DNA of 64,000 nucleotides from Nocardiopsis suaedae. GTDB taxonomy: Bacteria > Actinomycetota > Actinomycetes > Streptosporangiales > Streptosporangiaceae. Below are positions 1 to 64,000 of the stretch, one piece after another. Below the pieces are notes generated by a model, which worked only from the letters and a program-made list of their open reading frames with translations, searched no databases and had not been told where the DNA came from. The stretch is taken from contig NZ_JAQFWP010000002.1 of assembly GCF_027706745.1 (NCBI RefSeq), positions 124,001 through 188,000 of the forward strand, given 5' to 3'. The stretch's first letter is position 1; every line of letters starts with the position of its first letter. A program made the position numbers and the translations under genes.

Positions 1-1031
1 GCGGTCTACTGGTGAGATTCGATCGCGGTGTTGCTGTTTACGATCCGAAAACCGGGCGGGAGAAGTGGCGCTACTTCACACCTGCGCTGGAGACATGGGT
101 TGCCGTCGATTCATACCGAAAAAGTATTTTGCTCAACTATCCGCAGGATGATGCAGGGGGCTTCGAAGTCGCAAATGTGGATGCTGAAACCGGGTCGGTG
201 AATACGAGGACGCAGGTCGATGGTAATGCGGCTCCAGTGCAGTGGGGAAGTGTCAGCCGACTCCAAATGGCGAAGGACAATATACTTTCATTCGGCGGCG
301 GTGATGAAGTGTTCCTGCGGGCGTGGAGTCGAAGTACTCTGAATGAGGCGTGGCGCTGGGAAGGTATTGACGGTTGCGCACCAAGTGCTCAGGACCCCAC
401 AGATGCCCGCTCGAGTGCGGCCTACATGGCTGACAGTCTTTTTCTCCCCTTTCTGTGTACGTCGGACGGAAACTCGTGGAGAATCGTTTCTTTGGACTCA
501 AGTGCGGGCGATGTGCAGTGGAAGGCCGACCTCCAGGTAGACGACACCGATACCTACTCCATTCCCAGACTGTATGTCGACGGTGACGGTAGGCGCATCT
601 TCGTGTCGGCTGGCACGAAAGACGTCGCTGTCCTTGATGCAACCAGTGGCGATGAAATTCAACGTTATGAAGGCGGTGAAGGTGAGTATGCGGTCGTCTC
701 AGGAGCGAATGGGGTGGGTGATGTGCTTGTTAAGATCGAAGAGGACCGGCTAGAAATCTCCCCGAGCGGCCTTTTCGATGACTCTGGTACCGCCCGCGTA
801 AATGTCGCAGGTGTGGATGCAGAGCAGCTCGTTTCTTCGGGGATATGGACGGGCAATGGATTGTTTTGGATGTCGTCGGACAGTGAATTGCAGTACGTTC
901 CGGTTGAGGGTGAGAGTGAATCCTTCGACTTGGGGGAAGGCGAGGGGTATGGTGTTGACGTAGTCGGTGGAGTCGCCGTAGTGGCTGAGAATCGAGATGG
1001 GCGAATTGTAGAGCTGTCCGGCTTTGCGTAA
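1..1031 (+). CDS. PQQ/BamB-like beta-propeller protein, 5'-truncated
   Basis: The reading frame is open to the left edge, so only the C-terminal part is present; a GTG at 12 exists but sits mid-domain. The visible ~340 residues look like quinoprotein-type propeller blades: phrases such as VYDPKTGREKWRY, VDAETGSV, VSLDSSAGDVQWKADL and VLDATSGDEI recur about every 50-60 residues. Such proteins are usually exported or membrane-tethered and do not necessarily bind PQQ. G+C is unusually low: hand counts of bases 121-180 and 241-300 give 48% and 53%, against 80% at 5041-5100. It resembles the lipoprotein gene at 23439-24815 in repeat type and relatively low G+C. No specific function can be assigned. 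Confidence 0.75.
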   Translation, partial: GLLVRFDRGVAVYDPKTGREKWRYFTPALETWVAVDSYRKSILLNYPQDDAGGFEVANVDAETGSVNTRTQVDGNAAPVQWGSVSRLQMAKDNILSFGGGDEVFLRAWSRSTLNEAWRWEGIDGCAPSAQDPTDARSSAAYMADSLFLPFLCTSDGNSWRIVSLDSSAGDVQWKADLQVDDTDTYSIPRLYVDGDGRRIFVSAGTKDVAVLDATSGDEIQRYEGGEGEYAVVSGANGVGDVLVKIEEDRLEISPSGLFDDSGTARVNVAGVDAEQLVSSGIWTGNGLFWMSSDSELQYVPVEGESESFDLGEGEGYGVDVVGGVAVVAENRDGRIVELSGFA

Positions 1032-1250
1032 CCGGCTGAGGCGCCGCAACCCTGTGTAAGATTCAATCCACCCGACGGAAGGAACCCCCGTGGTCATGGG
1101 CCTGGTGCTCGGACGGCACCGCTCCCGTGCTTCGGTGCGGGGGATCTCCTTCCCGGATGGCCTCTGACCCCCAGGCGGCCCCTGTCGTACTCTCGACCCC
1201 TGCATCGAAGCGCTGCTGGATACCGGCACCTTCGATCCCTGGAGTACCGC

Positions 1251-2429
1251 ATGGCCACCGTCGCCTGGACCGAGAACGGGACCTCCCGCACCGCCCTGTG
1301 GCGGTCCGAGAACTCCGCCCCGGCTCCCTCCCGTGTCGTCGTTGCCTCCGAGCGGACCACCGTGGACGCCGCCTACCGGCTCCTCCGGTCCGACATCGGG
1401 GTCCTCTGGCTTGGCGACTATGAGAGCGGGCGCCGACTCCTCCAAGGGGTCGACCGGCGGCACCAGCGGGAGACGCAGAGGCGGTCCCGTCGAGGAGGGA
1501 GCGGGAAGAAGGGCACTGTAGCCCTCTTCCATGAGCACCGCACGGCCCGCGCCGGCCGTGCCCGTCTGCTCGGGCGGCTGCTCGTCATCCTTGAACCCGA
1601 CCTCTCCCTGGCGCTGCGCCGCGCGCCGGATGTTCGGGCGGCTTGCGTGCACGCCTATGGGGAGGGGGACGGAAGCGCCCCCGAGCGGACTTGTGCGTCG
1701 CTGTCGGAGCTCGTCGGCGTGCTCAGCGCGTACGACTGGCACCTGAAAGGCGTCGAGGTTCCCCAACTCGGCGCGCGCATCCATCCGGCCTACAGTGTCT
1801 TCTCTCCCACGCGCAGCGAGTACGTGGACCTCGTCGCCCAGGCGCCCTTCCCCGAGGGCGTGGACCACCCGGTTGTGTACGACCTCGGCACGGGCACCGG
1901 CGTGCTCGCCGCGCTCCTTGCCCGGCGGGGCGCGAAGCAGGTGGTCGCGACCGACATCAACGCTCGCGCGGTCGCCTGCGCGCGCGCCAACGTGCAGCGC
2001 CTCGGGCTCACCGACCGGGTACAGGTGGTCGAGGGTGACCCGTGGCCGGACGGCCGCGCCGACCTCGTCGTCTGCAATCCTCCTTGGCTGCCGGGGCAGC
2101 CCAGCTCGGATCTGGATCGCGCCGTCTATGACCCCGACTCCGAGATGCTGCACCGTTTCCTGAGTGGCCTCGCCGAGCATCTGACCCCGGTGGGGGAGGG
2201 GTGGCTCGTGCTGTCGGACTTCGCCGAGCATGTCGGCCTAAGGACCCGGGCCGATCTGCTCAGCGCCATCGCGGATGCGGGTCTCCGTGTCGCCGACCGC
2301 CTGGACACCGTCCCCGACCACCCGCGCGCTGACGACCTCGCCGACCCCCTTCACGCGGCCAGGCGCCGGGAAGTCACCTCCCTGTGGCGGCTGGTTCCGG
2401 AGGGCGAAGGCGGGCCGTCGGAGGCGTGA
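1251..2429 (+). CDS. Class I SAM-dependent methyltransferase (MTS/HemK-like, NPPW motif)
   Basis: A 392-residue protein. The C-terminal half is a Rossmann methyltransferase: the SAM-binding loop DLGTGTGVLAALLARRG begins near residue 211, an acidic ATDIN follows at the end of beta-2, and the catalytic-type motif NPPW is near residue 275. NPPY/W methyltransferases modify planar nitrogen (glutamine side chains, or adenine/guanine in nucleic acids). The N-terminal half (about 1-190) is an accessory region with a Lys/Arg-rich stretch near residues 70-90. The ATG at 1251 follows GGAG with good spacing. It seems monocistronic. The substrate cannot be read from sequence; a ribosomal-protein, release-factor or RNA target would fit. 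Confidence 0.82.
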   Translation: MATVAWTENGTSRTALWRSENSAPAPSRVVVASERTTVDAAYRLLRSDIGVLWLGDYESGRRLLQGVDRRHQRETQRRSRRGGSGKKGTVALFHEHRTARAGRARLLGRLLVILEPDLSLALRRAPDVRAACVHAYGEGDGSAPERTCASLSELVGVLSAYDWHLKGVEVPQLGARIHPAYSVFSPTRSEYVDLVAQAPFPEGVDHPVVYDLGTGTGVLAALLARRGAKQVVATDINARAVACARANVQRLGLTDRVQVVEGDPWPDGRADLVVCNPPWLPGQPSSDLDRAVYDPDSEMLHRFLSGLAEHLTPVGEGWLVLSDFAEHVGLRTRADLLSAIADAGLRVADRLDTVPDHPRADDLADPLHAARRREVTSLWRLVPEGEGGPSEA

Positions 2430-2431
2430 AG

Positions 2432-2446
2432 CGGCGGAGGCCGCCG
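2432..2446. terminator. Short GC hairpin between convergent genes
   Basis: CGGCGG-AGG-CCGCCG forms a 6-bp stem just after the methyltransferase stop and before the stop of the minus-strand hydrolase. There is no U-tract. It may act as a weak bidirectional terminator. Confidence 0.35.
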
Positions 2447-2474
2447 GGCCCTTGCGGCGGTGTCCAGGTGGGGT

Positions 2475-3377
2475 CTACTTGTCGGAGACGCTCCACGTGC
2501 TGTCGGCTGCCTGGGCGAATTCCTTCCACGCGGCGCCGTCGACCTTGAGTGCGTCGAGCAGGTAGGCGGCCACCGCGTCGGCGACCAGGGCGGCGCGGGC
2601 GGGGGCCTCGTCGGTGGTCTCGGCGGCCGCCTCGCCGACGATGCCGCCCAGCGAGTGCTCACCCTCGTCGATGGTGAGCAGGCTCTTGGGGGACGGGCTG
2701 AGGCGGTAGGCGTCGGTGAACCACTCCGGCCCGCGTGTGGAGAGCTGCGACTGGTCCTTGCCGCCCGCGATGACCAGTGTCGGTGCGGCCATGGTGGAGT
2801 AGTCCGGCCGCATGAACGGCAGGTGCTCGGCGGCGAACGGGGTGAGGGTGTCGCCGGTCCCGGTCGCGGCGATCAGGGCCCCGGCCGCGACCGCCGGGTG
2901 GGAGAAGTCCTCTCCGGGGGTGCCCTCGGCGTCGAGCACGCGCGCCCCGAGGACGGCGCCGGCGGTCTGGGCGCCCCAGGAGTGGCCGGCGACCGCGATG
3001 CGCCCGCGGTCGACCCGCTCCTCCAGGCCGTCGGCCTGGGCGAGGACGTCGCCGAGGCCGTCGATGACGGCGTGCAGGTCGGAGATCCGGACGCGCCAGA
3101 TGGTGGCGAAGCGCGGGTCGTCCCACCCGATGCCGTTGCGGCGGGAGTCCAGGTGGGTGGGCTGCACGACGGCGAACCCGGCGGCGGCCCACCGGTCGGC
3201 GAGGGGCGTGTAGGCGTCCATGGACCAGGCGTTGCCGTGGGAGAACACGATGACGGGCAGGTCGCGGCCCTCCGTCGGGGCGGTGACCTTCACCCGCAGG
3301 TCGGCGCCGCGGCCGGGGGCGGGGACGGTGAGGGGCTTGACCGAGGTGATCCGCTGGTCGGGGCGGTGGGAGGGCAT
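2475..3377 (-). CDS. Alpha/beta hydrolase (chlorophyllase/PAF-acetylhydrolase-like)
   Basis: A 300-residue alpha/beta hydrolase without an obvious signal peptide. The strand-turn VIVFSHGNAW (oxyanion region) is near residue 43 and the nucleophile elbow GHSWGAQTAG puts the serine near residue 132. A D-Q segment after LVIAGGKD and the late histidine in DEGEHSLGG complete a plausible triad. Members of this group hydrolyse esters of small or lipid-like substrates. It is divergent from the TetR gene at 3480, and two palindromes lie between them, so it is probably the TetR target. On the minus strand TTGACG (3443-3438) could be a -35 element. Substrate unknown. Confidence 0.8.
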   Translation of the reverse strand: MPSHRPDQRITSVKPLTVPAPGRGADLRVKVTAPTEGRDLPVIVFSHGNAWSMDAYTPLADRWAAAGFAVVQPTHLDSRRNGIGWDDPRFATIWRVRISDLHAVIDGLGDVLAQADGLEERVDRGRIAVAGHSWGAQTAGAVLGARVLDAEGTPGEDFSHPAVAAGALIAATGTGDTLTPFAAEHLPFMRPDYSTMAAPTLVIAGGKDQSQLSTRGPEWFTDAYRLSPSPKSLLTIDEGEHSLGGIVGEAAAETTDEAPARAALVADAVAAYLLDALKVDGAAWKEFAQAADSTWSVSDK

Positions 3378-3423
3378 GGGCTACCTGCGCTTTCCGGCGT
3401 GGGGACGCTCTGCCGTAGAGTGG

Positions 3424-3463
3424 CGGAACGATGTTCCGTCAATTTAGCGGAACAATGTTCCGC
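3424..3463. promoter_or_regulatory. Twin TetR operators in the divergent promoter
   Basis: Two near-identical palindromes sit 24 bp apart centre to centre: CGGAAC-GAT-GTTCCG (3424-3438) and GCGGAAC-AAT-GTTCCGC (3447-3463). They lie between the hydrolase start (3377) and the TetR start (3480). A TAGAGT box (3416-3421) precedes the first one on the plus strand. Their layout suits autorepression and co-repression of the hydrolase. Confidence 0.75.
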
Positions 3464-3479
3464 GAAGCAAGGAGGGGTC

Positions 3480-4070
3480 GTGTCCGAACCGGTCGGAGTG
3501 CGCCGGGCGCAGGCGCAGCGCACCCGCAGCGGGGTGCTGGAGGCCGCCGCGGCGGCCTTCGTCGACCAGGGGGTGCAGGCCCCTGTCCGCGACATCGCCG
3601 AGCGCGCCGGGGTCGGCGTCGGCACCGTCTACCGCCACTTCCCGACCCGGGCGGACCTGGTCACCGCCGTCTACCGGCACCAGATCGACACCTGCGCCGC
3701 GCTCGCTCCCCGGCTTCTGGAGGAGTCGGCCTCCCCGTCCGCCGCCCTGGCCCGCTGGGTGGACGCGTTCGCGGACTTCCTGGTGACCAAGCACGGCCTC
3801 GGTGCGGCGCTGGGCTCCGGCGACTCGGGGCTGGAGAACCTCCACACCCTCATGCTCGACACCCTGGTCCCGGCGTGCGCGTCGCTGCTCGACGCCTGCG
3901 CGGCGGCCGGGGAGATCAGGCCCGGCATCACCGCCTACACCTTCATGCGCGCCATCGGAAACCTCTGCATCACCGGTCCCGACTATGACCAGGCCGACGC
4001 CAAGCGCATGGTCACCGTCCTCCTGGACGGATGCCGGGCGGCCCCCGACCGCCTGGACACCCGGCCTTAG
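3480..4070 (+). CDS. TetR/AcrR family transcriptional repressor
   Basis: A 196-residue repressor. The N-terminal helix-turn-helix is typical: TRSGVLEAAAAAFVDQG, then VRDIAERAGVGVGTVYRHF at about residues 40-58, which holds the recognition helix. The C-terminal ligand domain shows no close hallmark. The GTG start is chosen because AAGGAGGGG lies immediately upstream and the HTH then begins at the usual distance from the N-terminus; longer upstream readings run through the operators. Twin palindromes at 3424-3463 suggest that it controls itself and the divergent hydrolase. The effector is unknown but may be a substrate of that hydrolase. Confidence 0.88.
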   Translation: MSEPVGVRRAQAQRTRSGVLEAAAAAFVDQGVQAPVRDIAERAGVGVGTVYRHFPTRADLVTAVYRHQIDTCAALAPRLLEESASPSAALARWVDAFADFLVTKHGLGAALGSGDSGLENLHTLMLDTLVPACASLLDACAAAGEIRPGITAYTFMRAIGNLCITGPDYDQADAKRMVTVLLDGCRAAPDRLDTRP

Positions 4071-4231
4071 GGCGTGTAACACTCCCGCCGACAGAACACA
4101 TCAGCCTGTCAGCGCCCGGTCGGTGGTGGAGCGCGCTGGCGTGCCCGCTCGGTGCGGGCGCGGCCAGTCACTCCGGCGTCGAACCCGGACCGCGGTCGTG
4201 TGCGTGCCGAGCCGTACGCGAAAGGACCGCC

Positions 4232-4915
4232 ATGTCCACCGACCGAAACCCCCGCGCCGACCGGTTCGGGCTCGACGACGACGCCTACGTCCCCGACCCC
4301 GAGCGCGACACGGCGATGCTGCTGGACGCCTTCTACCGGCGTCTCGGCGAGGAACTGGACGACCGCTCCCCGGCGGCCGCCATGCGCGCGCGTCAGGACG
4401 AGGTCGAAGCGGCGAACCGGTCCCGGGTCGTCGACGCCCCCGCGCGCCAGAACCTCCGCATGGTGGCGGCGCTGATGGCCGCCTATGAGGCCCTGCGCTC
4501 CCGGCTGGGGCGGGACGCCGCCCTCGACCTCGTCCGGGTCTGCTTCAACGAGCCGTTCGCCGACGCCATCAGGGAGGGCACGCGGGCGAGGCTGGACGAT
4601 GCCGAGGACGCTTTCTCCTCCATCGTGGAGATGAGCAAGGCCCGCGAGGAGTTCGCGTTCGGCAAGGGCTTCGTCTTCGACCGCGCCGCCGACGACGGCG
4701 GCCGCTACCACGTCGACGTGCACCGCTGCTTCTTCCACGAGGTGCTGTCGGCCAACGGGGCGCCGGAACTGACGCCGGTCCTGTGCGCGTTCGACGCCGC
4801 CTGGATCGAGGCCATCGACCCCGGCGGGCACGGGTTCCGCTTCGAGCGCCCCACCACCATCGGCACCGGAGGAACGCACTGCCCGTTCCACTTCGACCGG
4901 ACCCGGGAAACGTGA
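4232..4915 (+). CDS. L-2-amino-thiazoline-4-carboxylic acid hydrolase family protein
   Basis: A 227-residue cytosolic protein. The C-terminal half carries the family's pattern: VHRCFFHEVL, then LTPVLCAFDAAWIEAID, and a terminal GTGGTHCPFHFDR with the conserved Cys-Pro-Phe-His-Phe. The N-terminal part is a helical segment with a LVRVCFNEPFADAIREG stretch. The founding enzyme opens ATC to S-carbamoyl-cysteine in a Pseudomonas cysteine pathway, but most actinobacterial members are uncharacterised, so this is a family assignment only. The ATG at 4232 follows AAAGGA. It stands alone, 161 bases after the TetR gene. Confidence 0.75.
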   Translation: MSTDRNPRADRFGLDDDAYVPDPERDTAMLLDAFYRRLGEELDDRSPAAAMRARQDEVEAANRSRVVDAPARQNLRMVAALMAAYEALRSRLGRDAALDLVRVCFNEPFADAIREGTRARLDDAEDAFSSIVEMSKAREEFAFGKGFVFDRAADDGGRYHVDVHRCFFHEVLSANGAPELTPVLCAFDAAWIEAIDPGGHGFRFERPTTIGTGGTHCPFHFDRTRET

Positions 4916-5268
4916 ACTCCCCTCCGGTCTCCACGGCCATCTGCGTATTTCGAGAGTGGTCGAACACCGTTGTGCGGGAGGGAGCGCCGCGGTGATCATG
5001 AGTGCGCGGTCGGCCGCGGCGAGTGCGAGGCGCGGCCGGTGCGGTGGCAGAGACGGCGCCGCCCTCGGGGCGGCGTCGCAGGTGCGGGTCTGCCGACCTC
5101 TCCTGGGGCGGCTGATGGGGGCCGTCGTCGGGGCGGCGGACCCGCGCCCGCGAATCCCCGATCGTGCTCCGGCCCCGGCGATCCGTCCTCGCCGGGGTGC
5201 ACGTGTCACAGTCGCAGGCGGCGCGGCGTCTCATGGGAAACGGCCGCGAGACGCGACAGGAGCACGCC
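4916..5268 (+). promoter_or_regulatory. Intergenic region with sigJ upstream DNA
   Basis: This 353-base gap has no supportable gene. It holds the ECF41-type promoter (5204-5230) and the GACAGGAG ribosome-binding site of the sigma factor. Nothing else stands out. Confidence 0.5.
5204..5230 (+). promoter_or_regulatory. ECF41-type autoregulatory promoter of the sigma factor
   Basis: TGTCACA (5204-5210), a 16-base spacer, then CGTC (5227-5230). This is the -35/-10 pair described for ECF41 sigma factors. It lies 38 bases before the start codon of the ECF41 gene itself, which implies that the sigma factor transcribes its own gene. Confidence 0.75.
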
Positions 5269-6162
5269 ATGCCCGAGCCCGAAGCGGACGCCGCGACGGA
5301 GGCGTTCGTCGAGCACCGCAACCTGCTCTTCACCGTCGCCTACGAGATGCTCGGTTCGGCGGCGGACGCGGAGGACGTCCTCCAGGAGACGTGGATGCGG
5401 TGGTCGGGCGTCGACCTCGCGTCGGTGCGGGACCGGCGCGCGTACCTGGTCACGATCACCACCCGCCAGTCCCTCTCGCGGCTGCGCGTGCTCGGGCGCC
5501 GCAAGGAGAGCTACTTCGGCCCGTGGCTGCCCGAGCCGCTGCTGACCTCCCCCGACGTGGCCGAGGACGTCGAGCTGGCCGACAGCATCTCCACGGCGAT
5601 GCTGCTGGTGCTGGAGACGCTGGCGCCGACCGAGCGGGCGGTGTTCGTGCTGCGCGAGGTGTTCGACGTCGGGTACGCCGAGATCGCCGAGGCGGTCGGC
5701 AAGTCGCAGGCCGCGGTCCGGCAGATCGCCCACCGGGCCCGCGCCCACGTCGCCGAGCGGCGCCCGCGCGGCGCCGCGACCCCGAAGGAGACGCGGGAGG
5801 TGACCGCGGCCTTCCAGCGGGCCGTGGAGACGGGCGACCTGCAGGGGCTGGTGGACACGCTGGCGCCCGACGTCGTGGTGCTGGCCGACGGCGGCGGCGT
5901 GAAGCAGGCGATCTCCAAGCCGGTGGTGGGCGCGGACCGTGTGGCGCGCCTGTTCCAGACCGGTATCAGCCGGTTCGGCGGGAAGATGAAGGTCGACCCG
6001 GTGCAGGTGAACGGGTGGCCCGGGCTGATGGTCCGGATGGACGGGCAGGTCGACAGCGTGCTGACGCTGCGGGTCGAGGACGGCCTGATCACCGGCATCT
6101 ACAACGTCCGCAACCCGGAGAAGCTGGCCCGCTTCGGCGAGGAGACGGCCCTGGGGAGGTGA
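5269..6162 (+). CDS. sigJ: ECF41-family RNA polymerase sigma factor (SigJ-like)
   Basis: A 297-residue extracytoplasmic-function sigma factor. Sigma-2 spans about residues 8-75 (FTVAYEMLGSAADAEDVLQE), the linker has WLPEPL, and sigma-4 spans about 115-165 (REVFDVGYAEIAEAVGKS). A C-terminal SnoaL/NTF2-like extension (about 175-297) carries the ECF41 marks DGGG (near 206) and NPEKL (near 282). In this group the extension, not a separate anti-sigma factor, sets activity. The ATG at 5269 has ACAGGAG upstream. ECF41 genes usually neighbour a carboxymuconolactone decarboxylase, oxidoreductase or epimerase; no such gene adjoins this one. The upstream TGTCACA/CGTC promoter predicts autoregulation. 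Confidence 0.92.
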   Translation: MPEPEADAATEAFVEHRNLLFTVAYEMLGSAADAEDVLQETWMRWSGVDLASVRDRRAYLVTITTRQSLSRLRVLGRRKESYFGPWLPEPLLTSPDVAEDVELADSISTAMLLVLETLAPTERAVFVLREVFDVGYAEIAEAVGKSQAAVRQIAHRARAHVAERRPRGAATPKETREVTAAFQRAVETGDLQGLVDTLAPDVVVLADGGGVKQAISKPVVGADRVARLFQTGISRFGGKMKVDPVQVNGWPGLMVRMDGQVDSVLTLRVEDGLITGIYNVRNPEKLARFGEETALGR

Positions 6163-6224
6163 GGGGCCGAGGTGAGGGCGACGCGCCGGGGGCGGCCGCA
6201 CAAGGGCGCACGAGGCCGCACGAT

Positions 6225-6261
6225 GGGGCCCACGCCTGCGGCGTGGACCCCCGTGGGCCCC
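6225..6261. terminator. Bidirectional hairpin terminator after sigJ
   Basis: GGGG-C-CCACGCC-TGC-GGCGTGG-A-CCCC (6225-6250) forms a nearly perfect 12-step stem. An alternative 10-bp pairing GGGGCCCACG/CGTGGGCCCC spans 6225-6261. It lies between two convergent genes. Confidence 0.65.
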
Positions 6262-6276
6262 GGTGAGGAGGCTGTG

Positions 6277-8691
6277 TCAGGCCGACCGGCGCAGGTACGA
6301 CGCCCGGAGCGCGGCCGTGCCGACGGCGATCAGGAGCGCGCCCGCGGCCAGCATGCCGGTGACCGCCCCGCCCGTCAGGGGCAGGCGGCCGCCGCCGTCC
6401 CCGTGAGGCGGGTCCGCCTCGTCCGGCGGAACCGGCTCGTCGGGCGACGGCTCGGGCTCCGGTTCCGGCTCAGGGCTGGGCGTGGGCGAGGGCGAAGGAG
6501 ACGGGGCGGGCGGCACGACGTCCACCTCGGTGCCGCAGTTGGCGGGGGCGTCGCCCTCACAGCGGCCGTTCGGATCGTCCGTGGTGGCCGCGTTGGTGAG
6601 CTTCCCGTCGCCGCCGTCCAGGTCGCCGACGGTCGCCGTGTAGGTGAGCGTGACGGTCTGGCCGGGCTCCAGCGGGCCCGACCACGTCAGTTCGGGAGCG
6701 CTGTAGGACACCTCTCCGAGGGGCGCGCCGTTGGCCGAGGCGGCCGCGTCCTCGTTGTAGGCCGCGTCGTCCAGGACGCCGCTGAGGTCGTCGGTGACGA
6801 CGGCCGGGTCGTCCTCGGTGTAGGCCGTGCTGCCGGTGTTGGTGGCCGTGACGGTGTAGGCGACCGTGTCGCCCGGATGCACGGGCCCGGCGGGGTCGAC
6901 CGACTTGGCGACCTCCAACGCGCGGTCCCCGATCGTGACCGTGTGGTCCTCGACCTCGCCTCCGATGGTGCGTCCGGTCGGGGCGGGCGCGTCGTCTTCC
7001 GCGCGTTCCGATTCGGCAGGCGCGTCGCCCGCTGAGGCGATGCGGAACCGGGCGTATGTGCCGCCCTCGTCGGCCGGGGCGGGGAAGTCCAACTCCACCG
7101 TTGTCATACCGGAGCCTGCCGGGACGGTGGCGGTCCGCCGCTCGTCCTCCCCGAAGGAGCCGTCCCGGTCGAGGTCGACCCACCCGGCGAGCGTCGCCGC
7201 GTCGCCGGTGCTGTTGACCACCTTCACGGGGACGGTGAGATCCCGGCCGACGAGACCGGTGATGGGTCCCGTCGCGTCCTCGTCGTCGTCGGCGGGGCCG
7301 GTGGTGTCGTCCCCGTCGGCGGCCGGGCCGGGGGCGCCGTCAGGCTCGGCGTCGACCGTGTCGCCGAGCATCAGAGCCGCCGTATGCACGTCGGGCTCCT
7401 CGTCCCTGAGGAGGTGCACGGCGCCGTCGTTCGCGAGCGTCGTCCCGTAGGAGTCCGGGGCGTCGCCGAAGTCCGCGTTCGCGAAGGACACGTCCGCGTC
7501 CTCGGGCGGATTGATGCCGACCGCGTCGCTGACCTCGCCGGCCCCGTTGGTGTAGGTGCCGGTCTCGTCCGAGGTGACGTCCAGGGCGATCGTGCAGGAG
7601 ACCTCCTGGGCGGCCAGGGAACCGTTGGTGACGGCGACGGTGCTGCCGCCGCCCTCCGCTTCGACGTCGGCCGTGCAGGTGGTGTCCAGATCCGGGTCGT
7701 CGGCGATGCGCAGGCCGTCGGGGAGCGTGTCGGTGAAGGACCAGCCGTCCTTGGCCGCCAGCTCGGACGTGTTCGTCACCGTGAGGGTGAGCCGCGACGT
7801 CTCCCCGACGATGCGCACCCGCGGGTCGAAGGCCTTGTCGAGCTGCGGCGTCACGTCGAGGACGGCGATGTTGTCGTAGGCGCCGTCGTTGCCGAACCGC
7901 TGGCCCTGGTCGTTGCGGAGCACGATGTCGAAGGCGCCGCCGCGCAGCAGGTACGACCCGTCGGCAGGGAAGGTGCCCGCGCGGAAGCCGGTCTGGCCGG
8001 GGATGTCGATGCCCCGCGGGTCGGCGCAGACGTCGATGGCCGAGTCGGACATGGGGCGCTCGGTGCCCTGGGAGTCGATCAGCGAGAACCGCAGCCTCGG
8101 CGGGGTCCATATGTCGGCGTGCTGGCAGTTCATCGCGGCGGCGTCCACGGAGAAGGTGACGAACCTGCTCTCGACCGGCAGTGCGATCGGGGCGGCGGTG
8201 CGGAACTGGACGGCCCCGGCGGGGCCGTCGCCCTCGGTGAAGGAGGCGACGCCGGCGTTGGTGCCGGGGTCGTCGGAGCCGCGGAGCGTTCCGAGGGCCG
8301 TGGTCAGTTTCTGGAGGATGGTGAAGGCGCCCTCCTCCTGCCCTGCCGAGGTGCAGTCGTCGTCCTGCCTCTGGCTGGTGGAGTCGACGATGAAGCCGTT
8401 GCAGTCGGGGCGGTTCACCCAGTACGGGTCGGCGGTGTAGGTCTGGCCCGTCGCGCCGATGTAGTTCTGCAGGCTCGTGTTGGTGCCTTCACCGGTCTGC
8501 TCGAAGTCCTCCTGGAAGAGGACCTGCGGGTCGGTGGGCACTCCGGGGTGGCCGGGCTCGGCGGCGGCCGCCTGGGGGTGGAGCGGCACGGCGGCGACCG
8601 CGCCCACAGCCGTGGCCGCGATGGCCGCCGTCCAGCGGCGCGTTCGGTCGCGGCGGGGTGAGCGGTCGGGTCGGGCCCCAGGCTGCGTCAT
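6277..8691 (-). CDS. LPXTG-anchored surface protein with GEVED and DUF11-like domains
   Basis: An 804-residue exported protein. An arginine-rich N-terminus plus hydrophobic AAIAATAVGAVAAVPL forms the signal peptide. A lectin/jelly-roll-like region fills about 50-290 (VLFQEDFEQT at its start). A DUF11-like module follows (about 295-400), then a GEVED-type domain (about 408-590, DFGDAPDSYG to GEVEDHTV) with acidic Asp runs suggesting calcium, and a second DUF11-like module (about 591-710). After a Pro/Glu-rich wall spacer comes LPLTG (near 770), a hydrophobic helix and an Arg tail: a complete sortase signal. ATG at 8691 is preferred over upstream starts because GAGGGGA precedes it. No sortase gene is in the window. 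Confidence 0.85.
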   Translation of the reverse strand: MTQPGARPDRSPRRDRTRRWTAAIAATAVGAVAAVPLHPQAAAAEPGHPGVPTDPQVLFQEDFEQTGEGTNTSLQNYIGATGQTYTADPYWVNRPDCNGFIVDSTSQRQDDDCTSAGQEEGAFTILQKLTTALGTLRGSDDPGTNAGVASFTEGDGPAGAVQFRTAAPIALPVESRFVTFSVDAAAMNCQHADIWTPPRLRFSLIDSQGTERPMSDSAIDVCADPRGIDIPGQTGFRAGTFPADGSYLLRGGAFDIVLRNDQGQRFGNDGAYDNIAVLDVTPQLDKAFDPRVRIVGETSRLTLTVTNTSELAAKDGWSFTDTLPDGLRIADDPDLDTTCTADVEAEGGGSTVAVTNGSLAAQEVSCTIALDVTSDETGTYTNGAGEVSDAVGINPPEDADVSFANADFGDAPDSYGTTLANDGAVHLLRDEEPDVHTAALMLGDTVDAEPDGAPGPAADGDDTTGPADDDEDATGPITGLVGRDLTVPVKVVNSTGDAATLAGWVDLDRDGSFGEDERRTATVPAGSGMTTVELDFPAPADEGGTYARFRIASAGDAPAESERAEDDAPAPTGRTIGGEVEDHTVTIGDRALEVAKSVDPAGPVHPGDTVAYTVTATNTGSTAYTEDDPAVVTDDLSGVLDDAAYNEDAAASANGAPLGEVSYSAPELTWSGPLEPGQTVTLTYTATVGDLDGGDGKLTNAATTDDPNGRCEGDAPANCGTEVDVVPPAPSPSPSPTPSPEPEPEPEPSPDEPVPPDEADPPHGDGGGRLPLTGGAVTGMLAAGALLIAVGTAALRASYLRRSA

Positions 8692-8772
8692 CGAGTGTCC
8701 CCTCATGGCCGGGAAATCCACTCTGATGACAGTAAGTAATGATCTGCGTTCGGGGAGTGTGGCGCGCCGGAG

Positions 8773-10725
8773 TCATTTGCCCAGGTCGCAGCGGGGAGCG
8801 AGGCAGTGGAGGAGAGCGCCGCTCGTGAGGACCGACGGGCGGGCGTGCTGGTCGACCTGGAGGCCCGCCGACTTAAGGGAGCCCGGGGCGTCGTCCTTGT
8901 GGAGGAGGAAGGCGGAGTCCCACGAGGAGCATTGTGCGTCGGCGCAGGCGTAGTACAGGAGCCGATCGCCGTCCCGGCCGACGCCGACCACGTGGGGGCG
9001 GCCGGAGGTGTCGACGGCGGCCGAGGGCGCAGGGCGGTCGCCTCCGAACCTCGGGACGCCCGGCCGCCATGGGCCGTCGAGTTCGCGGGTCTCGCTGGAA
9101 TCGCAGTGGGAGCCGCGGCACACCAGAAGGCGCAGGGCGCTGCCGTCCGCGGTGAGGTGGGCGACCACGGCCGACCCGTCGGGGGCGAGGGCCAGGCCCG
9201 GTTCCACCACGTCCGGCAGACGGCTCACCGATGGCGTCTCGCAGTCGAGCGAGGAACAGGCGATGAGGGCGGCGGGCGTCCCGTTCGAGTGGTGGACGGT
9301 CGGCTCGGACGGTCCGTGGAGGAGGGCGGCGTATCCGTCGTCGGGTCCGGGGCTGGGAGCGAGGCGTATGCCGTAGAGCGGTAGGGACGGGGGTGATGAG
9401 GCAGAGAGGTCGGTCGCCCATGGGCCGTCGCAGCCGTCGTCCGAGCACCGGTAGACGGCGAGACCGCTGGCGTCGGACTCCCGATCGGAGTCGGTGAGGA
9501 CGGCCCCGATGAGGAGGTGGTCGCCGTCGGCGGCGATCGCCCAGGAGTGGAGGAAGGCGTCTTCGGGCACTGTGCCGATCTGGCGTTCGCGCGCTTGGCC
9601 GTCCGGGCAGTCGGCTTCGCAGGTGTGGAGGAGAAGGACGTCGGGGCCGTCCCTCCAACGGTCCTGGGTGAGGGATGCGAAGCCCGTTCCGCCGGGCACC
9701 GGTTCGAGGTCGTCCGGGGCCAGGTCGTCTGTTGCGGCGGCGGGGTCGATGGCCAGCCGGGGGACGTGGGCGAGCTCCCCGGCGTAGAGCCGGGCGCCGA
9801 AGAGCGGAAGGGCGACGATGACGGTGAGCACGGCGACGAGAAGGACGGTCTGATCGGGGCGCCGCCCTGGAGGGGCGGGGGCGTCCTGCACTGCTGTGCG
9901 GGTGTCGCCGCAGAGGGAGTACACGACAGGTGCGCAGGCGGTCAGGAGGGCCGCCGGGGCGACGAATGCGAGGGCGAGCCCTTCCACCGCGACCCGGAGC
10001 ACCGCCTTCATCGGGCCGTCGGTGAGCACGTACGCCGCTTCGGCTGCGAGGTGGGGGAGGAGCATGAGGCCGACCGCCATGCCGAGGCAGGCGATGTGGC
10101 GGACCCGTTCCCCTGCCCCCACCGCCCAGGAGCGCTCAACGGCTTCGCGGCCGTACAGGTCCTCGAGGAGGGCGACGGGTAGGAGGACGGCCCATTGGGC
10201 CAGGGCGGCCGGGAGGACGAACAGGGACGCCGTCACGATCAGCAGGCGGACCGGCCCGGCATAGTCGACGGGAGGCGCCAGCCCCAGGAGGATCATCGGT
10301 GCCTCGACGCCGAAGACGGCCATGCCGAAGCCGAGAACGGCGAGGAACCACCATCCGAGCAGCAGGAACGGGCGCTTGAGGAGTCGGGTCAGGGCGGTTC
10401 GGAGCGGGGTGGGCCGCCCCAGGAGGCGTCCGGCGACCACGAGGGCGACCAGTCCGTAGGCCACGGGGAGGCCGATGGTGCCGAGGACGGACGCGGCCCC
10501 CTGGCGGACCAGCTCTTCCGATGCAGGAAGGGGCACCAGGCCGCCGTCGATCCACCGGGCACCGGAGAGCAGACTCGCCCGGACGAGGGTCGCGACGAGC
10601 CAGCCGAGGAGCAGCGGGACCGAGGCGATCCCCAGCAGGAGCGCGGGGCGGCGCCGGCATTCGCCCAGGAGCAGGGCCAGAGCCGCGCGGAGGGTGGAGG
10701 GCAGGGGCGGTGAGGGATGGGCCAT
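8773..10725 (-). CDS. Multi-pass membrane protein with extracytoplasmic cysteine-repeat propeller
   Basis: A 650-residue protein in two halves. Residues ~1-340 carry several hydrophobic helices (for example PALLLGIASVPLLLGWLVA and FLLLGWWFLAVLGFGMAVF), ending with a helix near VLLVAVLTVIVALPLFGA. The remainder should be outside the membrane and contains six cysteine pairs, mostly C-x4-C: CEADC, CSDDGC, CSSLDC, CRGSHC, CADAQC and CLAPRC. They are spaced like propeller blades with DGSAVVAHL-type strands between. The gene at 21181-23451 has the same design. ATG at 10725 is chosen because GGGGAG precedes it. Function unknown; a surface sensor or binding protein is possible. Confidence 0.75.
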   Translation of the reverse strand: MAHPSPPLPSTLRAALALLLGECRRRPALLLGIASVPLLLGWLVATLVRASLLSGARWIDGGLVPLPASEELVRQGAASVLGTIGLPVAYGLVALVVAGRLLGRPTPLRTALTRLLKRPFLLLGWWFLAVLGFGMAVFGVEAPMILLGLAPPVDYAGPVRLLIVTASLFVLPAALAQWAVLLPVALLEDLYGREAVERSWAVGAGERVRHIACLGMAVGLMLLPHLAAEAAYVLTDGPMKAVLRVAVEGLALAFVAPAALLTACAPVVYSLCGDTRTAVQDAPAPPGRRPDQTVLLVAVLTVIVALPLFGARLYAGELAHVPRLAIDPAAATDDLAPDDLEPVPGGTGFASLTQDRWRDGPDVLLLHTCEADCPDGQARERQIGTVPEDAFLHSWAIAADGDHLLIGAVLTDSDRESDASGLAVYRCSDDGCDGPWATDLSASSPPSLPLYGIRLAPSPGPDDGYAALLHGPSEPTVHHSNGTPAALIACSSLDCETPSVSRLPDVVEPGLALAPDGSAVVAHLTADGSALRLLVCRGSHCDSSETRELDGPWRPGVPRFGGDRPAPSAAVDTSGRPHVVGVGRDGDRLLYYACADAQCSSWDSAFLLHKDDAPGSLKSAGLQVDQHARPSVLTSGALLHCLAPRCDLGK

Positions 10726-10826
10726 CGCGCGGACTCCCCGGGGCGGCGGTCGTCGAGGGTTCGACGGACGCCGCTGGAAAGCGGTTGCACCGCATCCGGG
10801 CGGTCCTCGTCCAGCCCTGCCCCTCC

Positions 10827-11210
10827 TCACCCCATGAAGGACTCGGGCCCGAAACGCCCCCAGGCCACGAAGGCCGCCACCGCGAGGTAGACGAGGTTGC
10901 CCGCGATGTTCAGCGGCTCACGGCGGCGCGCGTGCACGGCGATCGCGCCGACCATCACCAGGATGATGCCGACGGCGGCCAGGGGGGCGAACACGGTCCC
11001 GATCCCCACCAGTGGGGGCAGGACCAGACCGACGGCGGCGAGGACTTCGAGCCCGCCGATGATCCGGACGGAGGCGGCGCTCCAGTCCTCCACCCACCCG
11101 GCGAACTTGAACGCGGCGATCTTCTCTTTGGGAACGACGACCTTGGCGGCCCCACCGGCCCCGAAGACGAGAGCCAGGAAAACAGCGGCGATCCACAACG
11201 CGAGGTCCAT
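10827..11210 (-). CDS. DoxX family small membrane protein
   Basis: A 127-residue protein with four hydrophobic helices: WIAAVFLALVFGAGGAAKVV, a glycine-rich IIGGLEVLAAVGLVLPPLVG, VFAPLAAVGIILVMVGAIAV and NLVYLAVAAFVAWG. The GGLEVLAAVGL segment and overall size fit the DoxX-like family, often linked to thiol or oxidative stress in actinobacteria. The ATG at 11210 follows GAGGAGGCGCT. The upstream minus-strand zeta-like frame runs on for 256 bases through this gene in another frame, which is odd (see that entry). Confidence 0.8.
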   Translation of the reverse strand: MDLALWIAAVFLALVFGAGGAAKVVVPKEKIAAFKFAGWVEDWSAASVRIIGGLEVLAAVGLVLPPLVGIGTVFAPLAAVGIILVMVGAIAVHARRREPLNIAGNLVYLAVAAFVAWGRFGPESFMG

Positions 11211-12238
11211 AGCGCCTCCTCTGGTATCCGGTCCTGTTCATCGCAGGACCCGTCACCAAGAGGACGACCGGCAAAGGAGATCTGTGACGCGGCCGCACAG
11301 CGCTCTGGCCGCTCACTGTCGTGGATGACGCGGCCTTCGCGGTCCAGGACGTACATCACGTCCACGTTCGGTGATTCCGCGAGGTGTTCGGCGACCGCGG
11401 GGATGTTCTCGTAGAACTCGTCATGGAGTTCAGGGGGAACCCATCGGGCATAGCCTTCGCGGTCCCGTTGGCGCTGGTAGCGGTGGAGGATGCCGAGGCG
11501 GCTGTCGGCAGCGTTCGTCGAGACGAAGGCGACGCTGACGTGGTAGCCGTGCCTCTTGAACCCCTCGACCCAGGAATCGGCCCACTCCCGCCGCCCCAGC
11601 GGATGGCTGGCGATGACGTCGTACCGGACCTCTCCGGCCCTCAAGTGGTCCAGGCAGGTGTCGTGGAAGCCCTCGGGGAGTTCGCCCGCCGCGGTCCCGT
11701 GGCCGTTATGGGGGTCGTTCCGGACGATTCTCTGGAAATCCGGGTGGAAGAGCGCGTTGTCGTCGCCATCGTAGACGGCGGTGTAGTCAGGGAAACCGCG
11801 GCGGGCGATGTCTTGTATGAGGGTCTTTCCTGAGCCGGGCTGGCCGCCGAGGATCAGGGCGCGGGGCGGTGAGCCGTCCGGGCGGTCTGGGGCACAAGGC
11901 GGGGTCAGGTCCCGGAGGCGCTGGTCGAGGGCCCGCTGCAGAGCGTCCGGTCCCACTGGCCGCCGGTCCGCCGAGCCGGCCTGCTCCTCCTCGGAGGTGT
12001 ATCGGAGCCTCAGCCGTCTGCAGATCCCGGCGTAGTCCTTCACCGCTCCGATCAGCGCGTCCCTGCCGAGGAAGGGGATCCGCCTCCTGGCCGTCAGATG
12101 GGTGAGCGGATCCGCGGCGAGGGCGTTCGCCAGGGTGAAGGCGTCGGAGATCATGGCGCGCGCGTCCTCCCGGAGCTGCCAGTCGGGGAGGTCGGACAGG
12201 GGGCGGCCCCAGGTGTCGCGATCGGCGCTCACTCGCAT
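10955..12238 (-). CDS. Zeta-toxin family kinase-like protein, C-terminus reads through doxX
   Basis: A P-loop protein with Walker A GQPGSGKT near residue 133, YDGDDNALFHPDF (the zeta-type Asp and His-Pro region), HDTCLDHLRAGEVRYDVIAS, and a GYHVSVAFVSTNAADSRLG-type lid. Zeta toxins phosphorylate UDP-N-acetylglucosamine and block wall synthesis; chromosomal relatives may have other nucleotide substrates. About 110 N-terminal residues are an uncharacterised extension. No epsilon-like antitoxin is adjacent. The domain seems complete before residue ~343; the last ~85 residues are an out-of-frame reading of doxX, so an original stop may have been lost by frameshift. ATG at 12238 has only a weak ribosome-binding site. 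Confidence 0.72.
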   Translation of the reverse strand: MRVSADRDTWGRPLSDLPDWQLREDARAMISDAFTLANALAADPLTHLTARRRIPFLGRDALIGAVKDYAGICRRLRLRYTSEEEQAGSADRRPVGPDALQRALDQRLRDLTPPCAPDRPDGSPPRALILGGQPGSGKTLIQDIARRGFPDYTAVYDGDDNALFHPDFQRIVRNDPHNGHGTAAGELPEGFHDTCLDHLRAGEVRYDVIASHPLGRREWADSWVEGFKRHGYHVSVAFVSTNAADSRLGILHRYQRQRDREGYARWVPPELHDEFYENIPAVAEHLAESPNVDVMYVLDREGRVIHDSERPERCAAASQISFAGRPLGDGSCDEQDRIPEEALWTSRCGSPLFSWLSSSGPVGPPRSSFPKRRSPRSSSPGGWRTGAPPPSGSSAGSKSSPPSVWSCPHWWGSGPCSPPWPPSASSW

Positions 12239-12312
12239 GCGCTCAGCGTGGCCAGGGAGTGACCGGGGCGTCAATGGGGCGGCCACAGGTGGACGGGGGT
12301 GAGGCCGGGCTT

Positions 12313-12894
12313 CTACGTGTGGCGGTCGTAGCGGGCCGTCGTGAACGGTTCGAAGTCGGGGGACCTCTCCTGGAAGGTGTCGGGGTCCTCTTCCGGGGGC
12401 GGGAAGCCGAACGTCTCGTAGTCGCCGATCAGCAGCGCGTACACCACCTCGGCCAGTGTGCACGCCAGGGGTGGGCCCTGGTCGTTGTGGCGGGGCCAGA
12501 ACGCCAGCGGCCACAGGTCGGGGTCGTCGCCCTCGGTCAGCCAGCCCAGGTGGTCGCCGTGGGCGGTGTCGGCGAACGGCAGCAGGCCGCCCGGCTCCGG
12601 CCAGACCGGGAGGGGGAACTCGTCCTCGTCGTCGTCCTCGCGCAGGAGGCGGTAACCGTCGCGGGCCCGCGCGGACGTCTCCGGCATGCCGTAACGGCCC
12701 GAGCGGCCGGGCGGCGGGAAGTGCAGCCACCCGGCCCACATCCCCGCGCCGTAGTGGTCGAGAAGCTCCATGTATCCGGTCGGAAGGCGGGTGCCCATCT
12801 CCTTGAAGACGGCCTCCCAACCGTTCTCACCGAGGTAGGGGGAGGCGGGCGGGGGCACCAGGTCCGTGAGCGTCGTCAACGCGGGATCGGTCAT
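12313..12894 (-). CDS. SMI1/KNR4 (SUKH) family protein
   Basis: A 193-residue soluble acidic protein. LPTGYMELLDHYGAG near residue 40 is the typical SUKH opening, followed by LLPFADTAHGDHLGWLTEG and ALLIGDYETFGFPPP. SUKH proteins often act as immunity proteins against secreted nuclease-type toxins, but stand-alone copies are common. It lies upstream of the zeta-like gene on the same strand with a 74-base gap, and 9 bases after the MerR stop. That order could make a stress or immunity operon, but no toxin with a SUKH-type partner is recognisable. Confidence 0.78.
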   Translation of the reverse strand: MTDPALTTLTDLVPPPASPYLGENGWEAVFKEMGTRLPTGYMELLDHYGAGMWAGWLHFPPPGRSGRYGMPETSARARDGYRLLREDDDEDEFPLPVWPEPGGLLPFADTAHGDHLGWLTEGDDPDLWPLAFWPRHNDQGPPLACTLAEVVYALLIGDYETFGFPPPEEDPDTFQERSPDFEPFTTARYDRHT

Positions 12895-12903
12895 TCCGGA
12901 TGA

Positions 12904-13341
12904 TTATCGCGGACCCGTCGGGTCCCACAACCCCTCCGCCTTTCCGCGCGCCACATGGTCGGCGTAGACGCCGACTTTCCATGCGATCAGCGACCGGCAC
13001 TCCTCCAAGGCCCGGATCTGCGCCTCGACCCTGTGCCGGTGGGCGTCCAACAGTTCAAGGCGCTCCGCCTCGTTCCCCGGTCCCCGGCGGACCAGTTCGG
13101 CGAAGCGCTTGAGGTCGGCCAGCGGCATCCCGGACTCGCGCAGCTTGACGCAGATCCGCAACCAGTCGACATCGGCCTCCGCGTACCGCCGCCTGCCGCC
13201 CGCCGTGCGCTCGACCGGCCCGACCAGCAGGCCCTCGCGCTCGTAGAAGCGCAGCGCGTGCACGCTCAGCCCGGTCCGGCGGGCCGTTTCACCGATGGTC
13301 AGTGAGGTGGGGGCGGGGTGGGACGAAGGCAGCGGAGGCAT
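12904..13341 (-). CDS. MerR family transcriptional regulator
   Basis: A 145-residue regulator. The winged helix-turn-helix runs about residues 13-50: LTIGETARRTGLSVHALRFY, EREGLL and RRRYAEADVDWL. A dimerisation coiled coil follows (about 85-125). There are no clustered cysteines, so it is not a metal sensor of the MerR/ZntR type; it looks like the small-molecule or redox type. The ATG at 13341 has no Shine-Dalgarno sequence, but TAATAT (13353-13348) ends 6 bases before it, so a leaderless mRNA is likely. It is divergent from an SDR gene with a MerR-type promoter between them. Confidence 0.88.
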   Translation of the reverse strand: MPPLPSSHPAPTSLTIGETARRTGLSVHALRFYEREGLLVGPVERTAGGRRRYAEADVDWLRICVKLRESGMPLADLKRFAELVRRGPGNEAERLELLDAHRHRVEAQIRALEECRSLIAWKVGVYADHVARGKAEGLWDPTGPR

Positions 13342-13357
13342 GGGGCGATATTAGGGG

Positions 13358-13388
13358 TTGATCTAGAGCGCGCTCTAGTTCCTAAGGT
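13358..13388 (+). promoter_or_regulatory. MerR-type promoter with 19-bp spacer and perfect palindrome
   Basis: -35 TTGATC (13358-13363) and -10 TAAGGT (13383-13388) are 19 bp apart, the over-long spacer typical of MerR-activated promoters. The perfect 16-bp palindrome CTAGAGCGCGCTCTAG (13363-13378) fills that spacer. The SDR ATG at 13396 is 7 bases beyond the -10, so its mRNA is probably leaderless. The divergent merR -10 (TAATAT, 13353-13348) is beside it, so MerR bound here would also affect its own gene. Confidence 0.8.
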
Positions 13389-13395
13389 CCTCGCC

Positions 13396-14361
13396 ATGAC
13401 CGAACACCAGCGGCCCCTCGGCTCGCCCTTCTCCGCGTCCTCCACCGCCGAGGACGTCCTCTCCGGGCTCGACCTCACCGGCACCACGGCCGTCGTCACC
13501 GGGGGCTCCTCCGGGCTCGGCCTAACGACCGCCCGCGCGCTGGCGGCGGCCGGAGCCCGCGTGACCGTCCCCGCCCGACGCCCGGAGGCCGCCCGCGCCG
13601 CCCTGGAGGGCCTGGAATCCTGCGACGTCGTCCCCATGGACCTGACCGACCTCTCGAGCGTGCGCGTCGCCGCCGAGGACATCCGCGCCGCCGTGGACAG
13701 GGTCGACCTCCTGATGGCCGTCGCCGGTGTCATGGCCACACCGGAGCTGCGCGTCGGCCCCGGCTGGGAAGGCCAGCTCGCCGCCAACCACTTCGGACAC
13801 TTCGCCTTGGCGTGTGAGCTGTATCCGCTCCTCGCCTCCGCCGGCGGCGCGCGCGTCGTCGTCAACAGCTCGGCCGGGCACACCCTGACCGGCATCCGCT
13901 GGCACGACCCGCACTTCCGCACCGGGTACGACAAGTGGCTCGCCTATGGGCAGTCCAAGACCGCCAACGCCCTGTTCGCCGTCCACCTCGACGCCGTGGG
14001 GCGTGACGACGGCGTGCGCGCCTTCGCCCTGCACCCCGGAAAGATCATCACCGGTCTCCAACGGGAGATGACCCGTGAAGAGCAGGTACGGCGCGGCTGG
14101 ATCGACGAGCAGGGCAACGTCATCGGCGCCGACTTCAAGACGCCGTCCCAGGGCGCGGCCACGGGCCTTTGGGCGGCGACGTCCCCGCTCCTCAATGGGC
14201 GCGGCGCTCTGTACCTGGAGGACTGCGACGTCGCGCGCGTCTCGGCCCCGGACGAGCCGATGGACGACGGCGGCGTGCGGGACTACGCCGTCGCCCCCGA
14301 GGCGGCGGCCCGTCTCTGGGAGCTGTCGGTCGCGGCCACCGGGGCCGGGCCCCTCAGGTGA
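13396..14361 (+). CDS. Short-chain dehydrogenase/reductase
   Basis: A 321-residue SDR. The cofactor loop TGGSSGLGLTTARAL is near residue 38 and favours NADP(H) or NAD(H) without a clear choice; AANHFGHFAL gives the conserved Asn, VVNSSAGH the serine and YGQSKTAN the Tyr-x3-Lys. The arrangement resembles retinol-dehydrogenase/protochlorophyllide-like SDRs of about 300-320 residues. It is the probable target of the divergent MerR regulator. Its stop codon directly abuts the stop of the minus-strand crotonase gene in the sequence TGATCA. Confidence 0.88.
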   Translation: MTEHQRPLGSPFSASSTAEDVLSGLDLTGTTAVVTGGSSGLGLTTARALAAAGARVTVPARRPEAARAALEGLESCDVVPMDLTDLSSVRVAAEDIRAAVDRVDLLMAVAGVMATPELRVGPGWEGQLAANHFGHFALACELYPLLASAGGARVVVNSSAGHTLTGIRWHDPHFRTGYDKWLAYGQSKTANALFAVHLDAVGRDDGVRAFALHPGKIITGLQREMTREEQVRRGWIDEQGNVIGADFKTPSQGAATGLWAATSPLLNGRGALYLEDCDVARVSAPDEPMDDGGVRDYAVAPEAAARLWELSVAATGAGPLR

Positions 14362-15123
14362 TCAGCCGAAGTCGGGGCGCCGCTTCTCCGTGAAGGCGGC
14401 GACGCCCTCGGCGAAGTCGGGGCTGGCGTACCCGTGGTCGTACAGCCTGCGCACCTCGTCGTCCTCGTCGTCGGCGCCGTCCTGGATCCGGTTCACGATG
14501 GCCTTCACGGCGCGGACCGTCACCTGCGAGCGCTCGGCGATGGTCCCCGCCAGCTCGGCGACGCGGGCGTCGAGGTCGTCGGCGACCTCGTTCACCAATC
14601 CGATGCGCAGCGCCTGGTCGGCGTCGAGCTGCTCCCCGGTGAACAGGATCTGCTTCGCCCAGGCCGGTCCCACCAGGTCCGCGAGCCGCTTGGTGGGCCG
14701 GTGGGTGTAGACCACGCCCAGCTTGGCCGGAGTGATCGCCATCCGCGCGTCCCGCGCGGCGACGCGCATGTCGCAGGCCACCGCCAGCTCGCACCCGCCG
14801 CCGATGCAGAACCCGCGCACGGCGGCGATCGTCGGCTTGGGGAACGACGCGACGGCCGCCTCGGCGGCGTCGGTGACCTCGTTGAAGCGGCGCCCGGCGG
14901 CCGGGGTCCGGAGCGCGGCCAGCTCTCCGATGTCGGCGCCCGCGGAGAAGTGCGCGCCGCCGCGCAGCACCAGCACCCTGACGCTCGCGTCGTCGGCCGC
15001 CTTGCCCAGCAGCGCCGGGATCGACGACCACATCTCCACGGTCATGGCGTTGCGCTTGGATGGGCGGTCGAAGGTCAGCGACGCCACCGGGCCGTCGACG
15101 TCGAGGCGCACATGATCACTCAT
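14362..15123 (-). CDS. Enoyl-CoA hydratase/isomerase (crotonase) family protein
   Basis: A 253-residue crotonase fold. Oxyanion-hole segments are HFSAGADI and FCIGGGCELA. The positions that carry the two catalytic glutamates in classical hydratases appear changed: the loop reads ITPAKLGVVYTHR instead of PE-x2-LG, and KQILFTGE has Gln where Glu is expected. It may be a crotonase of different activity (isomerase, decarboxylase or lyase). Its start overlaps the end of the upstream LysR gene by 8 bases, so the two are translationally coupled. Its 3' end abuts the SDR gene. Confidence 0.82.
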   Translation of the reverse strand: MSDHVRLDVDGPVASLTFDRPSKRNAMTVEMWSSIPALLGKAADDASVRVLVLRGGAHFSAGADIGELAALRTPAAGRRFNEVTDAAEAAVASFPKPTIAAVRGFCIGGGCELAVACDMRVAARDARMAITPAKLGVVYTHRPTKRLADLVGPAWAKQILFTGEQLDADQALRIGLVNEVADDLDARVAELAGTIAERSQVTVRAVKAIVNRIQDGADDEDDEVRRLYDHGYASPDFAEGVAAFTEKRRPDFG

Positions 15124-16051
15124 CCCCGACAGTATGCAGGGCCCACGCGCCGTGTGATCGGGCGGCCTCCTCCCGCAGCGCGTCCACCAGGGTCCGCACG
15201 TGGGGCAGGTCGCGGTGGCCCAGCGTGGCGGTGCCGAAGTGGCGGACCGGGGCGGGGTGCGCGAGGGGGACCGTGCGCAGGCCCGGGATGTCCGGGGCGA
15301 GGGCGATGGAGGGCACCAGCGAGATCCCCATGCCCGCGGCCACCAGGGAGCGCGCGAAGAAGTAGTCGGTGGTCGACCCGCGGATCTCCGGCTCGAACCC
15401 GGCCTGCTCGGCGTAGCGGCGCAGGTAGGCCGCGGTCTTCAGGCACCCCAGCACCCACGGCTCGCCCGCCAGCTCGGCCGGGTCCAGCTCGTCCCGGTCG
15501 GCCAGCGGGTGCCCCTCGGGCAGCACGACGTGCAGCGGGTCGTCCAGCAGCCCCGTCCACGCCAGCCCGTGGTCCGGCCCCACCCGGCCGGGCAGTGGGC
15601 CGTCGAAGCGGTAGGCCAGCGCCAGGTCGACCGCGCCCTGCCGGACCAGCGGCAGGCTCGCCTCGGGCTCGGCCTCGCGGATGTGCACCTCGGCGTCGGG
15701 GTGGGCGGCGGTGAGCCGCGCCAGCGCGCCCGGCAGCAGCAGGCGGCCGCCGCTGGTGAAGGTGGCGACGGTGATCCGGGTGCGGCCCCCGGCCAGCCGG
15801 TCGACCTGGCGCCGGGCGTGCTCCAGCTCGGCGGCGACCGACTCGGCGGCCCCCACCATGACCCGGCCGGCCCGGGTCAGCGTGACCCCGCGGGTGCTGC
15901 GCTCCACCACCCGCGCGCCCAGGCTCCGCTCCAGCGCGGCCACGTGCTGGGAGACCGCCGAAGGGGTGAGCCGCAGGGCAGACGCGGCCCGGTTGAAGCT
16001 GCCGTGCTCGGCCACGGCCCGCAGCACGCGCAGGCGCTGGACGTCGATCAA
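15116..16051 (-). CDS. LysR family transcriptional regulator
   Basis: A 311-residue LTTR. The winged HTH occupies residues ~1-60 (LRVLRAVAEHGSFNRAASAL, then SAVSQHVAALE), a linker helix follows, and the periplasmic-binding-like effector domain starts near residue 88 (TRITVATFTSGGRLLL). It starts with TTG at 16051, supported by AAGGGG seven bases upstream. It overlaps the crotonase by 8 bases and probably regulates it or the divergent epimerase/aldo-keto reductase pair starting at 16122. The effector is not predictable. Confidence 0.88.
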   Translation of the reverse strand: MIDVQRLRVLRAVAEHGSFNRAASALRLTPSAVSQHVAALERSLGARVVERSTRGVTLTRAGRVMVGAAESVAAELEHARRQVDRLAGGRTRITVATFTSGGRLLLPGALARLTAAHPDAEVHIREAEPEASLPLVRQGAVDLALAYRFDGPLPGRVGPDHGLAWTGLLDDPLHVVLPEGHPLADRDELDPAELAGEPWVLGCLKTAAYLRRYAEQAGFEPEIRGSTTDYFFARSLVAAGMGISLVPSIALAPDIPGLRTVPLAHPAPVRHFGTATLGHRDLPHVRTLVDALREEAARSHGAWALHTVGDE

Positions 16052-16121
16052 CAGTTCCCCTTAATACATGACCAGTAAGTGGGCACTTCTGCTGGGGACG
16101 CTAGGCCGTGACGATGGGGGC

Positions 16122-17069
16122 ATGCAAGAGATCTGCGTCATCGGCGGAAGCCGCTATTTCGGCAAGCTCACGGTGGAGCGCCTGCTCGGCGCCGGGCACC
16201 GGGTCACCGTGGTGAACAGGGGGGCGACCGCGCCGCCCGCCGGTACCGGGCACGTCGTCGCCGACCGGAACGACGAACGGGCGCTCGATGCGGCGCTCGG
16301 CGCCCGCACCTTCGACGCCGTGATCGACCAGGTCTGCTACACGCCCGTGCAGGCCGCGATCGCCGCGCGCGTGTTCGGCGGCCGCGCCCGCCGCTATGTC
16401 ATGGCCTCCACGATCGAGGTGTACAACCCGGCGAGCGGTGACATCCCCGCCCTCCCGGACGGCGAGCCCGTGCCGGAGGAGGCCATCGACCCCGCCACAT
16501 GGGCGGTCCACCCCGACCGGCCCTGGCACGACATGGCCTACCTGGAACCGCACTACGGGGAGGGAAAGCGCCAGACGGAGGCCGTGTTCACCCGCGCCGA
16601 CGCGTTCGCGTTCGCCTCCGTGCGCTGCGCCCATGTCCTGGGCGGCGGCGAGCGGGAGTTCACGGGACGCCTGGCGCATTACGTCGAGCGCATCGCCAGG
16701 GGCGAGGAGGTCGTCGTGCACGAGGGGGCGCGGCCGTCGGTCTTCATCCACTACGAGGAGATGGCCGAGCTGATGGTGTGGGCGGCGACCGCCGCCGACT
16801 TCACCGGGCCGGTCAACGCCTGCTCCGACGGGGCGCTCGACGCGCGCGCTCTGGGGGCCGCCATCGCGGGCCAGGTGGGCCAGGAGCCCGTGTACAAGGT
16901 CGTGCCTGTGGGGGAGGAGGCGTCGCCGTTCTCGTTCGACCGCCACTATGCGATGAGCAACGCCCGCGCCAAGGGGCTGGGGTTCTCGTTCTCGCACACG
17001 GACGACTGGCTGCCCGGTGCCATCGCTGAGGCGGTCGGGGCCTACTCCGCCTCCTTCTCCGCCGTCTGA
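16122..17069 (+). CDS. NAD-dependent epimerase/dehydratase family protein (extended SDR)
   Basis: A 315-residue extended SDR. The cofactor loop is at the very N-terminus (ICVIGGSRYFGKL), followed by VVNRG, which suits binding the adenine ribose. VIDQVCYTP and MASTIEVYNP give the central strands, and YGEGKRQTE supplies Tyr-x3-Lys. The GGSRYFG variant is common in atypical family members that act on nucleotide- or isoprenoid-linked substrates. The ATG at 16122 is selected because it begins the nucleotide loop as usual. An aldo/keto reductase follows after 28 bases, probably in the same operon, and LysR is divergent. Confidence 0.8.
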   Translation: MQEICVIGGSRYFGKLTVERLLGAGHRVTVVNRGATAPPAGTGHVVADRNDERALDAALGARTFDAVIDQVCYTPVQAAIAARVFGGRARRYVMASTIEVYNPASGDIPALPDGEPVPEEAIDPATWAVHPDRPWHDMAYLEPHYGEGKRQTEAVFTRADAFAFASVRCAHVLGGGEREFTGRLAHYVERIARGEEVVVHEGARPSVFIHYEEMAELMVWAATAADFTGPVNACSDGALDARALGAAIAGQVGQEPVYKVVPVGEEASPFSFDRHYAMSNARAKGLGFSFSHTDDWLPGAIAEAVGAYSASFSAV

Positions 17070-17097
17070 GCCGCTTCGAAAGATCTGAAGGGTCGTC

Positions 17098-17967
17098 ATG
17101 CGCTACCGCACCATCGGACAGCAGACCGTCAGCGCCATCGGCCTGGGGGCGATGCCGCTGTCGATCGAGAACCGGCCGGACGAGAAGCGCGCCGTCGCCA
17201 CCGTCCACGCCGCACTGGACGCCGGTGTCACGCTCATCGACACCGCCGACAGCTACCACTGGCACGCCGGGGAGACGGGGCACAACGAGCTCTTGGTGGC
17301 GCGCGCCCTTGCGCGCTATGGGGGCGACACCTCCGGGGTCCTGGTGGCGACCAAGGGGGGCCGTGGTCGGCCGGGCGATGGGAGTTGGACGGTCGACGGC
17401 AGCCCCGATCACCTCAAGCGCGCGGCGGAGGCGTCCCTCAAACGCCTGGGGACCGATGCGATCGGCCTCTACCAGCTGCACAAGCCCGACCCCGAGGTGC
17501 CGTGGGCGGAGTCCGCGGGGGCGTTGCGGGACCTGCTCGATGCCGGGACGATCCGGGCGGCGGGCATCTCGAACGTGACCACGGACCAGATCGCCGAGGC
17601 GCACGGAATCCTCGGCGACGGGCTGGTCTCCGTGCAGAACCGCTATTCGCCCGCGGTGCGCGACAGTGAGGCGGAGCTGCGGCTGTGCGAGCGCCTGGGG
17701 CTGGCGTTCCTGCCCTGGAGCCCTCTGGGCGGTATCTCCCGCAGCTCCCTTGAGGGGGCGTCGGGGGCGACGTCGGAGGGCACGCCCTTCCACCGGGTCG
17801 CGTCCGAACGCGGAATCAGCCCGCAACAGGTGGCGCTGGCCTGGCTGCTGGCGCGATCGCCGGTGATGGTTCCGATCCCGGGGGCGGGGCGCCCGGCCTC
17901 GATCCGCGACTCGGCGAAGGCGCCGGGCGTGGAGCTGGCGGCGGAGGAGCTCGCGCGGCTGGAGTGA
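17098..17967 (+). CDS. Aldo/keto reductase
   Basis: A 289-residue TIM-barrel oxidoreductase. The catalytic tetrad is visible: Asp and Tyr in LIDTADSYHW, Lys in VATKGGRG and His in YQLHKPDPEVPW. FLPWSPLGG and MVPIPGAGRPASIRDS form the late NADPH-binding region. GAAGGG precedes the ATG. Together with the upstream epimerase-like gene it may form a two-step redox pair on a sugar or other carbonyl, but the substrate is not evident. Confidence 0.88.
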   Translation: MRYRTIGQQTVSAIGLGAMPLSIENRPDEKRAVATVHAALDAGVTLIDTADSYHWHAGETGHNELLVARALARYGGDTSGVLVATKGGRGRPGDGSWTVDGSPDHLKRAAEASLKRLGTDAIGLYQLHKPDPEVPWAESAGALRDLLDAGTIRAAGISNVTTDQIAEAHGILGDGLVSVQNRYSPAVRDSEAELRLCERLGLAFLPWSPLGGISRSSLEGASGATSEGTPFHRVASERGISPQQVALAWLLARSPVMVPIPGAGRPASIRDSAKAPGVELAAEELARLE

Positions 17968-18028
17968 TGACCGGGGCCGGGGCTGCCGTGCGACGTCCAG
18001 GGTGACCTGGGGCGCCTGCGGGCACCCC

Positions 18029-18057
18029 TTGGCGGGCAAGCGCTTTCCAGCTAGGGT
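18029..18057 (+). promoter_or_regulatory. Promoter with LacI-like operator upstream of the pectin lyase
   Basis: -35 TTGGCG (18029-18034) and -10 TAGGGT (18052-18057) are spaced by 17 bp. The spacer holds the near-palindrome GGCAAGCGCTTTCC (18035-18048; six of seven pairs match) centred on AGC|GCT, the core of LacI-family operators that control carbohydrate genes in actinomycetes. It would repress the PL11 lyase at 18093. Confidence 0.6.
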
Positions 18058-18092
18058 GTGGCCTCCTTGCGTCGTGAGAGGGAGGTGCGCCC

Positions 18093-20372
18093 GTGACCTG
18101 CAGGGCGTGGGTGTCCCGAGGGCTCGTCGGCCTGGTCGGCGGGGTGTCCGCACTGGTGGTGCTCGGAGGTTCCGGTGTCGCCGCCGCCGATCCGGGGCCG
18201 CAGGGGCCGCCGGGTCGGGAGTCCGGGCCGCGGCTGGAGGCGCTCGACCGTGGCGTCGTCGCGGTCGCCACCTCGGAAGGCGTTTTCCTGAGCTGGCGGA
18301 TGCTGGGCGGCGAGGCCACCGGCCGCACCGGTGCGGGCCTGGAGGGGCCCGCGTTCGACGTGTACCGGGACGGGGAGCGGATCGCCACCGTCGAGGACAG
18401 CACCAACCACCTGGACGAGGGCGGCGACCCCGGGGCCGCCTACGCGGTCGCGCCCGCCGGGGCGGGCGGGCCCGAGGGGGAGGCCGCCGTCTGGGCCGAC
18501 GGCCACGGCACGATCCCGCTGCGCAAACCCGAGGGCGGGACCACCCCGGCGGGGGAGGAGTACGGGTACACCGCCAACGACGCCTCCGTCGGCGACATGG
18601 ACGGCGACGGGCGCTACGAGGTCGTCGTCAAGTGGGACCCGACCAACTCCAAGGACGTCTCGCAGAAGGGCTACACCGGCCCCGCCTACATCGACACCTA
18701 CACTCTCGACGGCGAGCTGCTCCACCGCATCGACCTCGGCGTGAACATCCGCGCGGGAGCCCACTACACGCAGTTCACCGTGTACGACCTCGACGGCGAC
18801 GGCCGGTCCGAGATCATGCTCAAGACCGCGCCCGGGACGCGCAGCACCTCCTACGGCGAGGACGGCCGGCCGACGGGGTCGGACTCCATCACCCTGCCGA
18901 AGAAGGACCGCAAGGCCGGGTACACGCACGAGGACGACTACCGGATGAGCGCCGATGACTACCGCGGCCACCTCGCGGACATGTTCCTCGGCTGGCACCG
19001 CCACTCCGAGGTGAGGAAGGGGAACTGGCCGGCGACGGTGGAGGAGGCGCTGGGGGAGGAGCCCCGGTACGACTACCCGCTGGAGCGCGAGGACGCCGAA
19101 GCCCTGGCGGACCACTTCATCGACGACTACGCCCCCTCGCGCAGCGAGCGCAACGACCTGCGGGCGTTCGAGGGGTTCGTGCTGGACGGCCCCGAGTACC
19201 TGACCGTCTTCGACGGCGAGTCGGGCGAGGAGCTGGACACCGTCCGCTACGAGCCCGGCCGGGGCGACGACGGGCTCCTGTGGGGCGACTACGCGATGTC
19301 GCGGATCGAGCCCGGGAACCGTGTCGACCGGTTCCTGTCCGGCGTGGCCTACCTGGACGGGGAGAACCCTTCGGCCATCTTCGCCCGGGGCTACTACACG
19401 CGTTCCACCGTGGCGGCCTACGACTTCGACGGCAAGAAGATCCGTAAGCGCTGGCTCGCCGACAGCGGACACGTCCCCATGGACAACCCGTTCAACGCCG
19501 CCCCGCACGGCAAGGACGGCTCCGACCCGAGGATGGGCGCGCTGGCGAGTCAGGGCTTCCACTCCCTGAGCGCGGCGGACGTCGACGGCGACGGGCGACA
19601 GGAGATCGTCTACGGGGCGGCGACCCTGGACGACAACGGGTCGCTGCTCTACTCCTCGACCGAGGACGGGACGAAGTTCGGCCACGGCGACGCGATGCAC
19701 GTGGGCGACTTCGACCAGAGCCGGGACGGCCTGGAGATCTGGACGGTTCACGAGGACACGTCGGCCCCGTACGGCTACGTCATGCGCGACGCGGCCACCG
19801 GGGAGGTGCTCTTCGGCGGCCGCACAGGGGCCGACACCGGCCGCGGCATGGTCGGCGACGTCGACCCGGACGTGCCCGGCGTCGAGGCGTGGTCCTCGGT
19901 CAGCTTCGACGGTGACCGGACGGGTCTGTGGAGCGCCGACGGGGAGTACCTCGGGGAGGAGACCCCGGGGACGAACATGAGCATCCGCTGGGCCGCGGAC
20001 ATGACCACGCAGGTGGTCGAGGGCCGGGCCACCGGCGACGGCGCGGAGCCTCCCCGCATCGAGGACTGGGGGCGGGGGACGCTGCTCACCGCCGAGGGAG
20101 CGCTGACCAACAACGGGACCAAGGGCAACCCGGCGCTGGTGGCCGACATCGTCGGCGACTGGCGGGAGGAGCTGCTGGTGCGGACGGAGGACAGCTCGGC
20201 GCTGCGGATCTACACCGGCACGGAGGTGACCGACCGGAAGCTGTACACGCTCATGCACGACCCGCAGTACCGCGTCGGCGTGGCCGCCCAGCAGACCGCG
20301 TACAACCAGCCCGCCCACCCGTCGTTCCCCCTGGCCTCGGACACCGACTGGGAGCAGGTGCCGTTGCCCTGA
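18093..20372 (+). CDS. Secreted rhamnogalacturonan lyase, polysaccharide lyase family 11
   Basis: A 759-residue enzyme. A signal peptide (VSRGLVGLVGGVSALVVLGG, cut after AAA) directs export. An N-terminal beta-sandwich (VVAVATSEGVFLSWRML) is followed by the PL11 eight-bladed propeller: GDMDGDGRYEVVVKWD, YDLDGDGRSEIMLK and ADVDGDGRQEIVYGA are calcium-binding blade motifs. PL11 cleaves the rhamnose-galacturonate backbone of pectin by beta-elimination. The length fits a single catalytic module without a carbohydrate-binding domain. GTG at 18093 follows GGAGGTGC. A LacI-like operator lies in the promoter. No uptake or debranching genes adjoin it, so it appears to be a lone secreted pectinase. Confidence 0.9.
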   Translation: MTCRAWVSRGLVGLVGGVSALVVLGGSGVAAADPGPQGPPGRESGPRLEALDRGVVAVATSEGVFLSWRMLGGEATGRTGAGLEGPAFDVYRDGERIATVEDSTNHLDEGGDPGAAYAVAPAGAGGPEGEAAVWADGHGTIPLRKPEGGTTPAGEEYGYTANDASVGDMDGDGRYEVVVKWDPTNSKDVSQKGYTGPAYIDTYTLDGELLHRIDLGVNIRAGAHYTQFTVYDLDGDGRSEIMLKTAPGTRSTSYGEDGRPTGSDSITLPKKDRKAGYTHEDDYRMSADDYRGHLADMFLGWHRHSEVRKGNWPATVEEALGEEPRYDYPLEREDAEALADHFIDDYAPSRSERNDLRAFEGFVLDGPEYLTVFDGESGEELDTVRYEPGRGDDGLLWGDYAMSRIEPGNRVDRFLSGVAYLDGENPSAIFARGYYTRSTVAAYDFDGKKIRKRWLADSGHVPMDNPFNAAPHGKDGSDPRMGALASQGFHSLSAADVDGDGRQEIVYGAATLDDNGSLLYSSTEDGTKFGHGDAMHVGDFDQSRDGLEIWTVHEDTSAPYGYVMRDAATGEVLFGGRTGADTGRGMVGDVDPDVPGVEAWSSVSFDGDRTGLWSADGEYLGEETPGTNMSIRWAADMTTQVVEGRATGDGAEPPRIEDWGRGTLLTAEGALTNNGTKGNPALVADIVGDWREELLVRTEDSSALRIYTGTEVTDRKLYTLMHDPQYRVGVAAQQTAYNQPAHPSFPLASDTDWEQVPLP

Positions 20373-20413
20373 CTGCCCCGTGTCGACGGTTCCGCGTAGA
20401 GGGGTGATGCGTT

Positions 20414-20478
20414 GCTCTCGGGAGGGCGGTCCTCTCCGGCCCTATGGCGGCGGGTATTCGGCCGGCTCTCCCGAGAGC
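20414..20478. terminator. Bidirectional long-stem hairpin after the pectin lyase
   Basis: Perfect 11-bp arms GCTCTCGGGAG (20414-20424) and CTCCCGAGAGC (20468-20478) enclose a 43-base loop. It lies between the convergent lyase and CGNR genes and is the likely shared terminator. Confidence 0.6.
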
Positions 20479-20486
20479 GACAAGGG

Positions 20487-21080
20487 CTACCCCTGCACCG
20501 CCTGCTTGCGCGCGTACGCGCGCGCGGCCCTGGCGCGGTCGCCGCAGCGGGTGGAGCACCAGTGCCGCCGTGGGTGGGTCCGGACGAGGTAGCGGTCGCA
20601 CGGCGGCGACCCGCAGGCGGTGAGCCGATCGGCCTCGGGGGAGGTGAGGAGCTCGGCGACATTGTCGGCGAGCGCCGCGAGGGCGTGGTCGACCGCCTGG
20701 TCGATCGGGTGCGCGGCGGAACGGTGCAGGCCGTGCTCGGGGTCCCACGCCAGAAGCGCCGCGGAGGGCACCTTGGTCATGGCGGCGTTGACGGCGCCGA
20801 CCGCCTGGGCGGGGGCGGGGACCCCGTCGATTCGGGCGGCGATGAGGGCGCGGATATGCTCCCGGAGGTCCCGCATGCGTGAGGCGCACGGCTCATAGAG
20901 GACGATGTCCGGCGACGCGAGGCCGCGCTCGACCAACCACCGCGCCGCATCCCCGGGACCCCCGAGAAGGTCGACCCGCTTCCCTCCGGGGAGGCTGACG
21001 GCACTGTTGGCGAAGTCGAGCGCCGAATACAGCTCCGCCCCAGGAGCGGGCGAGATCGTCGAGGTGTCAGTGTCCTCCAT
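20487..21080 (-). CDS. CGNR zinc-finger (ABATE-type) putative regulator
   Basis: A 197-residue protein. The N-terminal stress-type domain begins LYSALDFANSAVSLPGGKRVD, and the C-terminal CGNR finger reads CGSPPCDRYLV, then RRHWCSTRCGDRARAARAY, with four metal-binding cysteines and a basic tail. Such proteins are putative transcription regulators of actinobacteria. ATG at 21080 is chosen because GAGGTGC precedes it; another ATG three codons earlier is possible. The divergent gene at 21181 (propeller membrane protein) may be its target. Confidence 0.85.
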   Translation of the reverse strand: MEDTDTSTISPAPGAELYSALDFANSAVSLPGGKRVDLLGGPGDAARWLVERGLASPDIVLYEPCASRMRDLREHIRALIAARIDGVPAPAQAVGAVNAAMTKVPSAALLAWDPEHGLHRSAAHPIDQAVDHALAALADNVAELLTSPEADRLTACGSPPCDRYLVRTHPRRHWCSTRCGDRARAARAYARKQAVQG

Positions 21081-21180
21081 GCACCTCATGCTAGAAGCCG
21101 CGTACAGCCCGGCCCGGTTCGGGCGGAGCGCGTCACTCCCAGTACTCTGCCGATCGCTGATCCGGAGTAAAGGAGTGTGA

Positions 21181-23451
21181 ATGGGCGACGCGAGCGGCAC
21201 GGAAGGCGGCGAGGAGAGACCTGCCGGTTTCACAGACGGGGCAGGCGGGGCAGCCGTGGGAGACGCCGGAGTCTCTTCCCTCGTAGATTCGCCGAAGGCT
21301 CTGATCAAACGCGTCTTCTCCGTCTACCGCGACAACCTGTGGGCGCTGATCGTCACGGCCGGGATTCCTGTCGCCCCCATGGTCCTGCTGGTCCAGCCGC
21401 TGGACATCGCGTACGCGCGGGATGCGCTGTATGTGAACGGGGTCCTGGAGCCGATGGGGGAGCCGTCGGGGACGGTGCTGTGGGCGAGCGGAGTGGCCCT
21501 TCTCCTGTTCTTCCTAGCCAGCCCCATCCCCATGGGGGCCACGGTCCTTTTGGGCGGTGCGGCGCTGCTCGGACGGACGATCGGTGTGGTCGACGCCTGG
21601 CGGACGGCGCTGCGGCGCTACTTCGCCACGCTCACGTGGCAGCTTCTGCTAGTCGTCTTCACCGCGGCAGTGGTCGCCGGGGCCATCGGACTCGCCCTCA
21701 CCGACTCCACGATCTGGGGCATTGTGCCGGCGGTGCTGATCCCTGTAGTGGTGCTGCTTCCCACGCTGGCGGTCATGCTTCCGATCGCCCTGCTGGGAGG
21801 GGTCGGGCCGTGGCGGGGTCTCGCCGACGCCTGGAAATCGGGGAGGGGCCGCCGTGAAGTGCACCTGTGGTACGTCCTGGCCTCATTCGGCCTGGTCGCC
21901 GTACTGGGCGAGGGCCTTGAGCGGGGATTGGGCGCCACCGTCGGATGGGGGGACGGGCATCCCGCGATGCTGCTCCTCAGATTCCTCGCATCCGTGGTCC
22001 TATCCCCACTGGTGGTGCTCCTCATCTGTGCCCCCGCCGTCTACGACAAGGAGGGGCGCGGAACCTGGTCGCCGCTGGACCTCTCGCGCGCTGCCGAAGC
22101 GATTCCGAAGAGCCGCGAGACCCGCGAGGCGTGGGCCGGGCAGTGGCGTCGGCGAAAGGGCGCTCTCGTCGCCGTGGCGATCCTGCTTCCCGGCATTCTC
22201 ACACCCGCTGTCCGTTGGGTGGACCCGTTCGATACGCCGGTCGTCGCGCAATCCCCCGTGCGCTCAATCGAGGAAGAGGGCGAAGACGAGCGCTCTGTGG
22301 AGGTGATCGCGCAGGGCGACATCGATGGGAGTCCTGTCCTTGCAGTAAAGGACCGTAGCGAGGGCGGCCCCGCGATCGGCGTCGACGAGTGTGACCCCGA
22401 ATGCGGACCGTTGGTGCGGAGCGATGTCGAGGGGCGGTATGTGATGGCGCCTTCGGCGACGTTCGTCAACGACGGACTGATGAGTGTCGCCTGGGTCGAG
22501 AGGGCGTGGAGAGAGGAGGACTACTCCGCGCTCGCCGACAGCAACCTCGGCCTCGAAAGCCCTGGCCCTGAGTCCGGTGTCCGTCTTTGGCGCTGCACCG
22601 ACGTGTTCAGCTGTGAAGACGTGGACGGGGTACTGCTCCGGGTGTTCCAGGGAAGCTATTGGGGCACTTCCACGGCGGTCGAGCCTCTTGAAGACGGCGT
22701 GGTCGTCGCCTCTTATGTGGACGACGACGAACGGGTGACCGGAGGAGGGCTCCAAGCCCATGTATGCCGAGACGCAGAGTGCGAGGACCCGCAGACGATC
22801 CGCTTTCCCGACGAGCTGACGGCGAGTGGCGAGGTGGGCCGGTCCCTCGATGTCACCGCCACTCCTGGCGGAGGTTTCATGATCGCTGCGATGGACACGG
22901 CGTACGGTTCCCTGTCCCTCATCGCCTGTGCGGATGCCGAATGCGCCGAACCAGTGGTCACCGAGGTCTTCGGTGACCGCTTCCGCACGGGGGCGCCGCT
23001 GGACCGCCGACTGTTGGGGGTGGAGATCGAGCCCCGGCCGGGCGGTGCTCCCGTGGTCGCCTATCGGGATGTGCGAGACGGAACCGTCCACCTTCTCGAC
23101 TGCCACGACGGCGCGTGCACCGACTACGAGGACCGGGAGCTGACCGGTCCGGCGTGGGAGAGGCCCGCCCCGGGGCTCGCGGTCGACTCCCAGGGAAAGC
23201 CGCAGCTGACGGACTTCGACATGGAGAACCGGCGGCTGAGGCTCATCTCTTGCCTGGACGGCGGGTGCACGGACACGGAGCGGACCCACCTCAGCGTCCC
23301 CATGGACGAGGGCGCGCCAGGCTTCAGCCGGATCGCCCTGGACCGGCAGGACAGGCCCCGAATCGTCTGGGGAAGCGGTAGCGCAGGGGAGGACGCTGAG
23401 GAACTGGTGTGTTCGCGCCCTCTGTGCGGCGTGGAGCCTCAGAAGCCGTAG
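21181..23451 (+). CDS. Multi-pass membrane protein with extracytoplasmic cysteine-repeat propeller (paralogue)
   Basis: A 756-residue protein with the same plan as the gene at 8773-10725. Residues ~40-370 contain several membrane helices (LWALIVTAGIPVAPMVLLV, VLWASGVALLLFFLASP, WGIVPAVLIPVVVLLPTLAV), the last near LVAVAILLPGILTP. The exported part has seven cysteine pairs: CDPEC, CTDVFSC, CRDAEC, CADAEC, CHDGAC, CLDGGC and CSRPLC, separated by propeller-like strands (LDRQDRPRIVWG, VDSQGKPQLTDF). AAAGGAGTG precedes the ATG. Its last 13 bases overlap the convergent lipoprotein gene. Function unknown. Confidence 0.75.
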   Translation: MGDASGTEGGEERPAGFTDGAGGAAVGDAGVSSLVDSPKALIKRVFSVYRDNLWALIVTAGIPVAPMVLLVQPLDIAYARDALYVNGVLEPMGEPSGTVLWASGVALLLFFLASPIPMGATVLLGGAALLGRTIGVVDAWRTALRRYFATLTWQLLLVVFTAAVVAGAIGLALTDSTIWGIVPAVLIPVVVLLPTLAVMLPIALLGGVGPWRGLADAWKSGRGRREVHLWYVLASFGLVAVLGEGLERGLGATVGWGDGHPAMLLLRFLASVVLSPLVVLLICAPAVYDKEGRGTWSPLDLSRAAEAIPKSRETREAWAGQWRRRKGALVAVAILLPGILTPAVRWVDPFDTPVVAQSPVRSIEEEGEDERSVEVIAQGDIDGSPVLAVKDRSEGGPAIGVDECDPECGPLVRSDVEGRYVMAPSATFVNDGLMSVAWVERAWREEDYSALADSNLGLESPGPESGVRLWRCTDVFSCEDVDGVLLRVFQGSYWGTSTAVEPLEDGVVVASYVDDDERVTGGGLQAHVCRDAECEDPQTIRFPDELTASGEVGRSLDVTATPGGGFMIAAMDTAYGSLSLIACADAECAEPVVTEVFGDRFRTGAPLDRRLLGVEIEPRPGGAPVVAYRDVRDGTVHLLDCHDGACTDYEDRELTGPAWERPAPGLAVDSQGKPQLTDFDMENRRLRLISCLDGGCTDTERTHLSVPMDEGAPGFSRIALDRQDRPRIVWGSGSAGEDAEELVCSRPLCGVEPQKP

Positions 23452-24815
23452 TCGACCGTGAAGACACGCGGCGCAAGGCACCTTTCGCCCCCGGCGGGGC
23501 CCGTCGCTACGGCTTTTCGCACCCCGTCAGGGGCGCACCCCTGGAACACGCCAACGGTTCCCCCTCCTTCTGTCGTGAAGGCGGTCAGGTAGTGCGTCCC
23601 CGACCCGACATCGACGGTGAGAGGCTCCTTCAGGCTCAGCCCCTCCACCACCAGGGGCATGGTGAGCCACTCATCGTCAGAGGTGGCCTCCCTCTCCTCG
23701 GCGTCGGCGGAGGGGATCCCCTGGTAGGTCTGTGCCAAGGAGGTGGAACGGATACCTGGCACGTCCGGGGCGGTGTCACCCGTGCGCGCGTCCCAGCTCT
23801 GGAGGCCGTCCCCGCTCACGGCATGAACGACGCTGCGGCCGCCCGCCTCCTCTAGATCGATGACCGCGCCCCCATCCCGTTCCCAGAGCTTCTCCCCCGT
23901 TTCGGCGTCGAGTCCCAGGATCGTTCCGGAGCTGCAGTGGTTCCACTCGCAGACGCCTCTGGACAGGACGAGCTCCCCGGTGTCAGTAGCGAACACGTCG
24001 CCCCCGAGGGGGATATCGTGCTTGTAGTCGTCGACCTTCTCTCCCGAGGCGAGGGCGTATCGGGAGATCCGACCAGGGGCGCCGTCCTCCGAAGGGGAGT
24101 ATGTGTAGAGATAGCGGTCGGACAGGGAGCGCTTGGTCACATTTCCTGCGACCTTCTCGGACCAGATGACCTCGCCGTCGGATGCGTCTACGAGGTGCTG
24201 TTCTCCGTTCCGTCCTTCGAGTAGGACGGACGAGTCGCGAATGCTGCTGTCCGGCTTGATCTGCAGCGGGTCGGACACATCTAGACGTCTCCAGTCGAGT
24301 CCGTCCACTTCCGTCTTCGCGAAATAGGCGACCCTTTCTTTCGATCTGTTCGCCCTTCCCAAGACGATGAGATTGCCTCCGACAGCGGTGGTGGCCTCGA
24401 CGTTCATCGGGTTCTCAAGGTCGATCGAATCAGTCCAGAGCAACGCTCCGGATTGGGCGTCGATCGCGGTGAACCTCTCCTGCTCGTAGTAGTAGACGGT
24501 CCCGGAATCCTCGACAGCTCCCAAGTAGTCGGCGCCATAGGTGGGGTCGACGTCCATCCATTGGTCGGCAGGGACGGGGAGCGGGTACCGGCTCCCCTCA
24601 TAGCTCATGAAGTAGTCGCCCTGTAGGGGCGTCGACCACCGCACCGCCCCGCGCTCACCGCAGTCGCCGTGGTCATCGCAGGTGACGGTGGTGTCCGGGC
24701 TGATCGCCGTCGGGGCGAAGCGGTATTCAGAGGAGGCCCCATCTTCAACGGAACAGGCGGCCAGGGGAGTCAGGAATACAGCGGCGGCAAAAGGGGCGAT
24801 CAGACCTCTGGGCAT
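23439..24815 (-). CDS. PQQ-like propeller lipoprotein
   Basis: A 458-residue lipoprotein. A short hydrophobic signal ends in the lipobox LTPLAAC, so the mature N-terminus would be a lipid-modified cysteine outside the membrane. Blades resemble BamB/PQQ repeats: FTAIDAQSGALLWTD, LVDASDGEVIWSEK, ILGLDAETGEKLWERD and QSWDARTGD. Two extra pairs of cysteines (CDDHGDC, CEWNHC) may be disulphides. The gene is AT-richer than its neighbours (57% by hand count at 24301-24360). It overlaps the convergent membrane-propeller gene by 13 bases, and the pair may act in the same surface process. Confidence 0.8.
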   Translation of the reverse strand: MPRGLIAPFAAAVFLTPLAACSVEDGASSEYRFAPTAISPDTTVTCDDHGDCGERGAVRWSTPLQGDYFMSYEGSRYPLPVPADQWMDVDPTYGADYLGAVEDSGTVYYYEQERFTAIDAQSGALLWTDSIDLENPMNVEATTAVGGNLIVLGRANRSKERVAYFAKTEVDGLDWRRLDVSDPLQIKPDSSIRDSSVLLEGRNGEQHLVDASDGEVIWSEKVAGNVTKRSLSDRYLYTYSPSEDGAPGRISRYALASGEKVDDYKHDIPLGGDVFATDTGELVLSRGVCEWNHCSSGTILGLDAETGEKLWERDGGAVIDLEEAGGRSVVHAVSGDGLQSWDARTGDTAPDVPGIRSTSLAQTYQGIPSADAEEREATSDDEWLTMPLVVEGLSLKEPLTVDVGSGTHYLTAFTTEGGGTVGVFQGCAPDGVRKAVATGPAGGERCLAPRVFTVDYGF

Positions 24816-24845
24816 GGGGCGGATGATATCGACGCCCGGCTCCCT

Positions 24846-25778
24846 TCACCGCAGGGCGTCGGCGATCAGCTTCACCACCTCGTCCAAGTCGGGGAGGTCC
24901 CTTCGGCTGAAGCGGAGGAGGTGGACTTCCGGGTGGGTGTCGAGGATCGCCTTATGGCGGGTGCAGTCGGCTCGGGTCAACGGGGACGACGGGGCCTCTA
25001 CGGCCACGGGCCCCCGGTTCCACCACAGGCTTGCGTAGGTCGTGCTCCTGTCGGGGAGGGGGAGGGGCCTCTGCAACTCGTCGGGTGGGACGCCCGCGTC
25101 GGCGCATGCCAGCCGGATCCTGGTCTGGAGAGGATTCTCCGCGCGGCCGTCGCTGAGGGGCCACCATGGGCGCGACCTCCTGCAACCGGGGCGGCCTGCG
25201 TTCGCCGTCGCCAATGCGGGGAGGCGGTCCGCCCTCACCAGGCCCATGTGGGTCGCGGAGTCCATCAACGCCACGGCCGAGTCGCGGTCCGATTGCAGGA
25301 CCGCGTCCCGCAGTGTCCGCTCGGGGGTCGTGATGCGCAGGCCGTGGCGGACGGTCACCTCGCGCTTCGCGAGATTCCAGGTGTTCGTCCGAATGTGTTC
25401 GGGGGAGGCGATCCCCGGTGCGCGGGGGATGGTGAAGTGCAGCGGGTGTCCTCGGCCCTGCAGGTCATGCGGACCTTGTAGGCCCCACAAGCGTGCCGCG
25501 GTCGTTCCGGATGCCACCGCACTCGGGCCCAGCGCCAACTGTGCCGCCAGCGCGTGCCGGAACAGGGGGAGGAGCGGCGCCCGCGGTGCGGTTGGGAACG
25601 GGCGGACACTGTAGACGCCGGGTAACGCGAACGCCGACCGCCACCTGCGGGCCTCCAGCAACCGGCGGACGTCGGTGCGGGACAGCCCGCAGGCGCGGGC
25701 CTGGTCGGCCGTGATCAGGCCGTACTGGCAGGAGGCGGTCCGGTGGGCGCGGCGCAGATCCGTCCGAAGCGGTGCCAT
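24846..25778 (-). CDS. AbiEi-type N-terminal plus degraded DUF559-like protein
   Basis: A 310-residue protein. The N-terminus reads YGLITADQARACGLSRTDVRRLLEARRW, a winged-helix of the AbiEi antitoxin type, followed by GVYSV and a TTAARLWGL region. The C-terminus is where related actinobacterial proteins carry a Vsr/DUF559 nuclease-like domain, but here the expected acidic and lysine residues are only partly kept (VAVEAPSSPLTRAD). No AbiEii nucleotidyltransferase partner is next to it. It is best viewed as a stand-alone DNA-binding or defunct nuclease-like protein. Confidence 0.65.
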   Translation of the reverse strand: MAPLRTDLRRAHRTASCQYGLITADQARACGLSRTDVRRLLEARRWRSAFALPGVYSVRPFPTAPRAPLLPLFRHALAAQLALGPSAVASGTTAARLWGLQGPHDLQGRGHPLHFTIPRAPGIASPEHIRTNTWNLAKREVTVRHGLRITTPERTLRDAVLQSDRDSAVALMDSATHMGLVRADRLPALATANAGRPGCRRSRPWWPLSDGRAENPLQTRIRLACADAGVPPDELQRPLPLPDRSTTYASLWWNRGPVAVEAPSSPLTRADCTRHKAILDTHPEVHLLRFSRRDLPDLDEVVKLIADALR

Positions 25779-25872
25779 GACCGCACTGTGGACGGGAGAG
25801 CGGGGAAAAGGGGAGCGGATGCGCGGGCTGTGGACAACGGGCTCCCGGAAGAGCGATCAGGCGGGAGTGCCC

Positions 25873-26205
25873 TCAGTCGAGGGCGTCGATGAAGCGTGAC
25901 GCCTCCGTCTCGGTCATGCCGGTCTCGGCCGCCACCGTCCGCACCGCGTCGGCGATCCGGTCCGCGTCGCGCAGCCCCCGCACCCGGTCGGCCAGGCTCT
26001 CCGGCGGGACGACGTGCCCGGGAAGCGGCCGCCCGGCCTTGAGCGCGTCGGCGGCCTCCTTGGCCGGGGCCAGGGCCAGCCCCGTGGCCTCCCGCAGCTC
26101 CTTGATCGCCTGGATCTGCTTGCCTTGGGCGACCAGGGTCCGCACCCGCTCCAGCGCCTCGGCCGTCAGCGGGACAGGGGTCTGCGGTGCGCGCTTTCCG
26201 AACAT
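25873..26205 (-). CDS. Small protein with ribosomal L7/L12 C-terminal-like domain
   Basis: A 110-residue protein. VRTLVAQGKQIQAIKELREATGLALAPAKEAA has the KxxAIKxxREaTGLgLkEAK pattern of the L7/L12 C-terminal fold, at about residues 22-55; the remainder is a helical tail with a Met/Thr-rich EAETG-type repeat. It lacks the L7/L12 N-terminal dimerisation domain, so it is not the ribosomal stalk protein. ATG at 26205 is favoured: TACCAT (26217-26212) ends six bases before it, predicting a leaderless mRNA. Its role is unknown. Confidence 0.72.
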   Translation of the reverse strand: MFGKRAPQTPVPLTAEALERVRTLVAQGKQIQAIKELREATGLALAPAKEAADALKAGRPLPGHVVPPESLADRVRGLRDADRIADAVRTVAAETGMTETEASRFIDALD

Positions 26206-26239
26206 GGCCGCATGGTAGCGGAGCGGCCGCGCCCCGGCC

Positions 26240-28027
26240 TCAGGTGGCGATGGCGGCGAACTGGGCCCGGTGCAGACGCGCATAGGCGCCGCCCGCGTTC
26301 AGCAGCTCCTTGTGCGACCCCTGCTCGACGATCCTCCCCTCCTCCATCACCAGGATCACGTCCGCGTCGCGGATCGTGCTCAGCCGGTGCGCGATCACGA
26401 AGCTCGTCCTCCCCTGGCGCAGCGTCGCCATGCCCTGCTGGACCAGCATCTCCGTGCGGGTGTCCACCGAACTCGTCGCCTCGTCCAGCACCAGGATCGA
26501 CGGCTCGACCAGGAACGCGCGCGCGATGGTGATGAGCTGCCGCTCCCCGGCGCTCAGCCCGTCGCCCTCGTCGTCGAGCACCGTGTCGTACCCCTCGGGC
26601 AGGGTGCGGATGAGGTGGTCGGCCTGCACCGCACGTGCCGCGGCGACGACCTCTCCGCGCGTCGCGTCGGGCCTGCCGTAGGCGATGTTCTCGGCGATCG
26701 TGCCCTCGAACAGCCAGGTGTCCTGCAGCACCATGCCGATACGCCGCCGAAGGTCCGACCGGGTCATGGCCGCGATGTCGGCCCCGTCCACGGTGATGGT
26801 GCCCGCCCGCAGCTCGTAGAAGCGCAGCAGCAGGTTGACCAGTGTCGTCTTCCCCGCGCCCGTGGGGCCGACGATCGCGACGGTGGTGCCCGGCTCCACC
26901 TTGAGCGACAGGTCTTCGATCAGCGGCTCGTCCTCCTTGTAGCGGAACGACGCGCCGTTGAAGACCACCCGCCCGGCCTCCGCCTCGGGCAGCACCGGTT
27001 CGTCGGTGTCGGACCGCTGCTCCTCCGCGTCGAGCAGCCCGAACACCCGCTCCGCCGAGGCGACCGCCGACTGGATCTGCCCGGCGGTGGACGCCAGCGT
27101 CGTGATCGGCTGGTTGAACTGCATCACGTACTGGATGAAGGCCTGGATCTCCCCGATGGTGAGCGCGCCGGACGCCACTCGCAGCCCCCCGACCACGGCG
27201 ACGAGCACGTAGGCGACGTTCCCCAGGAAGGTGGTCGCCGGGGCCATCAGGCCCGACACGAACTGCGCCTTGACCGCCGAGGTGTACAGCTCGGAGTTGT
27301 GCTCGCGGAAGGCCTGGGCCGACTCCTCGTGGCGGCCGAACGCGGTCACCAGCTCGTGCCCGGTGAACGCCTCCTCGATGTGGCCGTTGAGGTTGCCGGT
27401 CGCCGCCCACTGGCGCTTGAAGTGCGGCTGGGCGCGCCCGCCCACCCAGCGCACCGCCCACAGCGTCACCGGGACGGTCGCCAGCACCACGACGGCCAGC
27501 AGCGGGGAGATGACCGTCATCATCACCACGGCGCCGAGCAGGCCCAGCATCGACCCCAGGAGCCGCGTCATGATGCCCTGCGCGGTCTGGGACAGGTTGT
27601 CGATGTCGTTGGTGACCCGCGACAGCACCTCGCCGCGCGGACGGGCGTCGAAGTACGACAGGGGCAGCCGCGCCAGCTTCGCCTCGGAGTCCTCTCGCAG
27701 CCGGAACGCCGCGCGCTGGGTGACCGCCGTCGTCGCCCGTCCCAGGAGGACTTGGCCCACGCCCGCGACCAGTGTCATCGCGGCGACGGAGCCGAGGATC
27801 CACCAGGCCGGGGCCAGGGACGCCGCCTCTCCCCGGGCGAACATGAGGAACGCGTCGGTCGCCTTTCCCAGCAGCAGGGGCGTGAGCGTTGACAGCGCGG
27901 TGACCGTGAGGGTCAGCGCGAACACGGCGATCAGCGGGCCGCGTTCGCGTCCCAGGCGGGCCAGGAGCCGCTTGCCCGTGGCCGCGAAGTCGGTCGCGCG
28001 CTGGCCGGGCGCCTGCTGCATGCTCAT
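26240..28027 (-). CDS. ABC exporter half-transporter, subunit B (catalytic Walker B)
   Basis: A 595-residue fusion of six membrane helices (about 30-320) and an ATPase domain. Walker A GPTGAGKTT is near residue 386, Walker B ILVLDEATSSVD keeps the catalytic Glu, and the switch His is in VIAHRLSTIRDAD. The signature is LSAGER rather than LSGGQ. It overlaps its partner gene by four bases (ATGA). Together they form a heterodimer with one degenerate ATP site, as in TM287/288- or BmrCD-like multidrug exporters. The likely job is drug or lipid export; a divergent TetR controls the operon. Confidence 0.9.
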   Translation of the reverse strand: MSMQQAPGQRATDFAATGKRLLARLGRERGPLIAVFALTLTVTALSTLTPLLLGKATDAFLMFARGEAASLAPAWWILGSVAAMTLVAGVGQVLLGRATTAVTQRAAFRLREDSEAKLARLPLSYFDARPRGEVLSRVTNDIDNLSQTAQGIMTRLLGSMLGLLGAVVMMTVISPLLAVVVLATVPVTLWAVRWVGGRAQPHFKRQWAATGNLNGHIEEAFTGHELVTAFGRHEESAQAFREHNSELYTSAVKAQFVSGLMAPATTFLGNVAYVLVAVVGGLRVASGALTIGEIQAFIQYVMQFNQPITTLASTAGQIQSAVASAERVFGLLDAEEQRSDTDEPVLPEAEAGRVVFNGASFRYKEDEPLIEDLSLKVEPGTTVAIVGPTGAGKTTLVNLLLRFYELRAGTITVDGADIAAMTRSDLRRRIGMVLQDTWLFEGTIAENIAYGRPDATRGEVVAAARAVQADHLIRTLPEGYDTVLDDEGDGLSAGERQLITIARAFLVEPSILVLDEATSSVDTRTEMLVQQGMATLRQGRTSFVIAHRLSTIRDADVILVMEEGRIVEQGSHKELLNAGGAYARLHRAQFAAIAT

Positions 28028-29811
28028 GAGGCCTCCTCGGGGACGAGCTGGGAGTCGACGATCTCGGCGTAGGTGGCGCTGGCGGCCACCAGCTCGTCGT
28101 GGGTGCCGACGGCCTCCACGCGGCCGGCGTCGAGGACGACGATGCGGTCGGCGGAGCGGATCGTGGAGACCCGCTGGGCCACGACCAGCCGCGCGGCGTC
28201 GCCGAGGTGCTCGTCGAGCGCGGAGCGCACGGCCGCGTCGGTCGCGGTGTCCAACGCCGAGAACGCGTCGTCGAACACGTAGATGCGGGGGCGGGCGACC
28301 AGCGCGCGGGCGATGGCCAGGCGTTGGCGCTGACCACCGGAGACGGTGGTGCCGCCCTGGCCGATCACACTGTCGGGCCCGTCGGGGAGACCGCGCACGA
28401 AATCGGCGGCCTGGGCGATCTCCAGCGCCTGCCAGAGCCGCCCGGTGTCGGCGTCGGGGTCGCCGTAGCGCAGGTTCGAGGCGATGGTGCCGGAGAACAG
28501 GTGGGCCCGCTGGGGGACCAGGCCGATGGTCCGCGCGAGGGCGCCCCGGTCCAGGTCGCGCACGTCCGTGCCGTCGATGCGCACCGACCCCTCGTCGGGG
28601 GTGAGCAGCCGCGCCACCAGTTTCACCAGAGTCGTCTTCCCCGCCCCGGTGGAGCCGATGACCGCCGTCGTCTCGCCGGGCCGCACGGACAGGTCCACGC
28701 CGTGCAGGACCGGGTGCTCGGCGCCCGGGTAGGAGAAGACCACCCCGGACAGGTCCAGGCGGCCCGGCGGCCCGTCCGCTTGCGGCGAGGGGGCCGGGGC
28801 CGCGTCGCGCGGCGCGGCCCCGATGGTCGCGGGCTCGGTGTCGAGCACCTCCTTGATGCGTCCGGCGGCCACGCGGGCGCGGGGCGCCAGCACGAACACC
28901 GACATCGCCATCATCACGGCGATGAGGATCTGCGCGAGGTAGTTCAGGAACGCGATCAGCGCCCCGGCCTGCATGTCGTCGTCGACGATGCGCGGCCCCC
29001 CGAGCGCGACGACCGCGACGGAGGCCAAGGACGACACGGTGATGGCCGAGGCCCCGAAGTAGGCCTGCAGGCGCCCGAGCCGCTGGGCGACCCCGGTCAG
29101 GGCGGTGTTGGCGGCGCCGAAGCGCTCGTGCTCGCCGCGCTCCCGGACGAAGGCGCGGATCACCCGGATGCCGGTGATCTGCTCGCGCAGCACCCGGTTG
29201 ACCTCGTCGATCCGGCCCTGCATGAGCTGCGAGGGGCCGGTCATCGCGGCGATGACCAGGGAGACCGCGGCGACCAGCACCGGGATGGCGACCACCAGCA
29301 CCCCGGTCAGGGCGGTGTCCTGGCGCAGCGCCATCGCGATCCCCCCGAAGCCCATCAGGGGCGCGGTCACCAGCAGCGTCAGCAGCACGAAGATGAGCAT
29401 CTGGATCTGCTGGACGTCGTTGGTGGTGCGGGTGATCAGGGAGGGCGCGCCGAAGCGCCCGAACTCCTCGGCCGAGAACCCCTGCACCCGGCCGAAGAGC
29501 GCGGACCGCAGGTCGCGGCCCAGGCCCATGGAGGTCTTCGCCCCCAGGTAGACGGCCGCCGCGGCGGCCGTCGCCTGCACCAGCGTCGCGGCGAGCATGA
29601 GGCCGCCCTGGCGCAGGATGTAGCCGGTGTCGCCGCGCACCACCCCGTGGTCGACGATGTCGGCGTTGAGCGCGGGCAGGAGCAGCATGCCCAGGGCCTG
29701 GACGAGCTGGAGGGCGAGGAGGAGGGCGATCTGCGGCGCGTAGGGCCGCAGGCGGCCCCGCAGCAGGGGGACGAGCGTCGGCGGCGAGGCCGTCCGGGAG
29801 CGGTTCGGCAT
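28024..29811 (-). CDS. ABC exporter half-transporter, subunit A (degenerate Walker B)
   Basis: A 595-residue half-transporter, first gene of the operon. The membrane domain is about 15-310. In the ATPase, Walker A GSTGAGKTT is near residue 385 and the signature VSGGQRQR is canonical, but Walker B is IYVFDDAFSALD (Asp instead of Glu) and the switch loop is VVAQRVSTIRSAD (Gln instead of His). This is the non-catalytic NBD of a heterodimeric exporter. The start at 29811 fits a leaderless mRNA: TAGGCT (29824-29819) ends seven bases before the ATG. Divergent from the TetR gene at 29890. Confidence 0.9.
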   Translation of the reverse strand: MPNRSRTASPPTLVPLLRGRLRPYAPQIALLLALQLVQALGMLLLPALNADIVDHGVVRGDTGYILRQGGLMLAATLVQATAAAAAVYLGAKTSMGLGRDLRSALFGRVQGFSAEEFGRFGAPSLITRTTNDVQQIQMLIFVLLTLLVTAPLMGFGGIAMALRQDTALTGVLVVAIPVLVAAVSLVIAAMTGPSQLMQGRIDEVNRVLREQITGIRVIRAFVRERGEHERFGAANTALTGVAQRLGRLQAYFGASAITVSSLASVAVVALGGPRIVDDDMQAGALIAFLNYLAQILIAVMMAMSVFVLAPRARVAAGRIKEVLDTEPATIGAAPRDAAPAPSPQADGPPGRLDLSGVVFSYPGAEHPVLHGVDLSVRPGETTAVIGSTGAGKTTLVKLVARLLTPDEGSVRIDGTDVRDLDRGALARTIGLVPQRAHLFSGTIASNLRYGDPDADTGRLWQALEIAQAADFVRGLPDGPDSVIGQGGTTVSGGQRQRLAIARALVARPRIYVFDDAFSALDTATDAAVRSALDEHLGDAARLVVAQRVSTIRSADRIVVLDAGRVEAVGTHDELVAASATYAEIVDSQLVPEEAS

Positions 29812-29861
29812 GGGCCCGAGCCTAGCCCAGTGGTTGCTCTGAGTGTATTTTTTTATCGGGG

Positions 29862-29883
29862 CGAATATTCGTCTTGGTAGAGT
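29862..29883 (+). promoter_or_regulatory. Operator and leaderless promoter of the exporter TetR
   Basis: A perfect palindrome CGAATATTCG (29862-29871) lies just upstream of a -10 box TAGAGT (29878-29883). The GTG start of tetR is six bases further on, so the mRNA should be leaderless. The same palindrome is about 50 bases from the ABC operon start and can serve both directions. Confidence 0.6.
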
Positions 29884-29889
29884 GCTGGT

Positions 29890-30570
29890 GTGGAGAAGCC
29901 CCTGAGCCTGCGCGAACGCAAGAAGCGAGCGACCCGGGCGGTCCTCGGTGTCACCGCCCTGAACCTCTTCGAGGAGCGGGGGTTCGACAACGTGTCCGTG
30001 GCCGAGGTCGCCGATGCGGCCGACGTCTCCAAGAAGACGGTGTTCAACTATTTCGAGGTCAAAGAGGACCTCGTCCTCGGGTTCGGGGCCCACCACATCG
30101 ACGAGCCGGCCGAGGCCGTCCGCCGCCGCAAGCCGGGCCGGACCCCGCTGGACGCGATGCGCGACTACGTCATGACCGCGCTGGAGGAGCGCCAGCCCCT
30201 GCTCGGTCTGAGCGACGACCCCATCGTGGTGCGGGTCCAGTGCCTGGTCCGCAAGACCCCCGCGCTGCAGGTGCGGCACATGGAGTACATGGAGATGACG
30301 CGGACGCGGCTGGCGGAGGCGCTGGTCGAGGAGAGGGCCTCCGGCCTGTCGGCACGGTTGGTCGCCACGCAGCTCTACTCGGCGCAGCAAGTGCTCGCGG
30401 CCGAGAACGCGCGGCGGGTGATCGAAGGGGAGTCCCCCGACGACGTCTACCCGGACGCGGTCGCCAACGCCCAGCACGCGTTCGACTGGCTGGAGCGCGG
30501 CTTCGGGGATCTGCTGCGCCGCCCGCCGGAGGAGGCGTGGGGGAACCCCGGGGATGACGGGCGCGTCTGA
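29890..30570 (+). CDS. TetR family regulator of the ABC exporter
   Basis: A 226-residue repressor. The HTH is at about residues 10-55: ATRAVLGVTALNLFEERGFD, VAEVADAADVSKKTVFNYF. The C-terminal domain contains the usual helices (AMRDYVMTALEERQPLLG) of the family that binds large hydrophobic ligands. It starts with GTG and no Shine-Dalgarno; TAGAGT six bases upstream implies leaderless translation. Placed back to back with the two-gene ABC exporter with a shared palindrome, it is almost certainly that exporter's local repressor, relieved by a transported compound. Confidence 0.88.
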   Translation: MEKPLSLRERKKRATRAVLGVTALNLFEERGFDNVSVAEVADAADVSKKTVFNYFEVKEDLVLGFGAHHIDEPAEAVRRRKPGRTPLDAMRDYVMTALEERQPLLGLSDDPIVVRVQCLVRKTPALQVRHMEYMEMTRTRLAEALVEERASGLSARLVATQLYSAQQVLAAENARRVIEGESPDDVYPDAVANAQHAFDWLERGFGDLLRRPPEEAWGNPGDDGRV

Positions 30571-30671
30571 GGGGAGCCGCGACGGTGATGGGTGCGCCGC
30601 GGTGGGCGCGGAGCCGCTGAGCGGTCCTAATTCTCCCGAAAGGTCGGATTTTCTGGTCTAGGGTCTCCTTC

Positions 30672-31436
30672 ATGAACGGAGCACATCTGCCCCACGGGCC
30701 CCAGGGGCCGCAGCCGCCCCTGCCGCCTTATGGATCCCCATCGCCGCAAGGCCCACCTCCGGGACCGCCTGGGCCTCCCGGCCCTCCCCAACAGCCGAAT
30801 CAGCAGCCGAAGAAGAAGGGCAAGGTCGGCGGCTGCCTCGCCATCGGCTGCGGTGTCCTCCTCGTCCTGGTCCTGGCGGCCGGAGGCGGAGGCGCCTATT
30901 ACCTCGGCTGGTTCGACAAGGACGACGGGTACACACAGCTGTCCGACGTGTGCGGGATGGTCGACGAGGAGCGCGGCATCGAGCTCTCGGGAGACCCCTC
31001 GCAGGTCTACGAGTCCGACCCGTGGGAGATCCCCGGGACGCCGGTGACGGAGTACGCCTGTTCCTTCCCGGTCGAATACGGCGACCGCGAGCACAACGAC
31101 ACGCGTGTGTCGGTCCTCCTGCACAGCACGACGACCAACGGGATCTCGCGCGCGACCGGTGACAAGACCGCTGAGAACTACTTCACCGAATCCCTGGTGG
31201 AGGGCAACGAGCTGACACAGACGACCTGCCCCGGCGGCCGGGAGATCCACTCCGGTTTCGACGGCGGTGGCGAGACGCGCCGCGCGATGGCCGTGGCCCA
31301 GGTGTCGAACCTGGTCTTCGAAGCGGCCGTCGATCCCGCCGAGGACAGTGAGGCGGGCCTGCCTCCGGACGAGCGCAAGACCGCCGCCGAAGAGCTGCTC
31401 TGCGGAGCGCTGGAGAACCTTCCGACGAAGGAGTAG
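30672..31436 (+). CDS. Proline-rich single-pass membrane protein, unknown function
   Basis: A 254-residue protein: a cytoplasmic tail very rich in Pro, Gly and Gln (about 1-45), a Lys cluster (QQPKKKGK), one membrane helix (AIGCGVLLVLVLAAGGGGAYY), then an exported domain of about 180 residues with cysteines (DVCGMV, YACSFP, TTCPGG, LLCGAL) that may pair. The design is common among actinobacterial secreted/septal proteins of unknown role. TAGGGT (30659-30664) ends seven bases before the ATG, and there is no Shine-Dalgarno, so the mRNA is likely leaderless. The gene at 52733-53443 has a similar tail-helix-domain plan. Confidence 0.75.
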   Translation: MNGAHLPHGPQGPQPPLPPYGSPSPQGPPPGPPGPPGPPQQPNQQPKKKGKVGGCLAIGCGVLLVLVLAAGGGGAYYLGWFDKDDGYTQLSDVCGMVDEERGIELSGDPSQVYESDPWEIPGTPVTEYACSFPVEYGDREHNDTRVSVLLHSTTTNGISRATGDKTAENYFTESLVEGNELTQTTCPGGREIHSGFDGGGETRRAMAVAQVSNLVFEAAVDPAEDSEAGLPPDERKTAAEELLCGALENLPTKE

Positions 31437-31455
31437 TGCGGCGCTCGTGGCCGCA

Positions 31456-31487
31456 GCCCGGCGTGGCATGGGGATGGAACGCCGGGC
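31456..31487. terminator. Hairpin between convergent genes
   Basis: GCCCGGCG (31456-31463) pairs perfectly with CGCCGGGC (31480-31487), with a 16-base loop. It follows the proline-rich membrane gene and precedes the 3' end of the CocE hydrolase. Confidence 0.5.
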
Positions 31488-31520
31488 CGCCGCAGCGGCG
31501 CCGAGGAAGGCGCGGCGGAA

Positions 31521-33101
31521 TCACGCGGTCAGGTGCAGCGCCGACGGACGGTCCCGGTCGGCGAACACCTGCTGGGTGACCGCCCGCATCGCCGTTCCCC
31601 GCTCACCTGTTCCCAGGTTCCTGTCCCAGAGGGGGAAGGCGCCGCCGCAGACGTGGACGCGCAACCGGTGGCCCGGTGCGAACCGGTGGGCCGCCGGGCG
31701 CAGGGCCACGCGGGCGGGGCCGTCCGCGGCGTCGTCCAAGCGGAGGATGCCGTAGGTGACCAAGTGCGCCCGCCCCTTGGGCGGCAGGTCGTACAGGCGC
31801 ACGACGAGGTCCCGGTGCGGGCCGTCGGCCCGGGTGTGGAGGGTCGCGCTGACCGGGCCGCGCAGGTCCAGGGCGTCGGTCAGCTCCTCGCCCGTGTAGA
31901 CGAGGACATCGCTGCGGGCCTCCAGTGCGCGGGGATCGCGGAGCGTTCCCCGCGAGAACCCCTGGAGTACCGCCTCGTCTCCGGAGGGCGGAGTGGGGTC
32001 GGCCGGGTCGTACCGGAACGCCCGGGGCTCGGCGGCGTCATCCGGGGCGGTCCGGGAGAGGGCGCCGCCCGCGTGGAGGTACCACGGTCGGCTCGCGAAC
32101 CCTTCCGGGGGCCAGGACGAGTACTCGCGCCACGCGTCCAGCCCGGAGATGTACACCTTCGTGGAGTCCTGCGGGAGTGGGCCCTTGCCGCGCAGGGCGT
32201 GGTTCAGGAACGCGAGCCTCTCGCGCATGCTGATGCGCGAGAAGACGCCCCTGCCGTGCGCCCACGGACCGATCAGGAGCCTCACTCGGCGTCCCGACGC
32301 GCGTAGGGCCTCGGCGTCGGCGACGGTCCCCGAGAGGAAGATGTCGTTCCAGCCCCCGGCGATGTGGACGAGCGGCGGCATGTTCGCCACGTCGGCCCGG
32401 TGATCGGTCGTGCGCCAGAACGCGTCGTTCCCGTCCGGGTGCCGCAGCCACTCCCGGTAGTAGTCGATGCGCTCACCCGCCGCGTCGATGTCCGCCTCCT
32501 CCAAGGGGAGGCGCCACACCGCGCGCTTGAGACGGCGGGTGGCGCCCGGCATGCGGACCAGGTTGCCGATGACGGACTCCCCGCCGGGCCGCCCCATGGC
32601 GGTCATGCTCTGCGCCCACCAGAGCCAGTCCCCGAGGGCGAACGCGCCGCCGTTGTAGAGCGCGGAGTCGTAGGCCCCGGAAGGGGCGTCCTGGATGATC
32701 GCGGCCTTCCACTCGGGTGCGCTCTGCGAGGCCAGGTCCCATTGCGTATAGCCGAGGAAGCTCGCGCCCCACGTGGCGAAGGCGCCCGGGAACCACGGCC
32801 GCGAACGCAGCCAGGCGAGCGTGTCCTCCGCGTCCCCGGGATCGAGGTGCCAGCCCTGGAAGCGGCCGGCCGACCCGCCGGTTCCGCGCACGCTGAGCAG
32901 GAGGACCTGGTAGCCCCGGCGGGCGAGGAGCTCGGGGAGGAGGGCGGTGTTCCTGCGTCCGTAGGGGGTCCGCATGAGCACCAGCGGCGCTCGCGGATCG
33001 GCGGCGGGGGAGTACCGGTCGGCGCGGAGCGCGCCCCCGCGGACGGGGACGGGCAGGTCGCGCTCCACACGGACGCGCAGGATCCGGGCGACGGCACTCA
33101 T
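31521..33101 (-). CDS. CocE/NonD (X-Pro dipeptidyl-peptidase, S15-like) hydrolase
   Basis: A 526-residue serine hydrolase. The N-terminal catalytic domain shows the nucleophile motif WGASFLGYTQW (GASFLG, serine near residue 122), a GGWNDIF aspartate region and GPWAHGRG with the histidine. The C-terminal jelly-roll (about 340-526) contains VLVYTGEELTDALDLRGPV and RLRVHVCGGAFPLWDRNLGT. This family hydrolyses esters or amides (cocaine esterase, glutaryl acylase, X-Pro peptidases). The ATG at 33101 has GGAG upstream. An inverted repeat at 33149-33168 lies in its promoter. The substrate cannot be inferred. Confidence 0.88.
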   Translation of the reverse strand: MSAVARILRVRVERDLPVPVRGGALRADRYSPAADPRAPLVLMRTPYGRRNTALLPELLARRGYQVLLLSVRGTGGSAGRFQGWHLDPGDAEDTLAWLRSRPWFPGAFATWGASFLGYTQWDLASQSAPEWKAAIIQDAPSGAYDSALYNGGAFALGDWLWWAQSMTAMGRPGGESVIGNLVRMPGATRRLKRAVWRLPLEEADIDAAGERIDYYREWLRHPDGNDAFWRTTDHRADVANMPPLVHIAGGWNDIFLSGTVADAEALRASGRRVRLLIGPWAHGRGVFSRISMRERLAFLNHALRGKGPLPQDSTKVYISGLDAWREYSSWPPEGFASRPWYLHAGGALSRTAPDDAAEPRAFRYDPADPTPPSGDEAVLQGFSRGTLRDPRALEARSDVLVYTGEELTDALDLRGPVSATLHTRADGPHRDLVVRLYDLPPKGRAHLVTYGILRLDDAADGPARVALRPAAHRFAPGHRLRVHVCGGAFPLWDRNLGTGERGTAMRAVTQQVFADRDRPSALHLTA

Positions 33102-33148
33102 GGGGCTCCGTTCCGGGACGGCGGTGATGGTGTCTCCAATATATCGAA

Positions 33149-33168
33149 TCTTCAGAAATCTTTGAAGA
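33149..33168 (-). promoter_or_regulatory. Inverted repeat in the CocE hydrolase promoter
   Basis: TCTTCA-N8-TGAAGA spans 33149-33168, upstream of a minus-strand TATATT box (33143-33138). The position near the -35 region and the unusual local A+T richness suggest an operator. Confidence 0.4.
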
Positions 33169-33190
33169 ACGTGGAGCGGGGGCCCGGTGC

Positions 33191-33216
33191 GGCAAGCGCC
33201 TTCCGGCGCGTAGCGT
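33191..33216 (+). promoter_or_regulatory. Palindrome and -10 box before the LLM oxidoreductase
   Basis: GGCAAGCGCCTTCC (33191-33204) resembles the operator before the pectin lyase, and is followed by TAGCGT (33211-33216). The sequence downstream of both boxes also matches (GTGTGGCC). The start codon is at 33255. Confidence 0.4.
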
Positions 33217-33254
33217 GTGGCCGAGCCAGCGACCCCCACACAGGAGGGCTCCCC

Positions 33255-34154
33255 GTGAAACTGGGCTTCTCGCTCCCGCAGTTCGGCGCCAGTGCGCACC
33301 ACCCCCGCGACATCGCCCGCTTCGCCCGGCAGGCCGAGGAGATGGGCGCCGACAGCCTCTGGGTCGGCGACCGGCTGCTCGCCGCCGTCGACCCGGAGGT
33401 CGGCTACGCCGGGGCCGACTACATCCCCGAGCAGTTCCGTGCCGCCCTCGACCCGTTCACCGTGCTCGCGGCGGCCGCCACCGCGACCGAGCGGGTGCTG
33501 CTGGGCACCAACGTCGTCAACGCCCCCTGGTACCCGCCGGCGGTGCTCGCGCGGTCCTTCGCCAGCATCGACCTGCTCAGCGGCGGGCGGCTGCTGCCCG
33601 GTCTGGGCACCGGCTGGTCGCCCGAGGAGTACGAGGCCGTCGGCGTGCCGATGAAGGAGCGCGGACGCCGCCTCGACGAGTGCCTCGACGCGCTCGACGC
33701 CCTGTGGGGCGAGGGGACCGTCCGGCACAGCGGCCGCCACTGGTCGATCCCGCACAGCCACATGGAGGCCAAGCCGGTCCAGCGGCCGCGTCCACCGATC
33801 TACCTGGGCGGATTCGCCCCGGCCGCGCTGGAGCGCGTCGGGCGGCGGGCCGACGGGTTCCTGCCGATCGCCGTCGTGCCCGGGATGGCCGACATGGGGG
33901 CGGCCGTCGACCGGCCGCTCGCCGCCGTCCGCGAGGCCGCCGTGCGCGCGGGGCGCGACCCGGGCGTGCTGGACGTGGTCCTCAGGGTCAACCCCACCGC
34001 CGAGGCGGCGGTCGAGGACATCGCGACCGCGGTGCTGGAGGCCGGGGAGCACGGCGTCGGCCACGCCTTCGTCGACCTCCTCTACCTGGCCGAGGACGCC
34101 GACCGGACGCTGGACCTCGCCGCGCGGATCATGGAGAAGGTGCGCGAGCGCTGA
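33255..34154 (+). CDS. LLM class F420-dependent oxidoreductase
   Basis: A 299-residue luciferase-like monooxygenase superfamily protein. The N-terminus GFSLPQFGASAHHPRDIARF, GADSLWVGDRLL, RVLLGTNVVNAPWYPP and LLPGLGTGWSPEEYEAVGV are characteristic of the TIGR03619-like F420 group; PIYLGGFAPAALERVGRRADG forms the late barrel. These enzymes use reduced F420 to reduce C=C or C=O bonds. The GTG start has CAGGAGG upstream. It is divergent from the CocE hydrolase. The substrate is unknown. Confidence 0.85.
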   Translation: MKLGFSLPQFGASAHHPRDIARFARQAEEMGADSLWVGDRLLAAVDPEVGYAGADYIPEQFRAALDPFTVLAAAATATERVLLGTNVVNAPWYPPAVLARSFASIDLLSGGRLLPGLGTGWSPEEYEAVGVPMKERGRRLDECLDALDALWGEGTVRHSGRHWSIPHSHMEAKPVQRPRPPIYLGGFAPAALERVGRRADGFLPIAVVPGMADMGAAVDRPLAAVREAAVRAGRDPGVLDVVLRVNPTAEAAVEDIATAVLEAGEHGVGHAFVDLLYLAEDADRTLDLAARIMEKVRER

Positions 34155-34300
34155 TGAGACCAGGGAAGGCCTTTTCCGGTAAATGGGGGAAATGTGCATT
34201 GCGCGGCAATCCGGTGCGCGTGTGAACGTGATGCGCTTCACCTTTTCCGGAAGGGTGTCCCTTCCTGCGTTTTCGCGCCTTCGAACAGGTGGAATCGCCC

Positions 34301-34329
34301 TTGTGGGCACCGCCCGGTACGGTTAGCTT
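34301..34329 (+). promoter_or_regulatory. Candidate housekeeping promoter before DUF2786 gene
   Basis: TTGTGG (34301-34306) and TAGCTT (34324-34329) are separated by 17 bp. They lie about 83 bases before the GTG start at 34412 in a locally A+T-richer stretch (34165-34300). Confidence 0.5.
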
Positions 34330-34411
34330 TTGCGCGGACGACCCGTTCCGCCGGTCCCGCCCCTCGGCGCGAGGGGGCGGGGCCACCCCCCGGTCCTGGC
34401 AGACTGGACGG

Positions 34412-35617
34412 GTGAGCGAGGCAGAGAAGGCGTCCGAGCTGATCGGTTCGGCGGTCGGCGCCGTCCGGGACGACGACGAGGCGGGCGTGGACGCCGCCCT
34501 TGCGCCGCTGGCCGATTCCTCCCGCCCCGATTGGGCGCGCACCGTCGACCGCGCCCTCCTCTCCCTTCTCGCCTCACACGTCGCCCACGCCTGGCGTCGG
34601 AATTGGCAGCCCGCCGAACTGGTCCGGCACGCCGGGCGCGAACTGGGCGCGGACGCCGAGCGGATGTGCGCCGACGCGGTCCTCGCCGAGCGCGGGGAGC
34701 GCCCCGGGGCCGCGCTCGACCCGCGCTGGCGGGAACAGCTCCGCGCCTTGGAGGCTGAGGCCGCCGAAGGGGCGGATCGGCCGGGCGCAGCGCCCCCGAC
34801 CCGGTTCGAGGCCGTCGAACTCACGCTGAGGCTGGCGGTGCTGCTGGAGGCCGTGCCTCCGCTGCAGCGGCTGTGCCCCCGCCCGGGGGAGGAGGCGCCC
34901 GTCGCGGGCCCCTCCGGCTCGCCCAAGCTCGACCGGGTGCGCGCGCTGCTGGCCAAGGCCGAGTCGACCGAGTTCCCTGACGAGGCCGAGGCCCTCACCG
35001 CACGCGCCCAGGCCATGATGGCGCGGCACAGCATCGACGAGGCACTCCTCACCGCGGGCGGCCCCGCTCCGGAGACGGTCGGTGTCCGCCTTCCCGTGGA
35101 CTCCCCCTACGACGACCACAAGGCGACCCTGCTCAACGTGGTGGCCGAGGCCAACCACTGCCGTGCCGTATGGCACCAGGAGCTCGGCCTGTGCACGGTC
35201 ATCGGCCGCCCCGCCGACGTGGAAGGGGTAGAGCTGCTGGCGGCGTCCCTGCTGGCGCAGGCGGCATCCGCCATGGTCGCCACCGGGGCGCGGCGCGAGC
35301 GGGCGGGCCGCTCCAACCGCAAGGCGTTCCGCGCCTCCTTCTGGGCGGCCTTCGCCGACCGCATCGGAGAGCGCCTGGAGCGCAGCGCCCAGGAGGCCGA
35401 ACGGGAGGCCGCCGCCGAGCACGCCGCCGAAGGGCGGGACCTCGTCCCGCTCTTCGCCGCGCGCGAACGCGAGGTGGACGCCGCCGTCGACCGGATGTTC
35501 GAGGAGCTGACCTACTCGCGTGTCCGCGGCCCCGCCGACCTCGACGGCTGGAACGCCGGTCGGGAGGCCGCCGACGACGCAGCCCTGCGCGCGCGGGAGC
35601 GGATCCGGGGCGTGTGA
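34412..35617 (+). CDS. DUF2786 domain-containing protein
   Basis: A 401-residue cytosolic protein. The DUF2786 helix-turn segment KLDRVRALLAKAESTEF to ALTARAQAMMARHSID occupies about residues 171-210. The flanking regions are alpha-helical and charged; HATLLNVVAEANHCRAVW-like text and SNRKAFRASFWAAFADRIGERL follow. DUF2786 proteins occur in actinobacteria and phages with no agreed role, though related ones carry SprT-type features. GTG at 34412 keeps the expected N-terminal helix. A DUF2293 gene follows on the same strand after 78 bases, so the two may be co-transcribed. Confidence 0.82.
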   Translation: MSEAEKASELIGSAVGAVRDDDEAGVDAALAPLADSSRPDWARTVDRALLSLLASHVAHAWRRNWQPAELVRHAGRELGADAERMCADAVLAERGERPGAALDPRWREQLRALEAEAAEGADRPGAAPPTRFEAVELTLRLAVLLEAVPPLQRLCPRPGEEAPVAGPSGSPKLDRVRALLAKAESTEFPDEAEALTARAQAMMARHSIDEALLTAGGPAPETVGVRLPVDSPYDDHKATLLNVVAEANHCRAVWHQELGLCTVIGRPADVEGVELLAASLLAQAASAMVATGARRERAGRSNRKAFRASFWAAFADRIGERLERSAQEAEREAAAEHAAEGRDLVPLFAAREREVDAAVDRMFEELTYSRVRGPADLDGWNAGREAADDAALRARERIRGV

Positions 35618-35695
35618 CGCGTGTGGCGCGGCGAGCGGCTCACCTGTCTGTACGGCGTGCGGACGCCGAAGGTTCACCTGGAATTCGGAGGACAC

Positions 35696-36799
35696 GTGGG
35701 GCCCGCTGATCTGGACACCAAGCTGGGGCGGAGAGTGGCCGAGGCGGCGGACGCCGCGGTCGCGCGGCGCGGGGCCGTCTCTGTGATCGATGTGCTCACC
35801 TCCGTGGGCTGGTTGACCGATAAAGCCGTGGACCGGTGGCGGCGCGAGCTCTCGCCTTCCCTTCAGCACGTTGTCCAGGCCCCACCCGACAAGCTCCGCA
35901 CGGCCGTCGCCCTCCTGGAGGTCTGGGCGCAGGCCAAGGGGATGGAGCGCGAGGAAGGGGAATACCTCGCCGCCGCCCGCGAACGGCGTCAGTTGCGCTT
36001 CCTCGCGGTCACTGACAACCCGGACACCTCGGACGCCCCGGACGGCGGCGACGCCGAGGAACGGGCGTTCCGCACGCACTGGATCGCCCCCGGCGCCACC
36101 ACCGCGCAGCGCAACCGGGAGCACAAGCGCCGCACCAAGGCGCCCGACCTGGTCGTGCAGACGGCCGCCGGTGCATGGGAGTGTGCCGCCTGCGGGGCGG
36201 AGAACGAGGCCCTCCGGCTCATGGAGGGGGCGGTCCCCCACTGCCTGGAGTGCGCCGACATGGACCACCTGGTCCTGCTGCCTTCCGGCGACGCCGCGCT
36301 CACCCGCCGCGCCAAGAAGGAGAGCAGGCTCTCAGCGGTCGTCGTCCGGTGGGTGTCTTCCCGCAAGAAGTTCCGCCGGGTGGGACTCCTGGTCGAGGAG
36401 GGCGCCCTCGAAACGGCCGAGCGTCAGTGCCTGGCCGACGAGGACGCCCGCGCGCGGCGGCGGGAGCGCGACGCGGAGCGCAGGGCGGTGCAGGACGTCG
36501 ACTTCCAGAAGCGGTTCGCGGCCGAGATCCTGCTTCAGTTCCCGCTGTGCCCGCAGGAGCGGGCCGAGCGCATCGCCCTGCACACGGGCGCGCGCGGCAG
36601 CGGCCGTGTGGGGCGCTCGGCGGCCGGACGCGACCTCGATCCCGGGGCCGTGCGGCGCGCGGTCGTCGCTTCGGTGCGCCACGAGGACACCCCCTACGAC
36701 GACCTGTTGATGGACGGCGTGCCGCGCGAGGAGGCCCGCGCGCGCATCGCCGCCGACATCGACCGCGTCCTCAGCGCCTGGGGCGAAGCAGGACCGTGA
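35696..36799 (+). CDS. DUF2293 domain-containing protein with zinc ribbon
   Basis: A 367-residue protein. A four-cysteine ribbon (CAACG near residue 162, CLEC near 183) is central, and the C-terminal ~75 residues match DUF2293: FPLCPQERAERIALHTG, RRAVVASVRHEDTPYDDLLM and REEARARIAADIDRVL. A Lys/Arg-rich linker is rich in coiled coil. DUF2293 is of unknown function, found in bacteria and fungi. GTG at 35696 is preferred over a GTG about 75 bases earlier because GGAGG precedes it. It overlaps the convergent MFS gene by 29 bases. Confidence 0.75.
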   Translation: MGPADLDTKLGRRVAEAADAAVARRGAVSVIDVLTSVGWLTDKAVDRWRRELSPSLQHVVQAPPDKLRTAVALLEVWAQAKGMEREEGEYLAAARERRQLRFLAVTDNPDTSDAPDGGDAEERAFRTHWIAPGATTAQRNREHKRRTKAPDLVVQTAAGAWECAACGAENEALRLMEGAVPHCLECADMDHLVLLPSGDAALTRRAKKESRLSAVVVRWVSSRKKFRRVGLLVEEGALETAERQCLADEDARARRRERDAERRAVQDVDFQKRFAAEILLQFPLCPQERAERIALHTGARGSGRVGRSAAGRDLDPGAVRRAVVASVRHEDTPYDDLLMDGVPREEARARIAADIDRVLSAWGEAGP

Positions 36800-38132
36800 C
36801 GCATACGGCCGCCACGGCAGCCGCCCCGCCCAGGGCGAGCGCCACGGTGTGCATCGCGCCGGTGGCGCCGCTCCCGGACAGCCCGCCGCCGGTCAGGGCC
36901 GCCAGCACCGCGCCCGCGGCGGCGATCGCCACCGTCTCGGAGGTGATGCGCACGGTGTTGAACAGCCCCGCCGCCGTCCCGGCCCTGTCGCGGGCGACGC
37001 TTCCGACGGCCAGCCCGTCGAGGAGGCCGTTGGTCAGCCCCGCACCTGCCCCGACCAGGGCGAACGGCGCCAGTAGCGCGAGCGGGGCGCTGTCCGGTCC
37101 CATTCCGGTCAGGAGCGCGGCCCCGGCGCCGGACAGCAGCACCGCGCCGGTGACCGGGACTCCGGCGGGCAGCCGCTTGGCCAGCGCGGTGCCGACGGCG
37201 GGCAGCGCCACCGTGGGCACGGTCAGCATCAGCAGCCACACCCCCGCCCGGCCGGGCTCCAGGCCGGCCACCGCGATGAGGTAGGTCGGCAGGTACACCA
37301 GCAGCGGCACCAGGACCGCCATGATCGCCCCCGCCGCCAGGGCGAAGGCCAGGAACCGGCGGTTGGCGAGCAGCGGCAGGTCGAGCAGAGGGGCGGCCGC
37401 CACCGCCGCAGCGGCGGCGGCCCCGAGCACGGCGGGCGAGCCGAACCCGCGCTCGGGCCCTTCGACGAGCACGGTGACCAGCAGCAGGAGCGCCGTGGTG
37501 AACAGCGCGGCCCCCGCCCAGTCGACCTTCCGGCCGGCGGCGCCCGGCGACGGGGGGAAGGACGGGCCGAGCAGCACCACCGCCCCGGCGACGGCGGCGG
37601 GGACGGCGAACACCGCCCGCCACCCGGCGAGGTCGACCAGCAGCCCGGCGGCCGTCGGCCCGAACGCGGTGCCCGCGCCCAGGACCGTGCCCAGCGCACC
37701 GAACGCCCGCGCGCGGGCGGGACCGTCGAAGACCTCCGAGAGGATCGCTGAGCCGCCGGTGAGGGCGGCGGCCGCGCCGACGCCCGCCAGCGCGCGGGAG
37801 GCGTCGAGCACGAGGATGCCGGGGGCCAGGGCGCTCAGGACCCCCGAGGCGCAGAAGAGCCCGGCTCCGCCGAGGAAGACGCGCCGCTTGCCCAGCACGT
37901 CGGCGAGGGCGCCGGACAGCACGAGGAAGGCGGCGAAGCACGCGTTGTAGGCGTTGACGACCCACTGCGTGGACACCAGGGAGGCGTCCAGGCCGGTGCG
38001 GATGCCCGGAAGTGCCAGGGAGGCACCGGTGATGGTCAGAGGGAAGGCGAGCGTGGACAGCAGGACGGAGATGAGGACGACCCTCTTGCGCGCGCTCGTG
38101 AGCACGTGGGGCGTCGGGGAAGTGGTCTGCAC
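36771..38132 (-). CDS. MFS drug/proton antiporter (DHA2-like)
   Basis: A 453-residue transporter with repeated hydrophobic helices of the major facilitator superfamily. The family motifs are visible: TQWVVNAYNACFAAFLVLSG, GALADVLGKRRVFLGG (motif A) and GGSAILSEVF. The segment count and the NxYN motif resemble 14-helix DHA2 multidrug exporters, although the protein is shorter than many. It starts with GTG at 38132 with a weak ribosome-binding site. An inverted repeat (CGGCTCC-N12-GGAGCCG, 38140-38165) immediately upstream may be an operator; no regulator gene is beside it. Confidence 0.88.
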   Translation of the reverse strand: MQTTSPTPHVLTSARKRVVLISVLLSTLAFPLTITGASLALPGIRTGLDASLVSTQWVVNAYNACFAAFLVLSGALADVLGKRRVFLGGAGLFCASGVLSALAPGILVLDASRALAGVGAAAALTGGSAILSEVFDGPARARAFGALGTVLGAGTAFGPTAAGLLVDLAGWRAVFAVPAAVAGAVVLLGPSFPPSPGAAGRKVDWAGAALFTTALLLLVTVLVEGPERGFGSPAVLGAAAAAAVAAAPLLDLPLLANRRFLAFALAAGAIMAVLVPLLVYLPTYLIAVAGLEPGRAGVWLLMLTVPTVALPAVGTALAKRLPAGVPVTGAVLLSGAGAALLTGMGPDSAPLALLAPFALVGAGAGLTNGLLDGLAVGSVARDRAGTAAGLFNTVRITSETVAIAAAGAVLAALTGGGLSGSGATGAMHTVALALGGAAAVAAVCVTVLLRPRR

Positions 38133-38139
38133 GGGATCT

Positions 38140-38165
38140 CGGCTCCGAAGTCGATGGTGGAGCCG
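38140..38165 (-). promoter_or_regulatory. Inverted repeat upstream of the MFS gene
   Basis: CGGCTCC (38140-38146) and GGAGCCG (38159-38165) form a 7-bp dyad with a 12-base spacer, 8 bases before the MFS start codon. It could be an operator or 5'-leader hairpin. Confidence 0.35.
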
Positions 38166-38646
38166 GGCAGCATGAGGCGCCGCACCGGCGATCGGCTCTG
38201 GTGCGGCGGAGCGAGTCCTGGGGTACGCGCCGCCGCTAAGGGCGGCGCACTCTGTCCGAGATCGGCATCGGCGGCACGTTAACGCGGGGAGGGTTCAGGA
38301 GGCCACAGGTTTTCCGGCCGGTGCCCCGCTTACGGCGTCGCCCGTCCGTCAGGCCCCGGAGCGCGGGGAGGGGGCGACGACGACTCAGGGGGCACGGGCG
38401 CCTCGATCGGCCGAGGGGCGTGCGAATGGCCGCTTGGTCGCTGTCGTCGTCGGACGGGCCAGTACCCCGCCCGGCCCGGAATATCCGCCTACGGGGAGAC
38501 CGGCGCCGACCCTTGAGAGGCGTTCGGAGGCGGAGAGGGGGGTTGCGGACACCCCCATCCGCCAAAGGGGCCGCCCCGGCGTTTCCGCGCCTGGTATGCG
38601 CGGTATGCGCCCCCGGTCGGCTGGTGCGGGGCGGGGAGCGCCGAGC
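38166..38646. other. Intergenic region, no gene seen
   Basis: About 480 bases without a supportable gene. It holds two hairpins: CGCCGCACC/GGTGCGGCG (38178-38208) and GCGCCGCC/GGCGGCGC (38227-38248, six-base loop), of which the second could terminate the minus-strand sulfotransferase transcript. A tandem GGTATGCGC (38593-38610) is also present. Confidence 0.4.
38227..38248 (-). terminator. Hairpin downstream of the sulfotransferase gene
   Basis: GCGCCGCC (38227-38234) pairs perfectly with GGCGGCGC (38241-38248) around GCTAAG. It is ~400 bases past the stop of the minus-strand gene at 38647, so it is only a possible terminator. Confidence 0.35.
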
Positions 38647-39792
38647 TCACCCCGAGGTGCGCGGGGCCATCCGACGGGTCAGGCCGGAGAGCACTCTCCG
38701 CTTCCGTGGCTGTTGCTCAGCGGGGGCGGGCGTCGGCGCGGACCACATGGCGGCGGCCAGCGCGGCCGTGCCCGCCGCCTCTGTGATGTCGGTGGAGCGC
38801 GGCGGGTCCGGGTCCTCAGCGGGGGTGTAGGCGAGCTCCTCCAAGGAGCCCACCACCAGGGCGCCGCTGGCGCGCAGGTCGTCGATGTCCTCGGCGCTCC
38901 ATGCGGCCACCTGCTCGCGGAACCTCGGGGGCACCGCCACTCGTGGTCCCCGTTCCTCCCGGGCGCGGAACGCGTCGACGATCCGGTCCCGCAGGAGGGC
39001 GCCCTCCTCGTGGGCCCAGTCCTGTGCGGACAGGTTCCCGTTGAGGGCGCGCAGCACCTCCGCTTCGGCGGCCGTCACCCCACCGTGCACGGTCGTTCCC
39101 TCGGTGGGGGCCGGAACGCGGTCGGCCGCCTCGGAGAGTCCGGCCGCCTCCATGAAGCGGTGCCACAGGCTCCCCGACCCCGAGCCCGGGTTGCTGACGA
39201 CGGCGACCCGGTCGGGCCCGACCAGCGACGCCCACCGCCCGGCGAGCCTGCCCAGCCCGAACGCGCGCCACATGTGGGCGTCGGACTCCTTCTCCACGCT
39301 CTCCCAGCCCCGCGCGCGCTGGGCGGCCAGCCCCGACACGAAGCGGGGGAAGCCCGCCGTGCGCCCGTTGCGGACGTGCTGCTGCCAGGAGGACGGGAGC
39401 AGGCGGCCCAGGCTGCGCGCCGTGACCACCACCCGCACCTCGTCGGCACCGAGCTCGTCGATCACCCGCTGCGCCGCGTCGGACCGCACCACCGCGAGGG
39501 CCTCGGCGGAGACCACCGCCGTTCCCGGGCAGCCGCGCACCTGTTCGCGCAGCCGCTGCCACCAGGCCTCCTCGGCGGCCGCCCTGCGGGCGCCGACCCA
39601 CGGGTACTCCCCGCCGAGCAGTCCGTACGTGGCCGCCTCGTGCGCGTTGACCCGCACGGGGCCGCCGCCCTCGGGCATCGGGTAGACCACGCCCAGCGGC
39701 TCCAGGGCACCCGCGCGCTCCTCCAGCATCCGCTGCAGGAAGGTCGTTCCGGACTTCTGGACGCCGATGTGCAGGACGAGGCGCTGTGCCAA
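38647..39792 (-). CDS. Sulfotransferase-like protein
   Basis: A 381-residue protein. The PAPS 5'-phosphosulphate loop GVQKSGTTFLQRML is at the N-terminus (about 10-23), and VVVTARSLGRLLPSSW contains the second (3'-phosphate) binding Arg and Ser. The rest (RWASLVGPDRVAVVSN, LWHRFMEAAGL) fits actinobacterial sulfotransferases that modify carbohydrates or lipids. The C-terminus from ~330 is Pro/Arg rich and low in structure. It starts with TTG at 39792, with GGGAG upstream at a loose spacing. It stands alone between intergenic regions; the acceptor is unknown. Confidence 0.85.
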   Translation of the reverse strand: MAQRLVLHIGVQKSGTTFLQRMLEERAGALEPLGVVYPMPEGGGPVRVNAHEAATYGLLGGEYPWVGARRAAAEEAWWQRLREQVRGCPGTAVVSAEALAVVRSDAAQRVIDELGADEVRVVVTARSLGRLLPSSWQQHVRNGRTAGFPRFVSGLAAQRARGWESVEKESDAHMWRAFGLGRLAGRWASLVGPDRVAVVSNPGSGSGSLWHRFMEAAGLSEAADRVPAPTEGTTVHGGVTAAEAEVLRALNGNLSAQDWAHEEGALLRDRIVDAFRAREERGPRVAVPPRFREQVAAWSAEDIDDLRASGALVVGSLEELAYTPAEDPDPPRSTDITEAAGTAALAAAMWSAPTPAPAEQQPRKRRVLSGLTRRMAPRTSG

Positions 39793-39951
39793 GGCCGGTC
39801 ACTCCCATCGGTGGTGAGCGTGCGGGGTCGCCCGTGAACCTACCGGCGCCCAGGGGACGGGCAGGCGAACGGAGGGCGAATTCCGCGCACGGGGCGGGCG
39901 GGGAGGAAGTGGTGGCACCACCGTGGGACGACGTGGTCCCCCTCTGGGAGC

Positions 39952-39974
39952 GGAAAGCGCCTGCCGCCTAACGT
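39952..39974 (+). promoter_or_regulatory. Palindrome plus -10 box before the secreted esterase
   Basis: GGAAAGCGCCTGCC (39952-39965) is followed three bases later by TAACGT (39969-39974). The geometry equals that of the pectin-lyase site (17 bases from first G to the -10). ATG at 39981 begins six bases after the -10, so the mRNA is probably leaderless. Confidence 0.45.
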
Positions 39975-39980
39975 CGCCCC

Positions 39981-41252
39981 ATGGACTCCCCTTCCACGCC
40001 CCGATACGCGGGCGCCGTGGCCGCCGGAGCGGTCGCGGCCCTCACCGCGCTCCCCGCGGCCGCCGTCGCCGCCCCTTCCGAACCCCCGGCCCCCGAAACG
40101 GTCACGTTCGACCTGCCCGACCCCACCGGCCCCTACGACGTGGGCACCACCGAGCTCCGGCTGGTCGACGAGGACCGCACCACCCCGTGGACCGACGACG
40201 TGCGGGAGCTGGCCGTGAGCGTCTGGTACCCGGCCGAGCACCGGCCGGGCGACGAGCCCGCGCCCTACGCCGACCAGCGGGTCGGCGACCTGTTCACCGA
40301 GTACCAGGTGGGGCGGCGGTTCGCGGGCGTCGACTGGGAGAGCGCGGCCGGCTCGGCCGTGCCCGGCGCCCGCGCCGACCGCAGTGCGGGCCGCCTCCCG
40401 GTGGTGCTGTACTCGCCCGGCGCCGCCGTTCCCCGGGTCTTCGGCACGAGCATGGCCGAGGACCTCGCCTCGCACGGGTACGCGGTGGTGACCGTCGACC
40501 ACACCGGGGAGGCCCCGGTCCGGTTCCCCGACGGGCGATTCGACGACGGGGACCGGCACTGGGAGGACGAGCCGAACGTCATCACCGGGTTCACCGCGGC
40601 GCGCGTGCCCGACACCCGCTTCGTCCTGGACAGCGTGGAGGACGCCACGCGGAAGGGGTGGACCGACGCCGACGGGCGCCGGCTTCCCCACGGGCTCGCC
40701 AAGGCCCTCGACCCGTCCACCGCGGGCATGTTCGGCATGTCCCTCGGCGGCGCGACCACCGTGCACGGCATGGGGGCCGACGAGCGGATCGGCGCCGGGA
40801 TCGACATGGACGGAAGCGTCGACTTCACCTCCGACCCGGAGTTCGCCGAGCGCTTCCCCACCGCCGACGAAGGGCTGGACCGGCCCTTCATGTTCATGGG
40901 CGGCAGCCGGGTCCGGGACGGGGAGGTCCTGCCCAACACCCACCGCACCTTCGAGGACTGGGGGCGGCTCTGGGACAACTCCACCGGCTGGAAGCGCGAC
41001 GTGCACTTCGCCGAGGCGCGGCACTTCTCCTTCACCGACTTCCAGGTGGTCATGCCGCAGGTCGCCGAGGGCCTGGGCCTGTCGGAGGAGCAGGTGGAGG
41101 GCGCGATCGGGACCACCGACGACCCGCAGCGCCTGCACGCCTCCCAGCGCGCCTACGTACGGGCCTTCTTCGACCACCACCTGCGCGGTGAACGGCGGCC
41201 CGTCCTGGACGCGGACTCGCCCGGGCACCCGGACGCGCGCCTGGTCGGCTGA
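39981..41252 (+). CDS. Secreted alpha/beta hydrolase (PAF-acetylhydrolase-like)
   Basis: A 423-residue exported hydrolase: the signal peptide is AGAVAAGAVAALTALPAAAVAA. The nucleophile elbow GMFGMSLGGATT places the serine near residue 253, preceded by LPVVLYSPGAAVPR as the oxyanion turn; IDMDGSVDF supplies the acid, and HFSFTDFQ the histidine. The layout matches actinobacterial PAF-acetylhydrolase isoform II-like lipases of ~400 residues. Leaderless expression is likely (TAACGT, six bases before ATG). A LacI-like half-palindrome overlaps the promoter, which may link it with the pectin lyase in nutrient control. Confidence 0.85.
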   Translation: MDSPSTPRYAGAVAAGAVAALTALPAAAVAAPSEPPAPETVTFDLPDPTGPYDVGTTELRLVDEDRTTPWTDDVRELAVSVWYPAEHRPGDEPAPYADQRVGDLFTEYQVGRRFAGVDWESAAGSAVPGARADRSAGRLPVVLYSPGAAVPRVFGTSMAEDLASHGYAVVTVDHTGEAPVRFPDGRFDDGDRHWEDEPNVITGFTAARVPDTRFVLDSVEDATRKGWTDADGRRLPHGLAKALDPSTAGMFGMSLGGATTVHGMGADERIGAGIDMDGSVDFTSDPEFAERFPTADEGLDRPFMFMGGSRVRDGEVLPNTHRTFEDWGRLWDNSTGWKRDVHFAEARHFSFTDFQVVMPQVAEGLGLSEEQVEGAIGTTDDPQRLHASQRAYVRAFFDHHLRGERRPVLDADSPGHPDARLVG

Positions 41253-41280
41253 CGGGGACGGAGGAGGGCGGGAGCGGGCG

Positions 41281-43086
41281 CTACTCGCCGTCCTCCCCGG
41301 ACTCCTCGCGCAGGACCTCCCCGGCGAGGCGGAGGACCTCCCCGTCCATGCCGGGGACCGCCCGCACCAGGTGGGCCAGCGACTCCAGCAGGGTCACCGG
41401 GCGGGACCGCGCCGCCTCCATGGCCAGCAGGAACCGCCACGCGACCAGTTCGGCGACGTCCCGCCGGGCCTCGGGGAGCACCCAGGCGGTGGCGGCCAGC
41501 GAGAGCAGGGCCGCCTCGGCGGCCCAGTCCTCCGGGCCGTAGGCCAGGTCGACCAGGGCGGTCCGGCGGTCCGACCCGGCCCAGGGCTGGTCGCCGCGGT
41601 GGTGGGCGATGCCCAGGCAGGCCCACGCCTGCACGCGCCGGATCCAGGCCGGCCACACGGTGGCCGGGCCGCTGGGCGGGGCGGGCGGGTGCACCATCGC
41701 GCCGAGCAGGTCCTCCAGGGGCAGCCCGGACAGGCGCACCGCGTCGTCGTAGGCGGCGGGCAGGTGCCGCCACGGGTAGGCGGCCAGAGTGCCCAGCGCC
41801 TCGGCGGCCTCCGCGGAGGGCGGCGGTACGGCCGGTTCGGCGCCGGTGCCGCGGTAGTGCCACAGTCGGCGCCCGACCTCGCGGACCGGGCCGCGCGAGG
41901 ACACCTCGGGCACGGTCAGGCGCGGGTCGGGCTCGGGGACCTCGGCCACCGAGATCGTGCACTCCGGGGCGGCGCGGCGCATCGCCAGCAGCGCGCTGGG
42001 CGGCTCCGGGGCGGAGACGGTCAGCGAGAGCGCCGCCGTCGCCGGGTCGACGCCCTGGTCGTGCATCTGGTGCAGCACGTTCACCACCGCCTCGGTGGCC
42101 GAGGGGATGGGCCCCAGCCAGAACCGGGTCTGCGAGCCCTGGGTGAGGACCCGGTCGGCGTGCTCGCCGCCGGGCCGGTCGCGCAGGTGGTCGGCGAGGG
42201 CCACCAGGTGCTCCAGCCGCCCGTCGAGGGAGAAGCGCATGCCGCAGGCGGTGGGGAAGGCGCTCGCGTCCTCGGGGTCCTGCTCCAGCGCGCGCTCCAC
42301 CCACGCCAGGCCGTCGTACGGCCGCCCGGCCTTGGCGAGCAGCTCGCCGATGTCGGTGTGCAGGGCGAGGTTGCCCGGGTCGAACTCCAGGGCCCGCAGC
42401 CACGCCGCCTCCGCCTCGTCCCAGCGCTGCTCGGCCCGGTAGGCGTACCCGGCGGCCATGGCGGCGTGGAAGGACGGTTCGGCGGCCTCCGAGCGCAGGG
42501 CGAGCGCGACGGCGTCCCCGGTGCGGCCGCAGCGGCGCATCAGCATCGAGGCCGACCACAGCAGCGCCGGGTGGTCGGGCCGGGCGGCCAGGCAGCCGTC
42601 GAGCAGGGCCAGGAACGGGCGCAGTGCTGCCAACACGTCCTGGCCGACCGGGTCGTCCAGCGCGCCCACCAGGCGCAGCAGCGCGGTGCGCACCTGCTCG
42701 GGGTCGAGCCCTTCGGCGACCCGCCGGTCGTACATCCAGGCGGCGTCGGCCCAGGCGCCGTCGGGGCGGTGGCACTGGGCCGTCACCAGCAGCGGGAGCG
42801 CCTGGTCGGGGCGGCCGAGCACGGCCAGCGTGTGCGCCCGCGCGACCACGTCGCCCAGGTAGACGGGCTGCTCGACGGGGTACAGGTCCGGGCCGCCGCC
42901 GGGCCGGACGGCGAGCCGCGCAAGGAGCTCGTGCACCTCGGGCAGCCGGGGGTCGAAGACCAGGGCGCGGGCGACGTGACCGGCGGCGTGTCGGAGATCG
43001 CCGCCCTCCAGCGCCAGGCGCGCCATGCTCAGTTCGCCCTCGGCCTCAAGGCGCGGATCGGCGGTCCCCTCGTGGCCCTCGGCCAT
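41281..43086 (-). CDS. Tetratricopeptide-repeat protein of unknown function
   Basis: A 601-residue soluble protein with TPR-like helical pairs: ARLALEGGDLRHAAGHVARALVFDP, LLWSASMLMRRCGRTGDAVAL, AMAAGYAYRAEQRWDEAEAAWLRALEFDP and LLAKAGRPYDGLAWVERALEQDP. The second half (about 340-601) is not TPR-like; it is rich in Trp and Pro (WRHLPAAYDDAVRL, VWPAWIRRVQAWACLG). ATG at 43086 follows GGAGGGAAC. A tandem HTH-like protein gene lies 80 bases upstream on the same strand. No function can be proposed beyond a protein scaffold. Confidence 0.75.
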   Translation of the reverse strand: MAEGHEGTADPRLEAEGELSMARLALEGGDLRHAAGHVARALVFDPRLPEVHELLARLAVRPGGGPDLYPVEQPVYLGDVVARAHTLAVLGRPDQALPLLVTAQCHRPDGAWADAAWMYDRRVAEGLDPEQVRTALLRLVGALDDPVGQDVLAALRPFLALLDGCLAARPDHPALLWSASMLMRRCGRTGDAVALALRSEAAEPSFHAAMAAGYAYRAEQRWDEAEAAWLRALEFDPGNLALHTDIGELLAKAGRPYDGLAWVERALEQDPEDASAFPTACGMRFSLDGRLEHLVALADHLRDRPGGEHADRVLTQGSQTRFWLGPIPSATEAVVNVLHQMHDQGVDPATAALSLTVSAPEPPSALLAMRRAAPECTISVAEVPEPDPRLTVPEVSSRGPVREVGRRLWHYRGTGAEPAVPPPSAEAAEALGTLAAYPWRHLPAAYDDAVRLSGLPLEDLLGAMVHPPAPPSGPATVWPAWIRRVQAWACLGIAHHRGDQPWAGSDRRTALVDLAYGPEDWAAEAALLSLAATAWVLPEARRDVAELVAWRFLLAMEAARSRPVTLLESLAHLVRAVPGMDGEVLRLAGEVLREESGEDGE

Positions 43087-43166
43087 GTTCCCTCCCGCAG
43101 GGTGCGATGTCGCCGACATTGCCACAAACCGAGGACAGGGGGCGAATCCCGGTGTGTCACGACAGG

Positions 43167-43958
43167 TCAGGAGGCGGGCGGCAGCAGCGGCGCCACGTCG
43201 GCGCGCGCGAACCGGCCGTAGCGCCCGGGCTCCAGCCCGGCCCGTTCGGCGGCCACCTCGAAGCGGCCGACCGACCACCCGGCCTCGCGGGCGGCCTCCT
43301 CCGGGGTGAGGCTGGCGGCGAGCCAGGCCTCCCGCTCGGCGACGGCGCGGGCGACGGCGTCGCGGGGCAGGGCGTCCAGGTCGCCCCGGGCGAACATCGG
43401 GTGGCCGCGGAAGGCGCCCGCCGGGGCGAGCAGGCCGCGCTCGCGCAGGTCCAACACGTCGTCGCGGCGCACGTCCAGGCCGGTGCGCTCGGCGAGCACC
43501 TCGGCGGCCCGAACCGAGCCGTGGCCGGGGTGGTCGCCGACGGCCGCGCGCAGGTCGGCCACCCGGTCGCGGAGGGCGTCCGCGGCCCGCCGCGACCATT
43601 TGCCGTCCTCGGTGTCGGGGCCGGGGACCAGGCCGCGGTCGACGGCGCGCTCCATCTGCCAGCGCTCCAGGCCGATGAAGCGCGCCAGCTGCACGGGGCC
43701 CAGGGGGCGGCCCCTGGGGCGGTCGGGGCCGTCCTGGGCGTTGTCGGCGCCGCCGTCGGGCGCGGTGCGCTCGGCCAGCTCGGCCTGGATCTCCTCGACA
43801 CGGTCGGGGAGGGTCTTGGCGAGGGCCTCGGACCAGTGGGTGCCGCGCACGTCGGGCGGCGGGACGAGCGTGAGCATGCAGGCGCGCTGGAAGTCGCCGT
43901 AGCGCATGCCCAGCCACCTGGAGAGCTGGACGGGGCCGAATTCGCGTCGGGACGCCAT
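43167..43958 (-). CDS. Protein with four HTH-like modules, two of them duplicated
   Basis: A 263-residue protein. Residues 8-60 (FGPVQLSRWLGMRYGDFQRA, LVPPPD, HWSEALAKTLPDRVEEI) are repeated at 87-140 (LGPVQLARFIGLERWQMERA, LVPGPD, KWSRRAADALRDRVADL). A third unit begins near 149 (VRAAEVLAERTGLDVRRDDV) and a fourth near 218 (TPEEAAREAGWSVGRFEVAA). Each resembles a MerR/excisionase-type winged helix in which a helix reads the DNA. ATG at 43958 follows CGGAGGAG. There is no effector or catalytic domain. It may be a multi-finger DNA-binding protein or a nucleoid-like protein. Confidence 0.6.
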   Translation of the reverse strand: MASRREFGPVQLSRWLGMRYGDFQRACMLTLVPPPDVRGTHWSEALAKTLPDRVEEIQAELAERTAPDGGADNAQDGPDRPRGRPLGPVQLARFIGLERWQMERAVDRGLVPGPDTEDGKWSRRAADALRDRVADLRAAVGDHPGHGSVRAAEVLAERTGLDVRRDDVLDLRERGLLAPAGAFRGHPMFARGDLDALPRDAVARAVAEREAWLAASLTPEEAAREAGWSVGRFEVAAERAGLEPGRYGRFARADVAPLLPPAS

Positions 43959-44154
43959 GGGGGCTCCTCCGGAGACGGGTGCGAGGGCCTCGAAGGTAGG
44001 CCGACCGGGGCGCCGCCGGGGGAGCGGTCTTCGCGGCTGTGGAAAAGCGGAAAAACGGCGCCCGCCTGCCGTCCCCGGGAGCGGTGCGGGGGCCCAGAGC
44101 GTCCTAAAGCCGTGGACGGGGAGGGGCGGTCGAGCATGGACGGGGAGAGAACGG

Positions 44155-44571
44155 ATGCGCACGGGCACCGCGAAGAGGACTGCGGTGGTGTGGGTGGAGA
44201 ACCGGGGGCTGCAGTGCTGCGGTGACCCGTTCTCGGTCGGGGCGCAGGTCGAGTGGTTCCTGCTGCCCGCCGGGGCGCGGGACCGGGCCTGGATGGGCGA
44301 GATCCTGGACCGCGGCACCGCGGAGGGCGTCACGCACCTCCAGGAGCACCACGCGGGCAGTGAGGAGCCGGTGGCGGTGGCGGGCACGGTCCGCAGGATC
44401 CGCGTCGTCCGCTGCCGGTACGCCGAGGTGAGCGGGAGCGTCCCGCGCTCCCTGCGCCCCGTGCCCGACACCACGGAGCTGGCCGAGGCCCCGTCCGCCC
44501 ACGGGTGGGAGTCCTCGCCCGAAGGGGTCCAGGTGGCCGGGTACCTGGTGGACCTGGAGACGGCCCACTGA
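44155..44571 (+). CDS. DUF6578-like small protein
   Basis: A 138-residue protein. VVWVENRGLQCCGDPFSVGAQVEW, VTHLQEHHAGSEEPVAVAGTVRRIRVVRCRY and a terminal VQVAGYLVDLE match my recollection of the DUF6578 family, which has a conserved CCGxPF motif. The Cys-Cys pair and later Cys may bind a metal. There is no transmembrane helix. The ATG at 44155 has GGAGAG upstream. Function unknown. Confidence 0.7.
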   Translation: MRTGTAKRTAVVWVENRGLQCCGDPFSVGAQVEWFLLPAGARDRAWMGEILDRGTAEGVTHLQEHHAGSEEPVAVAGTVRRIRVVRCRYAEVSGSVPRSLRPVPDTTELAEAPSAHGWESSPEGVQVAGYLVDLETAH

Positions 44572-44591
44572 CCCCGGGGACCGATGGCCGC

Positions 44592-44632
44592 GGGGCCCGC
44601 CCCGGACGCGGTGGGAGTCCGGTGTGGGCCCC
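44592..44632. terminator. Nested hairpin between convergent genes
   Basis: GGGGCCC (44592-44598) pairs with GGGCCCC (44626-44632); inside it CCGGAC (44602-44607) pairs with GTCCGG (44617-44622). It lies between DUF6578 and RidA genes. Confidence 0.45.
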
Positions 44633-44662
44633 GGGGCGCGGGAGGCCGGGGTGCGGGGCCGG

Positions 44663-45076
44663 TCAGCCCAGGACGGCCAGGGCGTCGGCCTCGACCAGCA
44701 GGCCCGCGGGCAGGCCCACGTACACGGTGGTGCGCGCGGGAGGGGCCTCCTCCAGACCCGCGAAGTACTCGTCGTAGATCCGGTTGAACTCGGCGAAGTG
44801 GTCGGTGTCGGTCAGGTACACCCGGACCATCATCACGTCCTCCCAGGCGGCCCCGCCCTCCTTGAGGATCGCCTCGACGTTGGCGAAGGTCTGCAGGGTC
44901 TGCTCGCGCAGGCCGGGGCCGACCGGCCGGGGCGCCTCGCCCTCCCGGGCCGGGCCGAACCCGACCTGCCCGGCGACCTGCAGGATGGTCCCCTTGCGGA
45001 CCCCGTGGGAGAACCGTGCGGGCGGGGTGGTGTGGGTCGCCGGGGTCAGGGCGGTCTTGGGCGCGGACGCGCTCAT
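44663..45076 (-). CDS. ridA: RidA/YjgF family imine deaminase
   Basis: A 137-residue trimer-forming family member. The conserved core is visible: LQVAGQVGFGP, QTLQTFANVEAILKEGGA, VYLTDTDHFAEFNRIYDEYF and the active-site Arg in PPARTTVYVGLPAGLLVEADALA. RidA hydrolyses reactive 2-imino acids made by PLP-dependent amino-acid deaminases. Its gene is last in an operon with kinase and IclR genes, overlapping the IclR stop by four bases, and faces a D-amino-acid deaminase gene. Its job is thus likely removal of imine intermediates from D-amino-acid deamination. GGAGAGACC precedes the ATG. Confidence 0.9.
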   Translation of the reverse strand: MSASAPKTALTPATHTTPPARFSHGVRKGTILQVAGQVGFGPAREGEAPRPVGPGLREQTLQTFANVEAILKEGGAAWEDVMMVRVYLTDTDHFAEFNRIYDEYFAGLEEAPPARTTVYVGLPAGLLVEADALAVLG

Positions 45077-45864
45077 GGTCTCTCCTCGTGCTCGTCGGGT
45101 CCGGTCTCCCCGCCCGGTTCCGGGCGGCGGCCGCAGTACTCGGCGGAGACCGCCTCGGCGGTGCGCCGCACCTGCGGCAGGAGCGCCACCAGCGCGTCGG
45201 CGCCCACGACCACGTTGGGCGCGGACAGCGACATCGCCGCCGCGACGCGCCCGTCTGGGCCCCGGACGGGCGCGGCGACGCAGTTGATGGACTCCTCGTG
45301 GCCACCCAGGTCGGTGGCCCACCCCTGCTCGCGCACCCGGGCGAGCTCGGCCAGGAAGGCCGCTGCGTCGGGCGTCGACCGGGGGGTGTACTTGGGGTAG
45401 TCGAGCCGCTCGGCCAGTGCGCGCCGCTCGTCCTCGGGCAGGTCGGCCAGGAGCAGTTTGGCCACGGCGGCGACGGTGATGGCGACCGGTCGGCCGATGC
45501 GCGAGTACATCCGCACCGGGTAGCGGCTGTCGACCTTGTCGATGTAGACGACCTCGCCCTCCTCGTACACCGCCAGGTGCACGGTGTGCCCGGTCTGCTC
45601 ATTGAGCCGGAGCAGGTGCGGGTGGGCGACTTCGCGCACGTCCAGAGACTCCATGGCCTCCTGCGCGAGGGAGAACAACCGCGCGCCCAGCCGGTAGCGC
45701 TGGTCGGGGCGCCGGTACACCAGCCCGTGGTCGCACAGGGGCCGCAACAGCCTCAGCGCCGTGGACTTGTGCACCCCGAGGCACCGGGCCACCTGGTCGA
45801 GCGTGGCGGGGCCCTCGGCGAGCAGAGGCAGGACGGTCAGCGCGCGGTCGACGGTCTGGCTCAT
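45073..45864 (-). CDS. IclR family transcriptional regulator
   Basis: A 263-residue IclR protein. The N-terminal winged HTH is at about 5-60 (VDRALTVLPLLAEGPATLDQVARCLG, VHKSTALRLLRPL), followed by the GAF-like effector domain: REVAHPHLLRLNEQTGHTVHL, VVYIDKVDSRYPVRMYSRIG, GHEESINCVAAPVRG. It overlaps both neighbours by four bases (kinase upstream, ridA downstream). A TTGCAA-N3-TTGCAA site in the divergent promoter (47033-47047) is its probable operator. It presumably regulates the D-amino-acid module, with a keto acid or D-amino acid as effector. Confidence 0.9.
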   Translation of the reverse strand: MSQTVDRALTVLPLLAEGPATLDQVARCLGVHKSTALRLLRPLCDHGLVYRRPDQRYRLGARLFSLAQEAMESLDVREVAHPHLLRLNEQTGHTVHLAVYEEGEVVYIDKVDSRYPVRMYSRIGRPVAITVAAVAKLLLADLPEDERRALAERLDYPKYTPRSTPDAAAFLAELARVREQGWATDLGGHEESINCVAAPVRGPDGRVAAAMSLSAPNVVVGADALVALLPQVRRTAEAVSAEYCGRRPEPGGETGPDEHEERP

Positions 45865-46877
45865 GGTGTCGCGGCCCTCTCTGCGCACGGTAGGGCCCCG
45901 TCGGTCCAGCCGGGGCCGAGACGCAGTGTGCCCCACTCCTCGTCGGGCAGCGCCGCCAGCGCGTCGGCGCGTCCCCGGGCCGGGGGCGGGGCCAGGTCGC
46001 CGGGGGAGGTGAGGGCGGCCGCGGCGGTGAGGTGGCCGTGGCGCAGGCGCGGCCGCAGCGGCAGGCCGCGCAGGGTGGCGGAGAGGAACCCGGCGGCGAA
46101 GGCGTCCCCGGCCCCGACGAGGGCGGCCACTTCCACGGCGGGCGCCGGGGAGAAGACGCCGGTCGGCGCGTCCCCGGTGAAGGCGGTCGCCCCCGCGGGG
46201 CCCTGCTTGACGACCAGCGCGCGCGGCTCGGGCAGGGCCGAGCGCACGGCGCGCGGGCCGCCGGTGACGCCCCAGGCGGCCTCCGCCTCGTCCTCGCCGA
46301 CGAAGACGATGTCGCAGCGCCGCGCCAGCTCCAGGAGGACGTCGGGGGTGTCCGGGGCGCCGCGCCACAGCTCGTCGCGGTAGTTGACGTCGAACGACAC
46401 GAGGGGCCGGTGGGGGCGCCGTTCGGTGAGCGCGCGCATCAGGGCCAGGCAGTCCTCGGACAGGGCCGGGGTGATGCCGGTCAGGTGCAGGACGCGTCCG
46501 GCGTCGGTGTCGGCGGTGTCGACGGTGGCGGGCGACATGGCCGAGGCGGCCGAGCCGCTCCGGTAGTACAGGCGCTCGCGGCCCGTCCGGAAGTACACGC
46601 CGGTGCGGCGCCCGGGGTCGCGTGCGACCGCCGAGGTGTCCACGCCGTAGCAGGAAACGGCCCGGATCAAATAGTCGCCGAACCCGTCGTCCCCGACGCG
46701 GCCGATCCACCGTGCGCTGTGGCCCGCCCCGGCGAGGGTGCAGGCGACGTTCGATTCGGCCCCGCCCAGCGCGCGCTCGAAGGAGGGGACTTCGGCGAGC
46801 GACCCCGGCCGGGAGGGCAGGAAGGTCACCATGGACTCGCCGAGGCAGACCGCGTCGAAGCGGGGGGTGGGGGGCAT
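45861..46877 (-). CDS. PfkB-family carbohydrate kinase (2-keto-3-deoxygluconokinase-like)
   Basis: A 338-residue ribokinase-type sugar kinase. The N-terminal substrate motif LGESMVTFLP, GGAESNVACTLAGAGHSARWIGRVG and the catalytic GAGDAFAAGF are present. GGAESNVA plus VYFRTGRERLYYRSGSAAS are typical of KdgK-like kinases. It is first in the operon with iclR and ridA (four-base overlaps) and faces the D-amino-acid genes. A sugar-kinase among amino-acid genes is a recurrent but unexplained partnership, and the substrate here is not certain. GGAG precedes the ATG at a distance. Confidence 0.85.
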   Translation of the reverse strand: MPPTPRFDAVCLGESMVTFLPSRPGSLAEVPSFERALGGAESNVACTLAGAGHSARWIGRVGDDGFGDYLIRAVSCYGVDTSAVARDPGRRTGVYFRTGRERLYYRSGSAASAMSPATVDTADTDAGRVLHLTGITPALSEDCLALMRALTERRPHRPLVSFDVNYRDELWRGAPDTPDVLLELARRCDIVFVGEDEAEAAWGVTGGPRAVRSALPEPRALVVKQGPAGATAFTGDAPTGVFSPAPAVEVAALVGAGDAFAAGFLSATLRGLPLRPRLRHGHLTAAAALTSPGDLAPPPARGRADALAALPDEEWGTLRLGPGWTDGALPCAERAATP

Positions 46878-47032
46878 GTCGGGCCGCTCCTCGTCCACCG
46901 GCGGGGCCGGGGGGGGTCGTCTGGGGGTGTCCGGACAGGCGGGCCGGCCGGGGGCTCCGGAGGCGCGGGGGACGCCGTTGACCGCCGTTCCCCCGGATGG
47001 TAGACAGCGACGTGCGCGAAGCGCAACGCACA

Positions 47033-47047
47033 TTGCAAATATTGCAA
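47033..47047. promoter_or_regulatory. Candidate IclR operator in the divergent promoter
   Basis: TTGCAA-ATA-TTGCAA (47033-47047) is two copies of a 6-bp self-complementary site, flanked by GCAACGC on both sides. It is 21 bases before the deaminase start and 156 bases before the kinase start. IclR proteins often bind such GTTGC/GCAAC-type repeats. Confidence 0.6.
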
Positions 47048-47067
47048 CGCCAGAACCGGGAGCCGCG

Positions 47068-48372
47068 ATGTCCACCCCGCACCCGCACCGCCTCGGCGGC
47101 CTGGAGCGCCTCGCCGACGAGGTCGTCGACGTCCGCTTCAAAGGGTTGCCGCCCGACGCCGCGGGCACCACCGCCGGGGCCCTGGCGGCCCAGAAGCGCA
47201 ACCTGTTCACCGGCGGCTTCACCACCCCGGTGCTGGCGATGTCGGCCGAGCGCACCGAGCACAACCTGGCGCTCATGGAGGAGTACACGCGCCGCCACGG
47301 GCTGGCGTTCGCCCCGCACGGCAAGACGTCGATGGCCCCGCAGCTCTTCGACGCCCAGCTGCGCCACGGCGCCTGGGGCATCACCCTCGCGGTCCCGCAC
47401 CAGGTCCGCGTCGCCCGCGCCTTCGGGGTGCCGCGCGTCTTCCTCGCCAACGAGCTGGTCGACCCGGCCGCCCTGCGCTGGCTGGCCGCCGAGCTGGACG
47501 CCGACCCCGGCTTCACCTTCGCCTGCTACGCCGACTCGGTGCGCGGCGCCGCCCTGATGGACGAGGCGCTGCGCGCCGCCGGGGCGCGGCGCCCCGTGGA
47601 CGTGGTGGTCGAACTGGGGGCCGGTCCCGGCGCCCGCACCGGGGCGCGCGGCGCCGAGGAGTGCGCCGCGGTGGCCGACGCCGTCGCCGAGGCCGACCAC
47701 CTGCGGCTCATCGGGGTCGCCGGGTACGAGGGCGAGGTCCCCGGCGCCGACCGCGACCGGGTCGCCGCGTGGCTGCGCGCGCTGACCGACCTGGCCGCCG
47801 CCTTCGACCGCGACGGGCGCTTCGCCCACCTGGCGCCCGACGAGACGATCATGGTCACCGCCGGGGGCAGCGCCTGGTTCGACGCCGTCGCCGAGGCCTT
47901 CGCCGGGCTCGGCGGCCTCAGCCGACCGGTGCTCAAGCTGCTGCGGTCGGGCGCCTACGTCTCCCACGACGACGGCCTCTACCGCGAGCGCACGCCGTTC
48001 AACCGGGTGCCCGAGGAGGGCGGGCTCCGGTCGGCGTTCACCCTGTGGGCGCAGGTGGTCTCCCGCCCCGAGCCCGGCCAGGCCTTCCTCAACGCCGGGC
48101 GCCGCGACGCCGCCTACGACCAGCACCTGCCCCGGCCGCACCTGGTGCGGCCGGCCTCCGGGGGGCCGGTGCGCCCCGCCGAGGGCCTGGAGGTCGCCAA
48201 GCTCTCGGACCAGCACGCCTGGCTGGACGTGGCCGAGGGCGTCGGGCTGGAGGTCGGCGACTGGGTGGGCATGGGCATGTCCCACCCCTGCACGATCTTC
48301 GACAAGTGGGAGATGGTGCCCCTCGTCACCGAGGACGGGACCGTCACCGACCTCATCCGCACGTTCTTCTAG
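47068..48372 (+). CDS. D-amino-acid deaminase / D-threonine-aldolase-like PLP enzyme
   Basis: A 434-residue PLP fold-III enzyme. The N-terminal alanine-racemase-like barrel has the PLP lysine in FAPHGKTSMAP (near residue 86); the C-terminal D-serine-dehydratase-type domain contains the metal-binding signature GMSHPCTIFDKW near 403. Such enzymes deaminate D-Ser, D-Thr or other D-amino acids, or cleave D-threonine. GGGAG precedes the ATG. The N-acyl-D-amino-acid deacylase gene follows after 9 bases, so they are co-transcribed and probably sequential: release of free D-amino acids, then deamination. Confidence 0.88.
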   Translation: MSTPHPHRLGGLERLADEVVDVRFKGLPPDAAGTTAGALAAQKRNLFTGGFTTPVLAMSAERTEHNLALMEEYTRRHGLAFAPHGKTSMAPQLFDAQLRHGAWGITLAVPHQVRVARAFGVPRVFLANELVDPAALRWLAAELDADPGFTFACYADSVRGAALMDEALRAAGARRPVDVVVELGAGPGARTGARGAEECAAVADAVAEADHLRLIGVAGYEGEVPGADRDRVAAWLRALTDLAAAFDRDGRFAHLAPDETIMVTAGGSAWFDAVAEAFAGLGGLSRPVLKLLRSGAYVSHDDGLYRERTPFNRVPEEGGLRSAFTLWAQVVSRPEPGQAFLNAGRRDAAYDQHLPRPHLVRPASGGPVRPAEGLEVAKLSDQHAWLDVAEGVGLEVGDWVGMGMSHPCTIFDKWEMVPLVTEDGTVTDLIRTFF

Positions 48373-48381
48373 GAGGCGGCC

Positions 48382-49998
48382 GTGGACCTGGTCATATCCG
48401 GCGCGCGGGTCATCGACGGCGGGGGAGGGCCCTCCTTCACCGCCGATGTCGGCGTCGAGGGCGGGCGGATCACCGCGGTCCGCCGCGGCGGCGGACCGCC
48501 CCTCACCGGCGCGCAGCGCCTGGACGCCGACGGGCTCGCCCTGGCGCCCGGCTTCATCGACATGCACGCCCACTCCGACCTGGCCCTGCTGCGCGACCCC
48601 GACCATTCGGCCAAGGTCGCCCAGGGCGTCACCCTGGAGGTCCTCGGGCAGGACGGCCTCAGCTACGCGCCGGTCGACGACCGCACCCTGGAGCAGGTGC
48701 GCCGCGCCATCACCGGGTGGAACGGCGACGGGTCCGACATCGACTTCGACTGGCGGACGGTGGGGGAGTACCTGGACCGCCTCGACCGGCAGGGCATCGC
48801 GGTCAACGCCGCCTACCTGGTGCCGCAGGGGTCGGTGCGCATGCTCGCCCTGGGGTGGGAGGACCGCGAGCCGACCGCCGCGGAGCTCGACCGGATGCGG
48901 CGACTGGTCGCCGAGGGCATGGAGCAGGGCGCCGTCGGAATGTCGTCCGGGCTCACCTACACGCCCGGCATGTACGCCTCGGGTGCCGAGCTCGCCGAGC
49001 TGTGCGCGGTGGTCGCCCGGTACGGCGGCTACTACTGCCCCCACCACCGTTCCTACGGGGCCGGTGCGCTCGACGCCTACGCCGAGATGGTGGACCTGGC
49101 CCGCCGGACCGGGTGCGCCCTGCACCTGGCCCACGCCACCATGAACTTCGCGCCGAACAAGGGGCGCGCTCAGGAGTTGCTGGACCTGGTCGACCGCGCG
49201 CTGGAGGACGGCGTCGACGTCACCCTGGACACCTACCCCTACACCCCCGGCTCGACGACGCTGGCGGCGATGCTGCCGAGCCGGGCGAGCGAGGGCGGTC
49301 CCGACGCGGTCCTCGCCCGCCTGGCCGACCCGGAGGAGACGGCGCGCATCCGCCACGTGATGGAGGCGGAGGGGTCCGACGGCTGTCACGGGGTGCCCAT
49401 CGAGTGGGACACCATCGAGATCTCCGGGGTGTCCGACCCGGCGCTGTCCCCCTACGTCGGCAAGTCCGTCGCCGCGTCGGCGGCCGAGCGCGGCGAGGAG
49501 CCGTTCACAACGGCGCACCGGCTGCTGGTGGAGGACCGGCTCGGGACGACGATCCTGCAGCACGTCGGGCACGAGGAGAACGTGCGGGCCATCATGGGCC
49601 ACCGGGTGCACTCCGGCGGCAGCGACGGCATCCTCCAGGGCGACAAGCCGCACCCCCGGGCCTACGGCACCTTCCCGCGCTACCTCGGCCACTACGCGCG
49701 CGACGAGGGCGTGCTGGCGCTGGAGGAGTGCGTCGCCCACCTGACGTCCCGCCCGGCGGCGCGGCTGGGACTGGCCGACCGGGGCCGGGTGCGCGAGGGG
49801 TACAGGGCCGACCTGGTCCTGTTCGCCCCGGAGACGGTGGACGCGGGGGCCACGTTCGAGCGCCCGCGCGCGCTCCCGGTGGGCGTGCCGCACGTGCTGG
49901 TCGACGGGCGCTTCGCCGTCCGCGACGGGGTGCGCACCGATGTGCTGGCGGGCCGGGCGGTGCGCGGTGGCCGGAACCGGCCACCGGAATCGGTGTGA
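48382..49998 (+). CDS. N-acyl-D-amino-acid deacylase (D-aminoacylase)
   Basis: A 538-residue amidohydrolase-superfamily enzyme. Metal-ligand motifs are FIDMHAHSD (near residue 57), CPHHRSYG, LHLAHATMN and GSDGILQGDKPHP followed by YGTFPRYLG, all features of D-aminoacylases. They hydrolyse N-acyl-D-amino acids to the D-amino acid and acyl group, using one or two zinc ions. AGGAGG precedes the GTG at 48382. It is in an operon with the deaminase; ridA and iclR face it. Probable role: use of N-acylated D-amino acids from peptidoglycan or peptide natural products. Confidence 0.92.
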   Translation: MDLVISGARVIDGGGGPSFTADVGVEGGRITAVRRGGGPPLTGAQRLDADGLALAPGFIDMHAHSDLALLRDPDHSAKVAQGVTLEVLGQDGLSYAPVDDRTLEQVRRAITGWNGDGSDIDFDWRTVGEYLDRLDRQGIAVNAAYLVPQGSVRMLALGWEDREPTAAELDRMRRLVAEGMEQGAVGMSSGLTYTPGMYASGAELAELCAVVARYGGYYCPHHRSYGAGALDAYAEMVDLARRTGCALHLAHATMNFAPNKGRAQELLDLVDRALEDGVDVTLDTYPYTPGSTTLAAMLPSRASEGGPDAVLARLADPEETARIRHVMEAEGSDGCHGVPIEWDTIEISGVSDPALSPYVGKSVAASAAERGEEPFTTAHRLLVEDRLGTTILQHVGHEENVRAIMGHRVHSGGSDGILQGDKPHPRAYGTFPRYLGHYARDEGVLALEECVAHLTSRPAARLGLADRGRVREGYRADLVLFAPETVDAGATFERPRALPVGVPHVLVDGRFAVRDGVRTDVLAGRAVRGGRNRPPESV

Positions 49999-50108
49999 GT
50001 TCCGGGTGAGCGCTGCCGTGGTTGGCTTCCCTCTGCGAGGAGGTGGTGCTTTTGTGGCACCCGCGACCGATGAGGGAAAAAGCGGCGGAAGAAATTCCGG
50101 AAACCTGT

Positions 50109-51341
50109 ATGTCCGAATCCGGGCTGCCGCTGGCCGCGCACATGGTCGAGTCGATGGACGCGGCCGACGCCCTGTGGGACGGCTACCTCTCCCCGGCCTT
50201 CCGCGAGGGGCTCGCCGCGGACATCGGGGAGGGGAGCGCGCGGGCGCTGTACCGCTGGCTGTCGGCCCTGTCCGGGCTGGGCCGGTGCACCCCCGGCTAC
50301 CAGCGGCTGCACGCGGCCCGCTACTCCGGCGACCCGGCCGTCGCCCCGGTCCCGGTGGCGCCCCGCACCGGGCGCCACGAGCGCGCCTCGTCGTACCTGA
50401 CGGCCCTCTTCCTCCGCGAGGAAGGGTGGTCGCGCGAGGCGGCCGAATGGGCGGGATACGCCGTCGGCGGATGGAGGGTGAACGTCCTCCGAGAGGCGGC
50501 CGATTCCGAGGAGTGGGGCGGTGCGGAATGGCGCGCCCTCCAACGCGACCTCTTCCACGGAATGACCGGTGCGGCCGGATTCCCTCTGGAATCGCTCGCC
50601 TGGCACGTTCCTTCCCCGGGCGTTCAACTCGCCTGTTCGGGCGCGGTCATCCTGGCCGACCGGGTGGCCGCGCAAGGGGGAGAGCTTCCGGCGGCCGCGC
50701 CCCCGGCCCTGGCCGACCTGTCCGCCCCGGGCGGCGGCACGGGCGACCCCCGGGTGCACGAGGCGGCCCTGGAGGCCGCCTTCGAGATGGAGACGCCCGG
50801 CCTCCTGCTGATCGCCTCCCCTGACGGCACCGAGGCCGCCTTCGCCGCCGCGGAGGTCCTGGCCGCAAAGTTCGGGCTCGACGGGTTCTTCTACGCCCTG
50901 CCCACCCAGGAGGCCCTGGACGCCGCGGCCGACCGGGTCGTGGGAGAGCGGCGCAGGAGCCTCAACGGGATGGGCACGCTGGAACAGCTCCGGCTCGACC
51001 AGGCCGACACCACCGACCCGCGCATGATGCTCCGGCAGCTCACCCTGGTGACCCGGGCCGTGATCATCGACGCGGCCGATACCTCCGCCACCTCCGCCGA
51101 CACTGCGGCCGTCCCGGCCCCGCGCAGGGCGCGGCGGCTGCCGCGGGCCGTCCCGCCCGCCCTGTCCTGGCTCGGCGAGCACGGGGTGCCCGCGGTGCTC
51201 CTCACCCCCGACCTGGGCGAAGGGGAGCGGGGCGCGCTCTTCGAGGCCTACACCGGTGATCTGCTGGTGCGGCCCAGGCAGGGGACCTCGCCGCGGATCA
51301 CCTGGGCCACCGCCCCCCAGCGGCGGTCCCGGGCCGCGTGA
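50109..51341 (+). CDS. Stand-alone, catalytically degraded Cas3-like protein
   Basis: A 410-residue protein that follows the Cas3 order. Residues 6-20 (LPLAAHMVESMDAAD) match the Cas3 HD N-terminus. RALYRWLSALSGLGRCTPGYQ (46-65) occupies the place of WLxGxHDxGKxxPxFQ, so the HD pair is SG. RHERASSYL (89-97) and VGGW (119-122) stand for RHDL and VGGHHG, and SGAVILADRVAAQ (177-189) for SGxVIxADWIASN. PGLLLIASPDG-TEAAFAAAEVLAA (230-253) has lost the Walker A GEGKT. AVIIDAADTSA replaces the DEVH box, and ALSWLGEHGVPAVLLTPDL replaces LSATL. It is cut short after the first RecA domain. No cas gene or array adjoins it. The start could be upstream (50052 TTG, GGAGG). Role unknown. Confidence 0.72.
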   Translation: MSESGLPLAAHMVESMDAADALWDGYLSPAFREGLAADIGEGSARALYRWLSALSGLGRCTPGYQRLHAARYSGDPAVAPVPVAPRTGRHERASSYLTALFLREEGWSREAAEWAGYAVGGWRVNVLREAADSEEWGGAEWRALQRDLFHGMTGAAGFPLESLAWHVPSPGVQLACSGAVILADRVAAQGGELPAAAPPALADLSAPGGGTGDPRVHEAALEAAFEMETPGLLLIASPDGTEAAFAAAEVLAAKFGLDGFFYALPTQEALDAAADRVVGERRRSLNGMGTLEQLRLDQADTTDPRMMLRQLTLVTRAVIIDAADTSATSADTAAVPAPRRARRLPRAVPPALSWLGEHGVPAVLLTPDLGEGERGALFEAYTGDLLVRPRQGTSPRITWATAPQRRSRAA

Positions 51342-51369
51342 GCCACCGGATCCGGGGCACGGAGGCCGG

Positions 51370-52113
51370 TCACGGGAGCGGGACGGTCAGCCCGGGCCGG
51401 GCGACCGTCGTGGGCCCCTGGAAGGACGTGGCCGCCGCCCGCTCCGCCTCGGCGGGGGAGGTCCCCGGCCACAGGTGGGTCAGGACCAGGCGGGCCGCCC
51501 CGGCCTGGGCCGCGTACCTCCCGGCGAGCTCGGCGGAGAGCAGGTACGGCGCCTCCAGGAGGGGGACGCGGTCGACGAAGGTCGCCTCGCACAGCAGCAG
51601 GTCGGCACCGGCCGCCAGCTCGGTGATGTGCGGGCTGGGCCCGGTGTCGCCGGTGTAGGCGAAGACCGTCCCCGCGGCCGTCAGGCGCAGCCCGGCGTTG
51701 GGGACGTGGTGCGGCAGCCGCCGCGTCTCGGCGAGGAACGGGCCGACCGGGAAGGCGTCCCCGGGGTCGAACGACCGCAGGTCCCAGGCGCCGTCCACCG
51801 CGGAGCCGCGGTCGAGGGCGAGCACGGCGTCCAGCGCGCCGTGCGGGGCGTGCACGGCCAGCCGGGGGCAGGGCGGGTCGGCGTAGGCGCGGGCCCGCAG
51901 CAGCGGGGCGAGGTCGGCGCAGTGGTCCGGATGGCCGTGGCTGACCAGGACCGCGTCGACGGCGGCGGGCGAGGTGTGCTCCTGCAGGCGCGGCATCACC
52001 GCGAACCCGGGGTCGACGAGCAGCCGGAAGCCCTGGTGCACCAGGAGGTAGCCGCTGCACGCCTGGGCGGCCGTCGGCCAGGCGCCGCTCCCGCCCAGAA
52101 CCGTCAGCCTCAT
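51370..52113 (-). CDS. MBL-fold metallo-hydrolase (RNase Z-like)
   Basis: A 247-residue metallo-beta-lactamase-fold enzyme. The metal site HGHPDHCADL is near residue 60; a later His (ETRRLPHHVPN), AYTGDTGPSP and LTHLWPG complete the ligand set. The N-terminal RLTVLGGSGAWP resembles RNase Z/PqsE-type proteins, but the RNase Z flexible arm is absent. No Shine-Dalgarno is seen before the ATG; TAGGGT (52127-52122) ends eight bases upstream, so the message may be leaderless. It is convergent with the Cas3-like gene, with 28 bases between stops. The substrate is unknown. Confidence 0.85.
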   Translation of the reverse strand: MRLTVLGGSGAWPTAAQACSGYLLVHQGFRLLVDPGFAVMPRLQEHTSPAAVDAVLVSHGHPDHCADLAPLLRARAYADPPCPRLAVHAPHGALDAVLALDRGSAVDGAWDLRSFDPGDAFPVGPFLAETRRLPHHVPNAGLRLTAAGTVFAYTGDTGPSPHITELAAGADLLLCEATFVDRVPLLEAPYLLSAELAGRYAAQAGAARLVLTHLWPGTSPAEAERAAATSFQGPTTVARPGLTVPLP

Positions 52114-52133
52114 GTGCGGCGACCCTATCCGGT

Positions 52134-52727
52134 TCAGCCCTCGACCATCGAAAGGCGCGCCAGCTCGGGGTGGTGGAGCAGGTGGTCCGGGCCGAAGGCC
52201 AGGTAGGACACCGCCACCGCCAGCCACGGCACCGCCGGGCCCTGCCAGCGCAGCGGCTCGGTCTCGTTGAAGAGCTGCACCAGCGCCCACTGGTCGAGCA
52301 TCGGGTTGACCTGCATGTTCCTCGAATGGTGCCAGGAGAGCCAGCGGGTGCCCTCGACGAGCGCCAGCAGGCGCCGGTCGGTCACGTAGACCTGGACGCG
52401 CTGCTGCTCCCGCCACTGCGGCGCCGCCATGGCCTGGGCGCGGTTGCGCGCCGAGGCGTTCCCGATCGCCTGCGCGGTGAGCCCGGCGGCGACGAACGCC
52501 GGCGAGCCGAAATAGAAGCCGTTGGACTGCTGGTACTCCACGTCCATCGTGTAGAAGCGCGAGTAGTCGGCCACGAGCTCGGCGTGGGCGACCTCCCCGG
52601 GCTCCAGGCGGACGGGGACGAACGGCAGCCGGGGCAGCTCCAGGCCGGACAGGAGCGCGTCGCGCAGGTCGACCCCGCTCTCCCAGCCGGTCTGCCACAT
52701 CTGCTGCTCGGGGGGCATCCCGGTCAT
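52134..52727 (-). CDS. Conserved-looking soluble protein, unknown function
   Basis: A 197-residue protein without membrane helices. A central PH-like or bacterial SH3-like beta region is suggested by VYVTDRRLLALVEGTRWLSWHHS, and VRLEPGEVAHAELVADYSRFY appears earlier. I do not recognise the family. It starts 8 bases after the GGGAG that ends the upstream gene; the two overlap or abut (the stop of the upstream gene is at 52733-52735). This places both in one transcript: the single-pass membrane protein at 52733-53443, then this protein. Confidence 0.6.
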   Translation of the reverse strand: MTGMPPEQQMWQTGWESGVDLRDALLSGLELPRLPFVPVRLEPGEVAHAELVADYSRFYTMDVEYQQSNGFYFGSPAFVAAGLTAQAIGNASARNRAQAMAAPQWREQQRVQVYVTDRRLLALVEGTRWLSWHHSRNMQVNPMLDQWALVQLFNETEPLRWQGPAVPWLAVAVSYLAFGPDHLLHHPELARLSMVEG

Positions 52728-52732
52728 GCGCA

Positions 52733-53443
52733 TCACTCCCAGACGGTGGCCTGAAGGGTGGCCGTGCCGACCCCTCCAGGGGACGAGACGGCTTCGATGG
52801 AGGCGACGCGCCCCTGGTCGGTCTGGACGCAGAAGCGGGCGCCCGGGGTGAAATCGGCGCCGGAGGTCCCGTTGGTCTCGATGGCGTCGAGGCAGGCGGC
52901 CTTGTCGGGGGCCTGCCCGCCCTCGGGGAGCGGGGCGATGCCGCCCGAGGAGTTCTCGAAGGCCACGCCGTCGATGTTGGGGCGCAGGACGAAGTCGCGC
53001 CCGTCGATCCGGCTGTCGGTCCGCAGCGGCGGGTCGGTGTCCAGGTCGACGTAGGTGTACGGGCTGGCGACCTCGACGCTGAGCTCGTCCTCGAACAGGA
53101 CGGTGTCCTCCTGCTCCTGGCCGGCGGAGTCCTCGGCGGCCGCCTCGCCCCGCCCGCCGCCCCCGTCCCCGCCGGACTCAGTGCCGGAGCCCTGGGCGCC
53201 CTCCTGGGCCCCGCCCTGGGAGCCGTCCGCGCCTGCGCTCGCCTCGCCCTCCCCGCCGCGCCCCGCGGTGAGGAAGACGACCGCCGCGGCGACGAGCACG
53301 GCGAACCCGAGGAAGACGACCGCCACCCCGAGCGCCTTGTTGCCGCCGCCTCCGCCGGATCCCTTCGCGGCGGGTGTACCCGGAGGCGGCGGAGGCTGCG
53401 GATAGGACCGGCCGCCCGTGCCAGAGGGAGGGGGGTAGCTCAA
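52733..53443 (-). CDS. Pro/Gly-rich single-pass membrane protein, unknown function
   Basis: A 236-residue protein with a Pro-rich cytoplasmic tail (about 1-35), one membrane helix ([21 protein letters not shown]), a Gly/Glu/Ser-rich linker ([18 protein letters not shown]) and an exported domain of ~120 residues with cysteines CLDAIE and RFCVQT. It has the same plan as the gene at 30672-31436. The start is probably TTG at 53443, giving [11 protein letters not shown], with GGAG six bases upstream; a TTG at 53455 is an alternative. It is divergent from the 1140-residue AAA+ gene, which may share its promoter region. Confidence 0.68.
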
Positions 53444-53664
53444 CGGGATCTCCAACCCAGGTCTTCGGGAGCGGATGGGCGCTCGCCCGTGGACGCCGGA
53501 ATTCTACGGGGCCCAGGAAGGGCGGATCGGCCGCATCCGTCGACACGGTCGTGCATCGTCCGAACACCGGGCCGGACGGGGCGATACCGTACGGACCGTA
53601 CCGTTGCGGGCGCGCCGGTCGCCGGTGGTGGTGGAACGCCCCCTGTCCCCTCTGGAGTGCATGG

Positions 53665-56600
53665 ATGTTCACGGTCCACGTGTCGAGGTCCGCGCGCGGC
53701 GCGGCCTCCGGTCTCGATGAGATCCTCCGGCACCCCTCGTGCGCCGGGATGGACCTCTACCTGCACGTGGACCCCGGGGAGTACACGGCCGACGCGGCGC
53801 ACGTCGTGGACCGCCACGTGATCGTGGTGCCGACCCAGGGCCCGGGCACGGTGTCGGTCTCGGTGGCCGACGACGCCGTCTTCGAGGTGCGCCAGGGCCG
53901 CCTGGAGCTGTACGGGATCGAGGTGGTCGGCGGGTCGCAGCAGCACCCCGGCATCGAGCTGTACCCCGGCACCTCCATGAAGGCCCTGGACTGCGTCTTC
54001 GCCCTGCCGCTCGGCATCGCCGCGGACGCGGCCCCGGTGGACCTGGAGGGGTGCCGGGTCTCCGGCGGCACGCTGCGCATGCGCGGCGGTGGCGGCCGGG
54101 TCGTCGACACCGCCTTCGACCGCGGCGGGGCGGAGGTCACCGGGGAGGCGCGGGCCGAACTGCGGGGGCTGCGCTTCACCGGCCCGTCGCAGAGCCACGC
54201 CCTGGTGGTCGCCGACCGCGCCGCCCCTGAGATCACGGAGTGCTCCTTCACCGGCACGGGCACCGAGGAGAACCTCACCGTGGGCGTGGTGGGAGGAGCG
54301 TCCCCCTCCTTCACCGACTGCACCGTCGAGGACGCCGCCGGGCGGGGGGTCTGGGCGGGACAGCGCTCGACCCCCACCTTCACCCGGCTGCGGGTGTCCG
54401 GCGGTATCCGCGACCAGGTCGCCCTGCTGGTCGAGGAGGACTCCCGGGCGACGTTCCGGGACTGCGCCGTCAGCGCGGCCGCCGGGCCGGTCCTCTTCGT
54501 GCACCAGTCCGAGGCGCGCGTGTCCGGGCTGGAGGTGGACGGTGCCGCTGCCGACGTGTTCCAAGGGGTGGGCGGCCGGATCAGCGTGGACGGCGCCAGG
54601 CTCCGGGACGTCTCCGGCACCGCGCTCAATCTGCAGGGCGCCGCCCGTGCGGAGGTCCGGGGGCTCGACATGCGCTCCTCCCCCTCACAGGCCGGGGAGG
54701 AGCCCAAGCCGGGGATCCGCCTGTCCGGCTCTCGCGCCGACATCGACGGCTCCACCATCACCGGGACCGGGGCCGGGATCGGGGTGATCGCGCGCGAGAG
54801 CTCCCTCGCCCTGCGCTCGGTCGAGATCAGCGGCGTGCTCTCCGGCGTGCGCATCCTGGACGACACCACTCTCAAAGCCGAAGGGCTGACCGTCGCCCGC
54901 TGCCACAGGAGCGCGCTGCTGGCGGACTCGGGGGCCTACGGCGAGGTCTCCGGGGCCGACCTGCGGGTCCTGGGCGGGGGGACCAACGGCGTCACCGTAG
55001 GGGACGGGGGCCGCATCGCCCTCAAGGACTCCACGGTCGCCGGGGGCACGAACGGGATCGCGGTCACGGACGGCGGCGCGGCGACCGTCGAGGAGACCAC
55101 CATCACCGGCGTGAACCAGGTCGGCGCCGGGGTCAAGGGGACCGGGCGGCTCCGCCTGGTGCGCTGCACGCTGCGCCGCAACGGGCAGAAGGACCTCCAC
55201 GCCGACCCCGGGTCCGTGCTCCAGGTGGAGGACACCGAGACCGAGAAGGGCCTCCCCGAGCAGGCGGTGCGCGCGGCCGCCGACCGGAGCGCCCCGGCCC
55301 CCGCCCCCGCCCCGCCCCCCGACACCGATGCGCGCCCGCTCGGCGAGGTCCTCGCCGAGCTCGACGCGATGGTCGGCCTCGACGGGGTGAAGAAGGAGGT
55401 CCGCGCGCTGGTCGACCTGCACCGGGTGAACGCCAAGCGCGTCGAGGCCGGGCTGCCGAGCCTCGACTTCAGCAGGCACCTGGTGTTCTCCGGTCCGCCC
55501 GGCACCGGCAAGACCACCGTGGCGCGCATCTACGGGCAGGTGCTGCGCTCCCTCGGGGTGCTGGAGCGGGGCGGCTTCATCGAGGCCTCCCGCGCCGACC
55601 TCGTCGGCGAGCACCTCGGCGAGACCACGCGCAAGACCACCGAGCTGTTCCAGCGCGCCCGCGGCGGCGTGCTGTTCATCGACGAGGCCTACGCCCTCTC
55701 CCGCTCCTTCGGCAGCGGCGCCGACTTCGGCCAGGAGGCCATCGACGCCATGATCAAGCTGATGGAGGACGCGCGCGAGGAGGTCGTCGTGGTCTTCGCG
55801 GGCTACTCCGACGAGATGCGCACCTTCCTCGCCGCCAACCCGGGCCTGAAGTCCCGCGTCTCGCGCACCGTGGAGTTCCCCAACTACCAGCCCGAGCAGC
55901 TCGCCACCATCTTCACGGCCATGGCCGAGGGCAAGGGGTACATCCTCGGCCGGGGCGTGCGGGACCTGGTGGTCCGGCACTTCCAGGGGCAGACGCAGGA
56001 CGCCTCCTTCGGCAACGGCCGCGAGGCGCGGCGCATGTTCGAGCACGTGGTGCAGCGCCAGGCCAGCCGCCTGGTGGCCGACGGGGCCACCTCCGCCGAC
56101 GACCTCAGCCGGATCGTCCCGGGCGACCTGGAGGGCGCGGTCGACCCCGGGCTGACCGCCCGGGTGGGGGCCCCGCGCGACGAGCGGCAGGCCCAGACGC
56201 TGATGCGGCGCCTGGAGGCCATGGTGGGCCTGGACAGCGCCAAGCGCGAGGTGGCCGAGCTGACCAGCCTCATCTCGGCCGGGCGGCGCCGCCAGGCCGC
56301 CGGGCTGGAGGCGCCGCTGCCCTCCCGCAACCTGGTCTTCGCCGGGCCGCCCGGCACCGGCAAGACGACCGTGGCGCGCATCTACGGCGAGCTCCTGGCC
56401 GCCCTGGGGGTACTGGCCCAGGGGCAGGTGGTGGAGGCCTCCCGCGCCGACCTGGTGGGCCGGTACCAGGGGCACACCGCGCAGCAGACCCGCGAGGTGG
56501 TCGAGCGGGCGCGCGGCGGCGTGCTGTTCATCGACGAGGCCTACAGCCTGGCGGGCGGGGGCGGCGGGAACGACTTCGGCGCCGAGGCCGTGGAGACCCT

Positions 56601-57087
56601 GCTCAAGCTGATGGAGGACTACCGGGACGAGGTCGTGGTGATCGCCGCGGGCTACACCGACCGGATGCGCGCGTTCCTCTCCACCAACCCGGGCCTGGCC
56701 TCGCGCTTCTCGCGCACCGTCGACTTCGCCCCCTACACCCCGGGCGAGCTGGTGGACATCTTCGCCGACACCGCCCTGGCAGGGGACTTCCTGGTGCCCG
56801 ACGCCACGCGCGAGGCCGTCGCCTCGGCCGTGCGCTCGGAGCGGGAGCGCTTCTCCCACGGCAACGCCCGGGAGATCCGCAAGCTCTTCGAGGACTCCGT
56901 CGCCCGGCACTCGCGCCGCATCGAGCAGCAGGCGTCCGACGGCCGGGAGCCCACGCTCGAACAGCTCCAGAACCTGCTGCCCGAGGACGTCCTGCCCGGG
57001 GGCGTCCCCGGTGGTGCCGCCGCCCCGGCCTCCCCTGGGGACGGCGCCGCCTCCGCAGCGGATCCGAGCGTGCGCGGACGGCGATAA
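53665..57087 (+). CDS. Right-handed beta-helix fused to two CbxX/SpoVK-type AAA+ ATPases
   Basis: A 1140-residue, soluble protein. Residues ~1-520 form a right-handed parallel beta-helix: short strands recur every ~22 residues ([51 protein letters not shown]-like text). AAA1: Walker [17 protein letters not shown] near 610, Walker [12 protein letters not shown] near 667, [15 protein letters not shown] sensor region. AAA2: Walker A near 895, Walker [12 protein letters not shown] near 951. Both are of the CbxX/CfqX/SpoVK (EccA-like) group. ATG at 53665 follows CTGGAG. The helix may bind a substrate or polymer which the ATPases remodel; this is inference. Confidence 0.85.
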
Positions 57088-57137
57088 GGTGGCGTTCCGT
57101 CCCCAGCATCGTCACTCACGGAGAGCAGGCGGAACAG

Positions 57138-57506
57138 GTGCGGACGTCGAGTCTTCGCCATAGTCGGGAGCATCGCGGGTCCCGTGGCCGGGCCGGGAGC
57201 GAACCGGACAAGCGGCCATGGCGGGTGCCCCTGGCGGTGTGCGCCGCGGGCCTGCCCGTCGCGGCGGTCGCCGTCGCCTACAGGCGGGGCCTGCCCGTCC
57301 CCGGTGCGCCCCTGGTCAAGTCCGCGCTGCCGGAGTACGTCGAAGCGCTGCCGTGGTTCGCCCACGGGCTGTGGGTGGGGTGCCTGATGCTGCTGGCCAG
57401 CAGCGTCCTGCTGTCCGTCCCCGAGCGCGCGCGCACGCGGTGGCTCGTGTGCGCGCTGGCCGGGGCCACCGTGCTGGCCGCCGCCCTCGCAGGCGCGATC
57501 ACCTGA
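57138..57506 (+). CDS. Small two-helix membrane protein, unknown function
   Basis: A 122-residue protein. A basic N-terminus (SLRHSREHRGSRGRAGS) is followed by three hydrophobic segments: VPLAVCAAGLPVAAVAVAY, HGLWVGCLMLLASSVLL and LVCALAGATVLAAALAGAI. GTG at 57138 follows a GCAGGCGGAACAG stretch. It starts 50 bases after the large AAA+ gene and may be in the same transcript, possibly as a membrane partner; that is only positional inference. Confidence 0.55.
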   Translation: MRTSSLRHSREHRGSRGRAGSEPDKRPWRVPLAVCAAGLPVAAVAVAYRRGLPVPGAPLVKSALPEYVEALPWFAHGLWVGCLMLLASSVLLSVPERARTRWLVCALAGATVLAAALAGAIT

Positions 57507-57529
57507 CGCCGCATGACGCCGCACCGCTC

Positions 57530-57591
57530 GTCGGCCTCGGGAAGAACGACCCTGAGCCCGCGTTGGTAGCGGCGTTCTCCCCGAGGCCGAC
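57530..57591. terminator. Strong bidirectional terminator hairpin
   Basis: GTCGGCCTCGGG (57530-57541) pairs perfectly with CCCGAGGCCGAC (57580-57591); inside, AGAACG (57543-57548) pairs with CGTTCT (57573-57578). The result is an ~18-step stem with a short bulge between convergent genes. Confidence 0.7.
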
Positions 57592-57603
57592 CTGGACGCG
57601 GTG

Positions 57604-58581
57604 TCAGTCCTCGGAGACCGACAGCACCAGCTTCCCTTGCACGCGCCCGGTCTCGCCCTCACGGTGGGCGTCGGCGGCCTTCTCCAGAGGGAAGACCCCG
57701 GCGATCTCCGGGCGCAGGGCGCCCGCGTCGACGAGGGCGCCGACGGCGCGCATTCCCGCCTGGTCGTGCTCGACCACCATCTCCGCGCCCCGCAGCCCGC
57801 GCTTGTGCGCCTCAGAGGCCAGGCGGTCGGTCCCGGTGGGCAGGATGCTCACCACGATGCCGCCGGGCTTCAGGGAGTCGAGCGACCTGAGCGCGTTGTC
57901 CGGGCTCACGGTCTCCAGGACGGCGTCCGCGTCGCTCACGGCCTCGGTGAAGTCCTGTGAGGTGTAGTCGACGACCTCGTCGGCCCCCAGGCCCTTGACG
58001 AAGTCGTGCTTGCGCGCGCTGGCGGTGCCCACGACACGGGCGCCGCGCGCCTTGGCGATCTGGACCGCGAAGTGGCCCACTCCTCCGGCGGCGGCGTGCA
58101 CGAGCACCTTCTGCCCGGCCTTCAGGTCGGCGGTGTCCACGAGCGCCTGCCAGGCGGTGAGGGCGGCCAGCGGGACCGCCGCGGCGTGGACGTGGTCGAG
58201 CGACGACGGCTTGGGGGCGAAAGCGCGCGTCGGCCCCGTCACGTACTCGGCGTGCGACCCGGCGCCGTAGGCATAGGGCAGCATGCCGAACACCTCGTCG
58301 CCCGGCCGGTACAGCGTGACCCCGATGCCGACGGCGACCACGACCCCCGACACGTCCCACCCCAGGACGTACGGCGGGTCGCCGAGGAAGCGCCGGCCGC
58401 TGCGGTGCTTGTAGTCGGTCGGGTTCACCCCCGCCGCGCGGACCCGCACCAGGACCTCGCCCAGCCCGGGGGCGGGCACCTCCTTCTCGACCAGGTGCAG
58501 CACCTCGGGGCCGCCGTGGGCGTCCTGGGAGATTGCGCGCATGGTGGCCGGGATCTCCGGATTCGTCGTGTCGTTGCTCAT
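57604..58581 (-). CDS. Zinc-independent quinone oxidoreductase-like NADP-dependent reductase
   Basis: A 325-residue medium-chain reductase. AAGVNPTDYKHRSG is the substrate-end motif, and KVLVHAAAGGVGHFAVQIAKARGARVVG is the NADP Rossmann loop; GADEVVDYTSQDF and NALRSLDSLKPGGIVVS follow. There are no structural zinc cysteines. Quinone reductase-type enzymes reduce quinones or enones. ATG at 58581 has no clear ribosome-binding site; ATG at 58542 (after GGAG) is an alternative. It is divergent from the GlxA-like regulator at 58652, which may control it in response to electrophiles. Confidence 0.88.
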   Translation of the reverse strand: MSNDTTNPEIPATMRAISQDAHGGPEVLHLVEKEVPAPGLGEVLVRVRAAGVNPTDYKHRSGRRFLGDPPYVLGWDVSGVVVAVGIGVTLYRPGDEVFGMLPYAYGAGSHAEYVTGPTRAFAPKPSSLDHVHAAAVPLAALTAWQALVDTADLKAGQKVLVHAAAGGVGHFAVQIAKARGARVVGTASARKHDFVKGLGADEVVDYTSQDFTEAVSDADAVLETVSPDNALRSLDSLKPGGIVVSILPTGTDRLASEAHKRGLRGAEMVVEHDQAGMRAVGALVDAGALRPEIAGVFPLEKAADAHREGETGRVQGKLVLSVSED

Positions 58582-58651
58582 GGACACCAGGGTGGCGCAG
58601 GTGGCCCGGGAACGAAATGGCCGGATCGCCAATGTCCGATACGATCCTGCC

Positions 58652-59656
58652 ATGCGTCGATCCGCCGTGCCCGCGCCGCACCGCGTGGCCGTCCTCGCCC
58701 TTCCCGGCGTCTACCCCTTCGAGCTGGGCATCCCCGCGCGTGTCTTCGGCGAGCTGGGCGAGGAGTACGAAGTCGTCACCTGCGGCGCCGAACCGGGGAG
58801 CGTCGCCACCCGCCAGGACTTCGCGATCGCCCTGGAGCACGGCCCGGAGGCCCTGGAGACGGCCGACACGGTCGTCATCCCGCCGTTCGACCTGGCGCCG
58901 CTGGCGGAGTCCGGCCGGGTGCCCGACGCGGCCGCCGCGGCGCTGCGCCGCGTCCGCCCCCACGCGCGGATCGTGTCGATCTGCACCGCCTCCTTCCTGC
59001 TGGCCGCCCTGGGGCTGCTGGACGGGCGCCGCGCCGCCACCCACTGGCACCAGGCCGACCTCATGCGCCGCCTCTTCCCGCGGGTGGAGGTCGACCCAGG
59101 GGTGCTGTTCGTCGACGAGGGCCGGATCCTCACGTCGGCCGGGGCCGCCTCCGGCGTGGACGCCTGCCTGCACCTGGTGCGCCGCGACCACGTAGCCGAG
59201 GCCGCCAACCGGGCGGCGCGGGCCTGCGTCGTCCCGCCCTGGCGCGACGGCGGGCAGGCCCAGTACATCGAGCGCCCGGTCCCCGAGGCCGGGGACGCGG
59301 GCACCTCGGCGGCCCGGGAGTGGGCGCTGGCCCGCCTGGACCGGCCGCTGACCACGTCCGAGCTGGCCCGGAACGCGCGGATGAGCGAGCGCACCTTCGC
59401 CCGCCGGTTCCGGCAGGAGACGGGGACCAGCCCCGGCCGGTGGCTCACCGCCCAGCGGGTCGCCCGTGCACGGGACCTGCTGGAGGACACCGACCTGCCG
59501 GTGGACCGGGTCGCCGCCGAGGTGGGGTTCGCCACCGCCGCCTCCCTGCGGCGGCACCTGCACGCGGCCATCGGCGTCTCCCCGCTGGCCTACCGGCGCA
59601 CCTTCCGGTCCGGCCCCCGGGCCGGGTCCGCGACCGGGACTATCGTGGGGGCATGA
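58652..59656 (+). CDS. GlxA family regulator (DJ-1/PfpI plus AraC HTH)
   Basis: A 334-residue regulator. Residues 1-190 form a DJ-1/PfpI-type amidotransferase-like domain ([46 protein letters not shown], with the nucleophile-elbow cysteine), and residues ~230-320 an AraC double HTH (LTTSELARNARMSERTFARRFRQ, VDRVAAEVGFATAASLRRHL). GlxA proteins sense small molecules such as arginine, choline or aldehyde-related metabolites. TACGAT (58640-58645) ends six bases before the ATG, giving a leaderless mRNA. The gene overlaps the downstream XRE gene by four bases and is divergent from the quinone reductase. Confidence 0.9.
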   Translation: MRRSAVPAPHRVAVLALPGVYPFELGIPARVFGELGEEYEVVTCGAEPGSVATRQDFAIALEHGPEALETADTVVIPPFDLAPLAESGRVPDAAAAALRRVRPHARIVSICTASFLLAALGLLDGRRAATHWHQADLMRRLFPRVEVDPGVLFVDEGRILTSAGAASGVDACLHLVRRDHVAEAANRAARACVVPPWRDGGQAQYIERPVPEAGDAGTSAAREWALARLDRPLTTSELARNARMSERTFARRFRQETGTSPGRWLTAQRVARARDLLEDTDLPVDRVAAEVGFATAASLRRHLHAAIGVSPLAYRRTFRSGPRAGSATGTIVGA

Positions 59657-60516
59657 GCGCTTCGACGCCGCCCGCCGACCCCGCCCTCCGCCGCCATGAG
59701 GAGCTGCGTCACTTCCTGCGCACCCGCCGGGCCCGGCTTACGCCCCAGGACGTGGGCATGCCCGAGGCCGGGCGCCGCCGCACCCCCGGACTGCGGCGCG
59801 AGGAGGTCGCCGTCCTGTCCGGCGTCGGCGTGTCCTGGTACACACGCCTGGAGCAGGGGCGCGACATCAACGTCTCCGGCGGGGTCCTGGACGCGATCGC
59901 CCGGACGCTGCGCATGGACGCGGCCGAGCGCGAGCACCTCTACCTGCTGTCGGGGCTCAACCCGCCGCCGGCGTCGCCCGAGCCCGGCGCGCGCGTGCCC
60001 GACGAGCTGGTGCGCGTGCTGGACTCCTGGTCGCCCCGCCCCGCCTACATCCGTGACCGGTACTGGAACCTGACGGCGGTCAACGACGCCGCCGCCGAGG
60101 TGCTCGGGTACGGCGGGGGCGAACACAACTGCCTGGTCACCTTCTTCACCAGTGCCCGGTACCGCGCGCTGGCGCGCCACTGGTCGGCGGCGGCGCCCGA
60201 CGTGGTGGGCCGGTTCCGCGGGGACGCCGCCCGCTACCAGGACGACCCGGAGTTCGGCCGGATCGCCTCGGACCTGGTGTCGGTCAGTCCGGAGTTCGCC
60301 GAGCTGTGGGAGCGGCACGAGGTCCTCACCGGGAGCCGTGCGGTCAAGGCGGTGGTCCATCCGCAGGCGGGGGACCTGGTCTTCGAGACGACCCTGCTCG
60401 GCATCCCGGAGCTGCCCGGCCACAGCCTGGTGCTCTACAACCCCCGCCCCGACACCGGCACGCAGGAGGCGCTGGAGCGCCTGATGACCTCGGTGCGCCT
60501 GGCGGCCGCGGGGTAG
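59653..60516 (+). CDS. XRE family regulator of the MmyB type
   Basis: A 287-residue regulator. The N-terminal HTH (about 15-80; VGMPEAGRRRTPGLRREEVAVLSGVGVSWYTRLEQGRDINVS) is joined to the MmyB-like ligand domain (VPDELVRVLDSW, YWNLTAVNDAA to LVFETTLLGIPE). MmyB types have PAS-like ligand pockets that bind fatty acid-like molecules and regulate nearby redox genes in actinomycetes. It overlaps the GlxA gene by ATGA. TATCGT ends six bases before the ATG too, so an internal leaderless promoter is possible. An aldo/keto reductase follows 93 bases later and is a likely target. Confidence 0.9.
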   Translation: MSASTPPADPALRRHEELRHFLRTRRARLTPQDVGMPEAGRRRTPGLRREEVAVLSGVGVSWYTRLEQGRDINVSGGVLDAIARTLRMDAAEREHLYLLSGLNPPPASPEPGARVPDELVRVLDSWSPRPAYIRDRYWNLTAVNDAAAEVLGYGGGEHNCLVTFFTSARYRALARHWSAAAPDVVGRFRGDAARYQDDPEFGRIASDLVSVSPEFAELWERHEVLTGSRAVKAVVHPQAGDLVFETTLLGIPELPGHSLVLYNPRPDTGTQEALERLMTSVRLAAAG

Positions 60517-60538
60517 CGGCGGCCGGACGGCGCCGCCG
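60517..60538 (+). terminator. Hairpin after the GlxA/XRE operon
   Basis: CGGCGGC (60517-60523) pairs perfectly with GCCGCCG (60532-60538) around eight bases directly after the XRE stop. It is likely a terminator for that operon. Confidence 0.55.
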
Positions 60539-60609
60539 GAGGGTGGTACTGGCAGTGGCAGGATCACCCGGGGCTGCCGCTGCAGCGGCGGGCGCCCCAT
60601 GCTGGTCCC

Positions 60610-61635
60610 ATGAACGACAACGGATCCATGCGCACACGGAAGTTCCAGGGGCGCGACGTGGGGGCGGTCGGCCTCGGACTCATGGGGATGAGCTGGGGGT
60701 ACTCGGCCTCGGAACGGGACGACGCCGCATCGGTCGACCTCATCCGCCGGGCCGTCGACATGGGCGTGACCTTCATCGACACCGCCCAGGTGTACGGCTC
60801 GGGCCACAACGAGGGCCTGCTCGGCCAGGCGCTGAAGGGGATCCGCGACCGGGTCGCCATCGCCACCAAGACAGGACTGGTCGTCACGGACGCCGCGACC
60901 CACGCGATGCGGCGCGACGGCACGCCCGAGCACGTCAAGCGGTCCCTGGAGGAGAGCCTGAACCTCCTGGGCACCGACACCGTCGACCTGTACTACCTGC
61001 ACCGGGTCGACCCGGAGGTGCCCCTCGCCGAGACCTGGGGCGCGATGGCCGAGCTGGTCCAGGAGGGCAAGGTGCGGCACCTGGGGCTGTCGGAGGTCAC
61101 CCGGGCCCAGGCCGAGGAGGCCCACGCCGTCCACCCCGTGGCCGCCGTCCAGTCGGAGCTTTCGCTGTGGACGCGGGACGCCCAGGGCGCCGAAGGCGGG
61201 TCGGCCGGGGGCGGCGGCGGTCTGAGCACCTCGGCCGAGGGCCCCGGGGACGTGGTGGGGTGGACCGCCGAGAACGGCGCCGCCTTCGTGCCCTTCTCGC
61301 CTCTGGGGCGTGGATTCCTCACCGGCGCCGTCGACGTCTCCTCCATCGAGGAGGGCGACTTCCGGTCACGCCACCCGCGGTTCCAGGAGGAGGCCGCCGC
61401 GCAGAACATGCGCATCGTCGAGGTGGTCAAGCGCGTCGCCGAGCGCAAGGGCGCGACCCCGGCGCAGGTGGCGATCGCCTGGACGATGGCCCAGGGGGAG
61501 CACGTCATCCCGATCCCGGGGACCAAGAAGCTGCGCTACCTCAAGGACAACGCGGGCGCCGCCGACGTCGAGCTCACGGCGGAGGACCTGCGAGAGCTGG
61601 ACGCGGTCCCCGCTCCGGTCGGGACCCGCTACTGA
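60610..61635 (+). CDS. Aldo/keto reductase with glycine-rich insert
   Basis: A 341-residue TIM-barrel reductase. The tetrad is present: Asp and Tyr in FIDTAQVYGSG, Lys in AIATKTGL and His in YYLHRVDPEVPL. FVPFSPLGRGFLTG and HVIPIPGTKKLRYLKDNAG complete the cofactor end. Between QSELSLWTRDAQG and VVGWTAENG there is an insert rich in Gly and Ser (AEGGSAGGGGGLSTSAEGPG), unlike the compact loop of most relatives. ATG at 60610 has no clear ribosome-binding site. It follows the XRE/GlxA pair, and ends in a strong terminator. Confidence 0.88.
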   Translation: MNDNGSMRTRKFQGRDVGAVGLGLMGMSWGYSASERDDAASVDLIRRAVDMGVTFIDTAQVYGSGHNEGLLGQALKGIRDRVAIATKTGLVVTDAATHAMRRDGTPEHVKRSLEESLNLLGTDTVDLYYLHRVDPEVPLAETWGAMAELVQEGKVRHLGLSEVTRAQAEEAHAVHPVAAVQSELSLWTRDAQGAEGGSAGGGGGLSTSAEGPGDVVGWTAENGAAFVPFSPLGRGFLTGAVDVSSIEEGDFRSRHPRFQEEAAAQNMRIVEVVKRVAERKGATPAQVAIAWTMAQGEHVIPIPGTKKLRYLKDNAGAADVELTAEDLRELDAVPAPVGTRY

Positions 61636-61657
61636 TCGGGCGGGCCTGACGGGGCCG

Positions 61658-61681
61658 GGGGGGCGGCCACGGCCGCCCCCC
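61658..61681. terminator. Strong bidirectional terminator
   Basis: GGGGGGCGGCC (61658-61668) pairs perfectly with GGCCGCCCCCC (61671-61681), with a minimal AC loop. It sits between the aldo/keto reductase and the end of the phospholipid operon. Confidence 0.7.
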
Positions 61682-62308
61682 TCAGCGCCAGCCGCGCACG
61701 ATGAGCGTCAGCGCACCGGCGAACCCCGTTCCCACCGCCGCCAGGTAGGCGGGGTAACGGTGGCGCTGCCCGCGCGCGGCGGCGCCGAAGGCCGACAGGG
61801 CCAGGCCCGCACCGAGGATGCGGGTCCCCCGCGCCCGCGCGCTGGCCGTGGTGAAAGCGGTGGCCCCGAGCCCCTCGCGCCCGGCCCGGGCGGCGTACAG
61901 CTTGTAGGGGATGCCCGCCAGCGGCTGGTGGCGGACCCCCTTGGCGCCTTCGGCCGCCATCTGCTCGGCCACGGTGGCCCGCATCCGGGCCGTGGTCAGC
62001 GGTGCGGGGACGTCCACCCCGGAGCGTGCCAGGCCGTAGGCCACCGCGCCTCCGGCGACGCTCCCGACGGCCGCAGAGGCCGCCAGCTTCGGGCCCGAGC
62101 GGGGGTCGGCCACGCACAGCGCCGCCAGGGCGACCTCGGGCAGGACGGGCCACGACAGGGCCTCCGCGAAGCCCCAGCCGGCCGCCAGCGCCGTGCCGTA
62201 GGGCGAGCGGGCCAGGCGCGCCGCGCGCCTGCGGAGCGCGGAGTCGGCGGGACCAGCGGGTCCATGGGCGGCAGTGCGGGCGTCAGGGGTGTCAGGGGCG
62301 TCGGACAT
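61682..62308 (-). CDS. Small membrane protein of the phospholipid operon
   Basis: A 208-residue protein. GTALAAGWGFAEALSWPVLPEVALAALCVADPRSGPKL and LAASAAVGSVAGGAVAYGLA form a SNARE-associated/DedA-like or VTT-like core of two to three helices; AFTTASARARGTRILGAGLALSAFG and a final helix follow. I recall such proteins in actinobacterial clusters with CDP-alcohol phosphatidyltransferase and lysophospholipid acyltransferase genes. It overlaps the acyltransferase by 17 bases and is last in the operon. Function unknown; a lipid-transport or scramblase-type role is possible. Confidence 0.65.
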   Translation of the reverse strand: MSDAPDTPDARTAAHGPAGPADSALRRRAARLARSPYGTALAAGWGFAEALSWPVLPEVALAALCVADPRSGPKLAASAAVGSVAGGAVAYGLARSGVDVPAPLTTARMRATVAEQMAAEGAKGVRHQPLAGIPYKLYAARAGREGLGATAFTTASARARGTRILGAGLALSAFGAAARGQRHRYPAYLAAVGTGFAGALTLIVRGWR

Positions 62309-62903
62309 GGGCGGGCTCCTCCAGCATCCGGGCGATCTGTTCCTTGGCCTCCGCGATCCCGTCGGCCGGGGTGCCGAACCGCACCGTCACGCGGGTCGGC
62401 GTGACGCCGCCGCCCTTGGGCAGCAGCGCGCGCGTGCCGCTGATGGCGACCGGTACCAGGGGCACGCCCGCGTGGTCGGCGAGCCGGGCCGCGCCGGAGT
62501 GGAACCGGCCCATCCCGCCGTCGACCGAGCGCGTCCCCTCCGGGTAGACGATGACCGCGCGGCCCTCGTCCAGCAGGGCGCGGGCGCCCAACAGGTCGGC
62601 GCACCCGCCGCCGTTTCGCCGCACGGGGAACGCGCCGGTCAGTGCCTTGGCTGGCCAGGCGCGCAGGCCGTGCTCGAACCAGTAGTCGCCCGCCGCGGCG
62701 ACCGCGGGCCGCGCGCGCACCGGCAGGGCCGCGATGAGCGCGGCCGTGTCCGCGTGGGAGGCGTGATTGGCGACCACGACGCAGGGGCCTTCGGGCGCCG
62801 GTCCGTGCGTGCGGACGCCGCCCGTGGCCGTGAGGACCAGCCGCCAGAGGGCGGCGCGGGAGAGGGGGCCGGGGGAGAAGGGGCCGGACGTCGTTCCGTT
62901 CAT
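62292..62903 (-). CDS. Lysophospholipid acyltransferase (PlsC-like)
   Basis: A 203-residue acyltransferase. VVVANHASHADTAALIAAL has the catalytic His-x4-Asp motif, and VIVYPEGTRSVDGGMGRFHSGA the glycerophosphate-binding motif. PlsC-like enzymes acylate 1-acyl-glycerol 3-phosphate to phosphatidate, the substrate of the CDP-diglyceride synthase encoded just upstream. It overlaps that gene by four bases (ATGA). There is no clear membrane helix. Confidence 0.85.
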   Translation of the reverse strand: MNGTTSGPFSPGPLSRAALWRLVLTATGGVRTHGPAPEGPCVVVANHASHADTAALIAALPVRARPAVAAAGDYWFEHGLRAWPAKALTGAFPVRRNGGGCADLLGARALLDEGRAVIVYPEGTRSVDGGMGRFHSGAARLADHAGVPLVPVAISGTRALLPKGGGVTPTRVTVRFGTPADGIAEAKEQIARMLEEPAHVRRP

Positions 62904-63718
62904 GACAACACCACCGCTACGGGAAGGGCGAGCAGGAGCGAGTCGGCGCGGTCGAGCAGGCCGCCCATGCCGGGCAGCCAGCCCCCGGCGTCCTTGACGC
63001 CGGCGCCGCGCTTGACCATGGATTCGAGGAGGTCGCCGAGGGGAGCGGCGACCGCGACGGCCACCGCCGTGCCGGGCGTGAGCGCCCCGAAGAGCGCCAG
63101 CACCGCGACGCCCGCCGCGGCGCCGGTGACCGCGCCGCCCCAGCGCTTGGCGGGCGACAGCGGGGACAGCGGCGGGCCGCCGACCCCGTGCCTGCCGAAG
63201 AAGTGCCCGCCGAACCAGGCCCCCACGTCGGCCACCGCGACCGCGGCGACGAGCGCGAAGGCGGCGGGGCCGAGCAGGACCAGGCCCACCGGCGCCGACA
63301 GCCACGCCACCCCGAAGACCGCGCGGCTCGCTCGGCGCGCCCCGTCCTCGGCGTCGCCGGAGAGCACCGGGACCAGGGCGGCGGCGAGCACCCCGAGCAG
63401 GGCCGCCCGCCAGAGCAGGTCGGGTGCGAGCCAGGCGGTCGCGGGAAGCGCGGCCACCACGGTCCCGGCGACGGCGGTCTCGGCCGTGCGCAGCCCGGCC
63501 ATGCGCCCGTACTCGGCCATGGCGACGGCGGCGACCGCCGAGGCGAGCACGGCGGCGCCCGGCGCGCCGAGGGCGAAGGCGCCGCCGACGACGGGCGCGA
63601 TGACCGCCCAGCTGATCCAGCGGCGCACCAGCTCGCGCCTGCGCGAGAGCCACACGCCCGCGCCGCTCACCCCGAGGGCCCCGGCGATGTAGGGGGCCGC
63701 CTCCACCGCGCCGATCAC
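62900..63718 (-). CDS. Phosphatidate cytidylyltransferase (CdsA-like)
   Basis: A 272-residue membrane enzyme with about eight hydrophobic helices. The family signature is at the C-terminus: LSPAKRWGGAVTGA, AAPLGDLLESMVKRGAGVKDAGG and PGMGGLLDRADSLLLALP. It makes CDP-diacylglycerol from phosphatidate and CTP for phospholipid synthesis. It starts with GTG at 63718, overlapping the preceding phosphatidyltransferase stop by four bases. Its G/A-rich, Val/Ala-rich helices are typical for high-G+C genomes. Confidence 0.88.
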   Translation of the reverse strand: MIGAVEAAPYIAGALGVSGAGVWLSRRRELVRRWISWAVIAPVVGGAFALGAPGAAVLASAVAAVAMAEYGRMAGLRTAETAVAGTVVAALPATAWLAPDLLWRAALLGVLAAALVPVLSGDAEDGARRASRAVFGVAWLSAPVGLVLLGPAAFALVAAVAVADVGAWFGGHFFGRHGVGGPPLSPLSPAKRWGGAVTGAAAGVAVLALFGALTPGTAVAVAVAAPLGDLLESMVKRGAGVKDAGGWLPGMGGLLDRADSLLLALPVAVVLS

Positions 63719-64000
63719 CGGGCACCACCGGACGCGGGAGCCGGAGCGGACCCAGCGGAAGCCGCCGCCGGTTCCGCCGTGCCGAGCCCTGCCGTGTCGA
63801 GCCTGCGCAGCTCCCTGCGGACGCGGACCAGCCGGAGCGCCGCCGTGACCAGCGAGCCGAGGATCATCAGCGGGAACACCAGCGCGGTGAACCCGGTCAG
63901 CGCCAGCAGGACGAACTGGGCGCAGCGCTCGGTCTTGCCGGACGGCCCGCCCTGGAGGCGCGGCGCACCGGCCGCCGCCCCCGCCAGGGAGACCCAGGAG
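63715..64000 (-). CDS. CDP-alcohol phosphatidyltransferase, C-terminal part
   Basis: The gene runs off the right edge; about 94 residues of its C-terminus are visible. It reads SWVSLAGAAAGAPRL, SGKTERCAQFVLLALTG, then a membrane helix (TALVFPLMILGSLVTAAL) and RLVRVRRELRRL, finishing with a Pro/Ala-rich tail. GKTERCAQ before a final helix resembles the CDP-alcohol phosphatidyltransferase fold; the catalytic motif would lie outside the window. It is the first gene seen of the operon and overlaps cdsA by GTGA. Confidence 0.6.
   Translation of the reverse strand, partial: SWVSLAGAAAGAPRLQGGPSGKTERCAQFVLLALTGFTALVFPLMILGSLVTAALRLVRVRRELRRLDTAGLGTAEPAAASAGSAPAPASGGAR

Follow-up and report, generated by a model that had tools for sequence, protein, structure and literature searches.

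CRISPR parts are known to have been exapted mostly as effector complexes, nucleases and repeats that are still recognisable as systems. Nuclease-deficient derivatives of this kind include the type I CASTs that have lost cas3 and the Cas3-less type I-E systems with a STAND NTPase in Streptomyces (PMC8730458), and inactivated Cas10 is found in types III-G and III-H (PMC12669027). In all of these, as appears to be the case here, catalysis was lost and what was left was retained in a new role. The CASTs and Cas3-less I-E systems, however, keep the effector complex and lose Cas3, whereas at the locus described here an inactive piece of Cas3 alone is kept. Two further results bear on such a piece: the phage protein AcrE1 blocks Cas3 and turns the type I-E Cascade into a repressor (PMC5727412), and Thermobifida fusca (T. 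fusca) Cas3 without its C-terminal domain (CTD) binds Cascade more weakly, as cited in PMC5965380. No stand-alone inactive Cas3 has been described in the literature searched, which was mostly open-access and included the 2025 classification (PMC12669027) and a review of exaptation (PMC8730458).

The protein considered here, pseudo-Cas3, is encoded by an open frame of 410 codons at 50109-51341 (+) of the window, the whole 64-kb stretch of DNA that was analysed. Its nearest described counterpart is type I-E Cas3 (Cas3e; T. fusca, PDB 4QQW/6C66), with which it shares the order of an HD domain followed by the first RecA domain (RecA1), framework residues and the closest fold, and by tree the Cas3s of genomes G347, G025 and G192 stand closest to it. 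Unlike type I-E Cas3 it is without the HD, HH, Walker A, DExH and SAT motifs, the second RecA domain (RecA2), the linker helix and the CTD; its gene lies outside a cas operon, and the host lineage possesses an unrelated I-E Cas3 of its own. The stand-alone HD nucleases called Cas3'' (split Cas3, other type I subtypes) are likewise short members of the Cas3 family with an HD domain, but in pseudo-Cas3 the HD motif is lost, a RecA1 remnant is present, there are no cas neighbours and the NCBIfam Cas3'' model scores 25.2, below its cut-off of 43.45. Pseudo-Cas3 is best filed as an exapted Cas3 pseudoenzyme. The features of the locus are as follows.

48382..49998, + strand: amidohydrolase (Amidohydro_3, D-aminoacylase-like), which bounds both the conserved locus and the near-empty site on the left
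50017..50051, + strand: conserved 5' leader with Shine-Dalgarno GAGGAGG, of presumed function
50052..51341, + strand: coding sequence for pseudo-Cas3, 429 aa when read from the probable TTG start (profiles, alignment, Foldseek)
50109..51341, + strand: open frame of the preliminary description, ATG start, 410 aa (G005 has CTG in place of this ATG)
about 50109-50670, + strand: HD domain of pseudo-Cas3
about 50670-50790, + strand: remnant linker of pseudo-Cas3
about 50790-51252, + strand: RecA1 remnant of pseudo-Cas3
about 51252 to 51341, + strand: short tail of pseudo-Cas3
51373..52116, - strand: MBL-fold hydrolase (Lactamase_B_2), convergent

Homology to Cas3 was established by several routes. 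In a profile search the 410-aa product matched Pfam Cas3_HD (PF18019) over its first 187 residues with E=4e-15 and 56.8 bits (profile cut-off 23.1 bits), the PADLOC Cas3e profile covers residues 7-283 (E=6e-27), and a phmmer search of PDB sequences aligned the product with two segments of T. fusca Cas3 that follow each other in the same order. An AlphaFold2 model, built on an alignment that included real Cas3s, reached a pLDDT of 76; its best Foldseek matches, far above all others, were the Cas3s of T. fusca and T. terrenum, with E ~1e-13 and a TMq that reached 0.67. A model from the four orthologues only was of low confidence (pLDDT 42) and was set aside, so that the fold evidence leans on sequence homology. 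The Cas3 scaffold proposed in the preliminary description, HD and then RecA1, was thus recovered by Pfam, PADLOC and Foldseek, and the product of 50052/50109-51341 is confirmed as a derivative of type I-E Cas3 of 410-429 aa, comprising the HD and first RecA domains and then a stop. Chance resemblance is ruled out by the Cas3_HD match, the PADLOC Cas3e match and the tree. An antisense overlapping frame was rejected as the true gene, as it contains stops in all three orthologues; the pseudo-Cas3 frame is the sole one open in all four.

The losses were defined by aligning the four pseudo-Cas3 orthologues with 26 real Cas3s, and every substitution listed in the preliminary description was found again there. 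The catalytic motifs are invariant or almost so among the 26 real Cas3s, all of which are intact, and are lost in all four orthologues. HD has become SG, with the next K changed to R, in each of the four; the HHG/HH ligands are replaced by WRV, HRV or WKA, the W after the last Asp of the HD domain is R (4/4), Walker A is deleted or replaced (4/4), DEVH reads DAAD, DAAE, DAAG or DATA, and SAT reads TPD, GTG or AAG. The HD-RecA1 linker is shorter by about 45 aa, and some 50 aa have been lost from between motifs Ia and Ib. RecA2 and the CTD are absent, and both the open frame and the alignment agree with the earlier statement that the protein ends before RecA2. None of the marks of a functional Cas3 nuclease-helicase (HD, HH, Walker A, DExH, SAT, RecA2, CTD) was therefore found. 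Retained are the first His of the HD domain, the His of RHE, the Asp of ADx and around fifty residues of the framework, as well as RecA1 motif Ia (PTQ) and the GT of motif Ib. Three of the HD-domain ligand positions are kept (H30, H109 and D203, numbered from the TTG start), and it is conceivable that they could form a partial metal site. The species differ at the former active-site positions but agree throughout in the framework blocks and at 78 derived positions. The orthologues have a pI of 5.1-5.7 and one to five lysines.

Translation probably starts at TTG 50052 rather than at ATG 50109. GAGGAGG (50037-50043) lies eight bases before the TTG, the peptide from the TTG lines up with the Cas3 N-terminus (x-W-G-K, 'xWGK'), and ATG 50109 is replaced by CTG in G005. 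In the relatives 1-nt indels sit just 5' of the TTG, and the reading frame must therefore start after them. The region 50017-50110, consisting of the leader and first codons, is almost unchanged in the two closest orthologues; over a 110-nt query, two orthologues show about 98-100% identity in the leader, and G005 shows 84%. A possible short hairpin at 50025-50044 contains the Shine-Dalgarno GAGGAGG, and at a guess this hairpin over the ribosome site might serve as a control element. A CRISPR-repeat-like nature of the leader was rejected, since the best match of the host repeat in the window has 8/29 mismatches and lies elsewhere, and the leader occurs at the pseudo-cas3 locus only.

In all four carriers pseudo-cas3 lies between the D-aminoacylase-like gene and the convergent MBL-fold hydrolase gene. 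Pseudo-cas3 and the MBL gene form a segment of ~2.2 kb, and each of the six Nocardiopsis genomes compared has either both genes or neither. In G003, ~100 bases after the amidohydrolase comes the gene that in the window lies beyond the MBL gene; G004 is likewise without the segment, and both species are without pseudo-Cas3 and the MBL gene. A single gain in the ancestor of the four carriers or a single loss in the other two fits this distribution equally well. Homologues of the MBL hydrolase (46-62%) are widespread without pseudo-Cas3; the two proteins were therefore rejected as one system, and their linkage may be positional. That the remainder of Cas3 might follow downstream past a frameshift, a condition raised at the outset, was contradicted: the 3' end of the convergent MBL gene comes 29 bases after the stop, and the orthologues end alike. 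Further along, at 53560-57087 (+), there is a large gene, of which G003 seems to hold two tandem copies; its translation suggests a product whose N-terminal region is right-handed-repeat-like and which carries two CbbX-like AAA+ modules.

The surroundings had been described as free of cas genes and repeat arrays over 64 kb. The 64-kb window yielded no CRISPR-like array, and in a whole-genome search Cas3_HD matched the pseudo-Cas3 frame and contigs C3 and C48, and Cas5 matched C3 and C48 only, so that the window holds no other cas3 or cas5; the statement stands for arrays and, by the Cas3_HD and Cas5 profiles, for these two genes. Neither the cas operon nor the array that marks a type I-E locus beside cas3 accompanies pseudo-cas3. 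Judged by sequence, pseudo-Cas3 is a Cas3 homologue, but is predicted to be neither a functional Cas3 nor part of a CRISPR locus.

Intact pseudo-Cas3 was found in three of the five other genomes of the genus, at 86% identity in G001 (the Nocardiopsis chromatogenes record, L031), 89% in G002 (N. endophytica, L032) and 64% in G005, with no stops and with the same truncation point throughout. Pairwise codon models gave omega values of 0.11-0.17, with omega=1 rejected for every pair (2dlnL 72-183), over a divergence of dS 0.4-2 among the four species. The HD+RecA1 part of the host's own Cas3 has an omega of 0.06-0.09; for the adjacent amidohydrolase, in pairs with unsaturated dS, it is 0.03-0.07. 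As the omega of pseudo-Cas3 is 2-3x that of the neighbour and ~2x that of host Cas3, the constraint upon it is moderate. In-frame indels of 3, 9, 15, 21, 24, 36 and 81 bases are all multiples of 3, and the stops, frameshifts or dN/dS near 1 expected of a pseudogene were not found; GC3 is 0.86-0.93, slightly under the 0.96-0.99 of the neighbours. The losses and the truncation common to four species, the intact frames and the purifying selection upheld the suggestion that this is a retained, non-catalytic derivative. Beyond the four species no pseudo-Cas3 was found in the 343 family genomes searched. The other short Cas3_HD matches in 395 class genomes are partial, broken or at contig ends, with the exception of a 504-aa frame with a strong Cas3_HD match in G653. 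A phage or plasmid gene was rejected: the phages and viral contigs searched gave no match, and the plasmid matches were Streptomyces Cas3s of <32% identity.

Phylogenetic analysis of the HD+RecA1 region nests pseudo-Cas3, with support of 93-100, among the I-E Cas3s of G347, G025 and G192, which sit in I-E operons. It is far from the host's own Cas3 in these trees and about 26-31% identical to it, and a copy made by duplication of host Cas3 is ruled out by the tree. The stem branch is long, at 1.37 substitutions/site, and a phase of fast change that would have followed the loss of activity can be seen in it. A search for cas operons elsewhere in the genome, which had been recommended, showed that contigs C3 and C48 each carry a type I-E locus. 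In the one on C48, Cas3, Cse1 and Cse2 are fused in one open frame of 1754 codons (772-6033, +; L035/L121), the HD motifs of the fused Cas3 being intact and its helicase motifs changed (EDPG for DEAH, STA for SAT); the 20 kb examined near this locus contained no repeat array. A type I-E locus is present in each of the four carriers. Those of G000, G001 and G002 are one system, which has 71-90% identity to the one in the non-carriers G003 and G004. On contig C117 of G005 (4138-6648, +; L120) there is an I-E system unrelated to those of its five congeners, with cse1 at 28% (G000 vs G005) and cas3 at 31%, which suggests that in this genus I-E systems have been replaced as wholes. Additional Cas5 matches lie on other contigs of G002 and G005; among the I-E systems examined in the carriers, a set apart from these second type I loci, none is of the parental lineage of pseudo-Cas3.

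It is possible that pseudo-Cas3 is a host-made modulator of I-E immunity, which would dock on Cascade (Cse1) in the place of Cas3 and block Cas3 recruitment. The outcome would be the same as with AcrE1, interference being lowered or Cascade made a repressor; AcrE1 is a phage protein for which no sequence relation to pseudo-Cas3 is claimed, and docking on Cascade is here hypothetical. The presence of an I-E locus in all four carriers, the retained HD and RecA1 framework and the demonstration that a block on Cas3 can convert Cascade (PMC5727412) are in keeping with such a role. It is nevertheless unlikely, given that the I-E systems of the carriers are of different lineages and none of those examined comes from the parental clade, that G003 and G004 hold the G000-type system without pseudo-Cas3, and that the CTD is missing, the domain without which T. 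fusca Cas3 is cited as a weaker Cascade binder (PMC5965380). A decoy that sequesters phage anti-CRISPR proteins directed against Cas3 would need a surface and no catalysis, and Cas3-binding anti-CRISPRs (AcrE1, AcrF3) do exist, but we regard this as very improbable: no anti-CRISPR that targets Cas3 is known in these hosts, a decoy should look like the host Cas3 rather than one of another lineage and such low identity, and pseudo-cas3 is chromosomal, single-copy and vertically kept.

The usual DNA channel of such helicases requires RecA2. A nucleic-acid-binding protein that retains the DNA/RNA contacts of Cas3 without its enzymatic activity could account for the conservation of PTQ and of the GT of motif Ib, yet the acidic pI and few lysines, the deletion between Ia and Ib and the absence of RecA2 make this quite doubtful. 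The lost catalytic motifs, the missing RecA2 and CTD, the slightly low GC3 and the occurrence of short Cas3 remnants elsewhere might instead be read as the decay of a former I-E locus, now without function. Such decay is extremely improbable as the present state, which the preliminary description had allowed: the gene is intact in four species over the whole range of dS, neutrality is rejected in every pair, all indels within the frame are 3n, and there are no stops. Of the new role suggested earlier, retention in four species speaks for the general idea, while the DNA-binding and specific-Cascade versions are weakened by the acidic pI, the non-parental I-E systems and the non-orthologous system of G005.

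The chances seem to us about even that pseudo-Cas3 is an exapted pseudoenzyme working, most likely, as a protein-binding scaffold or regulator independent of Cascade. A protein-binding role is the most likely because there are no nuclease or ATPase residues, the pI is low and RecA2 is absent. Cascade would not be needed because no I-E Cascade of the parental type was found in the carriers and the CTD that strengthens Cascade binding is gone, and independence is favoured because G005 keeps pseudo-cas3 beside an unrelated Cascade. According to this explanation the half of a type I-E Cas3 that comprises HD and RecA1 would have come from a lineage other than that of the host Cas3, lost its nuclease and helicase functions, become fixed in one Nocardiopsis clade and been held there by purifying selection. 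The homology, the catalytic losses, the common truncation, the synteny, the near-empty site in the sister species, the selection and the phylogenetic origin are results of the analysis. We infer from them that the protein acts non-catalytically, with the HD/RecA1 framework serving as an acidic scaffold or regulator; it would do so by binding other proteins, candidate partners being the products of the adjoining genes or the general cell machinery. That this half of Cas3, free of CRISPR, was domesticated into a non-catalytic and Cascade-independent cellular protein is put forward more tentatively, at somewhat less than an even chance.

If this explanation is true, the signature nuclease-helicase itself can turn into a pseudoenzyme with a new role, and the sister species without pseudo-cas3 make the question of that role testable. 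If instead pseudo-Cas3 acts on Cascade, it would be a host-encoded, Cas3-derived brake on I-E immunity, and would bear on the control of CRISPR in Actinobacteria.
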